NCBI GenBank assembly: GCA_021775455.1
Contig: JAJFHU010000015.1
Coordinates: forward strand, 124,001 to 188,000
DNA: 64,000 nucleotides
Direction of reading: 5' to 3'
Source of the DNA: Hyphomicrobiales bacterium
Lineage (GTDB): Bacteria; Pseudomonadota; Alphaproteobacteria; Rhizobiales; Rhizobiaceae
The notes beneath the pieces were generated by a model. The model saw only the letters and a program-made list of their open reading frames with translations, was not told the DNA's origin and ran no database searches. This document shows, piece after piece, positions 1-64,000 of the stretch. The translations under genes and the position numbers were made by a program. Numbering within the stretch: the first letter of the stretch is position 1; every line of letters starts with the position of its first letter.

Positions 1-229
1 CAATCCGTTCCCATGCTGCCTGGACCGCGAATTGGGCTGCGAGTTCGGCATCGCCCTTGGTAAGTTCAAGCGATTTCTTGATCAGCTCCTGGTCAATCTC
101 AATTTGCTCTTCGGTTTTCTCGACACCCTCATACATGGGCACGACGACTTCCAACTGCGCATGGGCGTTGATATCAGGTGTCAGGAGCGTGAACAAAAAT
201 GAGGATATGATTGCGAAACGCTTTATCAT
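1..229 (-). CDS. Secreted hypothetical protein, 3' part beyond the window
   Basis: The first 76 codons are visible; the gene runs off the left edge. The ATG overlaps the stop of the yghU-type gene upstream by 4 nt (ATGA), so the two are probably translationally coupled. The N-terminus looks like a Sec signal peptide: MIKR, a hydrophobic stretch of about 15 residues, then a likely cleavage after NAHA. The mature start QLEVVVPMYEGVEKTEEQIEIDQ is followed by an acidic, helix-prone stretch. I recognise no family. The export prediction is fairly safe; the function is unknown. Confidence 0.6.
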   Translation of the reverse strand, partial: MIKRFAIISSFLFTLLTPDINAHAQLEVVVPMYEGVEKTEEQIEIDQELIKKSLELTKGDAELAAQFAVQAAWERI

Positions 230-1134
230 GATTCTGCCCCTTCCAGTTTCCTGGCTGCTTCAAAGTCCGATGCGTCATGGCGCTCTGCAATAACTCCTTC
301 TCCCTGCGTCCGGTTTACCAGGGAGCCCCGCTTCGCAGCCGGACGGGAATTGATCAGGCCCTTCCATCGCTGGACATGGGTGTAGTCATCAACCGACAGA
401 AACTCCCCGGAGTTGCCATAGGCAGCTTTGGCGGCAAGGCGACCATACCAAGGCCAGATTGCCATGTCGGCAATGGTATAATCGCCGCCCGCCATATATT
501 CATTGTTGGCCAAGTGCTTGTCCATGACATCGAGTTGGCGCTTGACCTCCATGGCGTAGCGGTCGATTGCATATTCGATTTTCATCGGCGCGTAATTATA
601 GAAGTGTCCAAAGCCACCACCGAGAAACGGTGCTGAACCCATCTGCCACATGACCCAATTCATGGTCTCGGTACGTTTGCGCAAATCGGTTGAAAGGAAG
701 GCGTCAAACTTTTCTGCCAGGTAAAACAGAATTGCAGCGCTTTCAAAAATACGGATCGGATCACCGCCGCCCTTTGGAGCATGATCCATCATGGCCGGGA
801 TCTTTGAATTCGGATTGATCTCGGTAAATCCCGAGCCAAACTGATCGCCATCACCGATCTGGATCAGCCATGCATCATATTCGGCATCTGAGTGACCGGC
901 ATCCAGCAGCTCCTCCAGCATAATCGTGACCTTCACCCCATTGGGTGTGCCAAGCGAATAAAGCTGGTGGGGATGCTTTCCAACCGGCAAAACTTTTTGG
1001 TGCGTTGCACCCGCAATCGGCCGGTTGGTGGAGGCAAATTCGCCGCCATTTTCCTTGTCCCACGTCCAGACTTTCGGCGGCACATACCCTGCCGGGAGAT
1101 TGTTTTCAGGCGGGAACTTGTTATCTTCGGTCAT
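226..1134 (-). CDS. yghU: Glutathione S-transferase, YghU (Nu-class) type
   Basis: The protein is 302 aa from the ATG at 1134; an upstream in-frame TTG at 1158 is less likely. It follows E. coli YghU closely along its length: the N-terminal PPKVWTWDKENGG, then TNRPIAG, GKHPHQLYSLGTPNGVKV of the thioredoxin-like domain, NPNSKIPAM, FESAAILFYLAEKF, an all-alpha domain with GGGFGHFYNYAP, and a terminal RHDASDF. YghU-class enzymes bind glutathione and have disulfide reductase and organic hydroperoxide activity. It lies downstream of the valine operon and the DUF4760-like gene on the same strand, probably in its own unit. The precise substrate cannot be told. Confidence 0.9.
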   Translation of the reverse strand: MTEDNKFPPENNLPAGYVPPKVWTWDKENGGEFASTNRPIAGATHQKVLPVGKHPHQLYSLGTPNGVKVTIMLEELLDAGHSDAEYDAWLIQIGDGDQFGSGFTEINPNSKIPAMMDHAPKGGGDPIRIFESAAILFYLAEKFDAFLSTDLRKRTETMNWVMWQMGSAPFLGGGFGHFYNYAPMKIEYAIDRYAMEVKRQLDVMDKHLANNEYMAGGDYTIADMAIWPWYGRLAAKAAYGNSGEFLSVDDYTHVQRWKGLINSRPAAKRGSLVNRTQGEGVIAERHDASDFEAARKLEGAES

Positions 1135-1145
1135 GTTTTGAACTT

Positions 1146-1679
1146 TTAACCTTTCCAACGCCGATAAAGTGACAATGTGTCTTTGTATATTTCATGTCGT
1201 CCATCCCTAGTGAGCCAATCTTCGAATACGCTGCAAAATTTTACAAATCGCCATTTCAATGAACTCTTAGCTATATTCTCGTGTAATAAACCGTTTTCTA
1301 ACTCTGTGGCCATCTGGCCAAAATAGTTCGCAGCTAATACAAGATCTTTAGTCAATGTTTTATCGATTTTGCCTGTAATGACTTGGTTTGATTTTCGATC
1401 TTCAAAACACTGATATCGATGTTCAAGTTGCCTGATTGCTTTCAAAAATTCTTCATTACGATATGGGCTGTGCGAAAGTGTTCGAGCAATTTTTCTCCAA
1501 TGTGTGTCACGATATATATGAATCCCTGCAAAAATCGCTGATGCTGCTGCCGCTAAAGAAGCAACAATCTGAAAAAAATCAATTACGGATGGGCTAAATT
1601 CTGCCACTTGAATAGCTACTCCTAACATCGTGACAAGTAATAAACTTTCTAGAATTTTGCATCTTTGAAAAGTCTCCAC
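1146..1679 (-). CDS. DUF4760-like membrane protein, AT-rich
   Basis: A 177-aa frame beginning with GTG, 8 nt after the pccB stop. An in-frame ATG 17 codons in is an alternative start. Two hydrophobic segments lie near the N-terminus (about residues 12-30 and 36-52), followed by a charged cytosolic domain. The middle (LAANYFGQMATELENGLL, then FCSVFEDWL) resembles the DUF4760 pattern, but only by eye. The DNA is clearly richer in A+T than the pccB and yghU genes on either side, which suggests later insertion into the operon tail. No function is assigned, and the Shine-Dalgarno is weak at either start. Confidence 0.6.
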   Translation of the reverse strand: METFQRCKILESLLLVTMLGVAIQVAEFSPSVIDFFQIVASLAAAASAIFAGIHIYRDTHWRKIARTLSHSPYRNEEFLKAIRQLEHRYQCFEDRKSNQVITGKIDKTLTKDLVLAANYFGQMATELENGLLHENIAKSSLKWRFVKFCSVFEDWLTRDGRHEIYKDTLSLYRRWKG

Positions 1680-1687
1680 CTAAGCGC

Positions 1688-3220
1688 TCACAACGGAATG
1701 TTGTCGTGTTTTTTCCACGGGTTTTGCAAGTCCTTGTTCCGCAAACTAGCGAACGCACGTGCAAGGCGCTTGCGTGAATTGTGTGGCAGGATCACATCAT
1801 CAATGAAACCTTTCTCGGCAGCCACAAAGGGATTGGCAAAGCGATCTTCATATTCTTTGGTGCGTGCTGCAATCTTGTCCGGGTCATCAAGTTCCGAGCG
1901 GTAGATGATTTCGGTTGCGCCCTTGGCTCCCATGACCGCGATTTCTGCTGAAGGCCAGGCGTAGTTGACGTCACCTCGCAGATGCTTGGATGCCATCACA
2001 TCATAGGCTCCGCCATAGGCCTTGCGGGTAATGAGCGTTACTTTGGGTACAGTTGCCTCACCATAGGCAAATAGCAGCTTTGCCCCGTGTTTGATAACAC
2101 CGCCATACTCCTGCGCGGTACCCGGCAGGAACCCCGGTACATCCACAAGTGTCAGAATCGGAATGTTGAAGCAATCGCAGAAGCGCACAAAGCGTGCGGC
2201 CTTTCTGGACGCGTTGATGTCAAGAACTCCGGCCAATACCAGCGGCTGGTTTGCGACTACGCCGACTGTTGATCCCTCCATCCGCATGAAGCCGATGACG
2301 ATATTCTTGGCGAAATCCGGTTGTAGCTCGAAAAAATCCCCTTCATCGGCAACCTTGTGAATGAGTTCCTTGATGTCATACGGCTTGTTGGGATTATCCG
2401 GAATGAGTGTATCCAGCGAATAATCCGTACGTTCAACTTCATCAAAGAATGGACGTACCGGCGGTTTTTCTTTGTTGTTGAGAGGCAGGAAATCAATGAA
2501 GATCCTGAGAGCTGCCAACGCTTCCACATCGTTTCCAAAGGCATCGTCTGCCACGGATGATTTTTTTGTATGGGTTCCCGCACCGCCAAGTTCCTCAGCG
2601 CTGACAATCTCGTTGGTAACCGTTTTCACCACGTCCGGGCCAGTCACGAACATGTAGGATGTGTCGCGTACCATGAAGATGAAATCGGTCATGGCTGGGG
2701 AATAAACTGCACCGCCCGCGCATGGCCCCATAATCATGGAGATTTGTGGCACCACCCCAGAGGCCAGTGTATTCATCTGAAATACGTCTGCATATCCACC
2801 AAGGGAGGCAACCCCTTCCTGAATGCGCGCGCCACCAGAATCATTGATGCCGATAACCGGGGCACCATTTTTCATGGCCATGTCCATGATCTTGCAGATC
2901 TTCCCCGCATGGGTTTCCGACAGCGAGCCACCAAATACCGTAAAGTCCTGGCTGTACACATAGACCATACGACCATTGATGGTGCCCCAGCCAGTCACAA
3001 CACCGTCACCGGACATCTTGCTCTCGGACATGCCGAATTCCGTGCATCGGTGCGTTACGAACATGTCGTACTCTTCAAAACTTCCTTCATCGAGAAGAAT
3101 TGAAATGCGCTCCCGTGCGGTCAGTTTTCCCTTTGCATGCTGGGCGTCAATTCGTTTTTGGCCCCCACCCATGCGCGCCTGTTCACGGCGTGCTTCGAGT
3201 TCTTCAATAACTTCACGCAT
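1688..3220 (-). CDS. pccB: Propionyl-CoA carboxylase beta subunit
   Basis: A 510-aa carboxyltransferase subunit of the size usual for PccB. It would transfer carboxybiotin-borne CO2 to propionyl-CoA, giving (S)-methylmalonyl-CoA. Visible marks include [23 protein letters not shown], the oxyanion-hole region [25 protein letters not shown], and the second half with [20 protein letters not shown] and the [12 protein letters not shown] stretch. It is the last clear catabolic gene of the operon, 10 nt behind the enoyl-CoA hydratase, so it would handle the propionyl-CoA released from valine by MmsA. The biotinylated alpha subunit is not in this window. Specificity for propionyl- over acetyl-CoA is inferred from overall similarity and context. 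Confidence 0.93.
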
Positions 3221-3230
3221 TCACTTGTCC

Positions 3231-4001
3231 CTATCGGTTCTTGAAGTCCGGTTTGCGTTTTTCGGTAAATGCAGACATGCCTTCTTTCTGGTCTTCGGTT
3301 GCAAACAGAGAGTAGAAGGCACGGCGCTCAAAGCGCAACCCTTCCTGAAGGCTCGATTCAAAAGCACGGCTAACGGCTTCCTTGCCCAGCAATACAGATG
3401 GTCTGGAAAAATCTGCGATTTCACTGGCAATCTTGATGGTTTCCTCCAGCAGGGATTCCGCTGGAAATATCCGGGCGACGAGCCCAGCACGTTCGGCTTC
3501 GTCTGCATCCATCATTCTGCCAGTCAGGATCATGTCCATGGCTTTTGCCTTGCCAACAGCTCTTGTAAAACGCTGCGAACCGCCCCAACCCGGAATTACG
3601 CCAATCTTGATTTCGGGTTGACCGAACTTTGCCGTGTCGGAGGCAAAAATCATGTCACACATCATTGCAATTTCGCATCCACCACCCAGTGCATAGCCGG
3701 AAACTGCTGCGATGGTTGGCGTTCTTGTTGCGGCAAATCCCTCCCATGCCGACTGACGATCTTCCAGAAACATGTCCATGTAGGATTTATCCTGCATTTC
3801 CTTGATGTCGGCGCCTGCCACAAAAGCTTTTTCCGACCCTGCCAGAATGATGCAGCCAATGCCTTGATCCTCATCAAACGCCTTGGTGCCCGCAATCAAC
3901 GCGTCCATAACCTCTGAATTGATTGCATTGAGCGCTTCAGGTCGATTTATGGTCAAGATACCAACCTTGCCACTCTCTTCACTCAGAACCACATTGGTCA
4001 T
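3231..4001 (-). CDS. Enoyl-CoA hydratase (crotonase family)
   Basis: The 256-aa protein is close to the usual crotonase length of about 258. It carries [10 protein letters not shown] near the N-terminus, the CoA-binding loop [10 protein letters not shown], the oxyanion-hole [15 protein letters not shown] with the first catalytic Glu, and [16 protein letters not shown] with the second. Both glutamates needed for hydratase activity are therefore present. It hydrates 2-enoyl-CoAs to 3-hydroxyacyl-CoAs. In this operon the natural substrate is methacrylyl-CoA from isobutyryl-CoA, giving 3-hydroxyisobutyryl-CoA for the hydrolase at 4902-5948. The start lies 1 nt beyond the mmsB stop, indicating co-translation. 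Confidence 0.9.
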
Positions 4002-4002
4002 T

Positions 4003-4890
4003 CTATTTCCTCTTCATATCGGCGAGATGCTTTATCACCCCTGAAAAATCTGTGTCACCACCACCAGCTTCGACCATCTCATTGTAGATATCGGTGGCAT
4101 GTTTGCCCATGGGCGTTGCCAGTTCGCTTTCATCTGCAGCCTGTTGGGAGAGATTAAGGTCCTTCAACATCAGTGCTGCGGCAAATCCCGGTTTGTAATC
4201 ATTGTCAGCCGGACTTTTGGGTCCAACGCCTGGAACCGGGCAATAGGTGTTGACCGACCAACAAGAGCCAGACGCTGTAGAAACCACGTCAAAGAGTGCC
4301 TGCTGATCGAGCCCCAGTTTTTCAGCAAGGATGAACGCTTCGCAGGCTCCGATCATCGATATCCCGAGCAGCATATTGTTGCATATCTTTGCCGATTGAC
4401 CGGCACCACCGTCACCGCAGTGAACGATTTTGCCACCCATGATTTCGAGGAATGGATGGGCTTGGTCGAATGCCTTTTTTGGTCCACCAACCATGAAGGT
4501 CAACGTGCCTGCCTCCGCACCACCAACACCACCGGATACAGGAGCGTCAATGCAGCCAAGGTCGGCATCAGCAGCCTGGATGTGAATAGCCTTGGCGCTT
4601 GAAACATCGATCGTGGAAGAGTCGATGATGGTAGTACCGGCAGCGCAGGTTGGTACAATTTCTTCAAAAACCTTGCGAACAATTTCTCCATTTGGAAGCA
4701 TGGTGATGACAATGTCGGCATCTTCGCAAACTTGTCCGGCGAAAAGGCAGGTTGTCATGCCCTCAGCCGCAGCCTTGTCGAGTTGAGTGGGAACTGTGTC
4801 AAAAACCTTGAGACTGTGTTCGGCTTTCACCAGATTGATTGCCATGGGCAACCCCATGTTGCCTAGTCCGATAAAGCCGATATTTGCCAT
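4003..4890 (-). CDS. mmsB: 3-hydroxyisobutyrate dehydrogenase
   Basis: A 295-aa NAD-dependent beta-hydroxyacid dehydrogenase. The Rossmann motif GFIGLGNMG starts at residue 5, a substrate-binding [16 protein letters not shown] segment lies near 115-130, and the catalytic lysine is about residue 168 in [12 protein letters not shown]. It oxidises 3-hydroxyisobutyrate, released by the adjacent CoA hydrolase, to methylmalonate semialdehyde, the substrate of MmsA. Position within a complete valine-degradation operon supports this over glyoxylate or tartronate semialdehyde reductase, which share the fold. It is 11 nt behind the hydrolase and 1 nt ahead of the hydratase. Confidence 0.93.
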
Positions 4891-4901
4891 TTCCCTGTCT
4901 C

Positions 4902-5948
4902 CTAAATCTGGATGATGAGCTCGTATTCACCCAATGGTTCCAGCATTGCTGATATTTGCTCATTTGTCAGTGCTTCCAAAGTAGAAACTTGCCATTTGGG
5001 ATTACGATCCTTGTCTATGATTTGGGCACGGATGCCTTCCAGAAAATCACCGTCTGACATGGAGCGCCAAGTGAAACGGTACTCTGCAGTCAGAACTTCT
5101 GCGATACTGGTCAATTCACGAGAGCGGCGAACCAGTTCAATGGCACTCGCGACAGACAGGGGGCAATTGCGTCGCATCAATTTGGCTTGCTTATCGGCCC
5201 AGTCATCGTTTGCTCCTTCCAGCGAAGCGATGACATCTGCGGCAGTTTTTTTGCTGAAATGGTGATCGACGGCAGATTGCAAGCCGGGGAATTTATCAGG
5301 TGGTACTTGTTCTGTGTACTGCTCAATAGTGCTGATATCTGATGATCGTTCCATATCCGAAACAAGATCATGAACTTTTTCTGCTGGAACAAATGCATCT
5401 GCAAATCCGGCATAAATTGTATCAGCTGCTCCAAGTCGTGAGCCGGTTGTTCCGAGAAATTCTCCCATGTGTCCTGGAGCGCGGGAGAGTATCCAGTTGC
5501 CACCTACATCAGGCACCAAGCCGATTGTGCATTCGGGCATGGCCAACATGGTGCGTTCAGTAACTATCCTGTGCGAACCGTGGGCGGAAATGCCGACCCC
5601 GCCGCCCATGACAATGCCGTCCATGATGGCGACGTAGGGTTTTGGATAGTTTGCGATTAGCGAATTTAGGCGATACTCATCGGCCCAAAACTTTCGACCA
5701 TAATCGAAATTTCCCGCCCTACCGGTATCATATAGTTGCTGGATATCACCCCCGGCGCAAAATGCCCGATCGCCTTCTGCATCAATTGTCACGAGTTTGA
5801 TAGTATCGTCTTCTCGCCAATCTATCAGGGCCTGTTCGATTGCCAGGCACATGTCGTAGGTCATGGCGTTCAGCGCATCGGGACGGGTAAGCGTGATGCG
5901 ACCTGCGCCACCAGATTTGCGGATGTGGATGTCATTGGCCAATGCCAA
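4902..5948 (-). CDS. 3-hydroxyisobutyryl-CoA hydrolase
   Basis: A 348-aa crotonase-fold protein, about 90 aa longer than a hydratase, as is normal for this hydrolase family. Diagnostic stretches are ITLTRPDALNAMT, DRAFCAGGDIQQLYD, MDGIVMGGGVGISAHGSHR, PECTIGLVPDVGGNWILSR and, in the C-terminal half, RNCPLSVASAIELVRR and EYRFTWRSMSDGDFLEGIRA. It hydrolyses 3-hydroxyisobutyryl-CoA to the free acid, which keeps methacrylyl-CoA from accumulating. The start is 1 nt downstream of the acyl-CoA dehydrogenase stop. The gene order dehydrogenase, hydrolase, mmsB, hydratase leaves little doubt about the pathway. Confidence 0.92.
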   Translation of the reverse strand: MALANDIHIRKSGGAGRITLTRPDALNAMTYDMCLAIEQALIDWREDDTIKLVTIDAEGDRAFCAGGDIQQLYDTGRAGNFDYGRKFWADEYRLNSLIANYPKPYVAIMDGIVMGGGVGISAHGSHRIVTERTMLAMPECTIGLVPDVGGNWILSRAPGHMGEFLGTTGSRLGAADTIYAGFADAFVPAEKVHDLVSDMERSSDISTIEQYTEQVPPDKFPGLQSAVDHHFSKKTAADVIASLEGANDDWADKQAKLMRRNCPLSVASAIELVRRSRELTSIAEVLTAEYRFTWRSMSDGDFLEGIRAQIIDKDRNPKWQVSTLEALTNEQISAMLEPLGEYELIIQI

Positions 5949-5949
5949 A

Positions 5950-7092
5950 TCAATCCTCCTTCAGCATCTGTCGGGCAATGATGAGCCGCATGATCTCGTT
6001 TGTGCCTTCGAGGATCTGGTGAACGCGAAGGTCGCGCACAATCTTCTCGATGCCGTAGTCAGAGAGATAACCGTATCCGCCATGGAGTTGCAGGCAGTCA
6101 TTGGCAACTCGAAAGCACAAATCCGTCACCAGCCGCTTGGCCATGGCGCAGTGTTTAGTCGCGTCCGGTGTCTTGTTATCGAGCTTCCAGGCCGCCTGCC
6201 GCAAGAAAATGCGTGAAGCCTGCAGTTCGGTTTCCATGTCAGCAAGCCGAAATTGCAGTGCCTGAAAGTCAGCGATTGGTTTACCGAAGGCCTTTCGCTC
6301 CTTCATGTACTGAAGCGTTTTGTCCAGGGCGCATTGCGCAGCCCCAAGCGCGCTTGCTGCGATGTTCAATCGCCCACCATCAAGACCTGCCATCGCGTAG
6401 GAAAAACCTTTGCCTTCTTCGCCGAGCAAATGGTCAGCAGGTACCCTGCAATCATCGAACTGGACCTGTGCAGTGGGTTGCGCGCGCCAACCCATCTTGC
6501 GTTCATTGGCACCGAAGGAGAGGCCTTCTGAAGGGCTTTCAACCAGAATTGCGGAAATCCCTTTCGGCCCATCTTCGCCGGTGCGGGCCATGGTGAGGTA
6601 AATGTCAGATGTGCCGCCGCCAGAGATAAAAGCCTTGGTGCCATTGAGCTTCCACTGGTTGCCATCCTTTTGCGCGCGAGTCCGAAGCGCCGAAGCGTCG
6701 GAACCAGAACCTGGTTCAGTGAGGCAATAACTGCATATTTTTTCCATCGAAGTGAGCTGCGGCAGCCATTTTTGCCGCTGCTCTTCCGTGCCGAAAGTAT
6801 CAATCATCCAGGCGCACATGTTGTGAATGGAGATGAAGGAACCAATCGAGGGACAGCCATAGGCAAGCGCTTCGAAAATAAGAGTGGACTCAAGCCGTCC
6901 AAGTGCTGAGCCGCCGACATCCTCGCGAACGTATATTCCGGCCATGCCAAGTGGCGCGACTTGCTTGATTACATCTTCAGGGAAGTGGCTGGTCTCGTCC
7001 CACTCCAGGGCTTTGGGAGCAATGGCTTCATCTGCAAAGGAACGAGCCATCTCATAGATGGCATTTTGTTCTTCTGTCAGGGCGAAATCCAT
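5950..7092 (-). CDS. Acyl-CoA dehydrogenase, probably isobutyryl-CoA specific
   Basis: A 380-aa FAD flavoprotein of standard length. It shows the N-terminal helical domain, CSYCLTEPGSGSDASAL (FAD and substrate loop), TKAFISGGGTSDIY, the C-terminal signature ALGAAQCALDKTLQYMKERKAFG, LQLHGGYGYLSDY, and VHQILEGTNEIMR with the probable catalytic base at about Glu362. It would dehydrogenate isobutyryl-CoA to methacrylyl-CoA, passing electrons to ETF. It follows mmsA by 18 nt. Chain specificity is inferred from context; short-branched or butyryl-CoA activity cannot be excluded. Confidence 0.9.
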   Translation of the reverse strand: MDFALTEEQNAIYEMARSFADEAIAPKALEWDETSHFPEDVIKQVAPLGMAGIYVREDVGGSALGRLESTLIFEALAYGCPSIGSFISIHNMCAWMIDTFGTEEQRQKWLPQLTSMEKICSYCLTEPGSGSDASALRTRAQKDGNQWKLNGTKAFISGGGTSDIYLTMARTGEDGPKGISAILVESPSEGLSFGANERKMGWRAQPTAQVQFDDCRVPADHLLGEEGKGFSYAMAGLDGGRLNIAASALGAAQCALDKTLQYMKERKAFGKPIADFQALQFRLADMETELQASRIFLRQAAWKLDNKTPDATKHCAMAKRLVTDLCFRVANDCLQLHGGYGYLSDYGIEKIVRDLRVHQILEGTNEIMRLIIARQMLKED

Positions 7093-7110
7093 TGCCTGTT
7101 CCCTTGGTAT

Positions 7111-8610
7111 TTAGTTCATCGTCGGGATAGAGAACTCCGCCCCTTCCTTGATGCCGGATGGCCAGCGTGATGTGATGGTCTTGGTTCGTGTATAAAAACG
7201 GAACCCATCCGGTCCGTGCTGATTCAAATCACCAAAGCCTGAACGTTTCCATCCGCCAAAGGTATAGTAAGCCAGTGGTACCGGAATTGGCACATTGACG
7301 CCAACCATGCCGATATTTATACGCGAAGCGAAATCGCGGGCCGTGTCGCCGTCGCGGGTAAATATTGCAACGCCGTTGCCATACTCATGGCTCATCGCAA
7401 GATCGAGGCCTTCTTCATAGTTTTGGGTCCGAACCACGGAAAGAACAGGTCCAAAGATTTCTTCTTTGTAGATCGACATGTCCTTGGTCACGTTGTCAAA
7501 CAAACAACCACCGATGAAGAAGCCGTTCTCGTAGCCCTGCATGGAGAAATCGCGACCATCCACGACCAGTTTGGCACCTTCCTTGACGCCTGCATCAATG
7601 TAGCCTTTGACACGATTGTAGGCATCTTGTGTGACCAGTGGCCCGAAATCGGCATCGTCACCCGCTGTATATGGGGCAATCTTGAGGTTTTCAACACGAG
7701 GTGTCAGTTTTTCCATCAGTCGGTCGGCGGTGTCTTCACCAACGGGAATGGCAACAGAAACAGCCATGCAGCGCTCTCCGGCAGCACCGTAACCGGCACC
7801 GATCAACGCATCAACGGCTTGGTCCAAATCGGCATCCGGCATGATCAGCATGTGGTTCTTGGCACCACCAAAGCACTGAACACGTTTGCCGTTTGCACAA
7901 CCACGGCTGTAGACATATTCCGCAATTGCTGTTGAACCGACAAAACCGATCGCCATGATGTCCTGATGATCCAGAATGCCGTCTACTGCTTCCTTGTCGC
8001 CGTTTACAACATTGAGCAAACCATCGGGAAGGCCGGCCTCCTGCATTAGCTCCGCCAGCATGATCGGTACGGATGGATCACGTTCTGACGGTTTCAGGAT
8101 GAAAGCGTTGCCGCATGCCAGCGCCGGGCAGAATTTCCACATCGGAATCATCGCCGGAAAATTGAACGGGGTAATGCCGGCTACCACACCTAGCGGCTGG
8201 CGAATGGAATGCATGTCAATTCCAGGACCAGCGCCTTCACTGAATTCACCCTTGAGCAGGTGTGGGGCGCCCATGCAAAATTCTGCAACTTCCAGACCGC
8301 GGATTACGTCACCCTTGGCATCGGGGATAGTTTTGCCATGTTCACGGGAAAGAGCTTCAGCAAGTTTGTCCATGTCGCGGTGCAAAAGTTGGACGAACTT
8401 CATCATGACACGAGCCCGCTTTTGCGGATTGGTAGCTGCCCATTCGACTTGTGCTGCGCATGCTATGCTGATTGCTTCGTTAAGTTCGTCTGAATTAGCC
8501 AATGCTACCTGTGCCTGAACTTCACCGGTAGCCGGATTGAAAATGTCTGCAAAGCGGCCTGATTTGCCTGCGACCCGCTTGCCATTGATAAAATGTCCGA
8601 TTTGTTCCAC
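7111..8610 (-). CDS. mmsA: Methylmalonate-semialdehyde dehydrogenase (CoA-acylating)
   Basis: A 499-aa aldehyde dehydrogenase of the MMSDH family. It has the N-terminal GHFINGKRVAG, ITPFNFPAMIPMW in the NAD domain, GSTAIAEYVYSRG, the catalytic cysteine at about residue 281 in GAAGERCM, and EEIFGPVLSVVR. It converts methylmalonate semialdehyde plus CoA and NAD to propionyl-CoA and CO2. It starts at GTG 8610 with GAGGGAG about 8 nt upstream and is the first gene of the operon, divergent from a LysR gene. Control by that regulator through the palindrome at 8687-8714 is an inference. Malonate semialdehyde from myo-inositol or beta-alanine is a possible second substrate. Confidence 0.94.
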   Translation of the reverse strand: MEQIGHFINGKRVAGKSGRFADIFNPATGEVQAQVALANSDELNEAISIACAAQVEWAATNPQKRARVMMKFVQLLHRDMDKLAEALSREHGKTIPDAKGDVIRGLEVAEFCMGAPHLLKGEFSEGAGPGIDMHSIRQPLGVVAGITPFNFPAMIPMWKFCPALACGNAFILKPSERDPSVPIMLAELMQEAGLPDGLLNVVNGDKEAVDGILDHQDIMAIGFVGSTAIAEYVYSRGCANGKRVQCFGGAKNHMLIMPDADLDQAVDALIGAGYGAAGERCMAVSVAIPVGEDTADRLMEKLTPRVENLKIAPYTAGDDADFGPLVTQDAYNRVKGYIDAGVKEGAKLVVDGRDFSMQGYENGFFIGGCLFDNVTKDMSIYKEEIFGPVLSVVRTQNYEEGLDLAMSHEYGNGVAIFTRDGDTARDFASRINIGMVGVNVPIPVPLAYYTFGGWKRSGFGDLNQHGPDGFRFYTRTKTITSRWPSGIKEGAEFSIPTMN

Positions 8611-8686
8611 GAAACTGCTCCCTCGGTAAGAATTCCTGTTTCTTCTTATATCGGTATAAATCCTACTCCAATGGTAGAAAAACCAC

Positions 8687-8714
8687 TTTCATTGTGCAAA
8701 AATGCACAATGAAA
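8687..8714. promoter_or_regulatory. Perfect 12-bp inverted repeat, likely LysR operator
   Basis: TTTCATTGTGCA and its exact reverse complement TGCACAATGAAA are separated by AAAA in the divergent mmsA-lysR intergenic region. The symmetry and place fit an operator shared by both promoters. The frame of the LysR gene can be read back into the right arm (ATG at 8702), which is one reason to prefer the downstream TTG start. Confidence 0.65.
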
Positions 8715-8758
8715 CCCATCTAATCCTAACCCGGCAACGGCCAAATGGAAGCAAAAAC

Positions 8759-9637
8759 TTGAATTGGGACGATTATCGCTATTTTCTCGCGGTGGTACGC
8801 TCAGGAAAGCTTATCGCCGCGGGCCAACAATTGGGCGTCGATCATGCAACCGTTAGCAGGCGTATCAAGGCGCTGGAAGCCACTCTAGGTATTAATCTGT
8901 TTGACCGGAGTCCGCAGGGTTATTCCCCCACCGATGAAGGGTTAAATCTGGTTGCAATCGCGGAAGCTATGGAAAGTGGCGCAATAGCTGCGCAAACCAG
9001 AATTGGTGGCCTGGATGACACAATTTCCGGCGTGGTGCGAATTGGTACGTCTGAAGGAATTGCTACTTCAATCCTGTCAGAGTGTGCGTCTGATCTGTGC
9101 AAAAGTCACCCGGAGCTGGAGCTCCAAATTGTCACTGTGCCCCGAACATTTTCCCTTTCGAAGCGTGAGGCGGACATCGCAATTGCGATATCCAAACCCA
9201 CTTCCGGACGGCTCAAATTTCGCAAGATCTCGGATTACACGCTGCATCTTTATGCAACGCAGGGATATCTCGATAAATATCCAGAGATTAGGCGTATCGA
9301 AGATCTGAAGGAAGTGCATGGCATTGGCTATGTACCGGATCTGATCTACGACAAGGAACTCGACTGCATCTCAGAACTGGGTGACAATTTTCATCCCAAT
9401 TTCACCAGCAACAGTGTGAACGTACAATTAGAGGCAACGCTCGCTGGTGGAGGAGTATGCATCCTGCACGACTTCATGGCGCAGGATCATCAGGAGCTCA
9501 TTAAGGTATTGCCGGATCAGGTCTCATTTACCCGCACATTCTGGTACATCGTGCATGAGGATTATGCTAAATCTCGACGTATCAAGACCGTGTCTGATGT
9601 GATGATCAAGCATATAAAGGACCGACTGGCGAGTTGA
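8759..9637 (+). CDS. LysR-family transcriptional regulator of the valine operon
   Basis: I place the start at TTG 8759, 7 nt behind GGAAG, giving 292 aa beginning MNWDDYRYFLAVVRSG, the usual opening of this LysR subgroup. The frame extends upstream to an ATG at 8702, but that codon lies in a perfect palindrome. The winged helix-turn-helix is clear (AAGQQLGVDHATVSRRIKALE, about residues 19-39), then NLFDRSPQGYSPTDEG and a substrate-binding domain with SGVVRIGTSEG. It is divergent from mmsA and is probably its regulator. The inducer is unknown; a valine-pathway intermediate is a reasonable guess. Confidence 0.85.
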   Translation: MNWDDYRYFLAVVRSGKLIAAGQQLGVDHATVSRRIKALEATLGINLFDRSPQGYSPTDEGLNLVAIAEAMESGAIAAQTRIGGLDDTISGVVRIGTSEGIATSILSECASDLCKSHPELELQIVTVPRTFSLSKREADIAIAISKPTSGRLKFRKISDYTLHLYATQGYLDKYPEIRRIEDLKEVHGIGYVPDLIYDKELDCISELGDNFHPNFTSNSVNVQLEATLAGGGVCILHDFMAQDHQELIKVLPDQVSFTRTFWYIVHEDYAKSRRIKTVSDVMIKHIKDRLAS

Positions 9638-9669
9638 ATGATGTCGCCATTGTCTGGCGGCTTGGCGAT

Positions 9670-9698
9670 AAAAAAAGGCGGCCCAATAGCCCGCCTTT
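9670..9698 (-). terminator. Rho-independent terminator of the rpsP-rplS region, shared with lysR
   Basis: On the minus strand AAAGGCGG and CCGCCTTT form an 8-bp stem around a 9-nt loop, followed by seven T. It lies between the convergent lysR and rplS stops. Read on the plus strand it has only three T, so it acts mainly for rplS. Confidence 0.85.
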
Positions 9699-9722
9699 GT
9701 CAAAATAGGATTGCAGAAGATT

Positions 9723-10310
9723 TTACGCCTTAGGCGCTTCTTCTTCTGCAGGAGCCTCTTCAACGGCTGCAGCTTCTGCTTCCGCAGCCTTAGCATCTTC
9801 AGCTGCCTTGGCCTCTGCTGCCACGTTGGCCGCATCTTCTGCCGCTTTTTCCTTGGCCAGTTCCTCAGCAGCGGCGATTTTTTCCGCCTCGATGCGCGCT
9901 TTTTCCTCGACCAGTGCCTGACGCTCGAGCTCGTTTAGTTTTTTCGCACGGATACCGGTGTTTTCAGTAATACGGGCTGATTTACCGCGACGGTCGCGCA
10001 GGTAATAAAGTTTTGCACGACGCACCTTGCCGCGACGAACCACTTCCACACCTTCGACCAGAGGTGAACACACCGGAAATACGCGTTCCACACCCTCGCC
10101 ATAGGAGATTTTGCGGACAGTGAAGTTTTCGTTTAATCCGCCGCCAGCACGGGCGATGCAGACGCCTTCATATGCCTGAACACGGGTACGCTGACCTTCA
10201 GTCACCCGCACCAGAACGCGAACGGTGTCGCCCGGTTCAAAATCAGGAAGCGTGCGTTTTGCATTAATTTCGGCGAGTTGTTCAGCATCAAGCTGTTCAA
10301 TAATGTTCAT
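9723..10310 (-). CDS. rplS: 50S ribosomal protein L19 with acidic Ala-rich tail
   Basis: A 195-aa protein whose first 130 residues or so are L19: [46 protein letters not shown] and [15 protein letters not shown]19 sits at the 30S-50S interface. The tail from about residue 131 is a low-complexity, Ala/Glu/Lys-rich, coiled-coil-like extension that makes the protein much longer than the roughly 115 aa of E. coli L19. Long tails on L19 occur in this bacterial order. It is separated from trmD by 246 nt, so it may have its own promoter. Confidence 0.95.
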
Positions 10311-10556
10311 TGTTCCAAACCTTGTGTTTCTTGCGTCGACCAGAGTGCACCACCACGTTTTGTGTTAAAGGGTGTCTTTGTCGGGCAATTTCTTGTTGTT
10401 ACAAGCCAGAGCGACCTTGAGTGTCTGGGTTGGGTTTTCTGGCGGCAACCCGCTTCCCGAACCAGATAGTCAATAGACCAGGCCGTTTTACTCGTTCTTT
10501 CCGGTTTTCGGAAAATTCTCGGGTGCTATAGGGGAAATTCGCGCGTTTGTCGACTG

Positions 10557-11261
10557 CTAAGTCGATTCTTTTTTAGTCAATTTCTCCAACAAATCAGGCC
10601 TTCTTGCCTTTGTAATCCTTTCAGCCTCTTTGCGCTGCCATTCGGCAATCTTCTTGTGATTTCCGGAGGTTAGAACTTCAGGGATTTCGCGACCTTCCCA
10701 TGATTGGGGCCTTGTATAGTGTGGATGTTCCAACAGTCCCGTTTCGAAACTTTCAAATTCCCCGGATTGGTCATTTCCCATAACGCCCGGCAACAGTCGC
10801 ACGACCGCGTCCAGCAATACAATAGCGGCGGGTTCGCCACCGGAGAGGATATAGTCGCCTACAGAGACTTCCTGAAGGTTGCGTGTTTCAATTACCCGTT
10901 GATCGATCCCTTCAAACCGACCGCAGATAATCACTGCACCGGGACTATTTGCCAATTCGCGTACCAATTTCTGGTCCAATGGCTTTCCACGGGGGGACAT
11001 GAGCAATCGTGGCCGCGGATCATCCGGTGGCGAAGTTGCATCAATGGCACTGGCAAGCACGTCTGGTTTCAGCACCATGCCAGCGCCACCACCGGCAGGT
11101 GTATCGTCGACGCGTTTGTGCTTTCCTTCTCCGAAATCGCGCAAATGGGTGACGTCCAGTTGCCATTTTCCGTCACCGAGAGCGTTTCCGGCAAGCGATA
11201 CACCGAGCGGACCCGGAAACATTTCAGGATAGAGGGTAATGACTGAGGCTTTAAATGTCAT
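10557..11261 (-). CDS. trmD: tRNA (guanine37-N1)-methyltransferase
   Basis: A 234-aa SPOUT methyltransferase of ordinary length. Visible are [13 protein letters not shown] at the N-terminus, [29 protein letters not shown], the trefoil-knot SAM site [15 protein letters not shown] and [13 protein letters not shown], and the C-terminal [22 protein letters not shown] with the tRNA-contacting segment. It makes m1G37 in tRNAs reading CNN and similar codons, preventing +1 frameshifts. Its ATG overlaps the rimM stop by 4 nt (ATGA), so the two are coupled. The 246 nt to rplS on the other side is unusually wide for this operon. Confidence 0.96.
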
Positions 11262-11782
11262 ACGCCCGGCTCCTCGTCCCGTTCACTTACTTCGGCTGGT
11301 GGATTGACTTGCAGCGTTGAATTCTCGAAATCGATTTCCGGAACCACTTCCTTGGTGAATTGAAGAAGTATGCTTCCACCGGCGGCCAGTGAAATTTCCA
11401 GAAGGTCACCGGCACCAAAATTTGGTACCGCGATAACCTTGCCGAGTGAAGCGCCAGCGGAGTCCACAACCTTCATTCCGATTAATTCTTCTACGTAAAA
11501 TTCACCCTCGTCTTCCAGTTTGGGAAGTTTTGACCGCTCCACAAAAAGTTCAATTCCATTAAGTGCTTCGGCTTCGTTGCGGGTATCCACACCCTCGAAT
11601 TTTACGACCAGCATTGATTTTTGTTGCCTCATACGGGTGATTTTGTAGTGGCTTCCTGCTTGGTCATGCAGCATGCCGTACTGGTCCAGCATGTCCGGTT
11701 CACCATAGGGTTTTACCCGCACTTCACCCTTGATGCCGTGTGCTGCTCCAATTTTTGCGAGTGGAAGGGATATTTCGCTCAT
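11258..11782 (-). CDS. rimM: Ribosome maturation factor RimM
   Basis: 174 aa from the ATG at 11782; the open frame extends further upstream but only as an antisense-like shadow of rpsP. The N-terminal RimM barrel begins [23 protein letters not shown], and the PRC-barrel half follows from about residue 95 ([32 protein letters not shown]). RimM binds S19 and helps mature the 30S head. It sits between rpsP and trmD, as in most bacteria, 73 nt behind rpsP with a hairpin in the gap. Confidence 0.94.
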
Positions 11783-11799
11783 AGGGTTCTTATCCCAAA

Positions 11800-11829
11800 G
11801 AAAAACGGACGGCACAATTGCCACCCGTC
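11800..11829 (-). terminator. Hairpin with T-run between rpsP and rimM
   Basis: On the minus strand GACGG and CCGTC enclose an inner GGCA/TGCC pairing, followed by C-G and five T. It would be a modest intrinsic terminator or attenuator that lets S16 be made in excess of RimM and TrmD. Moderate support only. Confidence 0.4.
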
Positions 11830-11855
11830 TGAATTTCCAATGAAATGCTTTGGAG

Positions 11856-12419
11856 CTAAGCCTTGGCGTCTTCTTCGACTGACGCTTCCTCAGCAACCGC
11901 TTCCTCTGTGGGAGCTTCTTCGGCTGGAGCTTCCTCTGCAGGTGCTTCAGCAGCAGTTTCTTCAGCAGGAGCCTCTGCAGCAGCTTCTTCTTCAGCAGTT
12001 GCTTCGGTAGCGGCTTCTTCAGCAGGCGCTTCTTCAGCGGCAGCTTCTGCATTCTTTGCGTCTTCTTCTGCGGCCACAGCTTCTTCAGCCTTTGCCTTGG
12101 CTTCCTCGACACGTTCCTGGGCTTTCTTGCCAGGAACCGCTTTTTGAGGGTTATTGCGGGCTTCGCGTTTCAGGATGCCGGCTTCGTCCAGGAAGCGTAG
12201 AACGCGGTCAGTTGGCTTTGCCCCATTTCCGAGCCAGTGTTGAATACGATCAATGTCCATTTTTATGCGCTCATCGCTGTCTTTCGGCAGCATTGGGTTG
12301 TAGGTGCCGAGTTTTTCAATGAAGCGGCCGTCGCGCGGTGAACGCACGTCAGCGACCACAATCGAATAATACGGACGTTTTTTAGAGCCGCCGCGGGCCA
12401 GTCTCAGTTTAAGTGCCAT
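11856..12419 (-). CDS. rpsP: 30S ribosomal protein S16 with long Ala/Glu tail
   Basis: 187 aa. The S16 fold covers about residues 1-90 ([51 protein letters not shown]). From about residue 100 the protein becomes a low-complexity acidic tail built of imperfect AEEAPAEEA-like units, so it is more than twice the length of E. coli S16 (82 aa). The repeated GCT/GAA codons make this stretch slippage-prone. S16 is needed for 30S assembly; the tail probably lies outside the folded body. It starts the rpsP-rimM-trmD group, 46 nt behind the chorismate mutase gene. Confidence 0.95.
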
Positions 12420-12465
12420 GATTTATTACTCCTTGGGATTTCAATTGTTGATGGAAGCGGGGAAA

Positions 12466-12756
12466 CTATTTCCTCGCCTGTTCGTGGTGCCGGATCACTT
12501 CCTCAATGATGAAGCTGAGGAGTTTTTCGGCAAAATCGGGATCAAGATTGGCGTCAGCCGCCAGTTTTCGAAGGCGTTCCACCTGCTGTTTTTCACGGTC
12601 AGGATCGGCAGGTGGTAAATTGTGTTCAGCCTTGAATTCACCTACCTGTTTGGTAATCCGAAAACGTTCGGCAACAATATTGATCAGTGCTGCATCGAGA
12701 TTGTCGATGGAGTCGCGAAAACGCGCCAATAATTCTTTCTGGAGTGCTTCGGTCAT
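12466..12756 (-). CDS. Chorismate mutase, AroQ class
   Basis: A 96-aa all-helical protein of the size of the monofunctional AroQ domain. FRDSIDNLDAALINIVAERFRITKQVGEFKAEHNLPPADPDREKQ carries the pattern of helix H1 and H2 with the Arg and Lys residues that bind the chorismate carboxylates; a third helix ends in FIIEEVIRHHEQARK. It isomerises chorismate to prephenate for phenylalanine and tyrosine. The start overlaps the ffh stop by 4 nt, and the gene sits between ffh and rpsP, a recurring arrangement in Hyphomicrobiales. There is no fused dehydratase or dehydrogenase domain. Confidence 0.92.
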   Translation of the reverse strand: MTEALQKELLARFRDSIDNLDAALINIVAERFRITKQVGEFKAEHNLPPADPDREKQQVERLRKLAADANLDPDFAEKLLSFIIEEVIRHHEQARK

Positions 12757-14252
12757 TTTTTCTTACCTGCGCCAGGAAGACCCGGCATCCCGGGAATACC
12801 ACCCATCTGCTTGGCCATTTTTTCGATTTCCTTGGGGTCCATTTTGGAAAGGTCGGGCATTCCGCCTCCCATTCCTGGCATTCCACCCATACCTGGCAGA
12901 CCGCCACCGCCCATGCCGCCCATCATTTTGTTCATCATGCCGCCGCCCATGCCGCCTTTGCCCATTTTGCGCATCATGTCGCCCATTTGGCGGTGCATCT
13001 TCAGGAGTTTGTTGATTTCCTGGACATTGGTGCCGGACCCGGCTGCCACGCGTTTTTTCCGGCTGGCATTGAGTAATTTAGGCGACTTGCGCTCCTTGCG
13101 GGTCATGGAAGAAATGATGGCCTGCTGGCGTTTGAAAATACTGTCATCAAGGCCCGCTGCCTCGATCTGCTTTTTCATTTTTCCGATACCGGGAAGCATT
13201 CCCATAATGCCGCCCATTCCACCGAGGTTCTGCATCTGGGTCAATTGCTGGGAAAGATCGTCCAGATTGAATTCACCCTTCTGCATGCGCTTGGCCATTG
13301 CAGCGGCTTGTTCCTGGTCAATGGTTTCAGCAGCTTTTTCAACCAGAGAAACCACATCACCCATTCCGAGAATGCGGTCGGCTATTCGACCCGGATGGAA
13401 ATCCTCGAGTGCGTCAAGTTTTTCGCCGGTACCAATAAGCTTGATTGGTTTGCCGGTAACGGCGCGCATGGAAAGTGCCGCACCACCGCGTCCATCACCG
13501 TCGATACGGGTAAGCACCAGACCTGTAATACCCACGCGGTCATCAAAGCTCTTGGCGAGAATTACTGCATCCTGACCGGTGAGCGAATCGACTACCAGCA
13601 GGATTTCGTGAGGTTTACCCGCCTTCTTGATGTCCGCCATTTCAATCATTAGCGGTTCATCAATATGGGTCCGACCGGCGGTATCGAGAATTACGACATC
13701 AAATCCGCCAAGTTTTGCAGCCTGTTGCGCCCGCGCTGCGATTTCAACCGGCGACTGACCTTCAACGATTGGCAGGGTTTCAACGCTTGTTTGTTCACCC
13801 AACTGGCGCAGTTGTTCCTGTGCGGCAGGGCGCTTGACGTCCAAAGACGCCATTAGCACCTTTTTCTTCTGTTTTTCGGTGAGGCGTTTGGCGATCTTCG
13901 CGGTTGTTGTGGTTTTACCAGAGCCCTGCAACCCAACCATCATGAGGGTTACGGGAGCCGCAGCCGCAAGATTGATTGGTTCGGCATCGGAACCCAGAAT
14001 TTCAACCAGTTCGTCATGGACAATTTTAACGACCATCTGGCCGGGAGTGACAGACTTTACGACTTCTGCACCAACGGCCTTTTCACGAACCTTGTCGGTA
14101 AATTCGCGGACTACTTCAAGCGCAACGTCTGCCTCAATCAGCGCGCGACGCACTTCGCGAAGAGCTGCGGACACATCCTTGTCAGACAGCGCACCGCGAC
14201 GGGTCAACCCGTCAAATATGCCGCTTAGGCGATCTGATAACGATTCAAACAT
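12753..14252 (-). CDS. ffh: Signal recognition particle protein Ffh (SRP54)
   Basis: The start is ATG 14252 (MFESLSDRLSGIFDGLTRRG), giving 499 aa; the open frame further upstream is leader. The N domain is followed by the G domain with P-loop GLQGSGKTTTTAKIA, DVKRPAAQEQL, DTAGRTHID and TRIDGDGRGG, and the M domain with its Met/Gly-rich tail (GGMGGGMMNKMMGG), longer than usual, which holds signal peptides and SRP RNA. It works with FtsY, encoded divergently 2.7 kb away. A strong hairpin with a T-run lies 38 nt upstream of its start. The SRP RNA gene was not seen in this window. Confidence 0.96.
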   Translation of the reverse strand: MFESLSDRLSGIFDGLTRRGALSDKDVSAALREVRRALIEADVALEVVREFTDKVREKAVGAEVVKSVTPGQMVVKIVHDELVEILGSDAEPINLAAAAPVTLMMVGLQGSGKTTTTAKIAKRLTEKQKKKVLMASLDVKRPAAQEQLRQLGEQTSVETLPIVEGQSPVEIAARAQQAAKLGGFDVVILDTAGRTHIDEPLMIEMADIKKAGKPHEILLVVDSLTGQDAVILAKSFDDRVGITGLVLTRIDGDGRGGAALSMRAVTGKPIKLIGTGEKLDALEDFHPGRIADRILGMGDVVSLVEKAAETIDQEQAAAMAKRMQKGEFNLDDLSQQLTQMQNLGGMGGIMGMLPGIGKMKKQIEAAGLDDSIFKRQQAIISSMTRKERKSPKLLNASRKKRVAAGSGTNVQEINKLLKMHRQMGDMMRKMGKGGMGGGMMNKMMGGMGGGGLPGMGGMPGMGGGMPDLSKMDPKEIEKMAKQMGGIPGMPGLPGAGKKK

Positions 14253-14289
14253 TCGTTTCCTGCCGTTGTTGCCAAAGACCAAACAAACC

Positions 14290-14326
14290 AAAAAACATCC
14301 GGGGGCGCAACGCGCTGCCGGATGTG
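14290..14326 (-). terminator. Intrinsic terminator or attenuator in the ffh leader
   Basis: On the minus strand ACATCCGG and CCGGATGT pair, with an inner GCGC-GTT-GCGC hairpin, followed by six T. No annotated minus-strand gene ends here; the site lies just upstream of ffh and downstream of the dapF divergent start region. Either a short transcript ends here or ffh expression is attenuated. Confidence 0.5.
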
Positions 14327-14500
14327 TGCCTGCGGGATCACTTTATACCTTTTCGGGTCCTGCTCGGCGGGTTAGTTGTGGTCTCTGACAAGAGATGAGG
14401 GGGAAGAACACTTTTTGCAAGCAAAAGTCAAGGATTGTGTTGGAGAATCAAGGCACGCGAATACTTTGCATTTCACCCAAAACAAGCCTATTTGGATGCC

Positions 14501-15385
14501 ATGAGCGAGACGAATGTGCCCTTTTTGAAGATGAACGGCCTTGGCAACAAGATTATTGTGGCTGATCTGCGTTCATCTGCACGCCGGGTAACCGGTGAAG
14601 CGGCCAAAAAAATCGCTGAAAATTCGGCAACGCATTTTGACCAACTCATGGAAATTACAGACGCCCCGGAAGGCGAGTTGGACGCGAACATTCGTATTTA
14701 CAACAGCGATGGTTCGATGGCTGGTGCCTGCGGCAATGGCATGCGTTGTGTCGTTGCCCATTTGGCAGATGGAAACGATCAGCAGGACTTTTTGTTCCGA
14801 ACTTCTGCAGGGCTTTTACCAGCCAATCTGAATGATGATGGGCAGGTTACCATCGATATGGCGGCGCCACGTTTTGATTGGGAGGCTATTCCACTTTCAG
14901 AAGAGTTTGCTGATACGACCGGTATAGAATTGCAGATCGGGCCGATTGATGACCCGGTTCTGCACACGCCAAGTGTTGCCAACATGGGAAATCCCCATGC
15001 GGTCTTCTGGGTTGATGGGAACGTGAACAGTTATGATCTGGAGCGCTTTGGACCTTTGCTGGAAAACCATCCGATTTTCCCTGATCGCGCTAACATTACT
15101 GTGGCGAACGTTGTGTCCCCCGAACACATCATTATCCGAACCTGGGAACGCGGTGCCGGAATAACGCAAGCTTGCGGATCAGCCGCCTGTGCAGCCCTTG
15201 TTTGCGCGCATCGCAAAGGGCTGAGCGGACGATCAGCAACAGTGACGGTTCCTGGTGGTGATCTTCTCATCGAGTGGAACGACAAGAACCGCGTCCTGAT
15301 GACCGGCCCTGCGGAGTATGAGTTTTCGGGCTTCTTTAATCCCGAAACCGGTGAAGTGGTTCTGCAATCGTCTGAGGCAGGCTGA
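14501..15385 (+). CDS. dapF: Diaminopimelate epimerase
   Basis: 294 aa from ATG 14501 (MSETNVPFLKMNGLGN); the frame is open further upstream but that part is not family-like. Both catalytic cysteines are in place: GACGNGMRCV near residue 80 and TQACGSAACAAL near residue 225. It interconverts LL- and meso-diaminopimelate for lysine and peptidoglycan synthesis. The stop overlaps the mtaB start (TGATG), so the two are co-translated. The DapF-MtaB-FtsY order is typical of rhizobia. Confidence 0.95.
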   Translation: MSETNVPFLKMNGLGNKIIVADLRSSARRVTGEAAKKIAENSATHFDQLMEITDAPEGELDANIRIYNSDGSMAGACGNGMRCVVAHLADGNDQQDFLFRTSAGLLPANLNDDGQVTIDMAAPRFDWEAIPLSEEFADTTGIELQIGPIDDPVLHTPSVANMGNPHAVFWVDGNVNSYDLERFGPLLENHPIFPDRANITVANVVSPEHIIIRTWERGAGITQACGSAACAALVCAHRKGLSGRSATVTVPGGDLLIEWNDKNRVLMTGPAEYEFSGFFNPETGEVVLQSSEAG

Positions 15386-16698
15386 TGGCCGCACCTTTAC
15401 AGACAAAACGATCAGACATTGAAGTGCTGACTTTTGGCTGCCGGCTTAATGCCTACGAGTCTGAAGTCATGTTGCGACGGGCGCGCGAGGCTGGACTCGA
15501 AGAGCTTGAAGATGGTGCAGTGCTGGTGAACAGCTGTGCGGTTACAGCCGACGCGGTAACGTCAGCCCGTCACGCCATTCGCAAAGCCCGGCGTGAAAAT
15601 CCGAATGCCCGAATTATCGTTTCCGGGTGCGCGGCGCAAACTGACGCTGAACAATTTTCCCGGATGGATGAAGTTGATCTCGTTCTTGGCAATGAAGAAA
15701 AACTTCATGCAGCATCTTATCGCGCGTTGCCGGAATTTGGCACCAACGATCCTGCCAGGGTTCGTGTCGACGACATCATGAAAGTCCGCGAAACCAAACC
15801 ACAAAACATTAATTCGGTCGGTGGCCAGACGCGGGCATTTTTGCAAATTCAAAATGGCTGTGACCATCGCTGCACTTTCTGCATCATTCCTTATGGACGG
15901 GGTAATTCCCGTTCGTCGCCGGTTCATGATGTAGTCGAGCAGGTGAAGCTGTTGGTTGACAATGGTCATCTGGAAGTAGTGCTGACCGGCGTGGACACCA
16001 CATCGTACGGACACGACCTTCCAGGAAACCCAAACCTTGGCGTATTGGTTCAGGAGATTCTGAAACAGGTACCTGATCTCAGGCGGTTGCGACTTTCTTC
16101 GATCGACTCAATAGAAGTTGATGATCCGCTTCTGGATGCAATTTCCAGTGAAGAGCGTTTCATGCCGCATCTTCATCTTTCCTTGCAGCATGGGGATGAT
16201 CTCATTCTCAAGCGCATGAAGCGCCGCCATTTGAGGGATCATTCCATTGAGTTTTGTGAACAGGTACGCAAATTGCGTCCGGACATGGTTTACGGTGCGG
16301 ACCTGATGGCGGGTTTTCCGACGGAAACCGAGACCATGTTTGAAAATTGCCTGTCGATCATCGATGAATGCGGCCTGAGCTACATTCACGCCTTTCCATT
16401 CTCACCGCGTCCTGGAACACCAGCGGCAAAGATGCCACAGCTTGATCGAAGCGTGATCAAGGAACGGGCTGCAAGATTACGCGAAAAGGCTGAACTGGCA
16501 CATCAAAAGCATCTTGAGCGGGTCAGTTGCGGCGTTGCGGACGTGCTCGTGGAACGCGGTGGCATCGGGCGAACGGCGCAGTTTACAACAGTGGAAACCG
16601 GTGAACTTCAGTCGGGCCAAATTGTCGAAATGGAAATTTCCGGTCATAACGGGAAAAATCTTTCCGGCGAACCGATTCGCCAACTTCTAACGGGCTGA
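15385..16698 (+). CDS. mtaB: tRNA t6A37 methylthiotransferase MtaB
   Basis: A 437-aa radical-SAM methylthiotransferase. The UPF0004 domain starts VLTFGCRLNAYES, with its cysteines in FGCRLN, VNSCAVT and VSGCAAQ for the second cluster. The radical SAM CxxxCxxC is in NGCDHRCTFCIIPYGRG. A TRAM-like end follows, but it is short. The LNAYES signature and the CRL rather than CQMN motif point to the MtaB (ms2t6A) subfamily rather than MiaB or RimO. Product: 2-methylthio-t6A at position 37 of ANN-decoding tRNAs. Confidence 0.92.
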   Translation: MAAPLQTKRSDIEVLTFGCRLNAYESEVMLRRAREAGLEELEDGAVLVNSCAVTADAVTSARHAIRKARRENPNARIIVSGCAAQTDAEQFSRMDEVDLVLGNEEKLHAASYRALPEFGTNDPARVRVDDIMKVRETKPQNINSVGGQTRAFLQIQNGCDHRCTFCIIPYGRGNSRSSPVHDVVEQVKLLVDNGHLEVVLTGVDTTSYGHDLPGNPNLGVLVQEILKQVPDLRRLRLSSIDSIEVDDPLLDAISSEERFMPHLHLSLQHGDDLILKRMKRRHLRDHSIEFCEQVRKLRPDMVYGADLMAGFPTETETMFENCLSIIDECGLSYIHAFPFSPRPGTPAAKMPQLDRSVIKERAARLREKAELAHQKHLERVSCGVADVLVERGGIGRTAQFTTVETGELQSGQIVEMEISGHNGKNLSGEPIRQLLTG

Positions 16699-16738
16699 AG
16701 CGCTAGGTCACGGACGCATAAGCAGGATCAACAATGGT

Positions 16739-16971
16739 ATGAGCAAATTTGGTTGGATAACAGGAGTAAACCTGCTGGAAACCTTATGGTTTGCAAAGGT
16801 TTACGACGCATTAGGCGGGCAAATTTACCTTACCCAAAGGACGTCTGAACTTGCTTTGAAACTCTTCGTCAAAGGCTTTAACCGGGGGATGAATCCCGCT
16901 TTTCAGCCTTTTCCTCGATTTTCTTTGCAATTTCAGCGCCATTTTGACCCTGTTTATGAGCTCGTGACCTA

Positions 16972-16972
<1 letters not shown>
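16739..16972 (+). CDS. Possible 77-aa ORF abutting ftsY
   Basis: An ATG-started frame whose TAA overlaps the ftsY ATG (TAATG) fills most of the 273-nt mtaB-ftsY gap. The Shine-Dalgarno is poor (AGGA about 11 nt away), the predicted protein is unlike anything I know, and the opposite strand is also open here. The coupling geometry is the only point in its favour; it could equally be an untranslated leader of ftsY. Confidence 0.2.
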
Positions 16973-18422
<1,450 letters not shown>

Positions 18423-18426
<4 letters not shown>

Positions 18427-19046
18427 GCACGGATAGTCAAAGAGAGGTCAATCCCGCCCTCAAACTGGCCCTTGAGCTTGGGCCGTTGGTGGTGTTTTTT
18501 CTGGCTAACCGCTACGGCGATGAACTTGTTGGCGTTTGGCCAATTCTCGCCGACCTTGGTGGGCGTATCTTTGTTGGCACGGCCTTCTTCATGGTTGCCA
18601 TGCTGATTTCAATCACACTGTCTTTGATCATGACCCGACGAGTTGCGGTCATGCCACTTGTAACGGCCTTTTTTGTGCTGATTTTTGGTGGCTTTACACT
18701 TTGGTTGCAGGATGAAACTTTTATCAAGATGAAGCCGACTATCGTCAATCTGATCTTCGCCGCAATTCTGCTTGGCGGACTGATGTTCAGAAAATCCTTG
18801 CTGGCATATGTGTTTGATTCTGCATTCAAACTCGATGCGGAAGGGTGGCGAAAACTCACCTGGCGATGGGGGTTGTTTTTTATAGCACTCGCGATTGCCA
18901 ACGAAATCGTCTGGCGAAATTTCTCAAATGATTTCTGGGTAAACTTCAAGGTTTGGGCCATCATGCCAATTACGTTCATCTTCATGCTGTGCCAGTTGCC
19001 GCTTCTCAACCGGCACTCCGAAACACCACTGTTTGAAGAAAAATGA
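18423..19046 (+). CDS. yciB: Inner membrane septation/intracellular-spread protein, YciB family
   Basis: A 207-aa polytopic membrane protein with about five hydrophobic segments. The family signature is clear: [20 protein letters not shown] near the N-terminus, [41 protein letters not shown] and [23 protein letters not shown]. YciB (IspZ) proteins affect envelope and septum integrity in E. coli and Shigella; the molecular role is unsettled. ATGA overlap with ftsY indicates coupling, as in other rhizobia. It converges on ccmG with only 3 nt between stops. Confidence 0.93.
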
Positions 19047-19049
19047 AAT

Positions 19050-19625
19050 CTATTGCCGCAGTTGGTTGATTAGCGGGAGGATTTGTTCGCTGTACACATT
19101 TGCGGTAACCGGGCCTACGTGCTTGAAAACGATGTTGCCTTCGGGATTTACGACAAATGTTTCCGGCATTCCATAAACGCCCCATTCAATCGCCGCGCGA
19201 CCATTCGCATCTGTTCCAATGCGTTCGTAGGGGTTACCCAGATCTGACAAGAACTTCGCTGCATTGTCAGGCTTGTCCTTGTGGTTGATGCCAATCATTT
19301 GAACATCGGCATTTTTGGCAATTGCTGTAATCACCGGATGTTCCATCCGGCATGGTGCACACCAGGATGCCCAAAAATTTACAACGGATATTTTTCCAGA
19401 AAACACACCCAATGGTATTCCGGGAACCGGAATACCGTTTGCTGTGATGCCGGATACTGGAGCCAATTCCAGATCAGGTGCGGGTTTTCCGATAAGCACC
19501 GAGGGTATTGCTTCCCGGTCGCGCCCGGGAGACAACAACAGGTAGAAGACGAATGCCATCGCCACGAAGAAGACGAATGGCAGGATCGCAATCAGCATGC
19601 TGGATTTTGAACGGGTTTCAGCCAT
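19050..19625 (-). CDS. ccmG: Cytochrome c maturation thioredoxin CcmG (DsbE/CycY)
   Basis: 191 aa with one N-terminal membrane anchor (about residues 10-31) and a periplasmic thioredoxin fold. The active-site WASWCAPCRMEHPV and the following acidic/hydrophobic pattern are typical of CcmG, with GVYGMPETFVVNPEG carrying the cis-Pro. It reduces apocytochrome c CXXCH cysteines for haem attachment. Last gene of the ccmABCDG cluster, 5 nt behind ccmD. The apocytochrome ligation genes ccmEFHI are not in this window. Confidence 0.93.
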   Translation of the reverse strand: MAETRSKSSMLIAILPFVFFVAMAFVFYLLLSPGRDREAIPSVLIGKPAPDLELAPVSGITANGIPVPGIPLGVFSGKISVVNFWASWCAPCRMEHPVITAIAKNADVQMIGINHKDKPDNAAKFLSDLGNPYERIGTDANGRAAIEWGVYGMPETFVVNPEGNIVFKHVGPVTANVYSEQILPLINQLRQ

Positions 19626-19630
19626 CGGGT

Positions 19631-19813
19631 TTACTGATTCCTGTCCTTATTCGTGTTCGCAGAGCGGCGGCGGATGCCGTTGCTTTCCAGCACCTCAAGT
19701 TCTACCAGTTTCCGTCGATAGGAATGTTGTGTAATCAGCACAACCAAAGCCAGAACAGTCGCACTTATCAGGTAGGCAAAAATGACGTAACTCGCGTGTT
19801 CTCCAAACATCAA
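19631..19813 (-). CDS. ccmD: Haem exporter protein CcmD
   Basis: A 60-aa single-span protein. EHASYVIFAYLISATVLALVVLITQ followed by HSYRRKLVELEVLE is the classic CcmD pattern: a short periplasmic HAxYV start, one helix, then a basic cytosolic tail. It stabilises the CcmABC complex that loads haem on CcmE and aids its release. Start overlaps the ccmC stop by 4 nt. Confidence 0.9.
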   Translation of the reverse strand: MMFGEHASYVIFAYLISATVLALVVLITQHSYRRKLVELEVLESNGIRRRSANTNKDRNQ

Positions 19814-20595
19814 ACCTCCCCTCGTGCGACAGACATTTTCATGGCCCTGATGCGGCGATCCAGAATTTCATTGCGCATGTTCATCAGATGAAGTGTGAAA
19901 AACAGACTCGTATAGGCAATTGCCATGACAATCAGAGGATACAGGTACGCTGGGTCCATAGTGGGACCATCAAATCTCATCACGCTTGCCGGCTGGTGCA
20001 GTGTATTCCACCAGTCGACCGAAAACTTGACGATCGGCACAATGATAAAGCCGGTCAAGGTCATGATCGCAAGCGGTTGCGCGCCCTCGGATGGTTCTTC
20101 AAAAGCCCTCGAAAGAGCAATCAGCCCGAGATAGATGAGGAGCTGGATCAAAACTGAAGTCATGCGGGCATCCCATTCCCACCACGTTCCCCAGGTTGGT
20201 TTCCCCCATAGAGAACCGGTGATTAGAGCAAGCAAGGTGAATGCTGCACCCAATGGTGCTGCTGCACGGATTGATACATCAGCAAGTGGATGACGCCAGA
20301 CTATCGAGCCGATCGCGGAACATGCCATTATCGTATAGATCATCATCGCCAACCAGGCCGCAGGAACATGCACAAACATGATCTGGACACTTGATCCCTG
20401 TTTGTAGTCCTCAGGTGCGTTTATGGCCATGTAAAGCCCAATAACAAACAGCAACAGTGTTGCAATGGACAAAATCGGGATTGTCCGATCTGCAAATGCC
20501 AAAAAGCGCGAAGGGTTGGCGAAAGACCAAAGTCTGGAAGATGCCTGGGTAGTGTTCGTCACTTGAGTGTCCATCATATCTGGTTCAATGGTCAA
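19810..20595 (-). CDS. ccmC: Haem exporter permease CcmC
   Basis: 261 aa with six transmembrane segments. It has the tryptophan-rich haem-handling motif WGTWWEWDARMTS near residue 140 and flanking histidines in MFVHVPAAW and LHQPASVMR that serve as haem ligands in this family. CcmC loads haem onto CcmE in the periplasm. The start is uncertain by a few codons: MTIEPDMMDTQ offers three Met. It is 3 nt behind ccmB. Confidence 0.95.
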   Translation of the reverse strand: MTIEPDMMDTQVTNTTQASSRLWSFANPSRFLAFADRTIPILSIATLLLFVIGLYMAINAPEDYKQGSSVQIMFVHVPAAWLAMMIYTIMACSAIGSIVWRHPLADVSIRAAAPLGAAFTLLALITGSLWGKPTWGTWWEWDARMTSVLIQLLIYLGLIALSRAFEEPSEGAQPLAIMTLTGFIIVPIVKFSVDWWNTLHQPASVMRFDGPTMDPAYLYPLIVMAIAYTSLFFTLHLMNMRNEILDRRIRAMKMSVARGEV

Positions 20596-20598
20596 TTA

Positions 20599-21258
20599 TC
20601 AGTCGGCAGAATGCCTGAGCATTTGTGCTGCTGCAAGCGGACCCAACACCGCAGTGAATAGAGTAATCGCGCATAACAGCAAGTACGGAGAAACAAATGG
20701 TGCCGGGTCTTCCAGTGCTCCATATGTGGCGGCAATTCCAAAAATCAATACCGGAATTGTCAGGGGCAAGATCAAAACGGATATCAGCATTCCGCCTCGA
20801 GGGAGCTTTACAGCAACTGCCGCGCCAACGGCTCCGATGAATGCGATGGCCGGTGTGCCGGTTGCAAGCGTAAGCGCAACTACACCGACGGTGAAGGCAT
20901 CCAGATTGAGCATCAACCCAAACAAGGGAACGGTCAGTATGAGTGGAAGCCCTGTAACAAGCCAATGTGCAATGGTCTTCGTGAATACCATCAAGGCGAG
21001 TGAGTGCTCCTGCATTACCAAAATGTCGAGGGAGCCGTCTTCGAGGTCCTGGGCAAACAGCCGGTCAAGGCCTAGCAAACTTGCAAGCAGTGCGCCGATC
21101 CAAAGTATTGCCGGTCCCAGCCGGGTCAACAATCCGGTGTCTGGCCCAATCGCAAATGGGAACAACACGATGATCGACAGGAAAAAGAGAATGCCGGTCA
21201 AGATACTGCCGCCGGAGCGCCAAGTGGTCAGAGTATCGCGCTTTAAAAGGGCAATCAT
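20599..21258 (-). CDS. ccmB: Haem exporter permease CcmB
   Basis: 219 aa from ATG 21258 (MIALLKRDTLTTWRSGG), which overlaps the ccmA stop by 4 nt; the frame is open another 34 codons but that is the ccmA tail. Six hydrophobic segments and the sequence LDRLFAQDLEDGSLDILVM and AKTIAHW-like FTKTIAHWLVTGLPL mark CcmB. It is the membrane partner of the CcmA ATPase in the complex that releases holo-CcmE. Confidence 0.94.
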   Translation of the reverse strand: MIALLKRDTLTTWRSGGSILTGILFFLSIIVLFPFAIGPDTGLLTRLGPAILWIGALLASLLGLDRLFAQDLEDGSLDILVMQEHSLALMVFTKTIAHWLVTGLPLILTVPLFGLMLNLDAFTVGVVALTLATGTPAIAFIGAVGAAVAVKLPRGGMLISVLILPLTIPVLIFGIAATYGALEDPAPFVSPYLLLCAITLFTAVLGPLAAAQMLRHSAD

Positions 21259-21887
21259 GCAAACGCCCCCTTGTCTACAGGCTGTAATTCTACTTTCCTT
21301 GCATTGGCAAGCGACAAGGTCTGATGGGTCGCCGCAATGAGAATGCCACCGGATTTGCAATGTCCATTTGCAATATCGGAAAACAGTTTCGCCGAATTAT
21401 CATCCAGTCCCGTTGTTGGTTCATCCAGGATCCAGATTGGTTTTCTGGCAACAAGTAATCGGGCAATTGCAACGCGCCTTTTTTGACCGGCCGAGAGATA
21501 GCCGATGGGAGTATCAAGAACATGGTTCAACCCAACCTTATCCAGCGCTTTTCCTGATGAAAAAACCGGATTGCCGCAAAACTGCTGCCAGAATCTGAGA
21601 TTTTCGGCTGCCGTCAAAGATGGCTTAAGCCCGTTTTTGTGGCCCAGATAGTGGCAGTACTCCCGCACATATTGTCCATCGAGAGTCTCACCGGTGTCCA
21701 GTTCGAGATGGATAGTACCAAACGATATCGCCAACAAACCGGCAATTGCGCGCAACAGCGTGGACTTGCCGACACCATTCGGACCGGTAATGACAAGTGC
21801 CTCTCCATTTGCAAGCGAGCAAGCAAATCCATCAATGATCTGGTTGGAAGCGCGGTTGATGCACAAATTTTCCAGGCTCAGTTTCAT
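21255..21887 (-). CDS. ccmA: Haem exporter ATP-binding protein CcmA
   Basis: A compact 210-aa ABC ATPase. Walker A is GPNGVGKSTLLR (about residues 35-46), the signature is LSAGQKRRVAIARL, Walker B is PIWILDEPTTGLD, and the H-loop lies in AATHQTL. CcmA lacks the extra domains of import ATPases, and the conserved YLGHKNGLKPSLTAAENLRFW is characteristic. It is the first gene of ccmABCDG, whose overlaps suggest a single transcript. Promoter expected in the 372-nt gap to acnA. Confidence 0.95.
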   Translation of the reverse strand: MKLSLENLCINRASNQIIDGFACSLANGEALVITGPNGVGKSTLLRAIAGLLAISFGTIHLELDTGETLDGQYVREYCHYLGHKNGLKPSLTAAENLRFWQQFCGNPVFSSGKALDKVGLNHVLDTPIGYLSAGQKRRVAIARLLVARKPIWILDEPTTGLDDNSAKLFSDIANGHCKSGGILIAATHQTLSLANARKVELQPVDKGAFA

Positions 21888-22259
21888 GATGTGCTTCTAA
21901 CCGGGATGATGTTCTGTGGGAAGAAGCAAATCCGCTTCATTTACAAGATTGCAAATCCCATTGAAACGAATCCATACGGCAAAAGTATACATTTATTTGA
22001 AGAGCTCGGCTATTTGCCTTCGGTGAAAAACACACTATAAACCGCGACAACAGGCCAGCGGTCGGCCTGTTCAAAAATCAACTTCCTGCCGGATCAAGAA
22101 TGGACTTCGAATTTCTTTCTGCAGGCTGATGCGCGGAAATGATCGTACCCGCTGGCGGCTCCAAAGCGATGCCACCAAAGGCGTGTTCCTCCGGATGCCC
22201 GGGGCGCCAAGCGTAAGTCTGTTTTTCGGCAAGACATTTATATTTCAGGAACACGCGAT
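21888..22259. other. Divergent ccmA-acnA intergenic region with inverted repeat
   Basis: The 372 nt must hold the promoters of ccmA (minus) and acnA (plus). I see a perfect 8-bp inverted repeat AACAGGCC/GGCCTGTT with a 7-nt spacer at 22049-22071, without a T-run, so it is more likely an operator or leader stem than a terminator. An open minus-strand frame (22078-22272) overlaps the acnA start; it looks somewhat protein-like but has no visible ribosome binding site and is not annotated as a gene. Confidence 0.5.
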
Positions 22260-24959
22260 ATGCTAAATTCACTCGACAGTTTCAAATCCCGACAGACTCT
22301 CAACGTTAACGGCAAGGAATTTGTCTTTTACTCACTTGTTGAAGCCGAGAAAAACGGCCTCGACGGAATATCCAGGCTTCCATTTTCTCTTAAAGTGTTG
22401 CTCGAAAACCTTCTGCGGTTTGAGGATGGGCGTTCGGTAACGGCCAACGATATCAAGGCGGTGGCTGCCTGGCTTACCAACAAGGGAACTGAAGAAACCG
22501 AGATTGCTTATCGCCCCGCACGTGTTTTAATGCAGGACTTTACAGGTGTTCCTGCAGTTGTTGACCTTGCAGCGATGCGGGATGCAACGAAAAGTCTTGG
22601 TGGCAAAACTAGCCGCATCAACCCGCAAGTGCCTGTTGATCTTGTTATCGACCACTCGGTGATGGTCGATTTTTTTGCCAATGACAATGCGTTCAAGATG
22701 AATGTGGACCGCGAATATGAGCGCAACGGTGAGCGCTACACCTTTCTTAAATGGGGCCAACAGGCGTTTGAAAATTTCCGCGTTGTGCCTCCGGGAACCG
22801 GTATCTGCCATCAGGTCAATCTGGAGTATCTCGCACAAACGGTCTGGACGAAGGAAATTGACGGCAAGACGGTCGCCTATCCCGATACGCTGGTCGGCAC
22901 GGATTCTCACACGACCATGGTCAACGGACTTTCCGTACTTGGGTGGGGCGTCGGCGGCATTGAAGCGGAAGCTGCAATGCTTGGCCAGCCCATAACCATG
23001 CTGGTGCCTGAAGTTGTTGGTTTCCGTTTGGAGGGTGAACTGCCCGAAGGTACTACTGCAACGGATCTGGTTTTGACGGTTGTCGAAATGCTTCGTCAAA
23101 AAGGCGTGGTTGGCAAATTTGTGGAGTTTTATGGACCGGGCCTTTCGAACCTATCTCTTGAGGACCAGGCAACGATTGCCAACATGGCGCCAGAATATGG
23201 CGCGACCTGCGGCTTCTTCCCGGTTGATGTTGATTCAATCAACTATCTGAAATCCACCGGCCGTGAAGCGGATCGGGTAGAGTTGGTTGAAGCCTATTCC
23301 AAGGCCCAGGGATTGTGGCGGGCCGATGATACGCCAGACCCTGAATTCTCCAGCACATTGTCACTGCACCTGAAAGATGTGGTGCCTTCGATTTCCGGCC
23401 CGAAACGACCTCAAGACCGGGTAAATTTGGCCGAGGCAGATACGGAATTTTTCAAGGCTGCAAATGACATCAAGGGTGGTAACGTATCCAGAAAGGGTGA
23501 CAAAAAACGCTATGCTGTGAAAGATCACAACTATGGGCTGGATGATGGCGATGTGGTTATCGCTGCGATCACATCGTGTACCAATACATCCAACCCGACA
23601 GTCATGATTGGTGCCGGACTTCTTGCCAGAAATGCACGTGAAAGGGGTTTGACTGTAAAACCGTGGGTGAAAACGTCGCTCGCCCCTGGTTCGCAAATCG
23701 TGACCGACTATCTGAAAAAAGCCAATCTGCAAGATGATCTCGATGCGATGGGTTTTAATCTGGTTGGGTACGGGTGCACGACTTGTATCGGTAATTCCGG
23801 ACCGCTTCCTGAAGCGATATCCGAGGCAATCAATTCAAACGATATTGTTGCCTGCTCGGTGCTTTCGGGTAACCGAAATTTTGAAGGCCGGGTGAGCCCG
23901 GACTGTCGGGCAAACTATCTTGCATCACCACCATTGGTAGTTGCATATGCCATTGCTGGTTCTCTGCACGTTAATCTCGCCAAAGATCCGCTGGGTCAGG
24001 ATGGTGATGGTAACGATGTGTTCCTCAGCGATATCTGGCCATCCTCGACCGAGATCGCGGACTTGATCCGGACGTCCATCAATAAAGAAATGTTCCATGA
24101 ACGATACGGAAATGCCTTTGCCGGTGACAAGGCCTGGCGTGATATCGAAGTATCCGGTGGCGAAACATATGAGTGGTCAAATCAATCCACTTACGTTCAA
24201 AATCCACCGTATTTTGACGGCATGACCATGGAGCCGGAACCAATCGAAGATATAAAGTCGGCGAGGGTATTGGCGCTTCTCGGCGATTCAATCACTACGG
24301 ACCATATTTCGCCTGCTGGTTCGTTCAAGGCAGATACACCGGCTGGTGGGTACCTCACTGACCGTCAGGTACGGCCGGTGGATTTCAACTCCTACGGTTC
24401 GCGTCGTGGCAATCATGAAATCATGATGCGTGGCACATTTGCCAACATTCGCATCAAGAACCAGATGTTGAGTGATGTGGAAGGCGGCTTTTCGCGCCAC
24501 TATCCGTCAGGTGATGGAATGCCAATGTATGATGTTGCCATGCGGTATCGCGATGAAGGCGTTCCGCTGGTCGTATTTGCCGGTAAGGAATACGGAACCG
24601 GCTCGTCTCGGGACTGGGCAGCCAAAGGTACACGCCTGCTTGGTGTGAAGGCGGTTATCGCGGAATCTTTCGAGCGAATTCACCGCTCAAACCTGATTGG
24701 GATGGGTGTTTTGCCGCTGGTATTCCAGGGTGATGACAATTGGGAATCGCTTGGTATGAAGGGTGACGAAACTGTTTCACTCGCAGGACTGTCGGACCTC
24801 AAACCACGTCAAACGCTTAAAGCGGATATAACTTTTGCCGATGGTTCCCAGAAAACTGTAGCCCTGCTCGTTAGGGTCGATACAGAAGATGAGCTTGATT
24901 ATTACAGGGCAGGTGGAATTCTCCACTATGTTCTTCGGAACCTGAACAAGGCTGCATAG
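22260..24959 (+). CDS. acnA: Aconitate hydratase A
   Basis: An 899-aa monomeric aconitase of full length. It isomerises citrate and isocitrate in the TCA cycle. The three [4Fe-4S] cysteines are visible in [12 protein letters not shown] and [27 protein letters not shown], the linker and the swivel domain with [43 protein letters not shown] and [19 protein letters not shown] complete the family pattern. AGGAAC lies 8 nt before the ATG. It stands alone or with the DUF1223 gene 85 nt downstream. Under iron loss such proteins can bind RNA; that is not visible here. Confidence 0.97.
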
Positions 24960-25044
24960 AGATGTCGGCCCAACGGATTTGTGAGCTGTAGTTTTACTGT
25001 GGGTCACCCCTTTGTGAGTCGCTTTTGAAGGCCGTTTTCGCTAA

Positions 25045-25836
25045 ATGAATATTGGCCCGGCAAAAAGAGCGATCGGCAATATGTGGAAAAATGTACAAAT
25101 AGCAGCGATATTCGCGTCGATATTGACCGGATTTGGCGGCTCCGGTAGTTGGGCAGCCGAAATCATCAAACCGCGTGCAGTCGTTGAATTGTTTACAAGT
25201 CAGGGTTGCTCTTCTTGTCCGCCGGCGGATGAAATTCTGGGCAAACTCGCAGAAGAAGGTGAAGTTCTGGCATTGGGTTGGCATGTCGACTATTGGGATT
25301 ATCTTGGCTGGAAAGACAAGTTTGCCAACGCTACCCACACAGAACGCCAAAAATTCTATGCACGATCCTTCCAGGAGCCACAGGTTTATACGCCGCAAGC
25401 TATCATTAATGGTTTGAGCCATACGGTTGGTTCAAGGGAAAGCGAAATCCGCGACTTGGTAAGTGGAAAAATTGGGGTTGGTAGCGGCCAGTTACCTGTA
25501 ACGATCAATGCAGCAGTATCAGAAAATGTGCTGTCAATTGACGTTCCGATTTCCACTGAAGCTTCCGGTGCCACTCTTTGGCTTGTGTATTTCAACAACC
25601 AATCAGATGTCTATATCAGTCATGGTGAAAACCGGGGTCGTACCATCACCTACCACAACATTGTAGGCAAGATGGAGATGTTGGGTATGATGAAACCGGA
25701 AGGTTTGAGCGTGGAACTTCCCGTATCCGAGATGAAGCGCCAAGGTTATGATTCTTGTGGATTGTTGCTGCAAACGACTGATCCGCAAGGCTATCCAGGC
25801 AAGATTGTCGGTGCCGCGATAATTTCCGATCTCTGA
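25045..25836 (+). CDS. DUF1223 exported thioredoxin-like protein
   Basis: 263 aa with an N-terminal signal peptide (hydrophobic residues about 17-36, likely cut after SWA). An internal Met13 is an alternative start. The core VVELFTSQGCSSCPPADEILGKLA has a CSSC pair like a thioredoxin active site, then LGWHVDYWDYLGWKDKFA and YTPQAIINGL, the hallmarks of DUF1223. Members often sit beside aconitase in rhizobia, as here. Function is not established; the CxxC and export suggest a periplasmic redox role, but this is inference. Confidence 0.85.
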   Translation: MNIGPAKRAIGNMWKNVQIAAIFASILTGFGGSGSWAAEIIKPRAVVELFTSQGCSSCPPADEILGKLAEEGEVLALGWHVDYWDYLGWKDKFANATHTERQKFYARSFQEPQVYTPQAIINGLSHTVGSRESEIRDLVSGKIGVGSGQLPVTINAAVSENVLSIDVPISTEASGATLWLVYFNNQSDVYISHGENRGRTITYHNIVGKMEMLGMMKPEGLSVELPVSEMKRQGYDSCGLLLQTTDPQGYPGKIVGAAIISDL

Positions 25837-25857
25837 AATTTAACCACAATTTTTCAT

Positions 25858-25995
25858 AAAAAAAGACCGGTTATTACCGGTCTTTGAGTTAGGGGATTGA
25901 ACCACTCTCAGATATGGTGGTCCGGTTCGCCTTCATCCCGGGGGCTGGGGGGCTGAAAAACCGGGGGTCGGAGAACCGGACCGTCTGAGGCAACA
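25858..25995 (-). ncRNA. Candidate structured C-rich small RNA
   Basis: The strong hairpin at 25862-25885 has a seven-T run only on the minus strand, yet no minus-strand protein gene ends here. Upstream on that strand a perfect 10-bp stem (GGTCCGGTTC with GAACCGGACC, 25919-25928 and 25973-25982) encloses a 44-nt loop with three runs of five or six C. A further C4 run lies before the terminator. This is the layout of a trans-acting sRNA with exposed C-rich loops. The 5' end is a guess; no convincing promoter was found. An untranslated structured leader of DUF2794 on the plus strand is an alternative reading. Confidence 0.45.
25862..25885. terminator. Bidirectional terminator after the DUF1223 gene
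   Basis: AAAGACCGGT and ACCGGTCTTT pair perfectly around TATT. On the plus strand only three T follow, and on the minus strand seven, so it fits the end of a minus-strand transcript better than that of the DUF1223 gene, though it may serve both. Confidence 0.8.
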
Positions 25996-26193
25996 TCTGC
26001 ATAGTTAAGGTTAATCAAGACGGTCGATTGTCGAAAATTGGGCGATTCTGTGACTTTTTTCGCTTTTTGGCCTTTCGGACCTGAGGCAGCAGGCCAATTG
26101 CCATGACTTCTCCAGATCGTTTCCCGCTTACACTTGCAAAGTGCAAATTACCATCGCATGATTGTCACGAAGAAATTTATCCGGGGAGAGTGC

Positions 26194-26589
26194 ATGAAAT
26201 CGGGAGAAGTTTCAGAACCAATACCAAATCAGCCTGCCCATTCAAATGTTGTCTATCTTCATTCGGGCAGGCAAAGTCCAGCATCAGGGGTAATTTCGTT
26301 TCACCGCCGGGAACTGGATCAAATACTGCAGCTATATGGCCGAAAAGTCGGTTCGGGAGAATGGCGGGATTATGCCATCGACATGATGAAAGACCGGGCG
26401 GTATTTTCAGTGTTCCGCAGGTCATCCGAACAACCCATGTTCATGATTGAAAAGAACCCCAAATTACATACTCGACAGGGTGCATGGTCAGTTGCCGGTT
26501 CAAACGGGCAAATTCTCAAGCGTGGGCATGAGCTAACCAATATCCTGAAATTTTTCGAAAAAAAGCGACCACGGCTGGTTTTGGTTTAG
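26194..26589 (+). CDS. DUF2794 domain-containing protein
   Basis: 131 aa from ATG 26194, chosen because GGGGAGAG lies just upstream and the family begins near here. The conserved core is FHRRELDQILQLYGRKVGSGEWRDYAIDMMKDRAVFSVFRRSSE, then MIEKNPKL, QGAWSVAGSNGQILKRGHELTNILKFFEKK, as in the DUF2794 family of alphaproteobacteria. It is probably cytosolic; no function is known. The stop overlaps the convergent acetyltransferase stop by 4 nt. Confidence 0.88.
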   Translation: MKSGEVSEPIPNQPAHSNVVYLHSGRQSPASGVISFHRRELDQILQLYGRKVGSGEWRDYAIDMMKDRAVFSVFRRSSEQPMFMIEKNPKLHTRQGAWSVAGSNGQILKRGHELTNILKFFEKKRPRLVLV

Positions 26590-27152
26590 CCGGGTTTGTA
26601 TAGCGTTCCGGGATAAACGGATTCATCCGGTTTACCGGACACACCCGCGCCCAGTTCAAGTTGCATGATCACCACGTCAAGCCACTGCCCATGCTTGTAT
26701 CCCACGTTTTTTAGTGTGCCGGTCATCTGAAACCCGTATTTGCGATGCAGTTCTATGGATGCGTGATTGTTGGTGTCACCAATCACCGCTACCATCTGGC
26801 GAAATCCCAAATGCGTCGCTTGCCTGATTAGATCGTCCAGCAATTGAGAGCCGATTCCATGGCCTTGAAATTCTGGTAACACATAAATTGAATCTTCGAC
26901 TGCCCAGCGATATCCAGGTCTTGGTCTATGCGGTCCGACATAGGCAAAACCCCGCACGGTGCCTTCTACTTCTGCCACGATGAACGGAAATTGTTCATTG
27001 ATGAGGTTATTCTTTTTGGCTTTCATCTCAGATAGGGTGAGCGGAACCAGATTGAAGTTGGCTACGCCGTTCAAAACTGCTTCTGCCTGAATCGCGGTGA
27101 TTGCGTTCAAATCTTTGTCGACAATTTCCCGGATAATCGGTTTTCTGCCCAT
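26586..27152 (-). CDS. GNAT N-acetyltransferase, phosphinothricin-acetyltransferase-like
   Basis: About 188 aa from Met at 27152. The frame extends to 27203, but that would run into the terminator of the next gene, and GAGGA sits too close to the chosen ATG, so the start is uncertain. Motifs: IREIVDKDLNAITAIQAEAV, VRGFAYVGPHRPRPGYRWAVEDSIYVLPEFQGHGIGSQLLDDLI (acetyl-CoA-binding Q-x-x-G-x-G/A), and ASIELHRKYGFQMTGTLKNVGYKHGQWLDVVIMQ. This end is typical of the Pat/MddA group that acetylates phosphinothricin or methionine sulfoximine. The substrate is not provable here. Confidence 0.85.
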   Translation of the reverse strand: MGRKPIIREIVDKDLNAITAIQAEAVLNGVANFNLVPLTLSEMKAKKNNLINEQFPFIVAEVEGTVRGFAYVGPHRPRPGYRWAVEDSIYVLPEFQGHGIGSQLLDDLIRQATHLGFRQMVAVIGDTNNHASIELHRKYGFQMTGTLKNVGYKHGQWLDVVIMQLELGAGVSGKPDESVYPGTLYKPG

Positions 27153-27201
27153 TCCTCTATTCCGCATGCAAACTGGAAGCCATGTTTGACCAATTCCAGG
27201 C

Positions 27202-27236
27202 AAAAGAAAACCCCGGACACGAAGGTATCCGAGGTT
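27202..27236 (-). terminator. Terminator of the BI-1 family gene
   Basis: On the minus strand a 12-bp stem (AACCTCGGATAC with GTGTCCGGGGTT, two G-U pairs) closes a CTTC tetraloop and is followed by TTCTTTT. It lies 24 nt after the stop of the gene at 27260-27991. Confidence 0.9.
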
Positions 27237-27259
27237 AACATCTCAGTAACAGGATTTGA

Positions 27260-27991
27260 CTAGTCCTGATTCATGATCCCCAGAATGTTGAGGATATGGA
27301 TGAACATGGAAATGAAACTTCCGTAGAGCAGGAACGCACCGAAGATTGACTTGCGTTTCGCAACACCTGCGGTGTCACCCGCTGAGTACATGTTTTTGAT
27401 TTCCTGGGTCTCCCAAGCGGTGATTGCTGAAATCAGCAGCACATAGCCGCAAGAGATGAGCAGGCTGAACATTGTGCTTTGCAGAAAGATGTTCACCACA
27501 GCGGCAACAATGATGCCAATCACACCCATCATTGCAAACTGCCCCATGCGGGACAGGCTTTTCTTGGTCGTGTAGCCGACAATACTCATTGCTCCGAACA
27601 TTACTGACGTAATGGCAAAGGCCTGGACGACCAGTTGCGGCGCAATATTGAGGTAGATGTAGACCATGGGCGCAATTGCGAGGCCCCAAAGTGCCGCATA
27701 GCCCCAGAACATGCCATGAGCTAATGCAGGACTCTTGGCGGAAAGAACCACGTTAGGTCCAAACCAGCTTACGCCAATAAGGGCGATGAAAAATACCCAG
27801 CGCAGGCTCATGATGGTTTCCATCAAGGCAGGGCTTGTAGCAGCGGCCATCGTGATGATCGCAGTACCGGCGATGCCCAGCGCCATATAGTTGTAGATGC
27901 CAAGCATGTATGAACGCAGGCCTGCGTCATACTCGACACCAGCCTGTGTAGCTGTGCCTGCTCGCACCTGATAATCCCTCGGGTCAGCCAT
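27260..27991 (-). CDS. Bax inhibitor-1 / YccA family membrane protein
   Basis: 243 aa from ATG 27991 (MADPRDYQVRAG), with AGGAGAAG 6 nt upstream. Seven hydrophobic segments follow an N-terminal soluble tail. Diagnostic stretches are YMLGIYNYMALGIAGTA, SVMFGAMSIVGYTTKKSLSRMGQFAMMGVIGIIVA and FGAFLLYGSFISMFIHILNILG. Bacterial BI-1 proteins are inner-membrane channels or leak proteins, and YccA modulates FtsH. It is monocistronic, with a strong terminator. Which of the two roles applies cannot be told. Confidence 0.9.
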   Translation of the reverse strand: MADPRDYQVRAGTATQAGVEYDAGLRSYMLGIYNYMALGIAGTAIITMAAATSPALMETIMSLRWVFFIALIGVSWFGPNVVLSAKSPALAHGMFWGYAALWGLAIAPMVYIYLNIAPQLVVQAFAITSVMFGAMSIVGYTTKKSLSRMGQFAMMGVIGIIVAAVVNIFLQSTMFSLLISCGYVLLISAITAWETQEIKNMYSAGDTAGVAKRKSIFGAFLLYGSFISMFIHILNILGIMNQD

Positions 27992-28142
27992 AGATTCTTC
28001 TCCTGATTTTACAGACCAAGTTAAAAGAACGCACATTCCAGTGACGTTTGCGCTAATATGGGCATTAAGCCCGGTTTTCTCAAGCCCATTATAGCTAAAA
28101 CTTGACCAAAACAGTCCTGAATTTGCGGAATCTGGTTAATTC

Positions 28143-30707
28143 TTAAAGCTCGCGCAGGACAGGAGCCGCTTTCTGACCCAAGATGTGCCAGGTTCCGGCC
28201 AGACCAAGCCCGATTGTAAAGCTTACTGCAACGACTATGGTTGCAAGTGCAATCACTGGTGTTGCAGTATAATCAAAGCCCATGATCTGGCTCACGACAA
28301 ACCAAGCGGCGATGCTGCCGGCCAATATTGCAAATATGGCGGTAGCGGTTCCCAGAATGGCATATTCAAGAACAAGCGTGCGCATCAAACGAGTGCGAGT
28401 TGCGCCTAACGTTTTCAGCACGACTGTATCGTGGATACGTTCCCGGTTTCCGGCGGCCAACGCACCGGCCAATACCAGCACAGATGCAATCAGTGCCACT
28501 GATGCTGCTGCTCGAATTGCCGTTGAAAGCTGACCCACGAGCTGATTGACTGTATCAAGCGCATCCCGGATCCGGACACTTGTGACAGCAGGATAAGCCC
28601 GTGCGAGTTCGCGAAGCAATTCACCGTCGTCCGGCTTTTCAACTTCTCTACCATGCATCAGGGTTGCCAAATGCGAGTGAGGTGCGCCTGCAAATGTGTT
28701 TGGAGAAAAGACCATCACGAAATTGATTCCAAGCGTTTCCCACTCCACTTCCCGAAGGCTTGCAATTTCGGCAGTAAAAGAGCGGCCTAGGACGTTAACC
28801 TCTATAATGTCACCAATATCGAGACCGAGTTCACCTGCTTCTTCAGCGGTGAATGAGACGAGTGGCGGGCCGTCATAATCGGCTGGCCACCATTCACCTT
28901 CTGCAAGGGTGGAGTTTTCCGGAACATTCTTCGCATAAGTGATTCCCCGGTCACCGCGCAATACCCACTCTCCGCCTTCAGCCGGTTTGTAGTCACGGGC
29001 TGGAACACCTTTCAACGCTGTAACCCGACCACGAAGCATCGGGACAGATATAATCTTGCCACTCGGCGCTAGGGAATTGAGTTTTTCCTTGAACAATTCA
29101 ATCTCTCCATCTTGAATATCAAGGAAGAAGAAATCTGGGGCCTGTTCGGGAATGTTGTTTGTAATTTGATGTCTCAAATTGCTGTCGATTGTGGCAAGTG
29201 CCACCAGCAAGGCGAGGCCAAGGCCCAGTGACAAGGTAATCGACGGCGTCAGTGATCCTGGCCGGTGGATGTTGGCAACAGCCATTTTCAGTTCCGGATG
29301 GTTTTTGATCCGTGCCTTTCGAGCAATGAACTGAATGGCCATCGAGATCAATCTCAATGCAACGAATGCGACAGCAATTGACCCCACAAAAACAATGGCG
29401 ATAAACTTGCTTTCCGCGAGGTAGATCGCCAGCGAAACGAGCAGAAAAACAATGAAGGCAAGTGTGATCAAGTAAATGGGTGCAGGCCATCGCCCGGTAG
29501 TCTCGTAGGTACTTGCACGAAACAAATCGGTCGGCTGCACATTGCGGGCAATTGCAAGAGGCCATATGGCAAAGGCAAGGGCGGTGAGAAGTCCAAAAAT
29601 TGCACCAGGTGCAAGTGCCTCCGGGAAGAATAGCCTATCCCGTGAAACCGGAAGTAGATCGCCAAGAGCGAAAGCGGCACCCAGGGGCATCAATGCACCG
29701 AGGATAAGGCCCAGTACAATTCCCACTCCTGTAAGGATCAGGATTTGCAGCAAATAGACCTGAAACACAAAACCACCTGGCGCACCGAGGCTTTTGAGCG
29801 AAGCGATGACAGATCGCTTTGATTCAAGATAGGCACGCACTGCGTTGGCAACACCGACACCACCGACCACCAAAGCAGTCAGGCCAACCAGGGTCAGGAA
29901 TTGGGAAAACCGTTCCACACTTCGAGTAAGCGCTGGAGCAGCGTTATCCCTTGTGCGGATTCGCCAGCCATTGTCTGGAAATTCTGAACGCGCTTTGTCA
30001 ACCAATTGCCTGGCAGCACCCTCCGAAGGATCTGCAAGTTTCACTTTATAGTGATGGCGCAATAATGAACCGGGCTGTACCAGGCCGCTTGCTGCAAGCC
30101 CTGTCTGCGAAATGATAACTTTGGGGCCAAATCCAAGGCCTTCGCTTGGCCGATCCGGCTCACTCGTAATTGTGCCAGCGACTGTAAAGCGTTTGTTGCC
30201 GATCTCGATTGCATCGCCAACTCCAAGTTCAAGCCGTTGAACAAGCAACGAGTCCACAATGGCTTCATTCCCGGCAATTGCTTGTCCCGTGATGGAAACA
30301 CCTTCAACCAGCAGTTTCCCGTAAAGCGGATAAGCGCCGTCCACAGCCTTCAGTTCGATCAGCGACTGATCGCTGCCATCGGTCTTGCGCGCCATTGCCC
30401 GCATGGTGACGGATTTGGATATATCACCGTTGTCGTTCAGGAAATTTCTTTGTTTTGCATCAAGTTCAAGCTGGACAACTGAAATTGATATGTCGCCGCC
30501 AAGGATGGCTTGTCCCTGCCGTGAAATGCCATCGGAAATAGCGTGGGAAACCGAATTTACTCCGGATATTGCAGTAACACCCAGCAGGATGCATCCCAGG
30601 AAGATATAAAAGCCGGAGAGACCTCCACGCAACTCGCGCAGGGCAAACTTCAATGCCAAGCCCAGGCCGGGCTTGGTATTTCGATAAACGGCAGTGTTTT
30701 CAGCCAT
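28143..30707 (-). CDS. ABC transporter permease, YbbP type (FtsX-fold)
   Basis: 854 aa. One N-terminal helix (LSGFYIFLGCILLGVTAISG) is followed by a periplasmic MacB-like core (about 60-260), an FtsX block of three helices near 265-390, two more spans near 410-470, a second periplasmic domain, and a final FtsX block (SVALIASVLVLAGAL to the end). This is the YbbP architecture. The ATPase gene ends immediately upstream with no gap, and tesA is divergent: the ybbA-ybbP-tesA trio seen in many proteobacteria. Probable role: extraction or export of a lipid-like substrate at the inner membrane; the actual cargo is unknown. Confidence 0.9.
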   Translation of the reverse strand: MAENTAVYRNTKPGLGLALKFALRELRGGLSGFYIFLGCILLGVTAISGVNSVSHAISDGISRQGQAILGGDISISVVQLELDAKQRNFLNDNGDISKSVTMRAMARKTDGSDQSLIELKAVDGAYPLYGKLLVEGVSITGQAIAGNEAIVDSLLVQRLELGVGDAIEIGNKRFTVAGTITSEPDRPSEGLGFGPKVIISQTGLAASGLVQPGSLLRHHYKVKLADPSEGAARQLVDKARSEFPDNGWRIRTRDNAAPALTRSVERFSQFLTLVGLTALVVGGVGVANAVRAYLESKRSVIASLKSLGAPGGFVFQVYLLQILILTGVGIVLGLILGALMPLGAAFALGDLLPVSRDRLFFPEALAPGAIFGLLTALAFAIWPLAIARNVQPTDLFRASTYETTGRWPAPIYLITLAFIVFLLVSLAIYLAESKFIAIVFVGSIAVAFVALRLISMAIQFIARKARIKNHPELKMAVANIHRPGSLTPSITLSLGLGLALLVALATIDSNLRHQITNNIPEQAPDFFFLDIQDGEIELFKEKLNSLAPSGKIISVPMLRGRVTALKGVPARDYKPAEGGEWVLRGDRGITYAKNVPENSTLAEGEWWPADYDGPPLVSFTAEEAGELGLDIGDIIEVNVLGRSFTAEIASLREVEWETLGINFVMVFSPNTFAGAPHSHLATLMHGREVEKPDDGELLRELARAYPAVTSVRIRDALDTVNQLVGQLSTAIRAAASVALIASVLVLAGALAAGNRERIHDTVVLKTLGATRTRLMRTLVLEYAILGTATAIFAILAGSIAAWFVVSQIMGFDYTATPVIALATIVVAVSFTIGLGLAGTWHILGQKAAPVLREL

Positions 30708-31499
30708 CTATGACGCCTTCGCCCGAACTGGCTTGTTGCCCTTTTCAATAATACCTGCGCGAACCGGCACCACGGTCTGGCATCTCTTGGCCAATTGCAG
30801 GTCGTGGGTCACCAGAACCAGGGTGGTCTGCTTGGTTTGTTGACGCTCGAAAAGGAGGTCAGCGATAATCTTGCCGGTTTCGTCGTCCAGGTTACCGGTT
30901 GGTTCATCGGCAATCAGGATTGTCGGGGCCGGTGCCAGTGCGCGGGCAAGGGCAACACGTTGTTGTTCACCTCCAGAAAGTTGTCCCGGATAATGATGCA
31001 ACCGATCGCTCAGGCCAACGGCAGCCAGTTCTTCTGTTGCGGTTTCCATCGCATTTCTGTGTCCTGCGAGCTCCAGCGGTACTGCCACATTTTCAACTGC
31101 CGTCATGTTTGGGATCAAGTGAAACGACTGGAAGACAATACCGACATTTCTGCCACGAAAGCTCGCCAGTTCATCTTCATCCAGTTTGGTAATGTCCGTG
31201 TTGTTGATGACTATGCTACCACTGTCGACCTGCTCCAGCCCGGCGATTGCCATCAGCAATGTAGACTTTCCGGAACCCGAAGGGCCGACGATACCAACTG
31301 AACTTCCCTTGGAAACTGAAAGATCAACTCCTTTCAGTACGTGAACACGGGATGCACCGTCTCCGAGGGTCAGATGAACACTGTCCAGAAAAATTACGTC
31401 GTTTGAGGCTTGCTTCACGGCTTTTGGGTATCCATCTTGTTTAGGTCTTGACCCCAAGTTGCCTGCGGGACACTTGGTGAAAACTGACTGTGCCTGCAC
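30708..31499 (-). CDS. ABC transporter ATP-binding protein, YbbA type
   Basis: The open frame gives 263 aa from a GTG at 31499, but family members begin near residue 33 ([13 protein letters not shown]), so a GTG at 31418 is the more likely start. The ATPase is complete: Walker [15 protein letters not shown]-loop [17 protein letters not shown], signature [15 protein letters not shown], Walker [17 protein letters not shown], and H-loop [12 protein letters not shown]. The GNLD motif places it with LolD/MacB/YbbA ATPases. It pairs with the adjoining permease. Confidence 0.9.
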
Positions 31500-31514
31500 A
31501 TATGGGATATCGTA

Positions 31515-32162
31515 ATGAATTTTAAAACTATCTTTTTGGTAATCTTGGTGTTTGCGACATCACTTTCTTTTTACGCAAAAGCTGCCGAACCGGATTGCCG
31601 GGACAAAACAATTGTAATTCTGGGTGACAGTCTGGTGGCAGGTTTCGGACTAAATTCCGGAGAAGCATTCCCTGAACGGCTGGTTCAGACGTTCAATGAC
31701 GAAGGGGTTTCATTCGAAATTGTAAATGCCGGAGTTTCCGGCGACACTACTGCAGGCGGCCTTTCCCGGCTGGATTGGTCTGTGCCTGAAGGAACAGACG
31801 GAGTAATCCTTGAGCTGGGCGCCAATGATGCGTTGCGGGGAATTTCACCAGGGATTACCGCTGCCAATTTGAAGAAGATCATTGAACGGTTGCAGGCGAA
31901 AAATACCAAGGTACTTCTGGCTGGCATGCTGGCACCGCCCAACATGGGACAGGCTTACGGGGAGGAGTTCAACGGCATATTTGAAAAGCTGGCCGCCGAG
32001 CATAACCTCCTACTGTATCCTTTCTTTCTTGATGGGGTTGCGGGTGAGCCGAGCCTTAACCAACCGGATGGTATGCATCCAACTGCCGAGGGAGTTAATG
32101 TGATTGTTGAAAAATTCCTGCCGACAGGGTTAGAATTCGCAAAGTCGATTTGTGAGGGTTAA
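31515..32162 (+). CDS. tesA: Periplasmic GDSL arylesterase / lysophospholipase TesA
   Basis: 215 aa with a signal peptide (hydrophobic residues 5-20, cut near AKA-AEP). SGNH blocks are all present: block I ILGDSLVAGFGL with the Ser nucleophile, block II NAGVSGDTTAGG, block III ELGANDALRG, and block V DGMHPTAEG with the catalytic Asp and His. TesA hydrolyses thioesters, lysophospholipids and aryl esters in the periplasm. It is divergent from the ATPase by only 15 nt of the maximal frames and is directly followed by thpR. Confidence 0.93.
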   Translation: MNFKTIFLVILVFATSLSFYAKAAEPDCRDKTIVILGDSLVAGFGLNSGEAFPERLVQTFNDEGVSFEIVNAGVSGDTTAGGLSRLDWSVPEGTDGVILELGANDALRGISPGITAANLKKIIERLQAKNTKVLLAGMLAPPNMGQAYGEEFNGIFEKLAAEHNLLLYPFFLDGVAGEPSLNQPDGMHPTAEGVNVIVEKFLPTGLEFAKSICEG

Positions 32163-32711
32163 ATGCCCAGGCTGTTTACCGGAATTGAAATCCCTTCCAA
32201 AGTCGCAACCCAGTTGCAGATGTTGCAGGCAGGATTGCCTGGTGCGCGCTGGATTAAACGTGAGAATTTTCACATAACACTGCGATTCATTGGTGATGTG
32301 GATGGAAGGGTTGCTGATGAAATTATCTATGCGCTGGAGCAAGTCCAGCCATTGCCATTCTCCATAAGGCTCAATGGGCTGGACGTGTTTGGCAGGTCCA
32401 AACCGCATTCACTTTACGCAGGGGTGGAGGTTAACAAAACGCTTTCCCATCTTCAGTCAGAACAGGAACGAATTATGCAGCGCATCGGCCTGAAACCCGA
32501 TGGTCGAAAATTCACGCCGCATGTAACACTCGCCCGTTTCAGATCACCGAATGTAGACGAGATTGCCAACTGGCTCTCAAGCAGGGGTGATTATTCCTCA
32601 AACTCATTTACTGTTGGCCGGATTGCTTTGTATTCAGCGCGGGAATCCACTGGTGGTGGGCCGTATGTTATCGAGCGGGTATTTCCGTTTGAATCTGTAC
32701 CAGTCATTTAA
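32163..32711 (+). CDS. thpR: RNA 2',3'-cyclic phosphodiesterase
   Basis: 182 aa of the 2H phosphoesterase superfamily. The two catalytic HxTx motifs are HITLRF near residue 37 and HVTLAR near 119, opening with RLFTGIEIP. ThpR (LigT) opens 2',3'-cyclic ends in RNA. The ATG follows the tesA stop with no gap (TAAATG). The stop overlaps by 4 nt the stop of the convergent phosphatase gene. Confidence 0.93.
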   Translation: MPRLFTGIEIPSKVATQLQMLQAGLPGARWIKRENFHITLRFIGDVDGRVADEIIYALEQVQPLPFSIRLNGLDVFGRSKPHSLYAGVEVNKTLSHLQSEQERIMQRIGLKPDGRKFTPHVTLARFRSPNVDEIANWLSSRGDYSSNSFTVGRIALYSARESTGGGPYVIERVFPFESVPVI

Positions 32712-33169
32712 CTCAAACGTTTCAAAATTTCCTCGCAACCGGCGTCAATCAAATTCAGGCAAGTTTCGAAACCATCCGCTCCGCCATAATAGGGATCGGG
32801 TACTTCACTATTGCCCAGCCCGGCAAACTCGAGGAACAAAGACAGCTCTGTATTGGAACCAGACGGGCGAAGACGCTCCATGTTCGAAAGGTTTGAGTGG
32901 TCCATTGCCAGCAGATAATCGAATTGCTCAAAGTCCTGAACGTTAAACTGGCGGGCGATCTGGTGCGAGATATCGATGCCGCGATTTGCGGCTGCTTCAA
33001 TTCCCCGCAAATCTGGTGGATTGCCAATGTGCCAGCTTCCGGTACCGGCGGAATCAATGATGAACTGGTCTGTTAATCCCAGCTTGTTTGTTTTATCGCG
33101 GAATGCCCCTTCAGCAAGTTGTGAACGGCAGATATTGCCAAGGCATACAAACAGGACCGATACTGACAT
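32708..33169 (-). CDS. Low-molecular-weight protein-tyrosine phosphatase
   Basis: 153 aa, normal for the family. The P-loop CLGNICRSQ (C-x5-R-S) is at residues 9-17, with the preceding VSVLFVCLG strand, the middle DSAGTGSWHIGNPPD and the general acid Asp in DPYYGG. It dephosphorylates phosphotyrosine. No adjacent tyrosine kinase or exopolysaccharide genes are seen, so an exopolysaccharide Wzb-type role has no support here. Start overlaps nothing; the divergent phhB begins 35 nt away. Confidence 0.93.
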   Translation of the reverse strand: MSVSVLFVCLGNICRSQLAEGAFRDKTNKLGLTDQFIIDSAGTGSWHIGNPPDLRGIEAAANRGIDISHQIARQFNVQDFEQFDYLLAMDHSNLSNMERLRPSGSNTELSLFLEFAGLGNSEVPDPYYGGADGFETCLNLIDAGCEEILKRLS

Positions 33170-33204
33170 GGAATTTCCCGGATCTTTATATGGAAAGGCA
33201 GATC

Positions 33205-33498
33205 ATGGCAGAGAAATTATCAAAGTCCAGTCGGACTGAAGCAGTCGCAGAGCTTAAGGATTGGCAGGACGTGGATGGGCGCGACGCGATTACCAAGACG
33301 TTCACATTCGCTAATTTTAACGAGGCGTTCGGATTCATGACCCGCGTGGCAATGATAGCGGAGAAAATGGATCATCATCCCGAGTGGTTCAATGTTTACA
33401 AGAGCGTAGAAGTAACCCTTGCAACCCACAGTGTGGGCGGGGTCAGCGAACTCGACATCAAGCTTGCCAAGGCTATGGACAACTTTGCGAAAGCTTGA
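33205..33498 (+). CDS. phhB: Pterin-4a-carbinolamine dehydratase
   Basis: 97 aa from ATG 33205, with AAGG 6-8 nt upstream; longer frames upstream overlap the phosphatase start. The family signature KMDHHPEWFNVYKSVEV with the catalytic histidines, then THSVGGVSELDIKLAKAMD, is complete. It dehydrates 4a-hydroxytetrahydrobiopterin, recycling the cofactor of phenylalanine hydroxylase. No hydroxylase gene is nearby, so the role is by family. The YkvA gene follows 41 nt downstream on the same strand. Confidence 0.93.
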   Translation: MAEKLSKSSRTEAVAELKDWQDVDGRDAITKTFTFANFNEAFGFMTRVAMIAEKMDHHPEWFNVYKSVEVTLATHSVGGVSELDIKLAKAMDNFAKA

Positions 33499-33539
33499 AT
33501 ATCACCAATTTCTCCCCACTTTTAAGAATGGAGTGGCAT

Positions 33540-33914
33540 ATGCGAAAAGTTGAAATTGATGAAATTCTTCACCCTGATGATGGTGATGAAGAAGGTCGCG
33601 AGCATCGGGTAAAGGCAAAGTTCTGGGTGACCGTGCGCAAGGCCGCAAACCGCATCCCGTTCATGGAGGATGTTGTTGCGGGTTATTATTGTGCAATGGA
33701 TCCAGCTACGCCTACCCGCGTTCGCGCCATATTGCTTGCAGCCCTTGCATACTTTGTCCTACCGCTTGACAGTATCCCGGACTTCATTGCTGGGTTTGGT
33801 TTTACTGATGATATCGCAGTACTGATGGCTGCACTGGCTGCTATCCAGGGAAATTTGAAGGAAAGCCACCGAACTGCTGCACGCGATGCGCTTGAAGAAG
33901 AATCGGTGGAGTAG
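33540..33914 (+). CDS. DUF1232 (YkvA family) membrane protein
   Basis: 124 aa from the ATG at 33540, which has GGAG 6 nt upstream; another in-frame ATG at 33528 is less well placed. An acidic N-terminus leads to the DUF1232 core: MDPATPTRVRAILLAALAYFVLPLDSIPDFIAGFGFTDDIAVLMAALAAI, in which the PxDxIPD motif stands between two hydrophobic segments. These proteins are common in alphaproteobacteria; their function is unknown. Confidence 0.88.
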   Translation: MRKVEIDEILHPDDGDEEGREHRVKAKFWVTVRKAANRIPFMEDVVAGYYCAMDPATPTRVRAILLAALAYFVLPLDSIPDFIAGFGFTDDIAVLMAALAAIQGNLKESHRTAARDALEEESVE

Positions 33915-34007
33915 ATGTCACCATTGAAATCAAAAATCCGACAATCGGCGTGGACTTTTTTAGCCTAATTTCCTATTCCCCATGTCAAAACCAGTTTGGA
34001 TGATCTA

Positions 34008-34556
34008 ATGCGCGGATATTTCGGCATAGGGGTGGAAGGCATTTCAAAGCCAATGAATTTTGGAAACTTGGCCCGTTCGGCCCATGGTTTCGGGGCAAGT
34101 TTCATTTTCACCGTTGCGTCGGCAAAAGCCATTGGAACGCCTGAATCCGATACAACCAAGTCTCAGGATCACCTTCCCTGGTATTCCTATGACAAGGTCG
34201 CAGACATGCGGCTACCGGACGATAGTCGTTTGGTGGGTGTGGAGCTGACGGCTGATGCTATCGAGCTTCCCAGTTTCAGGCATCCGGCAAGAGCTGCCTA
34301 TGTTTTGGGACCTGAAGGCGGCTCACTTTCTGCCGAAATGCTTGAAAAATGCGAGTTTACAGTGAAAATTCCGATGGATTTTTGCATAAATGTTGCCATG
34401 GCTGGTGCGGTCGTCATGTATGATCGTATGCGTTCGATGGGCCGGTTTGCCGAACGACCGGTTGCTGCAGGCGGGCCCGCTGAGCCATTGAAACCACATA
34501 TCCACGGTAAACCAGTATATTCAGGAGGGGTCCGAATTGTTAAGAACAAGCGTTAA
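34008..34556 (+). CDS. SpoU/TrmH-family RNA 2'-O-methyltransferase
   Basis: 182 aa from ATG 34008; a TTG four codons upstream is possible. The three SPOUT motifs are visible: NFGNLARSAHGFGA (motif 1, N-x-G-x-x-x-R), YVLGPEGGSLS (motif 2) and MDFCINVAMAGAVVMYDR (motif 3). There is no N-terminal RNA-binding extension, so it is a short member like TrmL or an unassigned alphaproteobacterial group. Substrate RNA and position are unknown. Confidence 0.88.
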   Translation: MRGYFGIGVEGISKPMNFGNLARSAHGFGASFIFTVASAKAIGTPESDTTKSQDHLPWYSYDKVADMRLPDDSRLVGVELTADAIELPSFRHPARAAYVLGPEGGSLSAEMLEKCEFTVKIPMDFCINVAMAGAVVMYDRMRSMGRFAERPVAAGGPAEPLKPHIHGKPVYSGGVRIVKNKR

Positions 34557-34773
34557 GACAATTTGGTTAGTCAAATTCCTGCCCAGATTTGCGTTATGTT
34601 ATTTTCAAACGGAGCGGGTTGGGTTATATCGAGTGAAACTGGATACAGGTTCAAATTTTGCCAATCTGTTCACCATTTGATAACCAAAATTAACGCATGT
34701 TGACTCTTGTCGCCTTGGGGGCGATTGAGAGTTGGAAAAACACCGATGCCCTTTAAACAAATGGCAGGAAGCA

Positions 34774-35289
34774 ATGAACGCTAAACTCTTCGCGGCAGGC
34801 CTGATTGGCACTTTTGTAGCCGCAACCGCTTTTAGTTCTGCTGCTTTGGCGCAGTCACCGACTCGAATCAAGCAGCACAACGCCTGGGGAGCTTATTCCT
34901 ATGCAGGTGGAAACGGGAAGGTTTGCTACATCCTTTCTATCCCTACGCAAAAGGAACCGGCTGACCGCGACCATGGCGATGTATTCTTCATGCTCGCCAA
35001 GCATCCCGGGCAAAATGTTGCGCTGGAGCCGCAATTTCAGGTTGGTTATCCGTTTGCTGACAATTCCAAGGTAGTACTTGAGATTGATGGCAAGGCGTTC
35101 AACATGTTCACCGAAGAGAACAAGGCATGGATGGAAAATCCGGCTGAGGAACAAACGGTTGTGACTACCATGCGCGCTGGTACCAAAATGATGCTTACCG
35201 GTGAATCGCGTCGCGGCACAAAAACGCAGTACTACTATTCACTTTCCGGCGTTACCAAGTCTCTGGCAGAAATCCAAAATTGCCAATAG
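34774..35289 (+). CDS. Invasion-associated locus B (IalB) family protein
   Basis: 171 aa from ATG 34774, with AGGAAG 5 nt upstream. A signal peptide (residues 5-25) is cut after ALA-Q. The mature part begins with QSPTRIKQHNAWGAYSY and contains GKVCYILSIPTQKEPADRDHGDVFFMLAKHP and a terminal Cys pair, as in the IalB-like proteins of Bartonella, Brucella and relatives. The role in non-invasive members is unknown. The gene stands alone with 217 nt of leader region, in which no clear promoter was picked out. Confidence 0.87.
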   Translation: MNAKLFAAGLIGTFVAATAFSSAALAQSPTRIKQHNAWGAYSYAGGNGKVCYILSIPTQKEPADRDHGDVFFMLAKHPGQNVALEPQFQVGYPFADNSKVVLEIDGKAFNMFTEENKAWMENPAEEQTVVTTMRAGTKMMLTGESRRGTKTQYYYSLSGVTKSLAEIQNCQ

Positions 35290-35351
35290 GCGTTGTCACA
35301 TCTTGATCCCTGATAGTGCTTTCCAAACAAAGCCGTGTTAACACGGGTCTC

Positions 35352-36584
35352 ATGCCTGTTTCACTTGATCTTACAGACCCGCAAACCCGTTCGAATCTCG
35401 ACAAGCTTCGTCCAGCCGATGGTTCGCGCCCTTCGCTTGTTGGCATGGATCGCGCCCAAATGGTTGAAGCGATGGCTAGCATTGATGTCCCTGAAAAGCA
35501 GCGGAGAATGCGGGTGTCGCAGATTTGGCACTGGCTTTATGTCCGTGGAGTTTCCGATTTTTCACTGATGCGCAATATCTCGGCTGACTTGCGTGGCAGG
35601 CTTTCCGAAGCGTTTGACATTTCCCGACCCAAAATTGTCGAGGAACAGATTTCTGATGATGGAACCCGAAAGTGGCTTTTACAATTTCCTTCAGGTGGTG
35701 CCGGGAAACCGGTGGAAGTTGAAACGGTATACATCCCGGAAGAAGGCCGCGGCACTCTTTGTATTTCCAGCCAGGTAGGTTGCACGCTAACTTGTTCGTT
35801 TTGTCATACGGGCACCCAGAAGCTGGTTCGCAATCTTACCGCTGGCGAAATTCTTGGCCAACTGTTGATTGCCAGGGAACGGCTTGGCGATTTTCCCAAC
35901 GCAGACACGCCGCAAGGTGCAATTGTACCCTCAGAGGGGCGCAAGGTCTCCAACATTGTCATGATGGGCATGGGAGAACCACTTTACAATTTTGATCACG
36001 TTAAACAGGCGCTTCTGATTGCATCAGACGGTGACGGGCTTTCCCTTTCAAAACGCCGGATCACGTTATCGACTTCGGGAGTTGTCCCCAACATCTACAG
36101 AACCGGAGAGGAAATCGGGGTGATGCTCGCAATTTCACTTCATGCAGTGCGCGATGATCTGCGCGATGAATTGGTTCCGATCAACAAGAAATACCCGCTT
36201 AGTGATCTTCTCGATGCGTGCCGCAATTATCCAGGTGTTTCCAATGCCAAGCGGATCACTTTTGAATATGTGATGCTGAAGGGCGTCAATGATTCGCTTG
36301 AAGACGCGAAGGGACTTGTGCAGTTGCTCAAGGGCATTCCGGCGAAAATCAACCTCATTCCGTTCAATCCATGGCCGGGTTCAAATTTTGAATGCTCGGA
36401 CTGGAAACAGATCAAGGAATTCGCAGAATTTATCAATGCGAACGGTTATGCCTCACCAATCCGTACACCACGGGGGCGCGATATACTTGCCGCTTGCGGG
36501 CAGCTGAAATCAGAATCCGAGCGGTTGAAGAAATCAGACCGATTGGCGTTGGAAGCGATGATGATCGCCGGGCATGGAGAATAA
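35352..36584 (+). CDS. rlmN: Dual-specificity rRNA/tRNA (adenine-C2)-methyltransferase RlmN
   Basis: 410 aa from ATG 35352 (MPVSLDLTD); a GTG at 35316 is also open. The radical SAM cluster motif is [14 protein letters not shown] near residue 118, with [10 protein letters not shown], the catalytic region [22 protein letters not shown] and, at the C-terminus, [15 protein letters not shown], which carries the methylated Cys. It makes m2A2503 in 23S rRNA and m2A37 in some tRNAs. TAATG overlap couples it to the next gene. Confidence 0.95.
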
Positions 36585-37129
36585 TGCGCCTCATCGGTCA
36601 CCTCATCATACGGCTTGTCGCCATCGCTTTTGGCCTTGTCATGGCTCTGCTCGCGGCAGGTGTTTTTCTTTCAATAGGGCTATTTGGTGGATTCTTTGAA
36701 GATTTTTTTCGCGAGCTCAATCTGGTGTCAGAGGGAGACGATAGCGCGATTGGTTCCGTCATTGCGCTGATCGTTCTGGCCTTTGGCTTCATTGCCAGCC
36801 TCCAGTTCAGTTCTGCTGCACTGCTTCCCGCAACGATTGGGATAGCGATGGCAGAATTGATGCGTTGGCAAGGAATGGTTGCACATTTGGTGTTGGGTGG
36901 GCTTGTCGGATTGTTTACCGGCATTTCAATATTTTCAATTGAGCATTCCGATCTGCCATCAGACGGAACCTTGATTGTACTCTTGGCAACGGGATTTGTT
37001 GGTGGTTTTTTCTACTGGCTCTTTGCCGGACGTGGCTCTGGCAACTGGCAACCAAAGGTCCCCGAAAAACCCCTTGATGTCATGGAAAAGTTCGGCCGCA
37101 GACAATCGGATAAGGCTGTGGACGAATAA
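36584..37129 (+). CDS. Hypothetical membrane protein behind rlmN
   Basis: 181 aa, starting at the ATG that overlaps the rlmN stop (TAATG). Four hydrophobic segments can be seen: about residues 5-35, 58-88, 98-118 and 127-147. The tail is soluble and basic. I recognise no family. The close linkage with rlmN suggests co-expression but says nothing on function. Confidence 0.75.
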   Translation: MRLIGHLIIRLVAIAFGLVMALLAAGVFLSIGLFGGFFEDFFRELNLVSEGDDSAIGSVIALIVLAFGFIASLQFSSAALLPATIGIAMAELMRWQGMVAHLVLGGLVGLFTGISIFSIEHSDLPSDGTLIVLLATGFVGGFFYWLFAGRGSGNWQPKVPEKPLDVMEKFGRRQSDKAVDE

Positions 37130-37134
37130 ACTTG

Positions 37135-37776
37135 CTATTTGCTTTCAGCCAATAGCAACCGGACTGCAAACGCTGAAAACACGCCAGCAAAAAGCCAGTC
37201 AATTGTCCGCATAATGCGCGGATTGCTTCGTAATGCTTCCGACAGGCGGTCAACCAGCAAAATCACAATTGATGCAAAAGCCGCAGCCAGTGCAATAAAA
37301 TACAATCCAAGAAAGACCATCTTTTGTGTCGCGTCTGGATCGCCGGGCGACACAAATTGGGGTAGAAAGGTAATGAAGAAGAGTACGATCTTGGGGTTGA
37401 GCAGATTTACTCCAACACCAGTAAGCCAGTTTTGAAAGAGGCTTAACTTGCGCGTTCCCTTGCCTTGGGTATTCAGCGCTGAACCATTGCGAATTGCCTC
37501 TATGGCAAGCCACAGGAGATAAAGCGCGCCAATGATTTTCAATACAAGAAAGCCGGTGGTTGAAACGGCAAGCAGCGCCGAAACCCCAAAAGCTGCAAGC
37601 AGGGTGTGAATCACAACTCCCGAACATGCACCGATCATGGTCACAAAGCCCGCCATTCGCCCCTGACTTAATGAACGGGCCAGATAGAGCGTCATGTCCG
37701 GACCGGGGGTAACAGACAGTACCAGTGTTGCCACGGTGAAAGATATAAGTACTGGCAGGGCAGGAAGGAATTCCAT
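37135..37776 (-). CDS. LysE/RhtB family amino-acid exporter
   Basis: 213 aa with six hydrophobic segments. The motif VTPGPDMTLYLARSLSQGRMAGFVTMIGACSGVVIHTLLAAFGVSALL is the LysE-family signature, and GVGVNLLNPKIVLFFITFLPQF the second conserved block. Members export amino acids such as lysine, threonine or homoserine lactone. The argG gene is divergent, 89 nt away, so a link with arginine or ornithine is possible but unproven. It converges on the membrane gene at 36584-37129. Confidence 0.9.
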   Translation of the reverse strand: MEFLPALPVLISFTVATLVLSVTPGPDMTLYLARSLSQGRMAGFVTMIGACSGVVIHTLLAAFGVSALLAVSTTGFLVLKIIGALYLLWLAIEAIRNGSALNTQGKGTRKLSLFQNWLTGVGVNLLNPKIVLFFITFLPQFVSPGDPDATQKMVFLGLYFIALAAAFASIVILLVDRLSEALRSNPRIMRTIDWLFAGVFSAFAVRLLLAESK

Positions 37777-37865
37777 TTTGCTTCCATTCGGTTTAATAGG
37801 CTTTCCAAAGCTGACAGATTATGTGGGTCGGCATCGTGGAATTCAGTATACAGGATTGCGTAACT

Positions 37866-39092
37866 ATGGGCATTGAAAAGAACAAGATCAACAAAGTTGT
37901 GCTGGCATATTCCGGCGGGCTGGATACTTCCATCATCCTGAAATGGCTGCAGAGCGAATTTGATGCTGAAGTAGTTACCTTCACCGCCGACCTCGGTCAG
38001 GGTGACGAACTTGAGCCCGCTCGCAAGAAAGCCGAGATGCTCGGCATCAAGGAAATCTACATAGAGGATTTGCGCGAAGAGTTTATCTCCGATTTTGTCT
38101 TCCCGATGTTCCGTGCCAATGCAGTTTATGAAGGCGTATATCTGCTGGGCACATCGATTGCCCGGCCGCTGATTTCCAAGCGACTGGTTGAGATCGCAGA
38201 GGAAACTGGTGCCGACGCCATCGCTCATGGGGCGACCGGCAAGGGAAATGACCAGGTACGATTTGAGTTGTCAGCCTATGCGCTCAATCCCGACATCAAG
38301 GTTATTGCACCGTGGCGAGACTGGTCTTTCAAGTCGAGGACCGATCTAATCAATTTTGCCCAGGATCACCAAATTCCAGTGCCGAAGGACAAACAGGGCG
38401 AAGCACCATTTTCCGTCGATGCGAACATGCTGCACTCTTCTTCTGAAGGCAAGGTGTTGGAAGATCCGTGGGAAGAAGCGCCTGAATATGTTCACATGCG
38501 CACAGTCTCGCCGATGGATGCGCCAGACGAAGCGACGGATATCGAAATCGGTTTTGAAAATGGCGATGCGGTATCACTCAATGGTGAAGCGCTTTCTCCG
38601 GCAACGCTTTTCGCCAAGCTGAATAATCTTGGCCGCGACAATGGTATTGGACGGCTGGATCTGGTTGAAAACCGATTTGTTGGAATGAAGTCCCGCGGTG
38701 TCTACGAAACGCCTGGCGGGACCATTCTGCTTTCTGCACACCGGGCAATGGAATCGATAACACTTGATCGTGGTGCTGCCCACCTCAAGGATGATTTGAT
38801 GCCACGCTATGCCGAGCTAATCTACAACGGATTCTGGTTTTCGCCCGAGCGCGAGATGTTGCAGGCGGCGATTGATCAATCCCAGATTTACGTGGAAGGC
38901 AAGGTTCGCCTGAAGCTTTACAAAGGCAATGTGATTGTTACCGGTCGGGTAAGCGACAAGTCGCTTTATTCCGAAGAACTGGTCACGTTTGAGGACGATC
39001 ATGGCGCATACGACCAAAAGGATGCGGCTGGATTTATCCGGTTGAATGCACTCAGGCTTCGCACTTTGGCTGCTCGCAATAGGAAGAAGTAG
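37866..39092 (+). CDS. argG: Argininosuccinate synthase
   Basis: 408 aa from ATG 37866 ([22 protein letters not shown]), the usual length. The ATP-pyrophosphatase loop [10 protein letters not shown] is at residues 14-23; [13 protein letters not shown] and IAPWRDW bind citrulline and aspartate. It condenses citrulline and aspartate with ATP in arginine synthesis. The frame is open 15 codons upstream but without a fitting start. It stands alone; the K+ channel gene converges on it 36 nt away. Confidence 0.97.
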
Positions 39093-39128
39093 ACGCTTTT
39101 ACAACGGATTTCTTGCAACTACAGACGC

Positions 39129-39878
39129 CTAATCATTCTGCTTGCGGTTTTCAGTATTTCGATTGTCGGAACGCTCCTTATGTACAATTTTTGCCTGAGT
39201 TAGCGCTGCGGTAATCAGGCTTGTCGGAATTGCGACGATCGCAATCCCGATCATCAATATCAGAAATGTGAAAAATTTCCCGCCCGCAGTAACGGGCGTC
39301 ATGTCACCGTATCCAACAGTTGTAAGAGTGGCTACGGCAAACCAGAGCGCATGGGGAATCGATGCAAATGCTTCTGGTTGAGCCTCGTTCTCGAAATTGT
39401 AGATTCCGACCGCAGCGACCAAAATCACGACATTGGCCAGGAAGAATGCAAGTAACAGTTCGCGCCAAACCAGTTCAAATGCAATCTTGAGGCGGTCTGA
39501 TGCGGTCATGTAACGGGCCAATTTCAATAACCGCAAAATTCGAAGAATCCGCAATGTCCGGGATGCCTCCCATCCACTTCCCAATGCCAGCCAGAATGGC
39601 AATATGGCCAACAGGTCTATAAATCCCCAAAAGCTGAGTATGTATCTGAACGGTTTTTCACTGGTCCATATACGAAAAACGTACTCAATCGAAAACGTTA
39701 TAATGATCACAAATTCCAGAATGCCACAGGCAGCCATGATCGCAGGCGGTATACCAGGAATGGAAGCAACAATAATCCCGACCATTGATAGAAGAATTAG
39801 CCCGATCATCACATATTCGAATGCGTGACCGAATTTTGGATGCGTCCCCCAGATTATCTGACCAGTCGTTTTTCTCAT
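39129..39878 (-). CDS. Voltage-gated-type potassium channel
   Basis: 249 aa with six transmembrane segments plus a pore loop. S4 is RTLRILRILRLLKLARYMT, with arginines every third residue, and the selectivity filter is TLTTVGYGDMTPVT near residue 195. The arrangement is a single Kv-like subunit, expected to form a tetramer; no regulatory RCK domain is attached. It converges on argG. Ions conducted: K+, from the filter. Confidence 0.93.
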   Translation of the reverse strand: MRKTTGQIIWGTHPKFGHAFEYVMIGLILLSMVGIIVASIPGIPPAIMAACGILEFVIIITFSIEYVFRIWTSEKPFRYILSFWGFIDLLAILPFWLALGSGWEASRTLRILRILRLLKLARYMTASDRLKIAFELVWRELLLAFFLANVVILVAAVGIYNFENEAQPEAFASIPHALWFAVATLTTVGYGDMTPVTAGGKFFTFLILMIGIAIVAIPTSLITAALTQAKIVHKERSDNRNTENRKQND

Positions 39879-40107
39879 GGAGCAAGAGCCTATTGTGGTT
39901 CGCAGTGGCGGGCAATCAACCAGATAGTTCCAGCATCACGTCGATCCGGTTGGCGGGTTTAGTGATTGATCCATTTACACGTAATGCTGGCAAATTTGTT
40001 TCAATTCGGTTCAAAGTGTGGGATTTTCCACACAATCTGCAACTGATTTTTGCCTGATATTGTTTTTTTCCTTGTTGGTTAATGCAAAGTAAACCTATGA
40101 TCCGTCC

Positions 40108-40617
40108 ATGTATACGAGTGTTATAGAGACCAGGCGAGCTATTCCATGTGATGCGACAGGGATAGCAGAAGCGCATGCCGAATCCTGGAAACAGGCTTAT
40201 TCCGGGATTGTGCCTTACAAGGCGCTTTCGCGAATGATCAACCGGCGCGGTGTCAGTTGGTGGGCTAATGCAATTCGGCGCTCGACGGTGATTCTGGTTG
40301 CCGAACTTAATAATGAAATTGCCGGTTACGCAACGCTCGGACCCAACCGGGTGAGCACTTTTCCCTACGAGGGAGAGATTTACGAAATCTACCTGAAGCC
40401 TGAATATCAGGGCGTAGGCCTTGGTACCCAGCTGTTTATTGACGCCCGTCAGGAGTTGATGCGTCGCAGCTACAAGGGTACAGTTGTGTGGGTGCTCAAA
40501 GACAATCTTCCAGCACTTTCCTTCTATGAGAATGCAGGGGGCAAAGCGGCAGCGCGCGGTTCCGAGCACTTCGACAACAAGCGGCTTGAGAAAATTGCCT
40601 ACATCTGGACTGACTGA
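40108..40617 (+). CDS. GNAT family N-acetyltransferase
   Basis: 169 aa. The acetyl-CoA site is LKPEYQGVGLGTQLFIDARQEL near residue 98, preceded by IAGYATLGPNR, and followed by VLKDNLPALSFYENAGG. The substrate is unknown. A 352-aa open frame on the other strand is a shadow of this gene. The gene stands alone, with a possible 41-codon ORF 64 nt downstream. Confidence 0.88.
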   Translation: MYTSVIETRRAIPCDATGIAEAHAESWKQAYSGIVPYKALSRMINRRGVSWWANAIRRSTVILVAELNNEIAGYATLGPNRVSTFPYEGEIYEIYLKPEYQGVGLGTQLFIDARQELMRRSYKGTVVWVLKDNLPALSFYENAGGKAAARGSEHFDNKRLEKIAYIWTD

Positions 40618-40681
40618 TGTCCCGGAAGTCATTGACTCTTCAAAAATTGTAAGTATGACGTTTGCCGAACAGGAGATGAAT

Positions 40682-40807
40682 GTGAACTTGTTTGATTCAA
40701 TTTTCAGTTTCACCAACCGCCCGGCAATCATCGCCGCTGGCGGCGTCTTTGCTGTTTCAATCATCAAGACAATCGCGAAGACTACCAAGACCACAACCAG
40801 GGTCTGA
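40682..40807 (+). CDS. Possible 41-aa single-span membrane peptide
   Basis: A GTG at 40682 lies 6 nt behind AGGAG. The peptide has an amphipathic start, a hydrophobic stretch PAIIAAGGVFAVSII (about residues 18-32) and a Lys/Thr-rich tail. In-frame ATGs just upstream (40655 and 40676) are less well spaced. Codon use resembles that of the neighbouring genes. It lies between an acetyltransferase gene and asd with no other gene in 288 nt. Too short to judge by family. Confidence 0.4.
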   Translation: MNLFDSIFSFTNRPAIIAAGGVFAVSIIKTIAKTTKTTTRV

Positions 40808-40905
40808 CCACTTCCGCTTGTTCCTGATTGCTCTCCCAGGTTCGGCGGGAGGGCAAGGCGAGACTTGTCCGTCAAAAACTGAGAGCGCGTTAAAAGGCTA
40901 ATACC

Positions 40906-41937
40906 ATGGGCTATAAAGTTGCAATCGTTGGCGCCACCGGCAATGTGGGGCGTGAACTTCTGGACATTCTTCACGAACGCGGATTTCCGGCAGACACCGT
41001 CGTGCCGCTTGCCTCGCGCCGAAGTCAGGGGCTCGATATCTCATTTGGTGACAAGACACTGAAAGTTAAGGCACTCGACGGTCATGATTTTTCCGATACC
41101 GATATCGCGCTAATGTCTGCAGGCGGTGAGACATCGAAAGAGTGGGCACCGAAGATTGCCAAACAGGGTTGCGTTGTGATCGACAATTCGTCCGCATGGC
41201 GTTACGATTCCGCAGTGCCGCTGATCGTCCCGGAAGTCAATGCCGATGCTATTGAAGGTTTCCGCAACAAGAACATCATCGCCAACCCGAACTGCTCGAC
41301 CGCCCAACTGGTTGTGGCGCTGAAACCACTTCATGACCGGGCGAAAATCAAGCGCATTGTGGTTTCGACCTACCAGTCAGTTTCCGGTGCCGGCAAAGAG
41401 GGCATGGACGAACTTTTCAACCAGACCCGTGCGGTGTTCGTCGCTGATCCGATTGAGTCCCAGAAATTTACCAAACGCATCGCCTTCAACGTCATTCCAC
41501 ATATCGATTCCTTCATGGAAGACGGTTACACCAAGGAAGAGTGGAAGGTGCTGGCGGAAACCAAGAAGATGCTCGACAAGAACATCAAGGTAACCTGCAC
41601 TGCGGTGCGCGTTCCGGTATTTGTTGGTCATTGCGAAGCGGTCAACGTCGAGTTTGAAAATCCGCTCAGTGCGGACGAGGCTCGTGAAATTCTTCGCGAG
41701 GCTCCCGGCTGTCTCGTCGTCGACAATCCGGCAGAAGAAACCTATATGACGCCTTATGAGTGCGCCGGTGAAGATGCGACATACATTTCCCGCATCCGGG
41801 AAGATGCCACAATCGAGAATGGTCTCAATCTTTGGGTGGTTTCAGATAACCTCCGCAAGGGCGCTGCGCTTAATGCGGTGCAGATTGCCGAACTGCTGGT
41901 CAACCGTCGCCTCTTGGAAACCCGCAACGCGGCTTAG
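40906..41937 (+). CDS. asd: Aspartate-semialdehyde dehydrogenase
   Basis: 343 aa of the usual length. The NADP site is VAIVGATGNVGRELLDIL; the catalytic Cys is in NPNCSTAQL near residue 132; the substrate Arg/His region is in VPVFVGHCEAVNVEF. It reduces aspartyl phosphate to the semialdehyde for lysine, threonine, methionine and diaminopimelate. The first of a pair of repeat elements begins directly after its stop codon. Confidence 0.96.
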   Translation: MGYKVAIVGATGNVGRELLDILHERGFPADTVVPLASRRSQGLDISFGDKTLKVKALDGHDFSDTDIALMSAGGETSKEWAPKIAKQGCVVIDNSSAWRYDSAVPLIVPEVNADAIEGFRNKNIIANPNCSTAQLVVALKPLHDRAKIKRIVVSTYQSVSGAGKEGMDELFNQTRAVFVADPIESQKFTKRIAFNVIPHIDSFMEDGYTKEEWKVLAETKKMLDKNIKVTCTAVRVPVFVGHCEAVNVEFENPLSADEAREILREAPGCLVVDNPAEETYMTPYECAGEDATYISRIREDATIENGLNLWVVSDNLRKGAALNAVQIAELLVNRRLLETRNAA

Positions 41938-42015
41938 TTTGGCCTTGCTCGCCTTCCGGCGAGCGCGCGTTCGCGGGCCGACAGTTTGGCTAGTTGCCAA
42001 ATTTTGCCCTGCCAC
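41938..42015. repeat. Palindromic repeat R1 (TTTG...TTGCCCTGCCAC family)
   Basis: First of five copies of one element. It opens with the hairpin GCTCGCC-TTCC-GGCGAGC, then GCGTTCGCGGGC, a second stem TTTGGC/GCCAAA, and ends TTGCCCTGCCAC. It abuts the asd stop codon. Closest to R4 (44832-44920), with which it shares nearly all of the first 40 nt. Confidence 0.85.
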
Positions 42016-42104
42016 TTTGTTTGGTTTCCGCCTCGCCTTCGGCGGGCGGCCGTTCGCGCACTTACGCCTCGGCTAGTCGCCTCGTCTTGTGCTGCCACGG
42101 AGGG
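42016..42104. repeat. Palindromic repeat R2, joined to R1
   Basis: Starts TTTGTTTGGTTTCCGCC directly at the end of R1, has a CGCC-TTC-GGCG hairpin, a degenerate GTTCGCG, then CTAGTCGC, and closes with TGCCACGGAGGG. Closest to R5 (44960-45042). On the minus strand the copies R2, R3 and R5 all read GGNQTK in an open frame. Confidence 0.85.
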
Positions 42105-42124
42105 ATTTTCTTTTCCTTGCACTT

Positions 42125-42152
42125 CCTCATCCTCAGGAGGAGGGAGTTTTTT
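42125..42152 (+). terminator. Probable terminator of asd
   Basis: CCTCATCC pairs with GGAGGAGG (one mismatch) around TCA, followed by GAG and six T. It lies behind the two repeats, 190 nt from the asd stop. Confidence 0.6.
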
Positions 42153-42214
42153 CATCGCGTCTCCGTTCAAGTTTGGTCACCATCATAATTCGGTTTGGAG
42201 ATGCGGGGATTTTC

Positions 42215-44407
42215 TTACCGCCGGATCAAACTGCCCACTGCGGAAACGAAGACCAGCGAGAGTATCCACCCGGCCGCGATCAGGAACCATTCCCAGACCC
42301 GCACCCACCAACCCCAGCGATTGGGTGTGCCATCAGCGTGAACTACTCTTGGTGACCAGTCATCTTCCATCCGCAAATTGACCACAGGAAGCGCGACATC
42401 GACGGAATAGATAAATGCGGAAAACTCGGAATGTTCAGACGGCACCGCTGCTGCGCAACTTTCATCGGGGAAATAAACCCAGTTTTCCGCACACCATCCC
42501 GGTATGGTGCCATTGGCGCGAGCTTCCTTGTAAATGAGCGGATGGGTCGGTGCCATGATGCCGTACCGGGCTGCCTGAGAGTATATCCAGGTGCCAATCA
42601 GGACGAGACCAAAAAGCCACAACAGGGCCTTGCCCGGACGATAGCCATAATCAACAAGCGGTCCCCAAAGTGCAGCACGCCAAAACACCTGGAGTTTGTG
42701 CCGCCAGTCCAACAGGCTTTTGGCGGCAGGTTCATGCCAGGCCATGAAACTGGTCTGATATTTCTGCTTTTCGATACGGATATCGCGAGCCTCTTCCTCG
42801 TAACCCATGGATTCCAGCACATTCGCCAACTGCTCCCAGGGGCGTGGGCGAAAGCGGGTTGTCAGATGATCTTCCGGTTGTTGTTTCAGCCATTCTATCC
42901 AGAACTCCGCCTTGCAATTGTCCGGCAGTTCGGAAAACCCTTTGTAGGTGAAGTTGGAAAGGCGAGTGGAATAGTCGATTGGTTTCGGTGTTTCTTCTGC
43001 CACAGTTTCCGTTTCGCCATTCGGAGCAGGCTGAGGCGCTTTTGTTTCCTCTTTCGCTTCTTCGGCTGCTTCGTCCTTTGGTTTTGAATCCGGATAGTCC
43101 GGCCGCTTGCGCATCCAGCTTTTGGCATCCATGTTGATGGTGGTGCAGGAAGCGCCGCTGAAATCCACCAGTGCATTCACGAAGCCAATGGATCGCCAGA
43201 AGAGCGTTCCGCCAATTTTGGAATTGCGCAGTTGCAGGGCGGGCGAGCCTTCGAGAAATGCGCCCTGGGCCGTAAAATCGCCGCCGATATCAGAGCCGGT
43301 CAGCGCAACGGTTCCAGCGGCATTTGCCTTGTTGAAATTCACATTGCCTTCAATCTTGGCCCGGTTGGCAATGAAGGCATTATCCTTGTCACCGAAGGTA
43401 CCCTCTTCGCAAATCAAATTGCCGCCGATGGTGGCGTTGCGAAATGAGACTGATTTTTCAGCATGAAAGACTTTACTCAGTAATACATTATTGCCGACAT
43501 TGATACTTTGGGCATCAAATTCGGAATTGAAGGTTCCATTTGAACAATCCAAGTCCCCTTCAATTATAGTCCCAATGAGGTCCACTTTACCTAATGCATT
43601 AAATCCCCGACGAAGGAACAAACTTCCATTTATTTTGATCCCATCGCAGCGAAGTGAAGTCGCTTCACATTTAAATTCACCATCATCACATTCCAAATTT
43701 CCACCGATCTTGGCGCCAAGCAGTCGAACAACTCCCATTGCCTCAAAGCCCTGATGCAAAAACACGTCACCTTTGGTATCAAGTCCATCACAAGCCAATG
43801 AAACTTCTTTGCAGTTAAATGCTCCATTGACACATTCCAAATTACTATCGAGCTTGCTTCCAACCAATCGTACAATGCCGGAGCTTTCGAATCCGTTTCT
43901 TAAGAAAATCCCACCTTTCGAAACTAAATTGTCTGCATAAATTCCGGAAGTTGAAGTGCCATCAAACATTAGTCCCTTTGTTGAACTACCGACCAAAAAA
44001 ATTGACCCATCAATTTTGCAGTTAACCAAACTTACTTCGTACTCTATTGTGACTGCTTCAAGATCCAGACAACTTCCATTCGGTCCATCAATCCGGCACA
44101 TTACGTATCCACCGATTAATCTTATCCCCCTTGCATGCACCGGTGACTTCTCGCACCCACCCAAAATCATGTAGCGCAGGAAGGCGGCACGGACAGTGTT
44201 TTGATCAGTGGGTTTTTCCGGGCGCTTGCCGTTGAAGTCATCGACCTTGCAATCTTCACCTCTAGCTGCGCATTGGCGGAGTTTTTCTTCTGCAAGGAGT
44301 AAGGGTTCGAAGTCTTCAAGCTTCGACCCGCGTAAAGTAATCGCCTTGGCTTTGGTCGTGCGCTTGCGTGCAGATTTCTTCGGTGACTTTGTTGGTTCGC
44401 GGGCCAT
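42215..44407 (-). CDS. Beta-solenoid repeat membrane protein
   Basis: 730 aa. Residues 1-35 are basic; about 95-400 consist of five or so degenerate repeats of 45-48 aa with the pattern GxVxLxGxxIxGNLxCxxGxF and a second arm ending FLxxGFxA, as in a two-coil beta-solenoid; 415-465 is an acidic Pro/Glu linker; 470-560 is a helical domain (WIEWLKQQPEDH, WEQLANVLESMGYEEEARDIRIEKQ); two C-terminal helices (GKALLWLFGLVLIGTWIY and WEWFLIAAGWILSLVFVSAVG) flank a domain with two Cys. The repeat core is AT-rich, unlike the ends. I know similar unnamed proteins but no function. Flanked on both sides by R elements. Confidence 0.8.
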   Translation of the reverse strand: MAREPTKSPKKSARKRTTKAKAITLRGSKLEDFEPLLLAEEKLRQCAARGEDCKVDDFNGKRPEKPTDQNTVRAAFLRYMILGGCEKSPVHARGIRLIGGYVMCRIDGPNGSCLDLEAVTIEYEVSLVNCKIDGSIFLVGSSTKGLMFDGTSTSGIYADNLVSKGGIFLRNGFESSGIVRLVGSKLDSNLECVNGAFNCKEVSLACDGLDTKGDVFLHQGFEAMGVVRLLGAKIGGNLECDDGEFKCEATSLRCDGIKINGSLFLRRGFNALGKVDLIGTIIEGDLDCSNGTFNSEFDAQSINVGNNVLLSKVFHAEKSVSFRNATIGGNLICEEGTFGDKDNAFIANRAKIEGNVNFNKANAAGTVALTGSDIGGDFTAQGAFLEGSPALQLRNSKIGGTLFWRSIGFVNALVDFSGASCTTINMDAKSWMRKRPDYPDSKPKDEAAEEAKEETKAPQPAPNGETETVAEETPKPIDYSTRLSNFTYKGFSELPDNCKAEFWIEWLKQQPEDHLTTRFRPRPWEQLANVLESMGYEEEARDIRIEKQKYQTSFMAWHEPAAKSLLDWRHKLQVFWRAALWGPLVDYGYRPGKALLWLFGLVLIGTWIYSQAARYGIMAPTHPLIYKEARANGTIPGWCAENWVYFPDESCAAAVPSEHSEFSAFIYSVDVALPVVNLRMEDDWSPRVVHADGTPNRWGWWVRVWEWFLIAAGWILSLVFVSAVGSLIRR

Positions 44408-44416
44408 TCGACGAAT

Positions 44417-44656
44417 CTAACACAGGTTGAGTGAGGGGGAAGGGGGTGGCTGAGTTTTCCTCACGTTATCAATTGTTTGCTTTCCACCTTGCATTTCACA
44501 TAGCGGCTTACCGCCGGTTCTTCGACAAGTCCCGCGCGGGCCACCGGTGCAGGTCTTGCGCTTTCGACACTCCCCCTGAATGCAGGTTTGCCATGTTCCT
44601 TCGAAATGGGCGAGGGCCTTGGCGAATGAGAAGTTGTGTGTGATTTGATTCTTCAT
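44417..44656 (-). CDS. Small Cys-rich hypothetical protein
   Basis: 79 aa, ending 9 nt before the solenoid gene and on the same strand. The centre has six cysteines in a spaced pattern: WQTCIQGECRKRKTC, then GGPRGTC and GGKPLC, which recalls short rhizobial proteins of unknown function with a CRR...GGxPLC end. AGGAG lies 13 nt before the ATG, rather far. The regular cysteines suggest metal binding, but that is inference. Confidence 0.5.
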   Translation of the reverse strand: MKNQITHNFSFAKALAHFEGTWQTCIQGECRKRKTCTGGPRGTCRRTGGKPLCEMQGGKQTIDNVRKTQPPPSPSLNLC

Positions 44657-44706
44657 GAAGGCAAGCTCTCCTGTTCACGCGCCAGCATCGCCGCCGTGTT
44701 ATGAAC

Positions 44707-44831
44707 TTTGTTTGGTTTCCGCCAGACCTTCGGGCTTTTCTCTGTCCCGCTCGAGGCTTCGCCTCTCGTCGCCTCTTGTTGCCCGTTCGCGGGCTTGCAC
44801 TTCGGCTAGTCGCGGAACTTTGCCCTGCCGC
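44707..44831. repeat. Palindromic repeat R3
   Basis: A longer copy (about 125 nt). It begins TTTGTTTGGTTTCCGCC like R2 and R5, has an inserted GAGGC-TTC-GCCTC hairpin, then GTTCGCGGGCTT, GGCTAGTCGC and TTTGCCCTGCCGC. R4 follows directly, as R2 follows R1. Confidence 0.8.
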
Positions 44832-44920
44832 TTTGTTTTGCCTTGCTCGCCATCCGGCGAGCGCGCGTTCGCGGGCTGACACTTTCGCTAGCCGCGAAAG
44901 CTTGCCCTGCCACGCAGGGG
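44832..44920. repeat. Palindromic repeat R4, joined to R3
   Basis: Shares GCCTTGCTCGCC-ATCC-GGCGAGC, GCGTTCGCGGGC and GACA with R1; the second stem is CTTTCGC/GCGAAAG; the end is CTTGCCCTGCCACGCAGGG. Confidence 0.85.
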
Positions 44921-44959
44921 GAATTATTCACTCGAGCCTTTATGCCCAGCGTCATGAAT

Positions 44960-45042
44960 TTTGTTTGGTTTCCGCCGCGCCTTCGGTGGGCGTCCGTTCG
45001 CGGGCTTACACTGGCTTCGCCAGCTTGCCCTGCCACGGAGGG
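44960..45042. repeat. Palindromic repeat R5
   Basis: Begins TTTGTTTGGTTTCCGCC, carries CGTTCGCGGGCTTACACT, the short stem CTGGC-TTC-GCCAG, and ends TTGCCCTGCCACGGAGGG. It is the most regular copy and defines the family consensus. Confidence 0.85.
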
Positions 45043-45470
45043 TTGTTCTTTTTCCATGCATGATCGTTCGCCCACCTGTTCCAAAGGCAGCGTCTTGCAA
45101 GAACCTTGGCGACGACCAGTCGCCAACTGAGGCAAAGGCCGAAGCGCAACTTGTTTGCGCCCTCACGGAGCAGCAGCGAAGCTGCTTGCGTGAGCGCAAA
45201 TCCAATGCACAAAAGCAGGACCCGGATAACCGGAAAAAATGTCCTGTGTGCTGGACCACCGGGTCCTGCGCGGAGTTTTGATGTCAAGGTTGGACTGTTC
45301 AAGCACACCGTTCCAACCAAGCCTCTCTGCAACCTCTGCGAACGGTCGGACGAACAAGGGGCGCGACAAGGCGAAGCCTTGGAGGGGATCATGGGAACGA
45401 GGTTCCGGGGACCCATTCCTCTGATGTCTCCCAAAATGAAAGAATCATTGGGGTTTTGAGTTAAGAGGTA
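45043..45470. other. Palindrome-dense intergenic stretch
   Basis: No gene is supported in these 428 nt. At least four hairpins follow one another: TTGGCGAC/GTCGCCAA at 45106-45126; a long imperfect stem of about 20 bp at 45154-45200 (TTTGCGC...GCGCAAA with an AGCAGC/GCTGCT core); GGTTGGA/TCCAACC near 45287-45319; and CAAGGC/GCCTTG near 45367-45382. Long open frames on the minus strand here have no start signals or family resemblance. It looks like accumulated repeat elements between the accessory genes and the small membrane gene at 45840. Confidence 0.7.
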
Positions 45471-45501
45471 TGGATTCCTGTGCCAAGCACAGGAATGACG
45501 G
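45471..45501 (+). repeat. REP-like palindrome P1
   Basis: TGG-ATTCCTGTG-CCAAG-CACAGGAAT-GACGG: a 9-bp stem with a five-base loop and a GACG tail. First of three related units within 140 nt. Confidence 0.85.
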
Positions 45502-45526
45502 GGTGTCTGAGGCACCATCTCTCCCC

Positions 45527-45557
45527 CCGTCATCCTCGCCCTTGAGGCGAGGATCCA
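45527..45557 (-). repeat. REP-like palindrome P2 (inverted)
   Basis: The same layout as P1 in reverse: stem ATCCTCGCC/GGCGAGGAT, loop of five bases, GACGG tail on the minus strand. Such ATCCTCG...CGAGGAT-GACG units are spread through many alphaproteobacterial genomes. Confidence 0.85.
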
Positions 45558-45578
45558 CACTACAAACCGCTTGAATCA

Positions 45579-45608
45579 TGGATACTCGGCTCAAGGCCGA
45601 GTATGACG
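45579..45608 (+). repeat. REP-like palindrome P3
   Basis: TGG-ATACTCGGC-TCAAG-GCCGAGTAT-GACG: third unit of the same series, in the same direction as P1. Confidence 0.85.
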
Positions 45609-45839
45609 AGAATTGTTGTGTCCCAGCCTGAACTTGCCAAAAGGCAAAAACGCCAATCCCCGCTTTTGAAACTGCGGGTATAATCTTCGATCTCGTTATT
45701 TCCCCCAAAATCAAATTTCAAGAAAACAGTGGGCAAACATGAAACGTTCTGGAAATGGCCGTTAGACTTTCGTATCTGTTGCCTGTGTAAAGCTAACTGC
45801 TGGCCAAGGGGACGGTCAGCCAACTGGAAGGAAAACCAG

Positions 45840-46010
45840 ATGAATCTTAGTGCTCCAACAATGGTTGTGTTCTTGATTTCACTTGTAATTGCCGCACTCG
45901 GGTTGCTAGACGGCCTCGGAGTATTGTCAATCATTCCGATCCAAGCGTTCTGGATGATGACAATTGGTTACATCGTGCTGGCAGCAGGTTGTCTGTTCAA
46001 GGGCATATAA
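45840..46010 (+). CDS. Small two-span membrane protein
   Basis: 56 aa from ATG 45840, with GGAAGG 6 nt upstream, which rules against the longer frame. Two hydrophobic segments (about residues 6-28 and 34-53) separated by a short polar turn. No family recognised. A strong terminator lies 30 nt downstream, so it is a complete monocistronic unit. Confidence 0.65.
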   Translation: MNLSAPTMVVFLISLVIAALGLLDGLGVLSIIPIQAFWMMTIGYIVLAAGCLFKGI

Positions 46011-46038
46011 CAAAAATACACGCTCAGGCAGAGTGTAA

Positions 46039-46066
46039 CAAACCCCGGTCTTTGACCGGGGTTTTT
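46039..46066 (+). terminator. Terminator of the small membrane gene
   Basis: AACCCCGGTC and GACCGGGGTT pair perfectly around TTT, followed by TTT-C-TT. A classic rho-independent terminator. Confidence 0.93.
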
Positions 46067-46097
46067 CTTGACAACTACCATGCCTGACAGGGGTCGT

Positions 46098-46505
46098 TTA
46101 CCAGGTCCGCCGCGGGCCGTTGTCGATGTGGTAAAAGCCTTTTGAATAATAGGAGTAGCCACCAACTTCCCATTGGGCTTTAAGGAAACGAACTACCTCC
46201 GCCGGATTGCCGGGAACGGAAAAGTCAACCGCGCGACAGGAAAGGTGGAAGGATTTGGGTTTGCCGCCCTTGCGGGCATTTTCAAGTGGCCAGCGATGGG
46301 TTGAATGCACCTTGATTGGCCCGTAACGCCGGGAGACGCGGTTCAGGACAATTTTCATGGAGAGCGGTACGCACCAGCTTGTATCATTCCAGTCTACGCT
46401 TGGCGGACGGATGGCTCCAAATCCAAAGCCATTGGAACAGGCCGAAAGGGCCAGGGGAAGTACGACCGCAATTGCGGCCAGATTTGGCGGGATGCCGAGC
46501 ATCAT
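46098..46505 (-). CDS. Lipoprotein of the M15/YcbK-like peptidase group
   Basis: 135 aa from ATG 46505. An N-terminal hydrophobic stretch ends in a lipobox LSAC, so it is probably a lipoprotein. The fold resembles the DUF882/peptidase M15 group: VHSTHRWP, KSFHLSCRAVDFSV and SKGFYHIDNGPRR hold the His-Asp-His metal ligands. Such enzymes cut peptidoglycan crosslinks or stems. The catalytic assignment is moderate, because the protein is short. It converges on the small membrane gene. Confidence 0.8.
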   Translation of the reverse strand: MMLGIPPNLAAIAVVLPLALSACSNGFGFGAIRPPSVDWNDTSWCVPLSMKIVLNRVSRRYGPIKVHSTHRWPLENARKGGKPKSFHLSCRAVDFSVPGNPAEVVRFLKAQWEVGGYSYYSKGFYHIDNGPRRTW

Positions 46506-46714
46506 GGTGGTTACCGTTACGCAATACAAAACCAATCTCCATCATCGCCAAAAAAGGTTAAAATTTTAACGATCGAAAATTAACCATATTGATTAGGGCG
46601 GGCGGCTGGCCTTTGTGTGCTCATATGCATAAAATTGACGGGAAATTCCGACCTGTTTATACAGGTTCATAAACTTTCCGGTGCGGGCGAAATAATCTTG
46701 GTGGAGGAGCCACA

Positions 46715-48676
46715 ATGTCAGACGAAGTAAAAACCTATCCCGTTCCCGGGGACGTCAAGGCGAAAGCCCTGATCGACAAAGACAAGTATGTCAAAATGTA
46801 TCAGGCAAGCGTCAAGGATCCCGATGCATTCTGGGGTGAAGAAGGAAAACGGCTTGACTGGATAAAGCCCTACACCAAGGTCAAGAACACCAGCTTTGAG
46901 TATCCTGATGTTTCGATCAAATGGTTTGAGGACGGGACGCTCAACGTGTCTGCCAACTGTATCGACCGGCATCTCGAAAAGCGCGGTGACCAGGTGGCTA
47001 TCATCTGGGAGGGAGACGAACCCACTGACGACAAGAAGGTAACCTATCGTGAACTCCATGAAGAGGTTTGCCGCCTTTCCAATGCGATGAAAGCAGAAGG
47101 CGTGAAGAAGGGTGACCGCGTTACGCTCTATATGCCCATGGTTCTGGAAGCTGCCTACGCCATGCTTGCGTGCACCCGTATTGGCGCGGTGCATTCGATC
47201 GTGTTCGGCGGATTTTCACCGGATGCACTTGCCGGGCGGATCGTGGATTGCCAGTCAGAATTTATCATCACAGCGGATGAGGGAGTTCGCGGCGGCAAGA
47301 TCATCCCGCTCAAGAAAAACACTGATGCGGCGTGCAAGATTGCTGCAGAAGCTGGTCAGAAAGTGAAGAAGGTTCTGGTCGTCAAGCGCACTGGCAACGA
47401 CATCAATTGGGTGGATGGCCGCGATATCTGGTATCACGATGCATGCGGGGCAGCTTCAACCGATTGCCCGCCTGAGGAGATGAATGCGGAGGATCCGTTG
47501 TTCATCCTTTACACATCAGGCTCTACCGGAATGCCAAAAGGCGTGCTGCACACGACTGGCGGATATCTGGTTTGGGCCTCGATGACGCATCAATATGTCT
47601 TCGATTATCACGATGGTGACATTTACTGGTGTACTGCGGATGTAGGCTGGGTGACCGGACACTCTTACATCGTCTACGGACCGCTCGCCAATGGGGCGGT
47701 TACCCTGATGTTTGAGGGCGTACCGAACTATCCAAGTACTTCGCGGTTCTGGGAAGTGTGTGACAAGCACCAGGTGAACCAGTTTTATACAGCACCAACA
47801 GCGATCCGCGCATTGATGCAGACAGGTGATGAGCCGGTTACTTCCACTTCGCGCAAAAGTCTGAGAATTTTGGGCACGGTGGGTGAACCAATCAATCCGG
47901 AAGCCTGGGAATGGTACTACAATATAGTCGGCGACAAACGTTGCCCGATAGTGGACACTTGGTGGCAAACGGAAACCGGTGGCCACATGATTACCCCGCT
48001 TCCAGGTGCAACCGATCTGAAACCCGGCTCGGCAACCCTGCCGTTCTTTGGTGTTCAGCCGCAGCTTGTTGACAATGATGGCAATCCGCTTGGGGGCGTG
48101 ACGGACGGTAATCTTTGCATTATTGATTCATGGCCGGGTCAAATGCGGACTGTATATGGTGACCATGAGCGGTTCGTGCAAACTTACTTCTCCACATACA
48201 AGGGCAAGTACTTTACCGGCGATGGCTGTCGCCGCGATGAGGATGGTTACTACTGGATCACCGGACGCGTGGATGACGTAATCAATGTTTCCGGTCACCG
48301 CATGGGTACGGCCGAAGTGGAATCGGCGCTTGTTTCCCATCCTGCAGTTTCAGAATCGGCGGTAGTCGGTTATCCCCACGACATCAAGGGTCAGGGCATC
48401 TACTGCTATGTGACCCTGATGAAAGGCGTTGAACCGAGCGATGAGTTGCGCACGGAACTTAGAAATCATGTGCGCACTGAAATCGGCCCGATTGCGTCTC
48501 CCGATGCGGTCCAATGGGCACCTGGTCTGCCGAAGACACGTTCAGGCAAGATCATGCGACGTATCCTGCGCAAGATTGCGGAGGATGATTTTTCCAATCT
48601 GGGAGATACTTCAACGCTTGCTGATCCTGGTGTTGTTGATGATCTCATCAAGAACCGGCAGAACCGCAAGGGCTGA
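46715..48676 (+). CDS. acsA: Acetyl-CoA synthetase
   Basis: 653 aa of standard length, preceded by GGAGGAG. It activates acetate to acetyl-CoA through acetyl-AMP. The adenylation motifs are [36 protein letters not shown], and [23 protein letters not shown]; the C-terminal domain has [11 protein letters not shown] with the lysine that is inactivated by acetylation. CoA-binding and N-terminal acs segments are normal. A 28-codon ORF and a strong terminator lie downstream. Confidence 0.97.
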
Positions 48677-48779
48677 AGTTCACCGCAAGGTTAATCATTG
48701 TTTTTGAAAGCCGGTTGACGCGAATCAGATTTCGAGTCACTTTTTCGATGTGTCCAACAAAGAAAAGGAGGTGCATCTG

Positions 48780-48866
48780 ATGTCTAGTGATTTTCGGTTT
48801 CCGGAGGATTTCCGGGTGGGGAATTTTTCATTGGAGCAGCCTTCAATGCGGAAGACCTCAGCCTAG
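48780..48866 (+). CDS. Possible 28-aa ORF with near-perfect ribosome binding site
   Basis: AAGGAGGT stands 7 nt before the ATG, the best Shine-Dalgarno seen in the window. The frame reads 28 codons (MSSDFRFPEDFRVGNFSLEQ and so on) and stops 38 nt before a strong terminator, behind acsA on the same strand. The composition is soluble and aromatic-rich. It might be a true small protein or a leader of nothing visible; the function is unknown. Confidence 0.45.
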   Translation: MSSDFRFPEDFRVGNFSLEQPSMRKTSA

Positions 48867-48903
48867 GGTTTTAACCACAGAATTTCTTCGGAAATAAGAA
48901 TCG

Positions 48904-48930
48904 CGGGGCCGCCCACCGGGCGGCCCTTTT
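48904..48930 (+). terminator. Terminator of the acsA transcript
   Basis: GGGCCGCCC pairs perfectly with GGGCGGCCC around ACC, followed by four T and G. Terminates acsA and the short ORF behind it. Confidence 0.93.
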
Positions 48931-49043
48931 GCGTCTGTAGTCCGCCCCTCAAGCCAATTTCACAATCCCCTACAGCTTTGTAGTAGCAATCCAAACCCGG
49001 TTTACTCAGGAACATAATCTTTGCTTCACGCCAGTTGCGAACA

Positions 49044-49829
49044 TTATCTTGAATTACCTCCCTTCTTCCTTGTACCTGATTTGCGAAGCTTCCCGGTTAC
49101 ACTGGCAATGCTGGAAAGGGTTGCCTGCTGGTAAGGCCCATATTTGTCCACGTTGACGTGGGTAATGGTCGGATCGGATGAGAAATCGATGTTTTCAATT
49201 TTGCCATCAAAACCATCGGCAGGGTGAATTTTATTGTCGGCTGATTTTGTACTTGCGCCAATGCGCACATCGTTTTCCCTGGGTAAATAATAGTTCACCA
49301 CCCGCTTAATTCCCCTTCGAACCACCCCCCGTTCGACCGGATCGAATGCCACAATCAACTCAACGTTCACACCATTTGCTGTCAGATAGTTGGCGAATTT
49401 GCTACTTTCATTGGCACCAAGAGAATGGCCAACGATAATTACGGGGTAAGAAACCTTCTTGCGCTTTGCCCGGTTCACAATGTCCTGGGCAATGGGCTGC
49501 CACTGGGAATAGGAAAAATTTGACGCATCATAGCCATCCTGCCGCAAGCGGCGTGCCATATCATCGATGCCGCGGGAAAACACATTGGCAAGGCCGCGCA
49601 TCAAGTAAATTTCTCCGGTGCGCCTTACATGTTGTTTGGATCGCTTGATGACATCGGTGGGTTTAACTGAATCCGGCTCATGGGTGTCCAGCTCAACCGG
49701 TGTCGTGGTGGCGAGTGTGGCCTCAACCTGGTTTTCATCGGGTGTAGAAGAACTTGACTGGCATGCAACCAGAGCCAGCAGGCCTGTAACTGCTGTCAGG
49801 TTTGCCAGCATTTTTCGATTTCCAAACAT
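49044..49829 (-). CDS. Lipoprotein with alpha/beta-hydrolase domain
   Basis: 261 aa. The N-terminus has a lipobox LVAC at about residue 23, then a Ser/Thr/Pro-rich linker. The domain from about residue 70 has the nucleophile elbow VGHSLGANES, then AFDPVERG and a late THVNVDK that could supply Asp and His. The fold is like a lipase or thioesterase of unknown substrate. No specific family is recognised. The predicted place is the periplasmic face of the inner membrane or the outer membrane. Confidence 0.75.
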   Translation of the reverse strand: MFGNRKMLANLTAVTGLLALVACQSSSSTPDENQVEATLATTTPVELDTHEPDSVKPTDVIKRSKQHVRRTGEIYLMRGLANVFSRGIDDMARRLRQDGYDASNFSYSQWQPIAQDIVNRAKRKKVSYPVIIVGHSLGANESSKFANYLTANGVNVELIVAFDPVERGVVRRGIKRVVNYYLPRENDVRIGASTKSADNKIHPADGFDGKIENIDFSSDPTITHVNVDKYGPYQQATLSSIASVTGKLRKSGTRKKGGNSR

Positions 49830-49962
49830 TTGACATCCTGAAATTTAATCTTGTACGGATTGTTCCCATCACCATAATTTGTGGTCACGAAAAAGTCACG
49901 AGTTTGGATCAGTTGCCCGGATTGCCCGCCGAACCTATCTGAGCACTTCAGGCGTACGAATT

Positions 49963-51027
49963 TCAGGCGGCGTGGTATTCTTGCAATACAGGCAGACTTG
50001 ATACAGATGCGGGATTTTCGCCGTAAACACTAACCATGCCCCGCCCACTGTGCTTTGACTGATATAGAGCGCTGTCAGCCTGTTTCATCAGCTGCTTGCG
50101 GTCACTGCAATAACTGGTGGCAAAGGTAATTCCGACACTTGCTCCAACCTGCAATGCCTGGCCTTCGGAGGCCACCGGAAAGCAAGCATCACTAACCAAC
50201 TGTCGCGCCAGATTAATGGCACCGGCTTTGCAGTTTACAGTCAGGACAGAAGCAAATTCATCGCCGCCCACTCGTGCAATTACGCCTGATCCGGTCATGG
50301 TTTCCCTGAATCTTGCAGATAGCTGCTTCAACAGCTCATCTCCTGCGTGATGTCCATGTGTATCATTGACCTGCTTGAAATTATCGAGATCGAGACAGAG
50401 AACAGCAATTGTTCCATTGTCATTGTCATTCAAGGTCCGGTCAATCTCCATGTCCAGGTGCTCTCGATTGGGCAGGCGCGTCAGATTATCGTGGGTAGCG
50501 AGGAACCGGTTCCGTCGCTCGCTTTCTTGAAGCGCCCGGATGCCTCTAACGTGTCTTTTCAACAAGAAGAACAAGGCCGCAAATATTGCTGCGCCCAATC
50601 CAACCACGATGGGGGCGATTTTGCTGATAATTTCAGATCGGGGTGATGCCGGCTTCCAGATCAACTTCATTCTGGGCTGCCCGATTTCAGCATCCAGAGC
50701 CACCGAAGCATCTTTTAGCCAACGAGTTGAAGCAGGCACGATCCGAAGCCCGAATATATCCAGACGTTTAGAGATGTCGGTCAGTTTTGCTGGTGTCAGA
50801 TGAGGCGGACTGTACCCGAACTTATGCAGCATATTGATTTCGGTATGAAGCAGTTTGGCTTCTGTCAGAACAGCCCGTCGGTTTGCAATGTGGGAAGCCA
50901 TGTTCACCGTTATGCCAATGCTGGCGATGAATGCTACAAGAATGATCGCGACCAATCCATAGGCAAGCTGCGCAGTGCTTTTACGATCTTTCTTTGCCAA
51001 GATCATGCCAGCATCTTTACCCGACAT
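49963..51027 (-). CDS. Diguanylate cyclase (GGDEF) with membrane sensor
   Basis: 354 aa. A first transmembrane helix at about residues 19-42 and a second at 137-158 bracket a periplasmic domain of about 95 residues with no family I recognise. The GGDEF domain covers about 180-340: LTRLPNREHLD, FKQVNDTHGHHAGDELL, ARVGGDEFASVL and the C-terminal ADSALYQSKHSGRG. The GGDEF core is intact, so it probably makes c-di-GMP. No EAL domain; no RxxD inhibitory site was made out. Its periplasmic signal is unknown. Confidence 0.92.
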   Translation of the reverse strand: MSGKDAGMILAKKDRKSTAQLAYGLVAIILVAFIASIGITVNMASHIANRRAVLTEAKLLHTEINMLHKFGYSPPHLTPAKLTDISKRLDIFGLRIVPASTRWLKDASVALDAEIGQPRMKLIWKPASPRSEIISKIAPIVVGLGAAIFAALFFLLKRHVRGIRALQESERRNRFLATHDNLTRLPNREHLDMEIDRTLNDNDNGTIAVLCLDLDNFKQVNDTHGHHAGDELLKQLSARFRETMTGSGVIARVGGDEFASVLTVNCKAGAINLARQLVSDACFPVASEGQALQVGASVGITFATSYCSDRKQLMKQADSALYQSKHSGRGMVSVYGENPASVSSLPVLQEYHAA

Positions 51028-51226
51028 CCATCTACCCTCTATGCGCGTCCCGTGATTGTGGTGTCGAGGTTAGGGCAATTCCCTGAAAATTGTGTTTTGT
51101 TGTTACGGAGGATTTGTTTGTTCCGGTTAAGGATTGGTTTTCTGCAATGTGCCTTCCTGCACATACATTGTGACACGCCAAGGGTAATTTATGCACATAC
51201 CCCAAGACCAAACCCGGAGCATAACC

Positions 51227-51676
51227 ATGACTATCACCCGTACCCTATTGGCAGCTTCATTGCTTGCCGCAACTTCTGCAACCGTTGCTAGTGCCGGCAA
51301 TTTTGTTGTCCCAACCGGGCCCAAGATCAAGGTTACCAAGGCGCAGCTTGCGATCAAAAGCCCAAGCGCAAATGTTTGTCCTGCCCAAGCTGAAATGGCT
51401 GGCTGGATTTTTACAAACAAGCCAGGAACCATTTACTACATGCTGGCGCGCCAGGGTGGTGCTGTAAGCGGACCTTATGCGCTTGAATCAAAAGAAGGTG
51501 CGGCAGGCGTATACATCGCAAGCTTTTCTCAAACACTCAATATTCATCACAAGACGGATACCGCATATCGTATTCTGGTTGGTGAAAAGTACGGCAAGAC
51601 GCTCAGCAACTGGGCCAACCTGAAAGCCCCATGCAAAATCAAGCTTGGTGGTCAGGACGTACTACAAGGCGGGTAA
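51227..51676 (+). CDS. Secreted hypothetical protein
   Basis: 149 aa from ATG 51227 (MTITRTLLAASLLAATSATVASAGNF); a longer frame starts 12 codons earlier. The signal peptide is clear, with a likely cleavage after ASA. The mature protein has two Cys, and a basic, beta-rich make-up (KIKVTKAQLAI, YYMLARQGGAVSGPYALES). No family recognised. The stop is 13 nt from the end of the antisense-strand small RNA. Confidence 0.7.
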   Translation: MTITRTLLAASLLAATSATVASAGNFVVPTGPKIKVTKAQLAIKSPSANVCPAQAEMAGWIFTNKPGTIYYMLARQGGAVSGPYALESKEGAAGVYIASFSQTLNIHHKTDTAYRILVGEKYGKTLSNWANLKAPCKIKLGGQDVLQGG

Positions 51677-51688
51677 TTTCATCTGCGC

Positions 51689-51790
51689 AAAAAAAATGCT
51701 CGCCAGGAGGGTGGCGAGCATTATTAAAAAAACCAGCTGAAGGAGGGGATAGCTGGTTTGAGGCTGAACAAGGGAGGAGGAGTGTTACAG
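51689..51790 (-). ncRNA. Small RNA with anti-Shine-Dalgarno loops, alpha-r14/NfeR1-like
   Basis: On the minus strand three C/U-rich loops follow in a row. The first holds the exact CCUCCUCCC motif, and may be closed by GAGGCUG/CAGCCUC (51788-51794 with 51760-51766). The second is AAACCAGCU/AGCUGGUUU with a CCCCUCC loop (51730-51759) and a U7 tail. The third is a GC-rich terminator stem (51695-51722) with a CCCUCCU loop, and U8. This is the layout of the rhizobial alpha-r14 family (NfeR1-like). A -10-like CTATAG lies at 51794-51799, which overlaps the 5' arm of the first stem, so either the start is near 51787 without that stem, or the promoter lies elsewhere. Confidence 0.75.
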
Positions 51791-51956
51791 CCTCTATAGC
51801 GGCAGTTTTTGACCGCCGTTAAAAGGTGTATAGATAATTTCATTCCTCATTTGCAGCGTTTTTCTCTCATGGGAGCCATGCACGAGACGCATATCTGTAC
51901 TAATTGTTCATGAGTGCATATCTTTCTGTAATTACCAGAAAGAGGTAGAAAATACT

Positions 51957-52475
51957 GTGATTGAAATTCCAATTCATGAAAGCGAATGCCTTCACCTCCG
52001 TGCTCCCTGTCAGGGTGATTTTGAAGCGGAAGCCGAATTTTATGCCAGTGAGCGCTCAAGTTTTGTTGGTGGTCCGCTGACCCGTGAATTTGCCTGGCGA
52101 AAGCTTCCATCTGTTATTGGTCATCGGCAGCTACGTGGATATGGCATGTGGGCAGTTGATGAAAAATCATCCGGTGCATATTGCGGTCGTGCAGGTCTTT
52201 GGTATCGGGAAGGCTGGCCTGAACCGGAAGTCGGCTGGTCCCTGATACAAAATGCAGAGGGCAAGGGCTATGCACTGGAAGCTGCGCTGAAGTCCCGCGA
52301 ATATGCCTACGGGACGCTTGGCTGGACGACTGCAATCAGCCTTATTGGCGCAGGCAACAAGCGATCTGAGGCATTGGCGAAACGAATGGGTGCAGTGTTT
52401 GATTATGAGTATAAACATCCAGGTTATGGAGCAATGCTTGTCTGGCGACACCCGCCGCCAGAGGATTGTGCCTAG
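51957..52475 (+). CDS. GNAT acetyltransferase, RimJ/RimL type
   Basis: 172 aa from GTG 51957. HLRAPCQGDFEAEAEFYASERS, GRAGLWYREGWPEPEVGWSLIQNAEGKGYALEAALKSREYAYGTLGWTTAISLIGAGNKRSEALAKRMGA shows the acetyl-CoA site (xGKGYAxEA) and the L-x-x-x-N-x-x-S pattern of the ribosomal-protein alanine acetyltransferase group. The substrate is not known. AGAGG is 12 nt upstream, rather far. Confidence 0.88.
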   Translation: MIEIPIHESECLHLRAPCQGDFEAEAEFYASERSSFVGGPLTREFAWRKLPSVIGHRQLRGYGMWAVDEKSSGAYCGRAGLWYREGWPEPEVGWSLIQNAEGKGYALEAALKSREYAYGTLGWTTAISLIGAGNKRSEALAKRMGAVFDYEYKHPGYGAMLVWRHPPPEDCA

Positions 52476-52505
52476 CGTAATTTAAACTGCAAACTTTATG
52501 CCAGA

Positions 52506-53765
52506 TTATTGAGACAGGCGAAGCTTGCGAATATCGTTGGCGATTGCTGCGAAAGCCAAGTTCAATTCTTCAGCATTGTCTGGCGCATAAAAGTAGGTGG
52601 TTCCACCACTGTCCGGCGTTGCGCAGGCGCGAAGCGTCTTCTGCGCATCCCTGGCGTTAAATACAATTGAATAAACTGTAATGCCAGGTGCGGCGCCTCT
52701 TGGCTTCTTCATGTCATTGCACAAGGCTATGGCGTTGCTGTTGGATTTATCCTGCTGCCTCCCAAAGGGTGAATTGTTGTTTGGTACGCCCTGATAGTAG
52801 GTGTTGAACTTACCATCTGTCATCAAAATTGCGACCTTTTTTACCTTGTTGGAATAAGGGGCAGCTTTGGATGGATTTGGCCACAGGCCATTAAAATTGT
52901 TGGACAGTAGGTAGTAACTCCATGCTACGCCCAGATGGCCGGCAGTTGAACCGTCTGTCTGTAATTCACCTATCTTGTTTATCAATTGATTTTTTTGATT
53001 GGTAAGCGGCTCGATTTTTGCCTTCGGGCAATCGTCCTTGGCCCGACGATCATACCAGCTCCTGCTTCTGGAATATGGGGCGTCGGTGACGTTGCCACCC
53101 GGTCTTTCGGTTACACAGCCACTCCGAGATGCCCGTTTGGTAAGGCTACGAGCCCGTCCGTTACCAATATTGACTGATGATGAATAGGGAACAAGACCAA
53201 CTCGGACCCGCTGCATGCGGTCGTTTGGCATAAGTATGTTTACCGCATTTGCCGCAGCTTCTTTAAGGGCATTGATCCTTGAACCGCGCATGGAGCCGGT
53301 GACGTCCAGTGCCATTGTGACTTCCACATAATTGGTGGAGTATATGGCGGTTGATTCCGCTTGAACGTTTACTGTTTCATATCCGGCAATCCGGGTCAGG
53401 GTCATGTCCACGTCGGCGCTTGCCCGGCCATAAATTTTCCCGGTATTCTTGTCGATTGAAAAATCCTCAATCTTGAATTTTTCGGGATCCGGCACCCGCC
53501 TGCTAATGTTTGCGAAGAAGAAATCCTCAAACCTGTCCTGGTCTACTTCGGTGTCATTATCCATGTCGTTACCGGCCGCCAGTACGGCTGCATCCAGAGC
53601 CCCGGCAACCAGGGCCTGGGTTCTGGCGATTTGCGAATAATCCAGCGCTACACCGGCGGCCATCATAACTGCGAATATTGAGAACACAGTTATCGTTGCA
53701 ACGGATGCGCTCACATCGCGTCTGAAGCAATTTATCTGGTTAACAACTTGTGAAACCTGTTTCAT
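52506..53765 (-). CDS. TadG-like protein with VWA domain
   Basis: 419 aa from Met at 53765 (MKQVSQVVNQI). It has an N-terminal TadE/G-like segment with one hydrophobic helix (SVATITVFSIFAVMMAAGVALDYS), then a linker, and a von Willebrand A domain with the MIDAS motif ALDVTGSMRGSR near residue 160, and DGKFNT. Such proteins lie in Tad/Flp pilus loci, but no other tad genes are visible here, so this is an orphan copy. A surface or adhesion role is inferred only. Confidence 0.82.
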   Translation of the reverse strand: MKQVSQVVNQINCFRRDVSASVATITVFSIFAVMMAAGVALDYSQIARTQALVAGALDAAVLAAGNDMDNDTEVDQDRFEDFFFANISRRVPDPEKFKIEDFSIDKNTGKIYGRASADVDMTLTRIAGYETVNVQAESTAIYSTNYVEVTMALDVTGSMRGSRINALKEAAANAVNILMPNDRMQRVRVGLVPYSSSVNIGNGRARSLTKRASRSGCVTERPGGNVTDAPYSRSRSWYDRRAKDDCPKAKIEPLTNQKNQLINKIGELQTDGSTAGHLGVAWSYYLLSNNFNGLWPNPSKAAPYSNKVKKVAILMTDGKFNTYYQGVPNNNSPFGRQQDKSNSNAIALCNDMKKPRGAAPGITVYSIVFNARDAQKTLRACATPDSGGTTYFYAPDNAEELNLAFAAIANDIRKLRLSQ

Positions 53766-54044
53766 ATTGGTGTCCTCGAGTTTAGCTGACCTAATAGGTG
53801 CAAAGGCAATGCCAGTTTTGCCCAATATGAGTTACAAAACCGTTCACCATTCAGTTGGTCACAGAAACTAGAATGATTTTTGGAGAAACGGGGTAAACCA
53901 ACGATTAATGGGTGCCGAATTTACGTCACATTACTGTGCGGATTTGGATCAGATTAAGGGCGACTTCCGGCACATGCCTGAGTTTGAAGGATGCAGCCTC
54001 AGTTTCAAACCTCTGGTTTTGGATCTGGAAATCCGGGTGGATTA

Positions 54045-54236
54045 TCAAAAATCGCTGGTAATGCCGTTTTTTTCCCAATCACCATAACGAGTCGGATCGG
54101 GACCCTTGCGACCACCGGTCTCCTGCGGAGAGGCGGCTTTGCCTGTTTTCTCGAGATCGCGGCGCTTGTCGGCCTCTGCGATTGCCCTTTTTGCTGCTTC
54201 CGGCAGATTTTTTTCAGTTTTCTGTTCGTTTGCCAT
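54045..54236 (-). CDS. DUF1674 (SDHAF4-like) protein
   Basis: 63 aa. The Lys/Ala/Glu-rich N-terminus is variable, but the C-terminal GPDPTRYGDWEKNGITSDF is the signature of DUF1674, the family of the mitochondrial succinate dehydrogenase assembly factor SDHAF4. The bacterial role is probably to aid flavoprotein assembly, by analogy. Succinate dehydrogenase genes are not in the window. It is divergent from htpX by 99 nt. Confidence 0.9.
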   Translation of the reverse strand: MANEQKTEKNLPEAAKRAIAEADKRRDLEKTGKAASPQETGGRKGPDPTRYGDWEKNGITSDF

Positions 54237-54335
54237 CTGCTAATCCAGTTATCGTTACGCTGCAGCCCTTGAACCGCAAACCATTAGTAGCCATCATATT
54301 ATTTGCCTATCGCGTAAATACCGGAGAATTTCAAC

Positions 54336-55316
54336 ATGAATGTCATTCGCACTGCAATGCTTCTTGCTTTCATGACAGCACTATTCATGGGAGTTGGTTA
54401 TCTTGTTGGTGGCAGTGGCGGCATGATGATTGCCTTTTTGATTGCCGCAGCGCTGAATTTCTTCAGTTACTGGCGGGGCGACAAGATGGTGCTGAAGATG
54501 CACAACGCCATCGAAGTAAACCAATCAAATGCACCGGAATATTATGAGATCGTTTCGCGGCTGGCCCAAGAGGCCAAATTGCCCATGCCAGCTGTGTATG
54601 TAGTCAAATCTGATCAACCAAACGCATTTGCAACGGGCCGAAATCCCGAAAATTCAGCGGTGGCTGCAACTACCGCATTTCTCGAAAACTTCACACCGGA
54701 GGAAGTGGCCGCCGTTATGGCGCATGAACTGGCCCACATTCAAAATCGCGATACCCTAACCATGACAATTACCGCGACGCTTGCCGGCGCAATCTCCATG
54801 CTCGGCAACTTTGCGATGTTTTTTGGTGGTGGGCGCGATCGTGGGCCGGGACTTATAGGTACACTGGTAGCCATCATTGTGGCACCGCTTGCGGCAGGGA
54901 TTGTTCAAATGGCAATCAGCCGAGCCCGTGAATATGCAGCCGACCGAAGGGGTGCTGAAATTTGTGGTCACCCCGAGTGGCTGGCAAACGCCCTTGCAAA
55001 AATTGCCGAATTTGCTGGTCGAATTCCAAACAGGTCGGCTGAACGGAATCCGGCAACTGCGCACATGTTCATTATCAACCCGCTTGGCCTTTACAGCCGT
55101 GACAGCCTGTTTTCGACGCATCCTGCTGTTGAAAACCGTATTGCTGCACTTGAGGCGCTTTCCCGGGAGTGGGCACAGCAGGAAAGTGGCTGGTTGGAAG
55201 AAACACGGGAACCCCTGCAGGGGAGCCTTCCGTCGGCGGATAATGACCCCAGCCCATCTCATAGCTGGGGCAGAAAATCATCTGACGATGGAAAAGATGG
55301 CGGGCCTTGGGGGTGA
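54336..55316 (+). CDS. htpX: Membrane zinc metalloprotease HtpX
   Basis: 326 aa. Two N-terminal transmembrane segments (residues 5-20 and 27-43), the zinc site [11 protein letters not shown] near residue 130, further hydrophobic stretches, and [17 protein letters not shown] with the third zinc Glu. It degrades damaged inner-membrane proteins together with FtsH. The C-terminus is extended by about 30 Ser/Gly/Asp-rich residues. The stop overlaps a GTG that I take as the rsmB-family start. Confidence 0.95.
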
Positions 55317-56674
55317 CATTACAAAAAGGGACCGGGAATAAAGTTTCCGATAACAAAAATAACCCGCCCAAGGTGGGCATGGAGAGCCGGTTTACGGCAA
55401 CCAAGATGCTTGGCCGCATCGTCAATGAAAAACTCAATCTGGACGGGTTGCTGGACCCGGGTCAGGGCAATGCACATTTTCTGAAATTGTCACCGCAGGA
55501 TCGTGGCCTTGTTCGTGCGATTCTGGTTACGGCATTGCGCCATCGCCGCGCCATCGAAGTGCTTCTTGGCAAGATGATGGATCGCAAGCCCCCAAAGGGC
55601 CTCCAGTTTTTCTCCGATACGCTTCACATTGCTGCCGTGCAAATCCTGTTTCTTGATTTGCCGGACAGGGCAGCCGTGGACCTTGCAGTGACGGCAATCG
55701 GAAATGACCGGCGGTCAGGCCGGTATCGCGGGCTTGCGAATGCCGTGCTTCGGAGACTCTCCCGGGAAAAAGATGAACTCTTGAAAGAAGCTTCCATCAG
55801 CCCGTTTCCGGACTGGTTTGAGCAGCGCCTCCGCCGGGATTATGGCCGGGAAAAAGTGGCAGAGATTGCACAACGAGTGATGCTGGAACCGTTTGTTGAT
55901 ATTACCGTGAAATCTAATGCCGAAGCGTGGGCGAGCAAATTGGGCGGAAAGGTAATATCTCCATCGACTGTCCGCCTGATCGAAAAGGCAAGTATTGAAT
56001 CGCTTGAGGGATATGAAACGGGAGAATGGTGGGTTCAGGATGCTGCTGCAGCCTTGCCTGCAAAGCTGATCCCGGAAGGGCCAAATTTACGAGTGCTCGA
56101 TCTTTGTGCGGCGCCTGGCGGCAAGACTGCGCAACTTGCGAATGCTGGCCACACGGTCACTGCCTTGGACGCGTCTGAAAACCGTTTGAAACGGTTGAAG
56201 GCCAATCTTGACAGATTGAAACTATCGGCTGAAATTGTTTGTGCGGACATGATGGAATGGGAACCAACGCAGCAGTTTGATGCGGTATTGCTCGATTCTC
56301 CTTGTTCATCCACCGGCACCATTCGCCGCCATCCAGATATAATGTGGACGAAGTCTGACAAGGATGTCAGTGATCTGGCCCGTCTTCAATTTGACATGTT
56401 GAACCGGGCGCGCATTTTCGTAAAGCCGGGCGGTACGCTGGTCTTTTCCAATTGCTCGATCTTCAAGGAAGAAGGTGAATCCTTGCTGGCAAAGGCGCTA
56501 AAAACATTTGAAGATTTTGACCTATCTCCAATTGATGCTGACGAGCTGCCTCATCTGGATGGCGTCATAAACGGCCAGGGTGCGCTCAGAACCCTTCCGC
56601 TGCATTTGCCTGCTGAACCAGCAGAACATGGTGGACTGGACGGCTTCTTTACTTGCCGGTTGGTCAAGAAATGA
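55313..56674 (+). CDS. rsmB: RsmB/NOP family RNA (cytosine-5)-methyltransferase
   Basis: 453 aa if it begins at GTG 55313, which overlaps the htpX stop (GTGA); ATG 55379 is an alternative. An N-terminal NusB-like domain (about residues 25-160) precedes the Rossmann domain with [30 protein letters not shown], the catalytic [15 protein letters not shown] and [12 protein letters not shown] with the second Cys. It probably makes m5C967 in 16S rRNA. The htpX-rsmB-heparinase-purH order is common in Hyphomicrobiales. Confidence 0.93.
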
Positions 56675-56715
56675 CTAGTCTTGTATTCAGTGGGATATAA
56701 CATCAGCAGGTTGCC

Positions 56716-58413
56716 ATGGCGCTTACCAATCAACCGAGAATGGTTGGGTTTGCAATTTCTGATTCTATCAAACGCGCGCGCAGGCGAGTAGCGAGCGCGG
56801 TAACCGGGCTTGTGGGATTTTCCGGGTTTGTACCCGAACGTTTACTTATCGCACCGCAGGATTTACGAACTGCTGATCCGACCATGGCGCTGGAGTTTTA
56901 CCGGGGCAGGTATTCGTTTGCGGGTGTAACTGTTGAAACCCGCAGTGCCAGCCCGTTTCCTACCAAGTCCGTTGATGCCGAATGGGAAAGGCGGGTGCAC
57001 GATTTTAAGTGGTTGCGTCACCTGTCGGCATCTGATGATGCGCTTTCTGAAAGCCACGCAAAGGCGATGGTTGAAGAATGGATTAAACATTATGGAAAAC
57101 CCAACCGCACTATTCCCTGGGAAATTGAAATTGCATCTTGCCGATTAATTGCCTGGCTTTGTCATTCTGTTGTGATTGTTACCGGTGCAAACCATGATTT
57201 TTACCGGCGTTTCATGCGCAGTCTCGGAGTTCATGTGCGTTTCCTGCGAAAGAATGTGGCATATGCCGATGATGGAATGCCGCGACTAATTGCCCGAATT
57301 GCCCTTGCCTATGCATCGGTCTGTCTGCAGACACAAAAATCCGCACTTCGCCAGGTAAGAAATCAGCTTGATCAGGAGTTGGCCGAACAGGTTTATCCAG
57401 ACGGCGGGCATGTTTCCCGCAACCCGGAAGCCATTGCTGAAATTCTGGCGTTGTTGTTGCCACTTCGCCAAGCCTGCAGTTCAGCAGGTATGGCGCCGTC
57501 CCAGGAGCTGGTTGGTACGATTGAACGACTGTTGCCTGCGCTTCGGTTTTTTCGACATGGTGACGGAAATCTTTCCCGCTTCAATCACAATGGTGTCACC
57601 GAGAACGATCTGGTCGCAACCTTGTTGCGCTACGATGAAACGCTGGGAGAACCACTTAAGGAGGCGCCGCAGTCTGGGTATCAGCGATTAATCCATGGCA
57701 CGCTGACTGCCTTGATGGACGTCGGCAATCCCCCCAAGGGGGAGCTCTCTGAAAGTGCACATGCGGGATGCCTGTCGTTTGAACTATCCGATGGCCGTGA
57801 TTGCATCATTGTCAATTGTGGAGCCCCGACACTGCCACGGCAGTTTGAATCAGCGGTTTGGCGAACGACCCCGGCCCATTCAACGGCGACCTTCAATGAT
57901 ACCTCTTCGTGCAGGTTCAGCTCACTGAGTGTAAACGGCCAAAAAGGAGTCGGGCAGATTTACGCTTCTGCGCTGAATGCCACATCTTCGCGCGAGGACA
58001 GTGCCAGCGCTTCAACAGTCGTGGCATCTCATCTGGGTTACATGCGTGAATTTGGCGTCAGGCATCAACGGGCCTTGACCCTGTCAGAGAACAAATTGGC
58101 CGGCGAAGACTACTTCAGCGATGCCAATGGCGAATGGATAAAACCGGTCGCGCAAGGCGATATTGCGCTGCGGTTTCATTTTCATCCGGACATTACACTT
58201 GGTGCAGCGAGAAATGGGGAAACAATTCTGGTGAAAACCCGGGAAGGTGTCATTTGGCGCTTTGACTGTGAGGGTGGTGAACCGGTAATTGAGGAGAGTA
58301 TCTTTTTTGCCTCTCCATCGGGTGCGCGCCGAACAGAACAAATTGTGGTCCATGCCAATCTTTCCGACACGCCAAAACTCATTTGGTCATTGCAAAAAAC
58401 CAACCAGACTTAA
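56716..58413 (+). CDS. Heparinase II/III family protein
   Basis: 565 aa. The N-terminal half is an alpha/alpha-toroid-like domain ([35 protein letters not shown]-like stretch, [18 protein letters not shown]), and the C-terminal half is the beta-rich Heparinase II/III domain ([34 protein letters not shown]). No signal peptide is evident. Homologues stand between rsmB and purH in many rhizobia; the substrate is unknown, and it need not be heparin. Polysaccharide lyase activity is inferred by family only. Confidence 0.88.
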
Positions 58414-58424
58414 TCAGGAACAAA

Positions 58425-60041
58425 ATGTCCTCCAGCCACAAAACGTTCAATTTCCCCGACATGGTGGAAATCAAGACCGCACTGCTATCTGTCTCTGACA
58501 AGAATGGAATTGTGGAATTTGCCCAAGCTCTTGCGAACCGAGGTGTAAGATTGCTTTCCACCGGAGGAACGGCAAAGGCGTTAAAAGATGCGGGGCTGGA
58601 GGTTAGCGATGTGTCCGAGATCACCGGATTTCCGGAAATCATGGATGGCCGCGTAAAGACGCTTCATCCGGCAATTCATGGCGGCCTGCTTGGCGTGCGC
58701 AGTGATGCAGAACACAAACTTGCGATGGAAGAACATGGTATTTCGCCCATCGATCTGGTGGCAATCAATCTTTATCCGTTCGAAGAAACGATTGGTCGTG
58801 GTGCGGGCTATGATGAGGCCATAGAGAATATCGATATAGGTGGTCCAGCCATGATCCGCGCTGCCGCGAAGAATCATGGTTACGTGACAGTCGTTACCGA
58901 TCCTGAAGATTATTCGGTTGTTCTTGAGCAGCTTGGTTCAGATGGCGGGAAGACAAACATGGTTCTCCGCAAACGCCTGGCGCAAAAAGCCTATGCCAGA
59001 ACCGCTTCATATGATGCAGCGATCTCGAACTGGTTTGCCGATGCGATTGATGAGGCAATGCCGTCTTACAGAAGTGTGGCCGGGCATTTGGCGCAGGAAA
59101 TGCGCTATGGTGAAAATCCACATCAAAGGGCAGGGTTTTATCTGACTGCTGACAAACGGACTGGTGTTGCCACTGCGATGCAACTCCAGGGCAAGCAACT
59201 ATCTTACAACAACATCAATGATACGGATGCAGCCTTTGAACTGGCAGCGGAGTTTTCTGCAAGTGAATCAGCGGCAGTTGCCATAATCAAGCACGCCAAC
59301 CCGTGTGGGGTTGCGGCAGGTGCGACAATTCTTGAGGCCTATCATAAAGCACTGGCGTGTGATCCGGTCTCGGCATTTGGTGGCATTGTGGCGCTTAACC
59401 GTCCGCTTGATGCGGAATCGGCAAACGAGATCGTCAAGACTTTCACCGAAGTCATCATTGCACCGGATGCGGATGAAGATGCGCGCGCCTTGATGGCCGA
59501 AAAGAGAAACCTGCGACTGCTGATAACCGGCGGGATGCCTGATCCAAGAGAAAAAGGGCTGTTTGTGAAAACGGTTGCAGGCGGATTACTGGTTCAGGAT
59601 CGCGACAATTGCGTGGTTGATGATCTGGAACTTAACGTTGTCACCAAGGTCACGCCAACCGCGCAGCAACTGACTGACATGAAATTTGCCTTCCGGGTCG
59701 CCAAGCATGTGAAGTCGAACGCGATTGTGTACGTGAAAGATCAGGCGACGGTCGGTATCGGGGCCGGGCAGATGAGTCGAATAGATTCAAGCCGCATTGC
59801 AGCGCGAAAGGCAATTGATGCGGCTGAGGCAGCGGGTTTGCCGGAGCCGCTCACCCGTGGAAGCGTTGTTGCATCCGATGCGTTCTTTCCGTTTGCGGAC
59901 GGACTCTTGTCAGCCGTGGAGGCAGGTGCAACCGCAGTCATTCAACCAGGTGGTTCCATGCGCGATGATGAAGTGATCAAGGCAGCCGATGATGCCGGCA
60001 TTGCGATGGTCTTTACCGGAACCCGCCATTTTCGGCACTAG
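58425..60041 (+). CDS. purH: Bifunctional AICAR transformylase / IMP cyclohydrolase
   Basis: 538 aa from ATG 58425 with AGGAA upstream. The N-terminal IMP cyclohydrolase part has [46 protein letters not shown]; the C-terminal transformylase has [38 protein letters not shown] with the catalytic Lys-His and [15 protein letters not shown]. It carries out the last two steps of IMP synthesis. The usual length is about 530. The MFS gene converges 2 nt away. Confidence 0.97.
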
Positions 60042-60043
60042 GG

Positions 60044-61456
60044 TCAGACCTTTTCTTCCCTGACCCATCTCAACAACACCAACCCGATCAGGAACAGTAG
60101 AATCAGTGGTGATATCCCAAGGCGTTGGGCTGCCGAATCAGAAAGGTCGAGAATCTGTTTCCCGACTACCCCGGTAAACAACGCCACCAGTGCCGGTGCC
60201 AGAAACGATGTTGCCTTGCCCGACAGGGCGTAAAGGCCAAATGCCTGGGTCATGTTTCCGCCCTCGGCCTGATCCACCATCAAGGTTCTCGATGCCGCCT
60301 GGATTGAGCCGCCAACGGCTCCTATTACTGCTCCGCAAAAGTAAAACAGCAAATCACACGGCGCAAATGGTCCAGGTTGTGGTTCTACCGGCATTAAAAG
60401 GAAGGTCTCACGGTCAGTAGTGACGATCAGGATACTCACCACAATCAGTGCGATGATTGAAAAACTGATAACCCGCTTTGGCCCGCCGCGATCATCAAGG
60501 TGACCGCCATAAAGGGCGCCGGCTATGCCTGTTATCAGGGTAAGGAGGCCAAACAGACCCAGTTGGGTTGCCTCCCAACCCAGTACACCACCGGCATAAA
60601 CACCGCCGAAACCAAACAGGCCGTTCAAGGCATCGCGGTAAAACATTGAAGAGCCGAGATAGGCAAACAGGCTTTTGTTCTTTGGTAAAGATTTAATTGT
60701 GTCCAGCAATTCCTTCAGGCTTGCCCGGACTGCACCAACCACTTTTGCCCTACGCTCGGTGTCGGGCGTATAAAGGAAGAACGGGATCAGGAACACAAAC
60801 ATCCAAAGGGCAGCAAAAGGGCCAACAGCCCTTTCACCCCCGCGTTCAATCGCATCAAGGCCAAGAATAGGTGAAATGCCAAGCAAGGTTTGACCACTAC
60901 CGGGGGATGATTCCGTCATGGTCATCAGCACTAGCAACAAGGCAATAATTCCACCGGTGTAGCCAAGCGCCCAAGCGGATCCGGAAAGTCGTCCCAGCGT
61001 CTCACGGGAAACCAGATCCGGCATGATCGCGTTGTTGAAAACAGCCGAAAATTCGATGCCGACCATGCCGATGCCAAAGGCGACCAACACCCAGAAGGCA
61101 AGACCGCCACTGATGCCGGGTTCAGCTATCCAAAGCAAAAGGAAACCTGCAATCGACAATGCTGAAAACATGCCAACCCAGGGTTTTCGGGGACCGGTAG
61201 CGTCTGCAATTGCTCCCAGTATCGGTGACAGGATGGCAATGGAAACACCGGTTATTGCCAACATGGTGCCCCACCAAATCTGGCCGGTTGCCGGATCGGG
61301 AGCAACTTCGGCGGCAAAATAGCGGGCAAATACGAACGTCATCAGCAGGGTGTGGAATGGTTGCGCTGCCCAATCGAACAACATCCATCCCCAGATACCC
61401 TTGCGGGTAATATGCCCAAGTGATCTGCCGCTGGCGGATACAGCTTCGGTTTTCAT
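60044..61456 (-). CDS. MFS transporter, UMF1 (Atg22-like) family
   Basis: 470 aa from Met at 61456; the frame is open eight codons further. About 12 hydrophobic segments can be followed. The opening GIWGWMLFDWAAQPFHTLLMTFVFARYF is the UMF1 signature, and FNNAIMPDLVSRETLGRLSGSAWALGYTGG the second conserved block. The UMF1 family is named after Atg22, which exports amino acids from yeast vacuoles; bacterial substrates are unknown. No further clues from neighbours. Confidence 0.9.
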   Translation of the reverse strand: MKTEAVSASGRSLGHITRKGIWGWMLFDWAAQPFHTLLMTFVFARYFAAEVAPDPATGQIWWGTMLAITGVSIAILSPILGAIADATGPRKPWVGMFSALSIAGFLLLWIAEPGISGGLAFWVLVAFGIGMVGIEFSAVFNNAIMPDLVSRETLGRLSGSAWALGYTGGIIALLLVLMTMTESSPGSGQTLLGISPILGLDAIERGGERAVGPFAALWMFVFLIPFFLYTPDTERRAKVVGAVRASLKELLDTIKSLPKNKSLFAYLGSSMFYRDALNGLFGFGGVYAGGVLGWEATQLGLFGLLTLITGIAGALYGGHLDDRGGPKRVISFSIIALIVVSILIVTTDRETFLLMPVEPQPGPFAPCDLLFYFCGAVIGAVGGSIQAASRTLMVDQAEGGNMTQAFGLYALSGKATSFLAPALVALFTGVVGKQILDLSDSAAQRLGISPLILLFLIGLVLLRWVREEKV

Positions 61457-61578
61457 TGATGCAATTTCCCCGAAAATCAAATAAGGGCTGAGTATGTCAG
61501 GGTTTCGGTTTCGGGGAAATGCTTTACGAAATGTTTTGCACGGCCCATTATCAGGGCTGGAAAACTCAGGAGGCGATT

Positions 61579-61830
61579 TTGGCGAATCGGGAAGATCACA
61601 AGAAGCAGAAAAAAGAAGCGCAGCGCATTCTCAAACAGGTGGGAGATGAGTCAGAAATATTTGGAACGTCCTCCATGAAACGGGTTGCGGATCGAGTTTC
61701 TAACCATCTTGACGGGGATGCAGACAAGGACAATCAAATCGAACTTTGGGGAACGCGGATTGGTAGAAGCCTGGGCATGATCTTCTTTGCAGGGTTGGTG
61801 ATTTATCTCCTCACCACCTATGTCCTGTAA
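61579..61830 (+). CDS. Small protein with C-terminal membrane anchor
   Basis: 83 aa from TTG 61579, chosen because AGGAGG lies 5 nt before it; the longer ATG frame from 61519 has no site. A charged Lys/Glu/Arg-rich helix (KKQKKEAQRILKQVGDESEI) leads to one transmembrane segment at about residues 62-80. It precedes pdxY by 21 nt. No family recognised. A small membrane-anchored regulator is possible, but this is only a guess. Confidence 0.65.
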   Translation: MANREDHKKQKKEAQRILKQVGDESEIFGTSSMKRVADRVSNHLDGDADKDNQIELWGTRIGRSLGMIFFAGLVIYLLTTYVL

Positions 61831-61851
61831 GCATGAAGTGATATTATAGAA

Positions 61852-62703
61852 ATGACCCCTGAGCGCAAACCTTCGGTTTTGGTCATTTCCTCACGTGTGG
61901 TGCGGGGGTCTGTTGGCGGGCGGGCGAGCCAGTTTGCCCTGGAAACCATGGGTTTTCCTGTTTGGTCGCTGTCGACCGTGGAACTTGCCTGGCATCCAGG
62001 TCATGGCGCATCTACCAGAATGGTTCCTGGAGAAACTGATTTTGGTGCACTGCTTGATGATTTGTTGAAAGCACCCTGGATATCAGATGTGGGAGCCGTT
62101 CTGACCGGCTATTTTGCCAACCGCTCTCAGGTGGAACTGACCAGTGCGTTTATCCGGGAACTGAAATCAAAAAACCGCGATATCTGTTATGCCTGCGATC
62201 CTGTGTTGGGGGATGATGGCGGGTTGTATGTGCAACAAGAAATTGCAACCGGTGTTCGGGACTTGCTGGTCCCTGTTGCCGATATCGCGACTCCAAACCA
62301 GTTTGAGCTTGCGTTTCTGGCAGGAAAGCAGATTGCAGGTAATCTGGAAGGCAGTATGGAGTTGGCACGTTGTCTTGCTTCCAAAACGGTTTTGGTTACG
62401 TCATGCGAAACAAATAAATGCGGAAGAATGGGGAACCTGTTGTGTACAGACAGTGCGGCATTTTACTGTGATCACGAGATTCTTGATAATTCGCCCAAGG
62501 GTTCAGGAGATCTGACGGCTGCAGTATTTCTTGCCAACCGATTGAGTGGGCTTGATAATGTTGAAGCGATCAAGAAAACCACGTCAAGCGTTTTGGAGGT
62601 TTTGGGACACTCGGTATCCGTTGGTGCTGACGAACTGGTGCTGGAAAACGCTCATTGTTTCCTTCTCGATCCATCCATAAATCTGGAGGTATCCGGGTTG
62701 TAA
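61852..62703 (+). CDS. pdxY: Pyridoxal kinase
   Basis: 283 aa of the ribokinase-like fold. Characteristic are VLVISSRVVRGSVGGRASQFALETMG, TGYFANRSQVE, CDPVLGDDGGLYV, ATPNQFELAFLAG and, at the anion hole, SPKGSGDLTAAVFLANRL, where most family members have GTGDLFAA, so the Thr after GDL is unusual. The catalytic Asp is present. It phosphorylates pyridoxal to the cofactor PLP (salvage). The small membrane gene lies just upstream. Confidence 0.9.
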   Translation: MTPERKPSVLVISSRVVRGSVGGRASQFALETMGFPVWSLSTVELAWHPGHGASTRMVPGETDFGALLDDLLKAPWISDVGAVLTGYFANRSQVELTSAFIRELKSKNRDICYACDPVLGDDGGLYVQQEIATGVRDLLVPVADIATPNQFELAFLAGKQIAGNLEGSMELARCLASKTVLVTSCETNKCGRMGNLLCTDSAAFYCDHEILDNSPKGSGDLTAAVFLANRLSGLDNVEAIKKTTSSVLEVLGHSVSVGADELVLENAHCFLLDPSINLEVSGL

Positions 62704-62804
62704 CAATACTTGAAATATGTGTTCACGTGCTTGTGTTTCCGCTTGTATTGGAATGACCATAATTGACGCGTTATATGCTCAAAAATCACGGACATTCATG
62801 GAGA

Positions 62805-63419
62805 ATGATTTTGACCAGAATTCCAAGACCCCTGATTGCTGCATTGGTAATTTCGTGTGCACCTGTTGTTGCGCAGGCGGAAATCAAGACTGCAATTTTT
62901 GCTGGCGGATGTTTTTGGTGCATGGAGAAGGATTTTGAGCACGTTAACGGTGTGCTGAAAGTCGTTTCTGGATATGCCGGGGGTACAACGGAAAACCCGA
63001 CCTACAAGAATTATGAAAAAGGCGGACACATTGAAGTTGTCGAAATCACCTATGATGATATCGATGTGACTTATCCGCAACTTTTGCACACCTTTTGGCG
63101 CAGTGTGAATCCGATTGATGCAGGCGGGCAGTTTTGTGATAGGGGTTATGGTTACACGACAGCGATTTATGCATTGAACGATATGCAGAAAGAACACGCT
63201 GAGGCTTCAAAAGCCGCAATTGATGCATCTAACATCCTTCCCGAAAAAATTGTAACACCTATCCATGACACGGTGACTTTTTATCCGGCGGAAGACTACC
63301 ATCAGGATTATTACAAGAAGAGCAAGTACCGCTATGGATACTACCGCAAGGCTTGCTGCCGCGACGCAACCATTCGAAAATTGTGGGGTGACGAAGCCCT
63401 TTCGGGTATTGTATACTGA
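62805..63419 (+). CDS. msrA: Exported peptide methionine sulfoxide reductase A
   Basis: 204 aa from ATG 62805; TTG 62811 has a better spaced GGAG and is equally possible. Residues 1-26 form a signal peptide (PRPLIAALVISCAPVVAQAE), unlike the cytosolic enzyme. The MsrA domain is complete: FAGGCFWCMEKDFEHVNGV with the catalytic Cys, VVSGYAGGTTENPTY, FWRSVNPIDAGGQFCDRG and EDYHQDYYKK. C-terminal CCRDATIRKLWG has two cysteines that could resolve the disulfide. It would repair oxidised methionine in the periplasm. Confidence 0.92.
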   Translation: MILTRIPRPLIAALVISCAPVVAQAEIKTAIFAGGCFWCMEKDFEHVNGVLKVVSGYAGGTTENPTYKNYEKGGHIEVVEITYDDIDVTYPQLLHTFWRSVNPIDAGGQFCDRGYGYTTAIYALNDMQKEHAEASKAAIDASNILPEKIVTPIHDTVTFYPAEDYHQDYYKKSKYRYGYYRKACCRDATIRKLWGDEALSGIVY

Positions 63420-63642
63420 ACTGCGGTCAATAATTTGGGCCAGACAGACCCAGATGAATGGGCTTTCCGCTGTGTGTGGGCTTGAAAATTTAGATTTGGT
63501 TTACCATAAGTTGCGATAATCGAGGCCATAATTGTGGCGCAAATTCGGGCTAGTGAGCTTACCCGGCACAGATTGGTGTTATTGACGCTGAAATTTTTAC
63601 AACCATTTGGTTGGTGTTGGGGCGAATAGGGATCGTATCAGA

Positions 63643-64000
63643 ATGAGCAAATCCGGGGTATTTCTGCTGGTTATGGGAGCATTGGTGATTGCCGGATGCA
63701 CACGTACGTCCAGCCCGTTTGCCGTAAATACAAGGACGCCGCCGCAGTCCCTTCCGTCTGTACCATCTGGAGAAGTTCAAACCAACCAGTTGGACCCTAT
63801 CTATCAAACCGATGGGCAGACGACGATTGCCAACCCCAATGATCCGTATGCTTTGCAAACGAATCCGACACCTACGGCACCGACCACAGGTGGCGATGTA
63901 GTTACTGAACCACATTCCCAAACAGCTGCACTTGCGGCCAACAGCGGTATTCAACCCTTAAGCAGGGAGACTTTGATGGGTTCGTGGAACGTGGTTTCAG
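63643..64000 (+). CDS. Omp19-like lipoprotein, cut by the right edge
   Basis: The first 119 codons are visible. The signal peptide ends in a lipobox VIAGC (residue 19). The Pro/Thr/Gln-rich linker with PSGEVQTNQLDPIYQ, then LSRETLMGSWNVVS, recalls the N-terminal part of Brucella Omp19 (PAGTVQKGNLDS, AGVWNAS), an AprI/Inh-type protease inhibitor lipoprotein of the outer membrane. The inhibitor barrel lies beyond the window. Confidence 0.75.
   Translation, partial: MSKSGVFLLVMGALVIAGCTRTSSPFAVNTRTPPQSLPSVPSGEVQTNQLDPIYQTDGQTTIANPNDPYALQTNPTPTAPTTGGDVVTEPHSQTAALAANSGIQPLSRETLMGSWNVVS

Follow-up and report, generated by a model that had tools for sequence, protein, structure and literature searches.

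A probable small RNA gene of the alpha-r14 (NfeR1) type with divergent loops at a conserved locus in a Rhizobiaceae bacterium

Several described groups of small RNAs carry anti-Shine-Dalgarno (anti-SD) motifs in the loops of their hairpins. The founding member of the alpha-r14 (ar14) family, Rfam RF02344, is NfeR1 (Smr14C2, SmelC397) of Sinorhizobium meliloti; in the published account, the family motif is identical in all three hairpins, the three seeds of NfeR1 are reported to be redundant, and an LsrB box TGCA-N6-GCAT is placed at −72 to −60 (PMC10746234). NfeR1 is an Hfq-independent transcript of 123 nt with the sigma-70 promoter CTTAGAC-N17-CTATAT. A published regulatory target is ntrB, silenced by pairing at its start, and solute-binding proteins of ABC systems are a reported target class. 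In the ‘cuckoo’ group of Rhizobiales, SmelA075 and SmelA099 have three to four hairpins with anti-SD loops on variable stems, and each hairpin loop is reported to contain CCUCCUCCC-like motifs (PMC3927594). CcsR1-4 of Rhodobacter sphaeroides, which go with CcaF1 (DUF1127), are also RNAs with anti-SD loops (PMC10253847). AbcR1/AbcR2 (alpha-r15, RF02345), again from Rhizobiales, are anti-SD RNAs with transport targets, and AbcR1 stands under LsrB/VtlR (PMC8844928, PMC7486931).

Here we describe a related locus in a window, the whole stretch of DNA analysed, of 64,000 nucleotides from a Hyphomicrobiales bacterium of the Rhizobiaceae. As far as the sequence can tell, its minus strand most likely carries a real small RNA gene, an ar14 orthologue and NfeR1-like in action. 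The RNA resembles NfeR1, as portrayed in that account (PMC10746234), in its hairpins with open anti-SD loops, a promoter of its own (predicted here), an LsrB-type box at an equal distance from the start, and the CCUCCUCCC seed, here in loop 1. Unlike NfeR1, it scores below the ar14 cut-off, lacks the 9-mer in loops 2 and 3, has an added motif-free 5′ hairpin and is not matched by a site at ntrB. It is like SmelA075 and SmelA099 in its plan of hairpins, but its loops comprise one full motif and two CCUCC cores, the first hairpin having none. In contrast to CcsR1-4, it does not follow a DUF1127 gene and a promoter of its own seems to drive it, and the CcsR1 model gives 17.9 bits on the window stretch against a cut-off of 65.3. 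With AbcR1/AbcR2 it shares its anti-SD type and probable transport targets, but these form a separate covariance family: ar15 is absent from the five matches in the window stretch, and no ar15 match was found in the own genome at E ≤ 0.01.

The predicted transcript covers 51690-51820 of the minus strand (about 131 nt); sequence and conservation place its start near 51820 and its end inside the U-run that reaches 51689. It lies, as a preliminary description of this DNA had it, between a gene for a secreted-looking protein (51227-51676, plus strand, no Pfam family at E ≤ 0.001), which is convergent and ends 13 bases from the RNA 3′ end, and a divergent gene for a GNAT acetyltransferase (51957-52475, plus strand; PF13302, 86.4 bits). 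Two genes farther out serve as synteny markers: the ORF at 46715-48676 on the plus strand, which we take to be acs (acetyl-CoA synthetase), and a gene for a VWA-domain protein at 52506-53825 on the minus strand (PF00092, 31.8 bits).

The three minus-strand stems with C/U-rich loops that had been claimed fold as stated (51690-51800, −42.9 kcal/mol, z −9.0), and none of 200 shuffles was as good. The longer segment 51690-51822 folds into four hairpins at −53.3 kcal/mol (z −10.4; again 0/200 shuffles). Hairpin H1 (51800-51818) is a 5′ stem-loop without an anti-SD motif; H2 (51760-51794) carries CCUCCUCCC at 51780-51772 in its loop; H3 (51730-51759) has the loop AUCCCCUCCUUC, with CCUCC at 51746-51742, and is followed by a U-run; and H4 (51695-51722), with the loop motif CCCUCC (CCUCC at 51710-51706), is an intrinsic terminator by fold and terminator scan. 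A CCUCC-type motif in all three loops, exactly CCUCCUCCC in the first, had also been noted correctly: loops 1, 2 and 3 contain CCUCCUCCC, CCCCUCC and CCCUCC, respectively, and the predicted unpaired probability of the motif bases is 1.0. Folded singly, all ten complete sequences of the orthologous set, window included, form four hairpins, with H1 predicted in each of these ten with a complete 5′ end, and the 5′-cut sequence of genome G009 forms three.

The preliminary description had further seen two stems each followed by a U-tract. U-runs do follow the second and third of the three stems, but that after the second (H3) is not conserved in the orthologues, and only the last stem (51722-51695) is terminator-like in the terminator scan. 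The T-run 3′ of H4, which extends to 51689, is on the minus strand and so should terminate minus-strand transcription. A seven-T run at 51726-51732 spans the end of the second CCUCC hairpin, with three T in the stem and four beyond, and no run so long is present there in the other sequences of the 11 aligned; early termination after this hairpin, giving a shorter form of the RNA, is possible. The clustering of the motifs was rejected as evidence by itself: three CCTCC loops within 105 bases, one gap between motifs being 31 bases, form the only such cluster in the window, and when the window was simulated 200 times with an order-1 model, 26 of the simulations had at least one three-motif cluster. 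The weight falls on the folding z-score, the Rfam match and conservation.

The covariance search with the Rfam alpha-r14 model that had been proposed as a check gave a divided outcome. Scanned in full with cmscan at gathering thresholds, the window returned no ar14 match, but below the threshold there is a clear one, with conserved structure: 51800-51691 on the minus strand, 50.1 bits against a gathering score of 58.8 (E 4.1e-8 in 701 bases searched). It spans 123 of the 123 model positions with the three hairpins in order and is the best of five covariance matches in the 701 bases, the next having an E-value of 0.038. The 5′ leader lies beyond the ar14 model and is not presented as unique: by eye, the start of some other family members likewise appears to lie well ahead of the model. 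In the own genome (G000), a lax cut-off gives three ar14-like places, of 50.1, 39.5 and 34.8 bits; nine of 14 control genomes also match at the lax cut-off, so the latter two need other support. A search of 61 genomes at E ≤ 0.01 gave matches in 45, above the family cut-off in 34, and none in the 14 controls. The 39.5-bit place (G000:C60:104782-104889; L131 3783-3890) lies directly behind a DUF1127 gene, in the CcsR/cuckoo arrangement. Because the window RNA falls below the Rfam cut-off and lacks the full motif in some of its loops, we class it as a divergent variant. Its presence puts a regulatory RNA of an established kind in a species where the Rfam cut-off misses it.

An ar14-type RNA is found at the same locus in nine of 11 congeners (G001, G004-G011) and in G012, which belongs to another genus; the genus is known here mostly from uncultured genomes. 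These ten positional orthologues score 61.7-86.8 bits with ar14, all above 58.8, and the window RNA has the lowest score of the 11. Both flanks, acs and the VWA gene, are visible in eight of the ten loci, and near a contig end a single flank is seen in G009 (acs only) and G011 (VWA side only). The acs pieces beside the orthologous RNAs are 68-94% identical (tblastn). Where contigs extend beyond the acs-VWA interval, a small ORF is followed by genes that, by tblastn homology, are presumably htpX and rsmB. In the remaining congeners, G002 (75% complete) and G003 (71% complete), no ar14 match could be placed at the locus; by eye, the G003 match sits behind a DUF1127-like end. The window RNA has the same interval and orientation as the orthologues. 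Its acs-VWA interval (49044-52475) adds four genes, at 49044, 49963 (GGDEF), 51227 (secreted) and 51957 (GNAT); of these, the congeners' intervals yielded the secreted one alone, in G008, and a tblastn search with the GNAT gene gave nothing at E ≤ 1e-6 at the orthologous loci. Relatives of the secreted-protein gene at L047 (G008) and L048 (G010) have one and two internal stop codons, respectively. In a survey of the best 80 htpX loci from named genomes, out of more than 80 relatives and with several loci ending short upstream of htpX, five loci had a three-motif cluster on the strand opposite to htpX, roughly 2 kb upstream of it, and two others had one elsewhere. The five (L050, L051, L055, L074, L076), all from Rhizobiaceae metagenome-assembled genomes, are those of G004, G005, G007, G010 and G011.

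A covariance model independent of the window (R1) was built from nine orthologues, G009 being omitted as its 5′ end is missing at a contig start. All 146 of the 146 R1 positions match the window RNA, at 51822-51689, with 70.3 bits and an E-value of 1.4e-16, and a weak second match lies at 51639-51728 on the opposite strand, with 16.5 bits and an E-value of 0.02, both E-values being rough because of a short calibration; under stricter filters the window RNA is the sole match in its own genome at E ≤ 0.01. With the covariance match to ar14 and the synteny with copies above the cut-off, the window-free model bears out the ar14/NfeR1-type assignment made at the outset.

Covariation was assessed in an 11-sequence MAFFT alignment with a structure of 27 pairs in H1, H3 and H4. 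H2 was excluded from the pair counts, its arms having been set out of register between subgroups by MAFFT; it is predicted in each sequence folded singly. Pairing was found in 92.7% of cells (82.1% in shuffles), 36 cells were changed on both sides (13.6 in shuffles), 15 pairs had changes on both sides (8.6 in shuffles) and the covariation score was 0.368 (0.195 in shuffles), each reached by none of 500 shuffles; slid versions of the structure scored at most 0.112. The count of further pair types was not above shuffles (257/500), and RNAalifold gave a small covariation term, −1.88, for the same alignment. By hairpin, paired changes fell on two of the five pairs counted in H1 and on all eight counted in H3.

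Where does the transcript start? CTATAG at 51799-51794 had been taken for the −10 element, leaving stem 1 and the number of stem-loops in doubt. This was mistaken: the orthologues differ there, and a conserved −10, CTATAC at 51833-51828 (minus strand), lies 34 bases upstream, in a column that reads CTATAT, CTATAC or TTATAT in all ten aligned promoters (G009, with its missing 5′ end, was left out). This column stands 7-10 bases before the 5′ hairpin, as spaced by eye, and therefore puts the RNA start near 51820 and gives four hairpins, with stem 1 intact and preceded by the motif-free one. Compared with CTTAGAC-N17-CTATAT of NfeR1, the −10 is in the conserved column and no clear −35 is recognised. 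A simple sigma-70 scan listed no minus-strand promoter in 51500-52100, only a plus-strand one at 51809-51838, so the argument for the promoter is its conservation.

A putative LsrB-type (LysR family) box, identified by motif match, is present at 51878-51892, where TGCA-N6-GCAT is exact on the plus strand (51879-51892) and has one mismatch on the minus strand (51891-51878); a start at 51820 would put it at about −72 to −59. All ten aligned promoters have ATGC-N7-GCAT about 45 bases above the −10, and, by eye, eight of them carry an exact TGCA-N6-GCAT on the minus strand and the other two, the window and G006, carry it on the plus strand. Because the window contains five exact matches (and 104 with at most one mismatch, 94.8 being expected), the evidence is place and conservation, not the motif alone. 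The VtlR consensus GCAT-N3-TG-N3-T, taken from published accounts (PMC8844928, PMC7486931), was tried and rejected, as its spacing misfits by eye and the NfeR1 form fits. In form and distance the predicted box would correspond to the LsrB box of NfeR1, and this suggests control of the window RNA by LsrB. Beside a trxB-like gene, the own genome encodes a LysR protein that shares 79% identity with the one in G008; by context we take the two to be LsrB and trxB.

The loops are less uniform than in the family description. CCUCCUCCC is present in loop 1 in 11/11 aligned sequences, in the third ar14 loop in nine, being absent there from the window and G008, and in the second only in G012. Full 9-mers thus number three in G012, two in eight congeners and one in G008 and the window, the latter having the identical motif in one of its three loops.

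Which mRNAs would such loops meet? The ntrB start of G000, where the ATG overlaps the preceding gene's stop, has no purine-rich or complementary site, and its duplex is predicted at −1.6 kcal/mol (shuffle mean −6.0). The pairing of loop 1 with ntrB is weaker than that with shuffled sequence in three genomes (G000, G008 and G012) and close to expectation in G004. For G008, G004 and G012 the tblastn match gave an approximate start region, and for every genome the loops used were loops 1 and 2 of the window RNA. On the G000 start sequence and the duplex energies in four genomes, all of it prediction, ntrB was rejected as a target here. A genome-wide search for perfect GGGAGGAG lying 3-12 bases ahead of an ATG listed eight occurrences at seven distinct places (three for the reversed control pattern). 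Four of the seven precede frames of at most 32 residues, and the other three precede long frames, one for an AMP-binding enzyme, one for a solute-binding protein (SBP_bac_1) and one of 317 residues. With only these seven places, and no complementary site at ntrB, the ‘global translation regulator’ of the preliminary description is not borne out.

The gene for the solute-binding protein (PF01547), which has GGGAGGAG ahead of its ATG, has relatives in five of nine related genomes at E ≤ 1e-100 and none at that threshold in G008, G007, G011 and G012. GGGAGGA precedes the start in all six copies compared, the own one included. Predicted pairing to this site is −17.5 kcal/mol for loop 1 and −11.5 and −10.9 kcal/mol for loops 2 and 3, and −11.8 kcal/mol for a 16S tail. 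In any case, a GGGAGGA conserved in this way makes a good ribosome-binding site in its own right.

It is highly probable, in our judgement, that the RNA is trans-acting, orthologous to the ar14-type RNAs at the same locus in the genus and driven by a promoter like that of Sinorhizobium NfeR1, and that it works as follows. Judging from sequence and conservation, its own promoter, with the LsrB-type LysR activator box upstream, would give a transcript of about 131 nt, which would stop at the intrinsic terminator H4. The stems would keep the C/U-rich anti-SD loops open, and these, by analogy with NfeR1, for which others put it to the test, would pair with purine-rich ribosome-binding sites of the GGGAGGA type and block translation initiation; transport genes, such as those for ABC-system solute-binding proteins, are on the same analogy the probable targets. 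Loop 1 would serve as the single full-length seed, and loops 2 and 3, which keep the CCUCC core, have a predicted binding strength close to that of a 16S tail. Three other readings were weighed. A CcsR/cuckoo-type RNA processed from the 3′ UTR of a DUF1127 mRNA, instead of a stand-alone NfeR1-like gene, would have a parallel in the own genome, where an ar14-like locus is linked to DUF1127 (G000:C60, and likewise the match in G010:C4), but inspection by eye shows no DUF1127-like ORF upstream of the window RNA on the minus strand, the one upstream minus-strand ORF (51847-52110) runs antisense to the GNAT gene, and the conserved −10 and box just upstream of the RNA count against processing; such an origin is very improbable. 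That the structure is a mere terminator or spacer for neighbouring genes, with no function in trans, hardly deserves credence: its last hairpin does form a strong terminator close to where the secreted-protein gene ends, yet the T-run on the minus strand is of no use to that plus-strand gene, and both the position of the RNA and its loop 1 are kept in loci with different neighbours otherwise.

The drop in full 9-mers, from three in G012 through two in eight congeners to one in G008 and the window, together with the window's ar14 score, lowest of the 11, could also mark a decaying, non-functional copy at a locus that is kept in the genus, the motif being lost in the window species and G008. All four window stems are nevertheless intact although the sequence differs from the others (z −10.4), and the box, the −10, the terminator and the loop 1 seed are retained, and we regard decay as improbable. 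On the preferred reading of a functional trans-acting RNA, we offer the tentative and rather doubtful idea that the NfeR1-type RNA of the genus gained a seedless 5′ hairpin and loses redundant seeds stepwise (three, two, one), always keeping loop 1. If true, the orthologues would form a natural series showing the 5′-most seed under selection in an RNA freed from the ntrB circuit; their graded seed loss is a natural test of the published claim of three-seed redundancy.

Two further stretches were noticed. In the own genome, near the LsrB-like gene, the minus strand of L177 reads CTTCTCCTCCC at about 2350-2370, which may be a diverged AbcR RNA. In the window, 14288-14339 on the minus strand matches the Rfam ffh sRNA family (RF01793) with 44.6 bits against a cut-off of 35.
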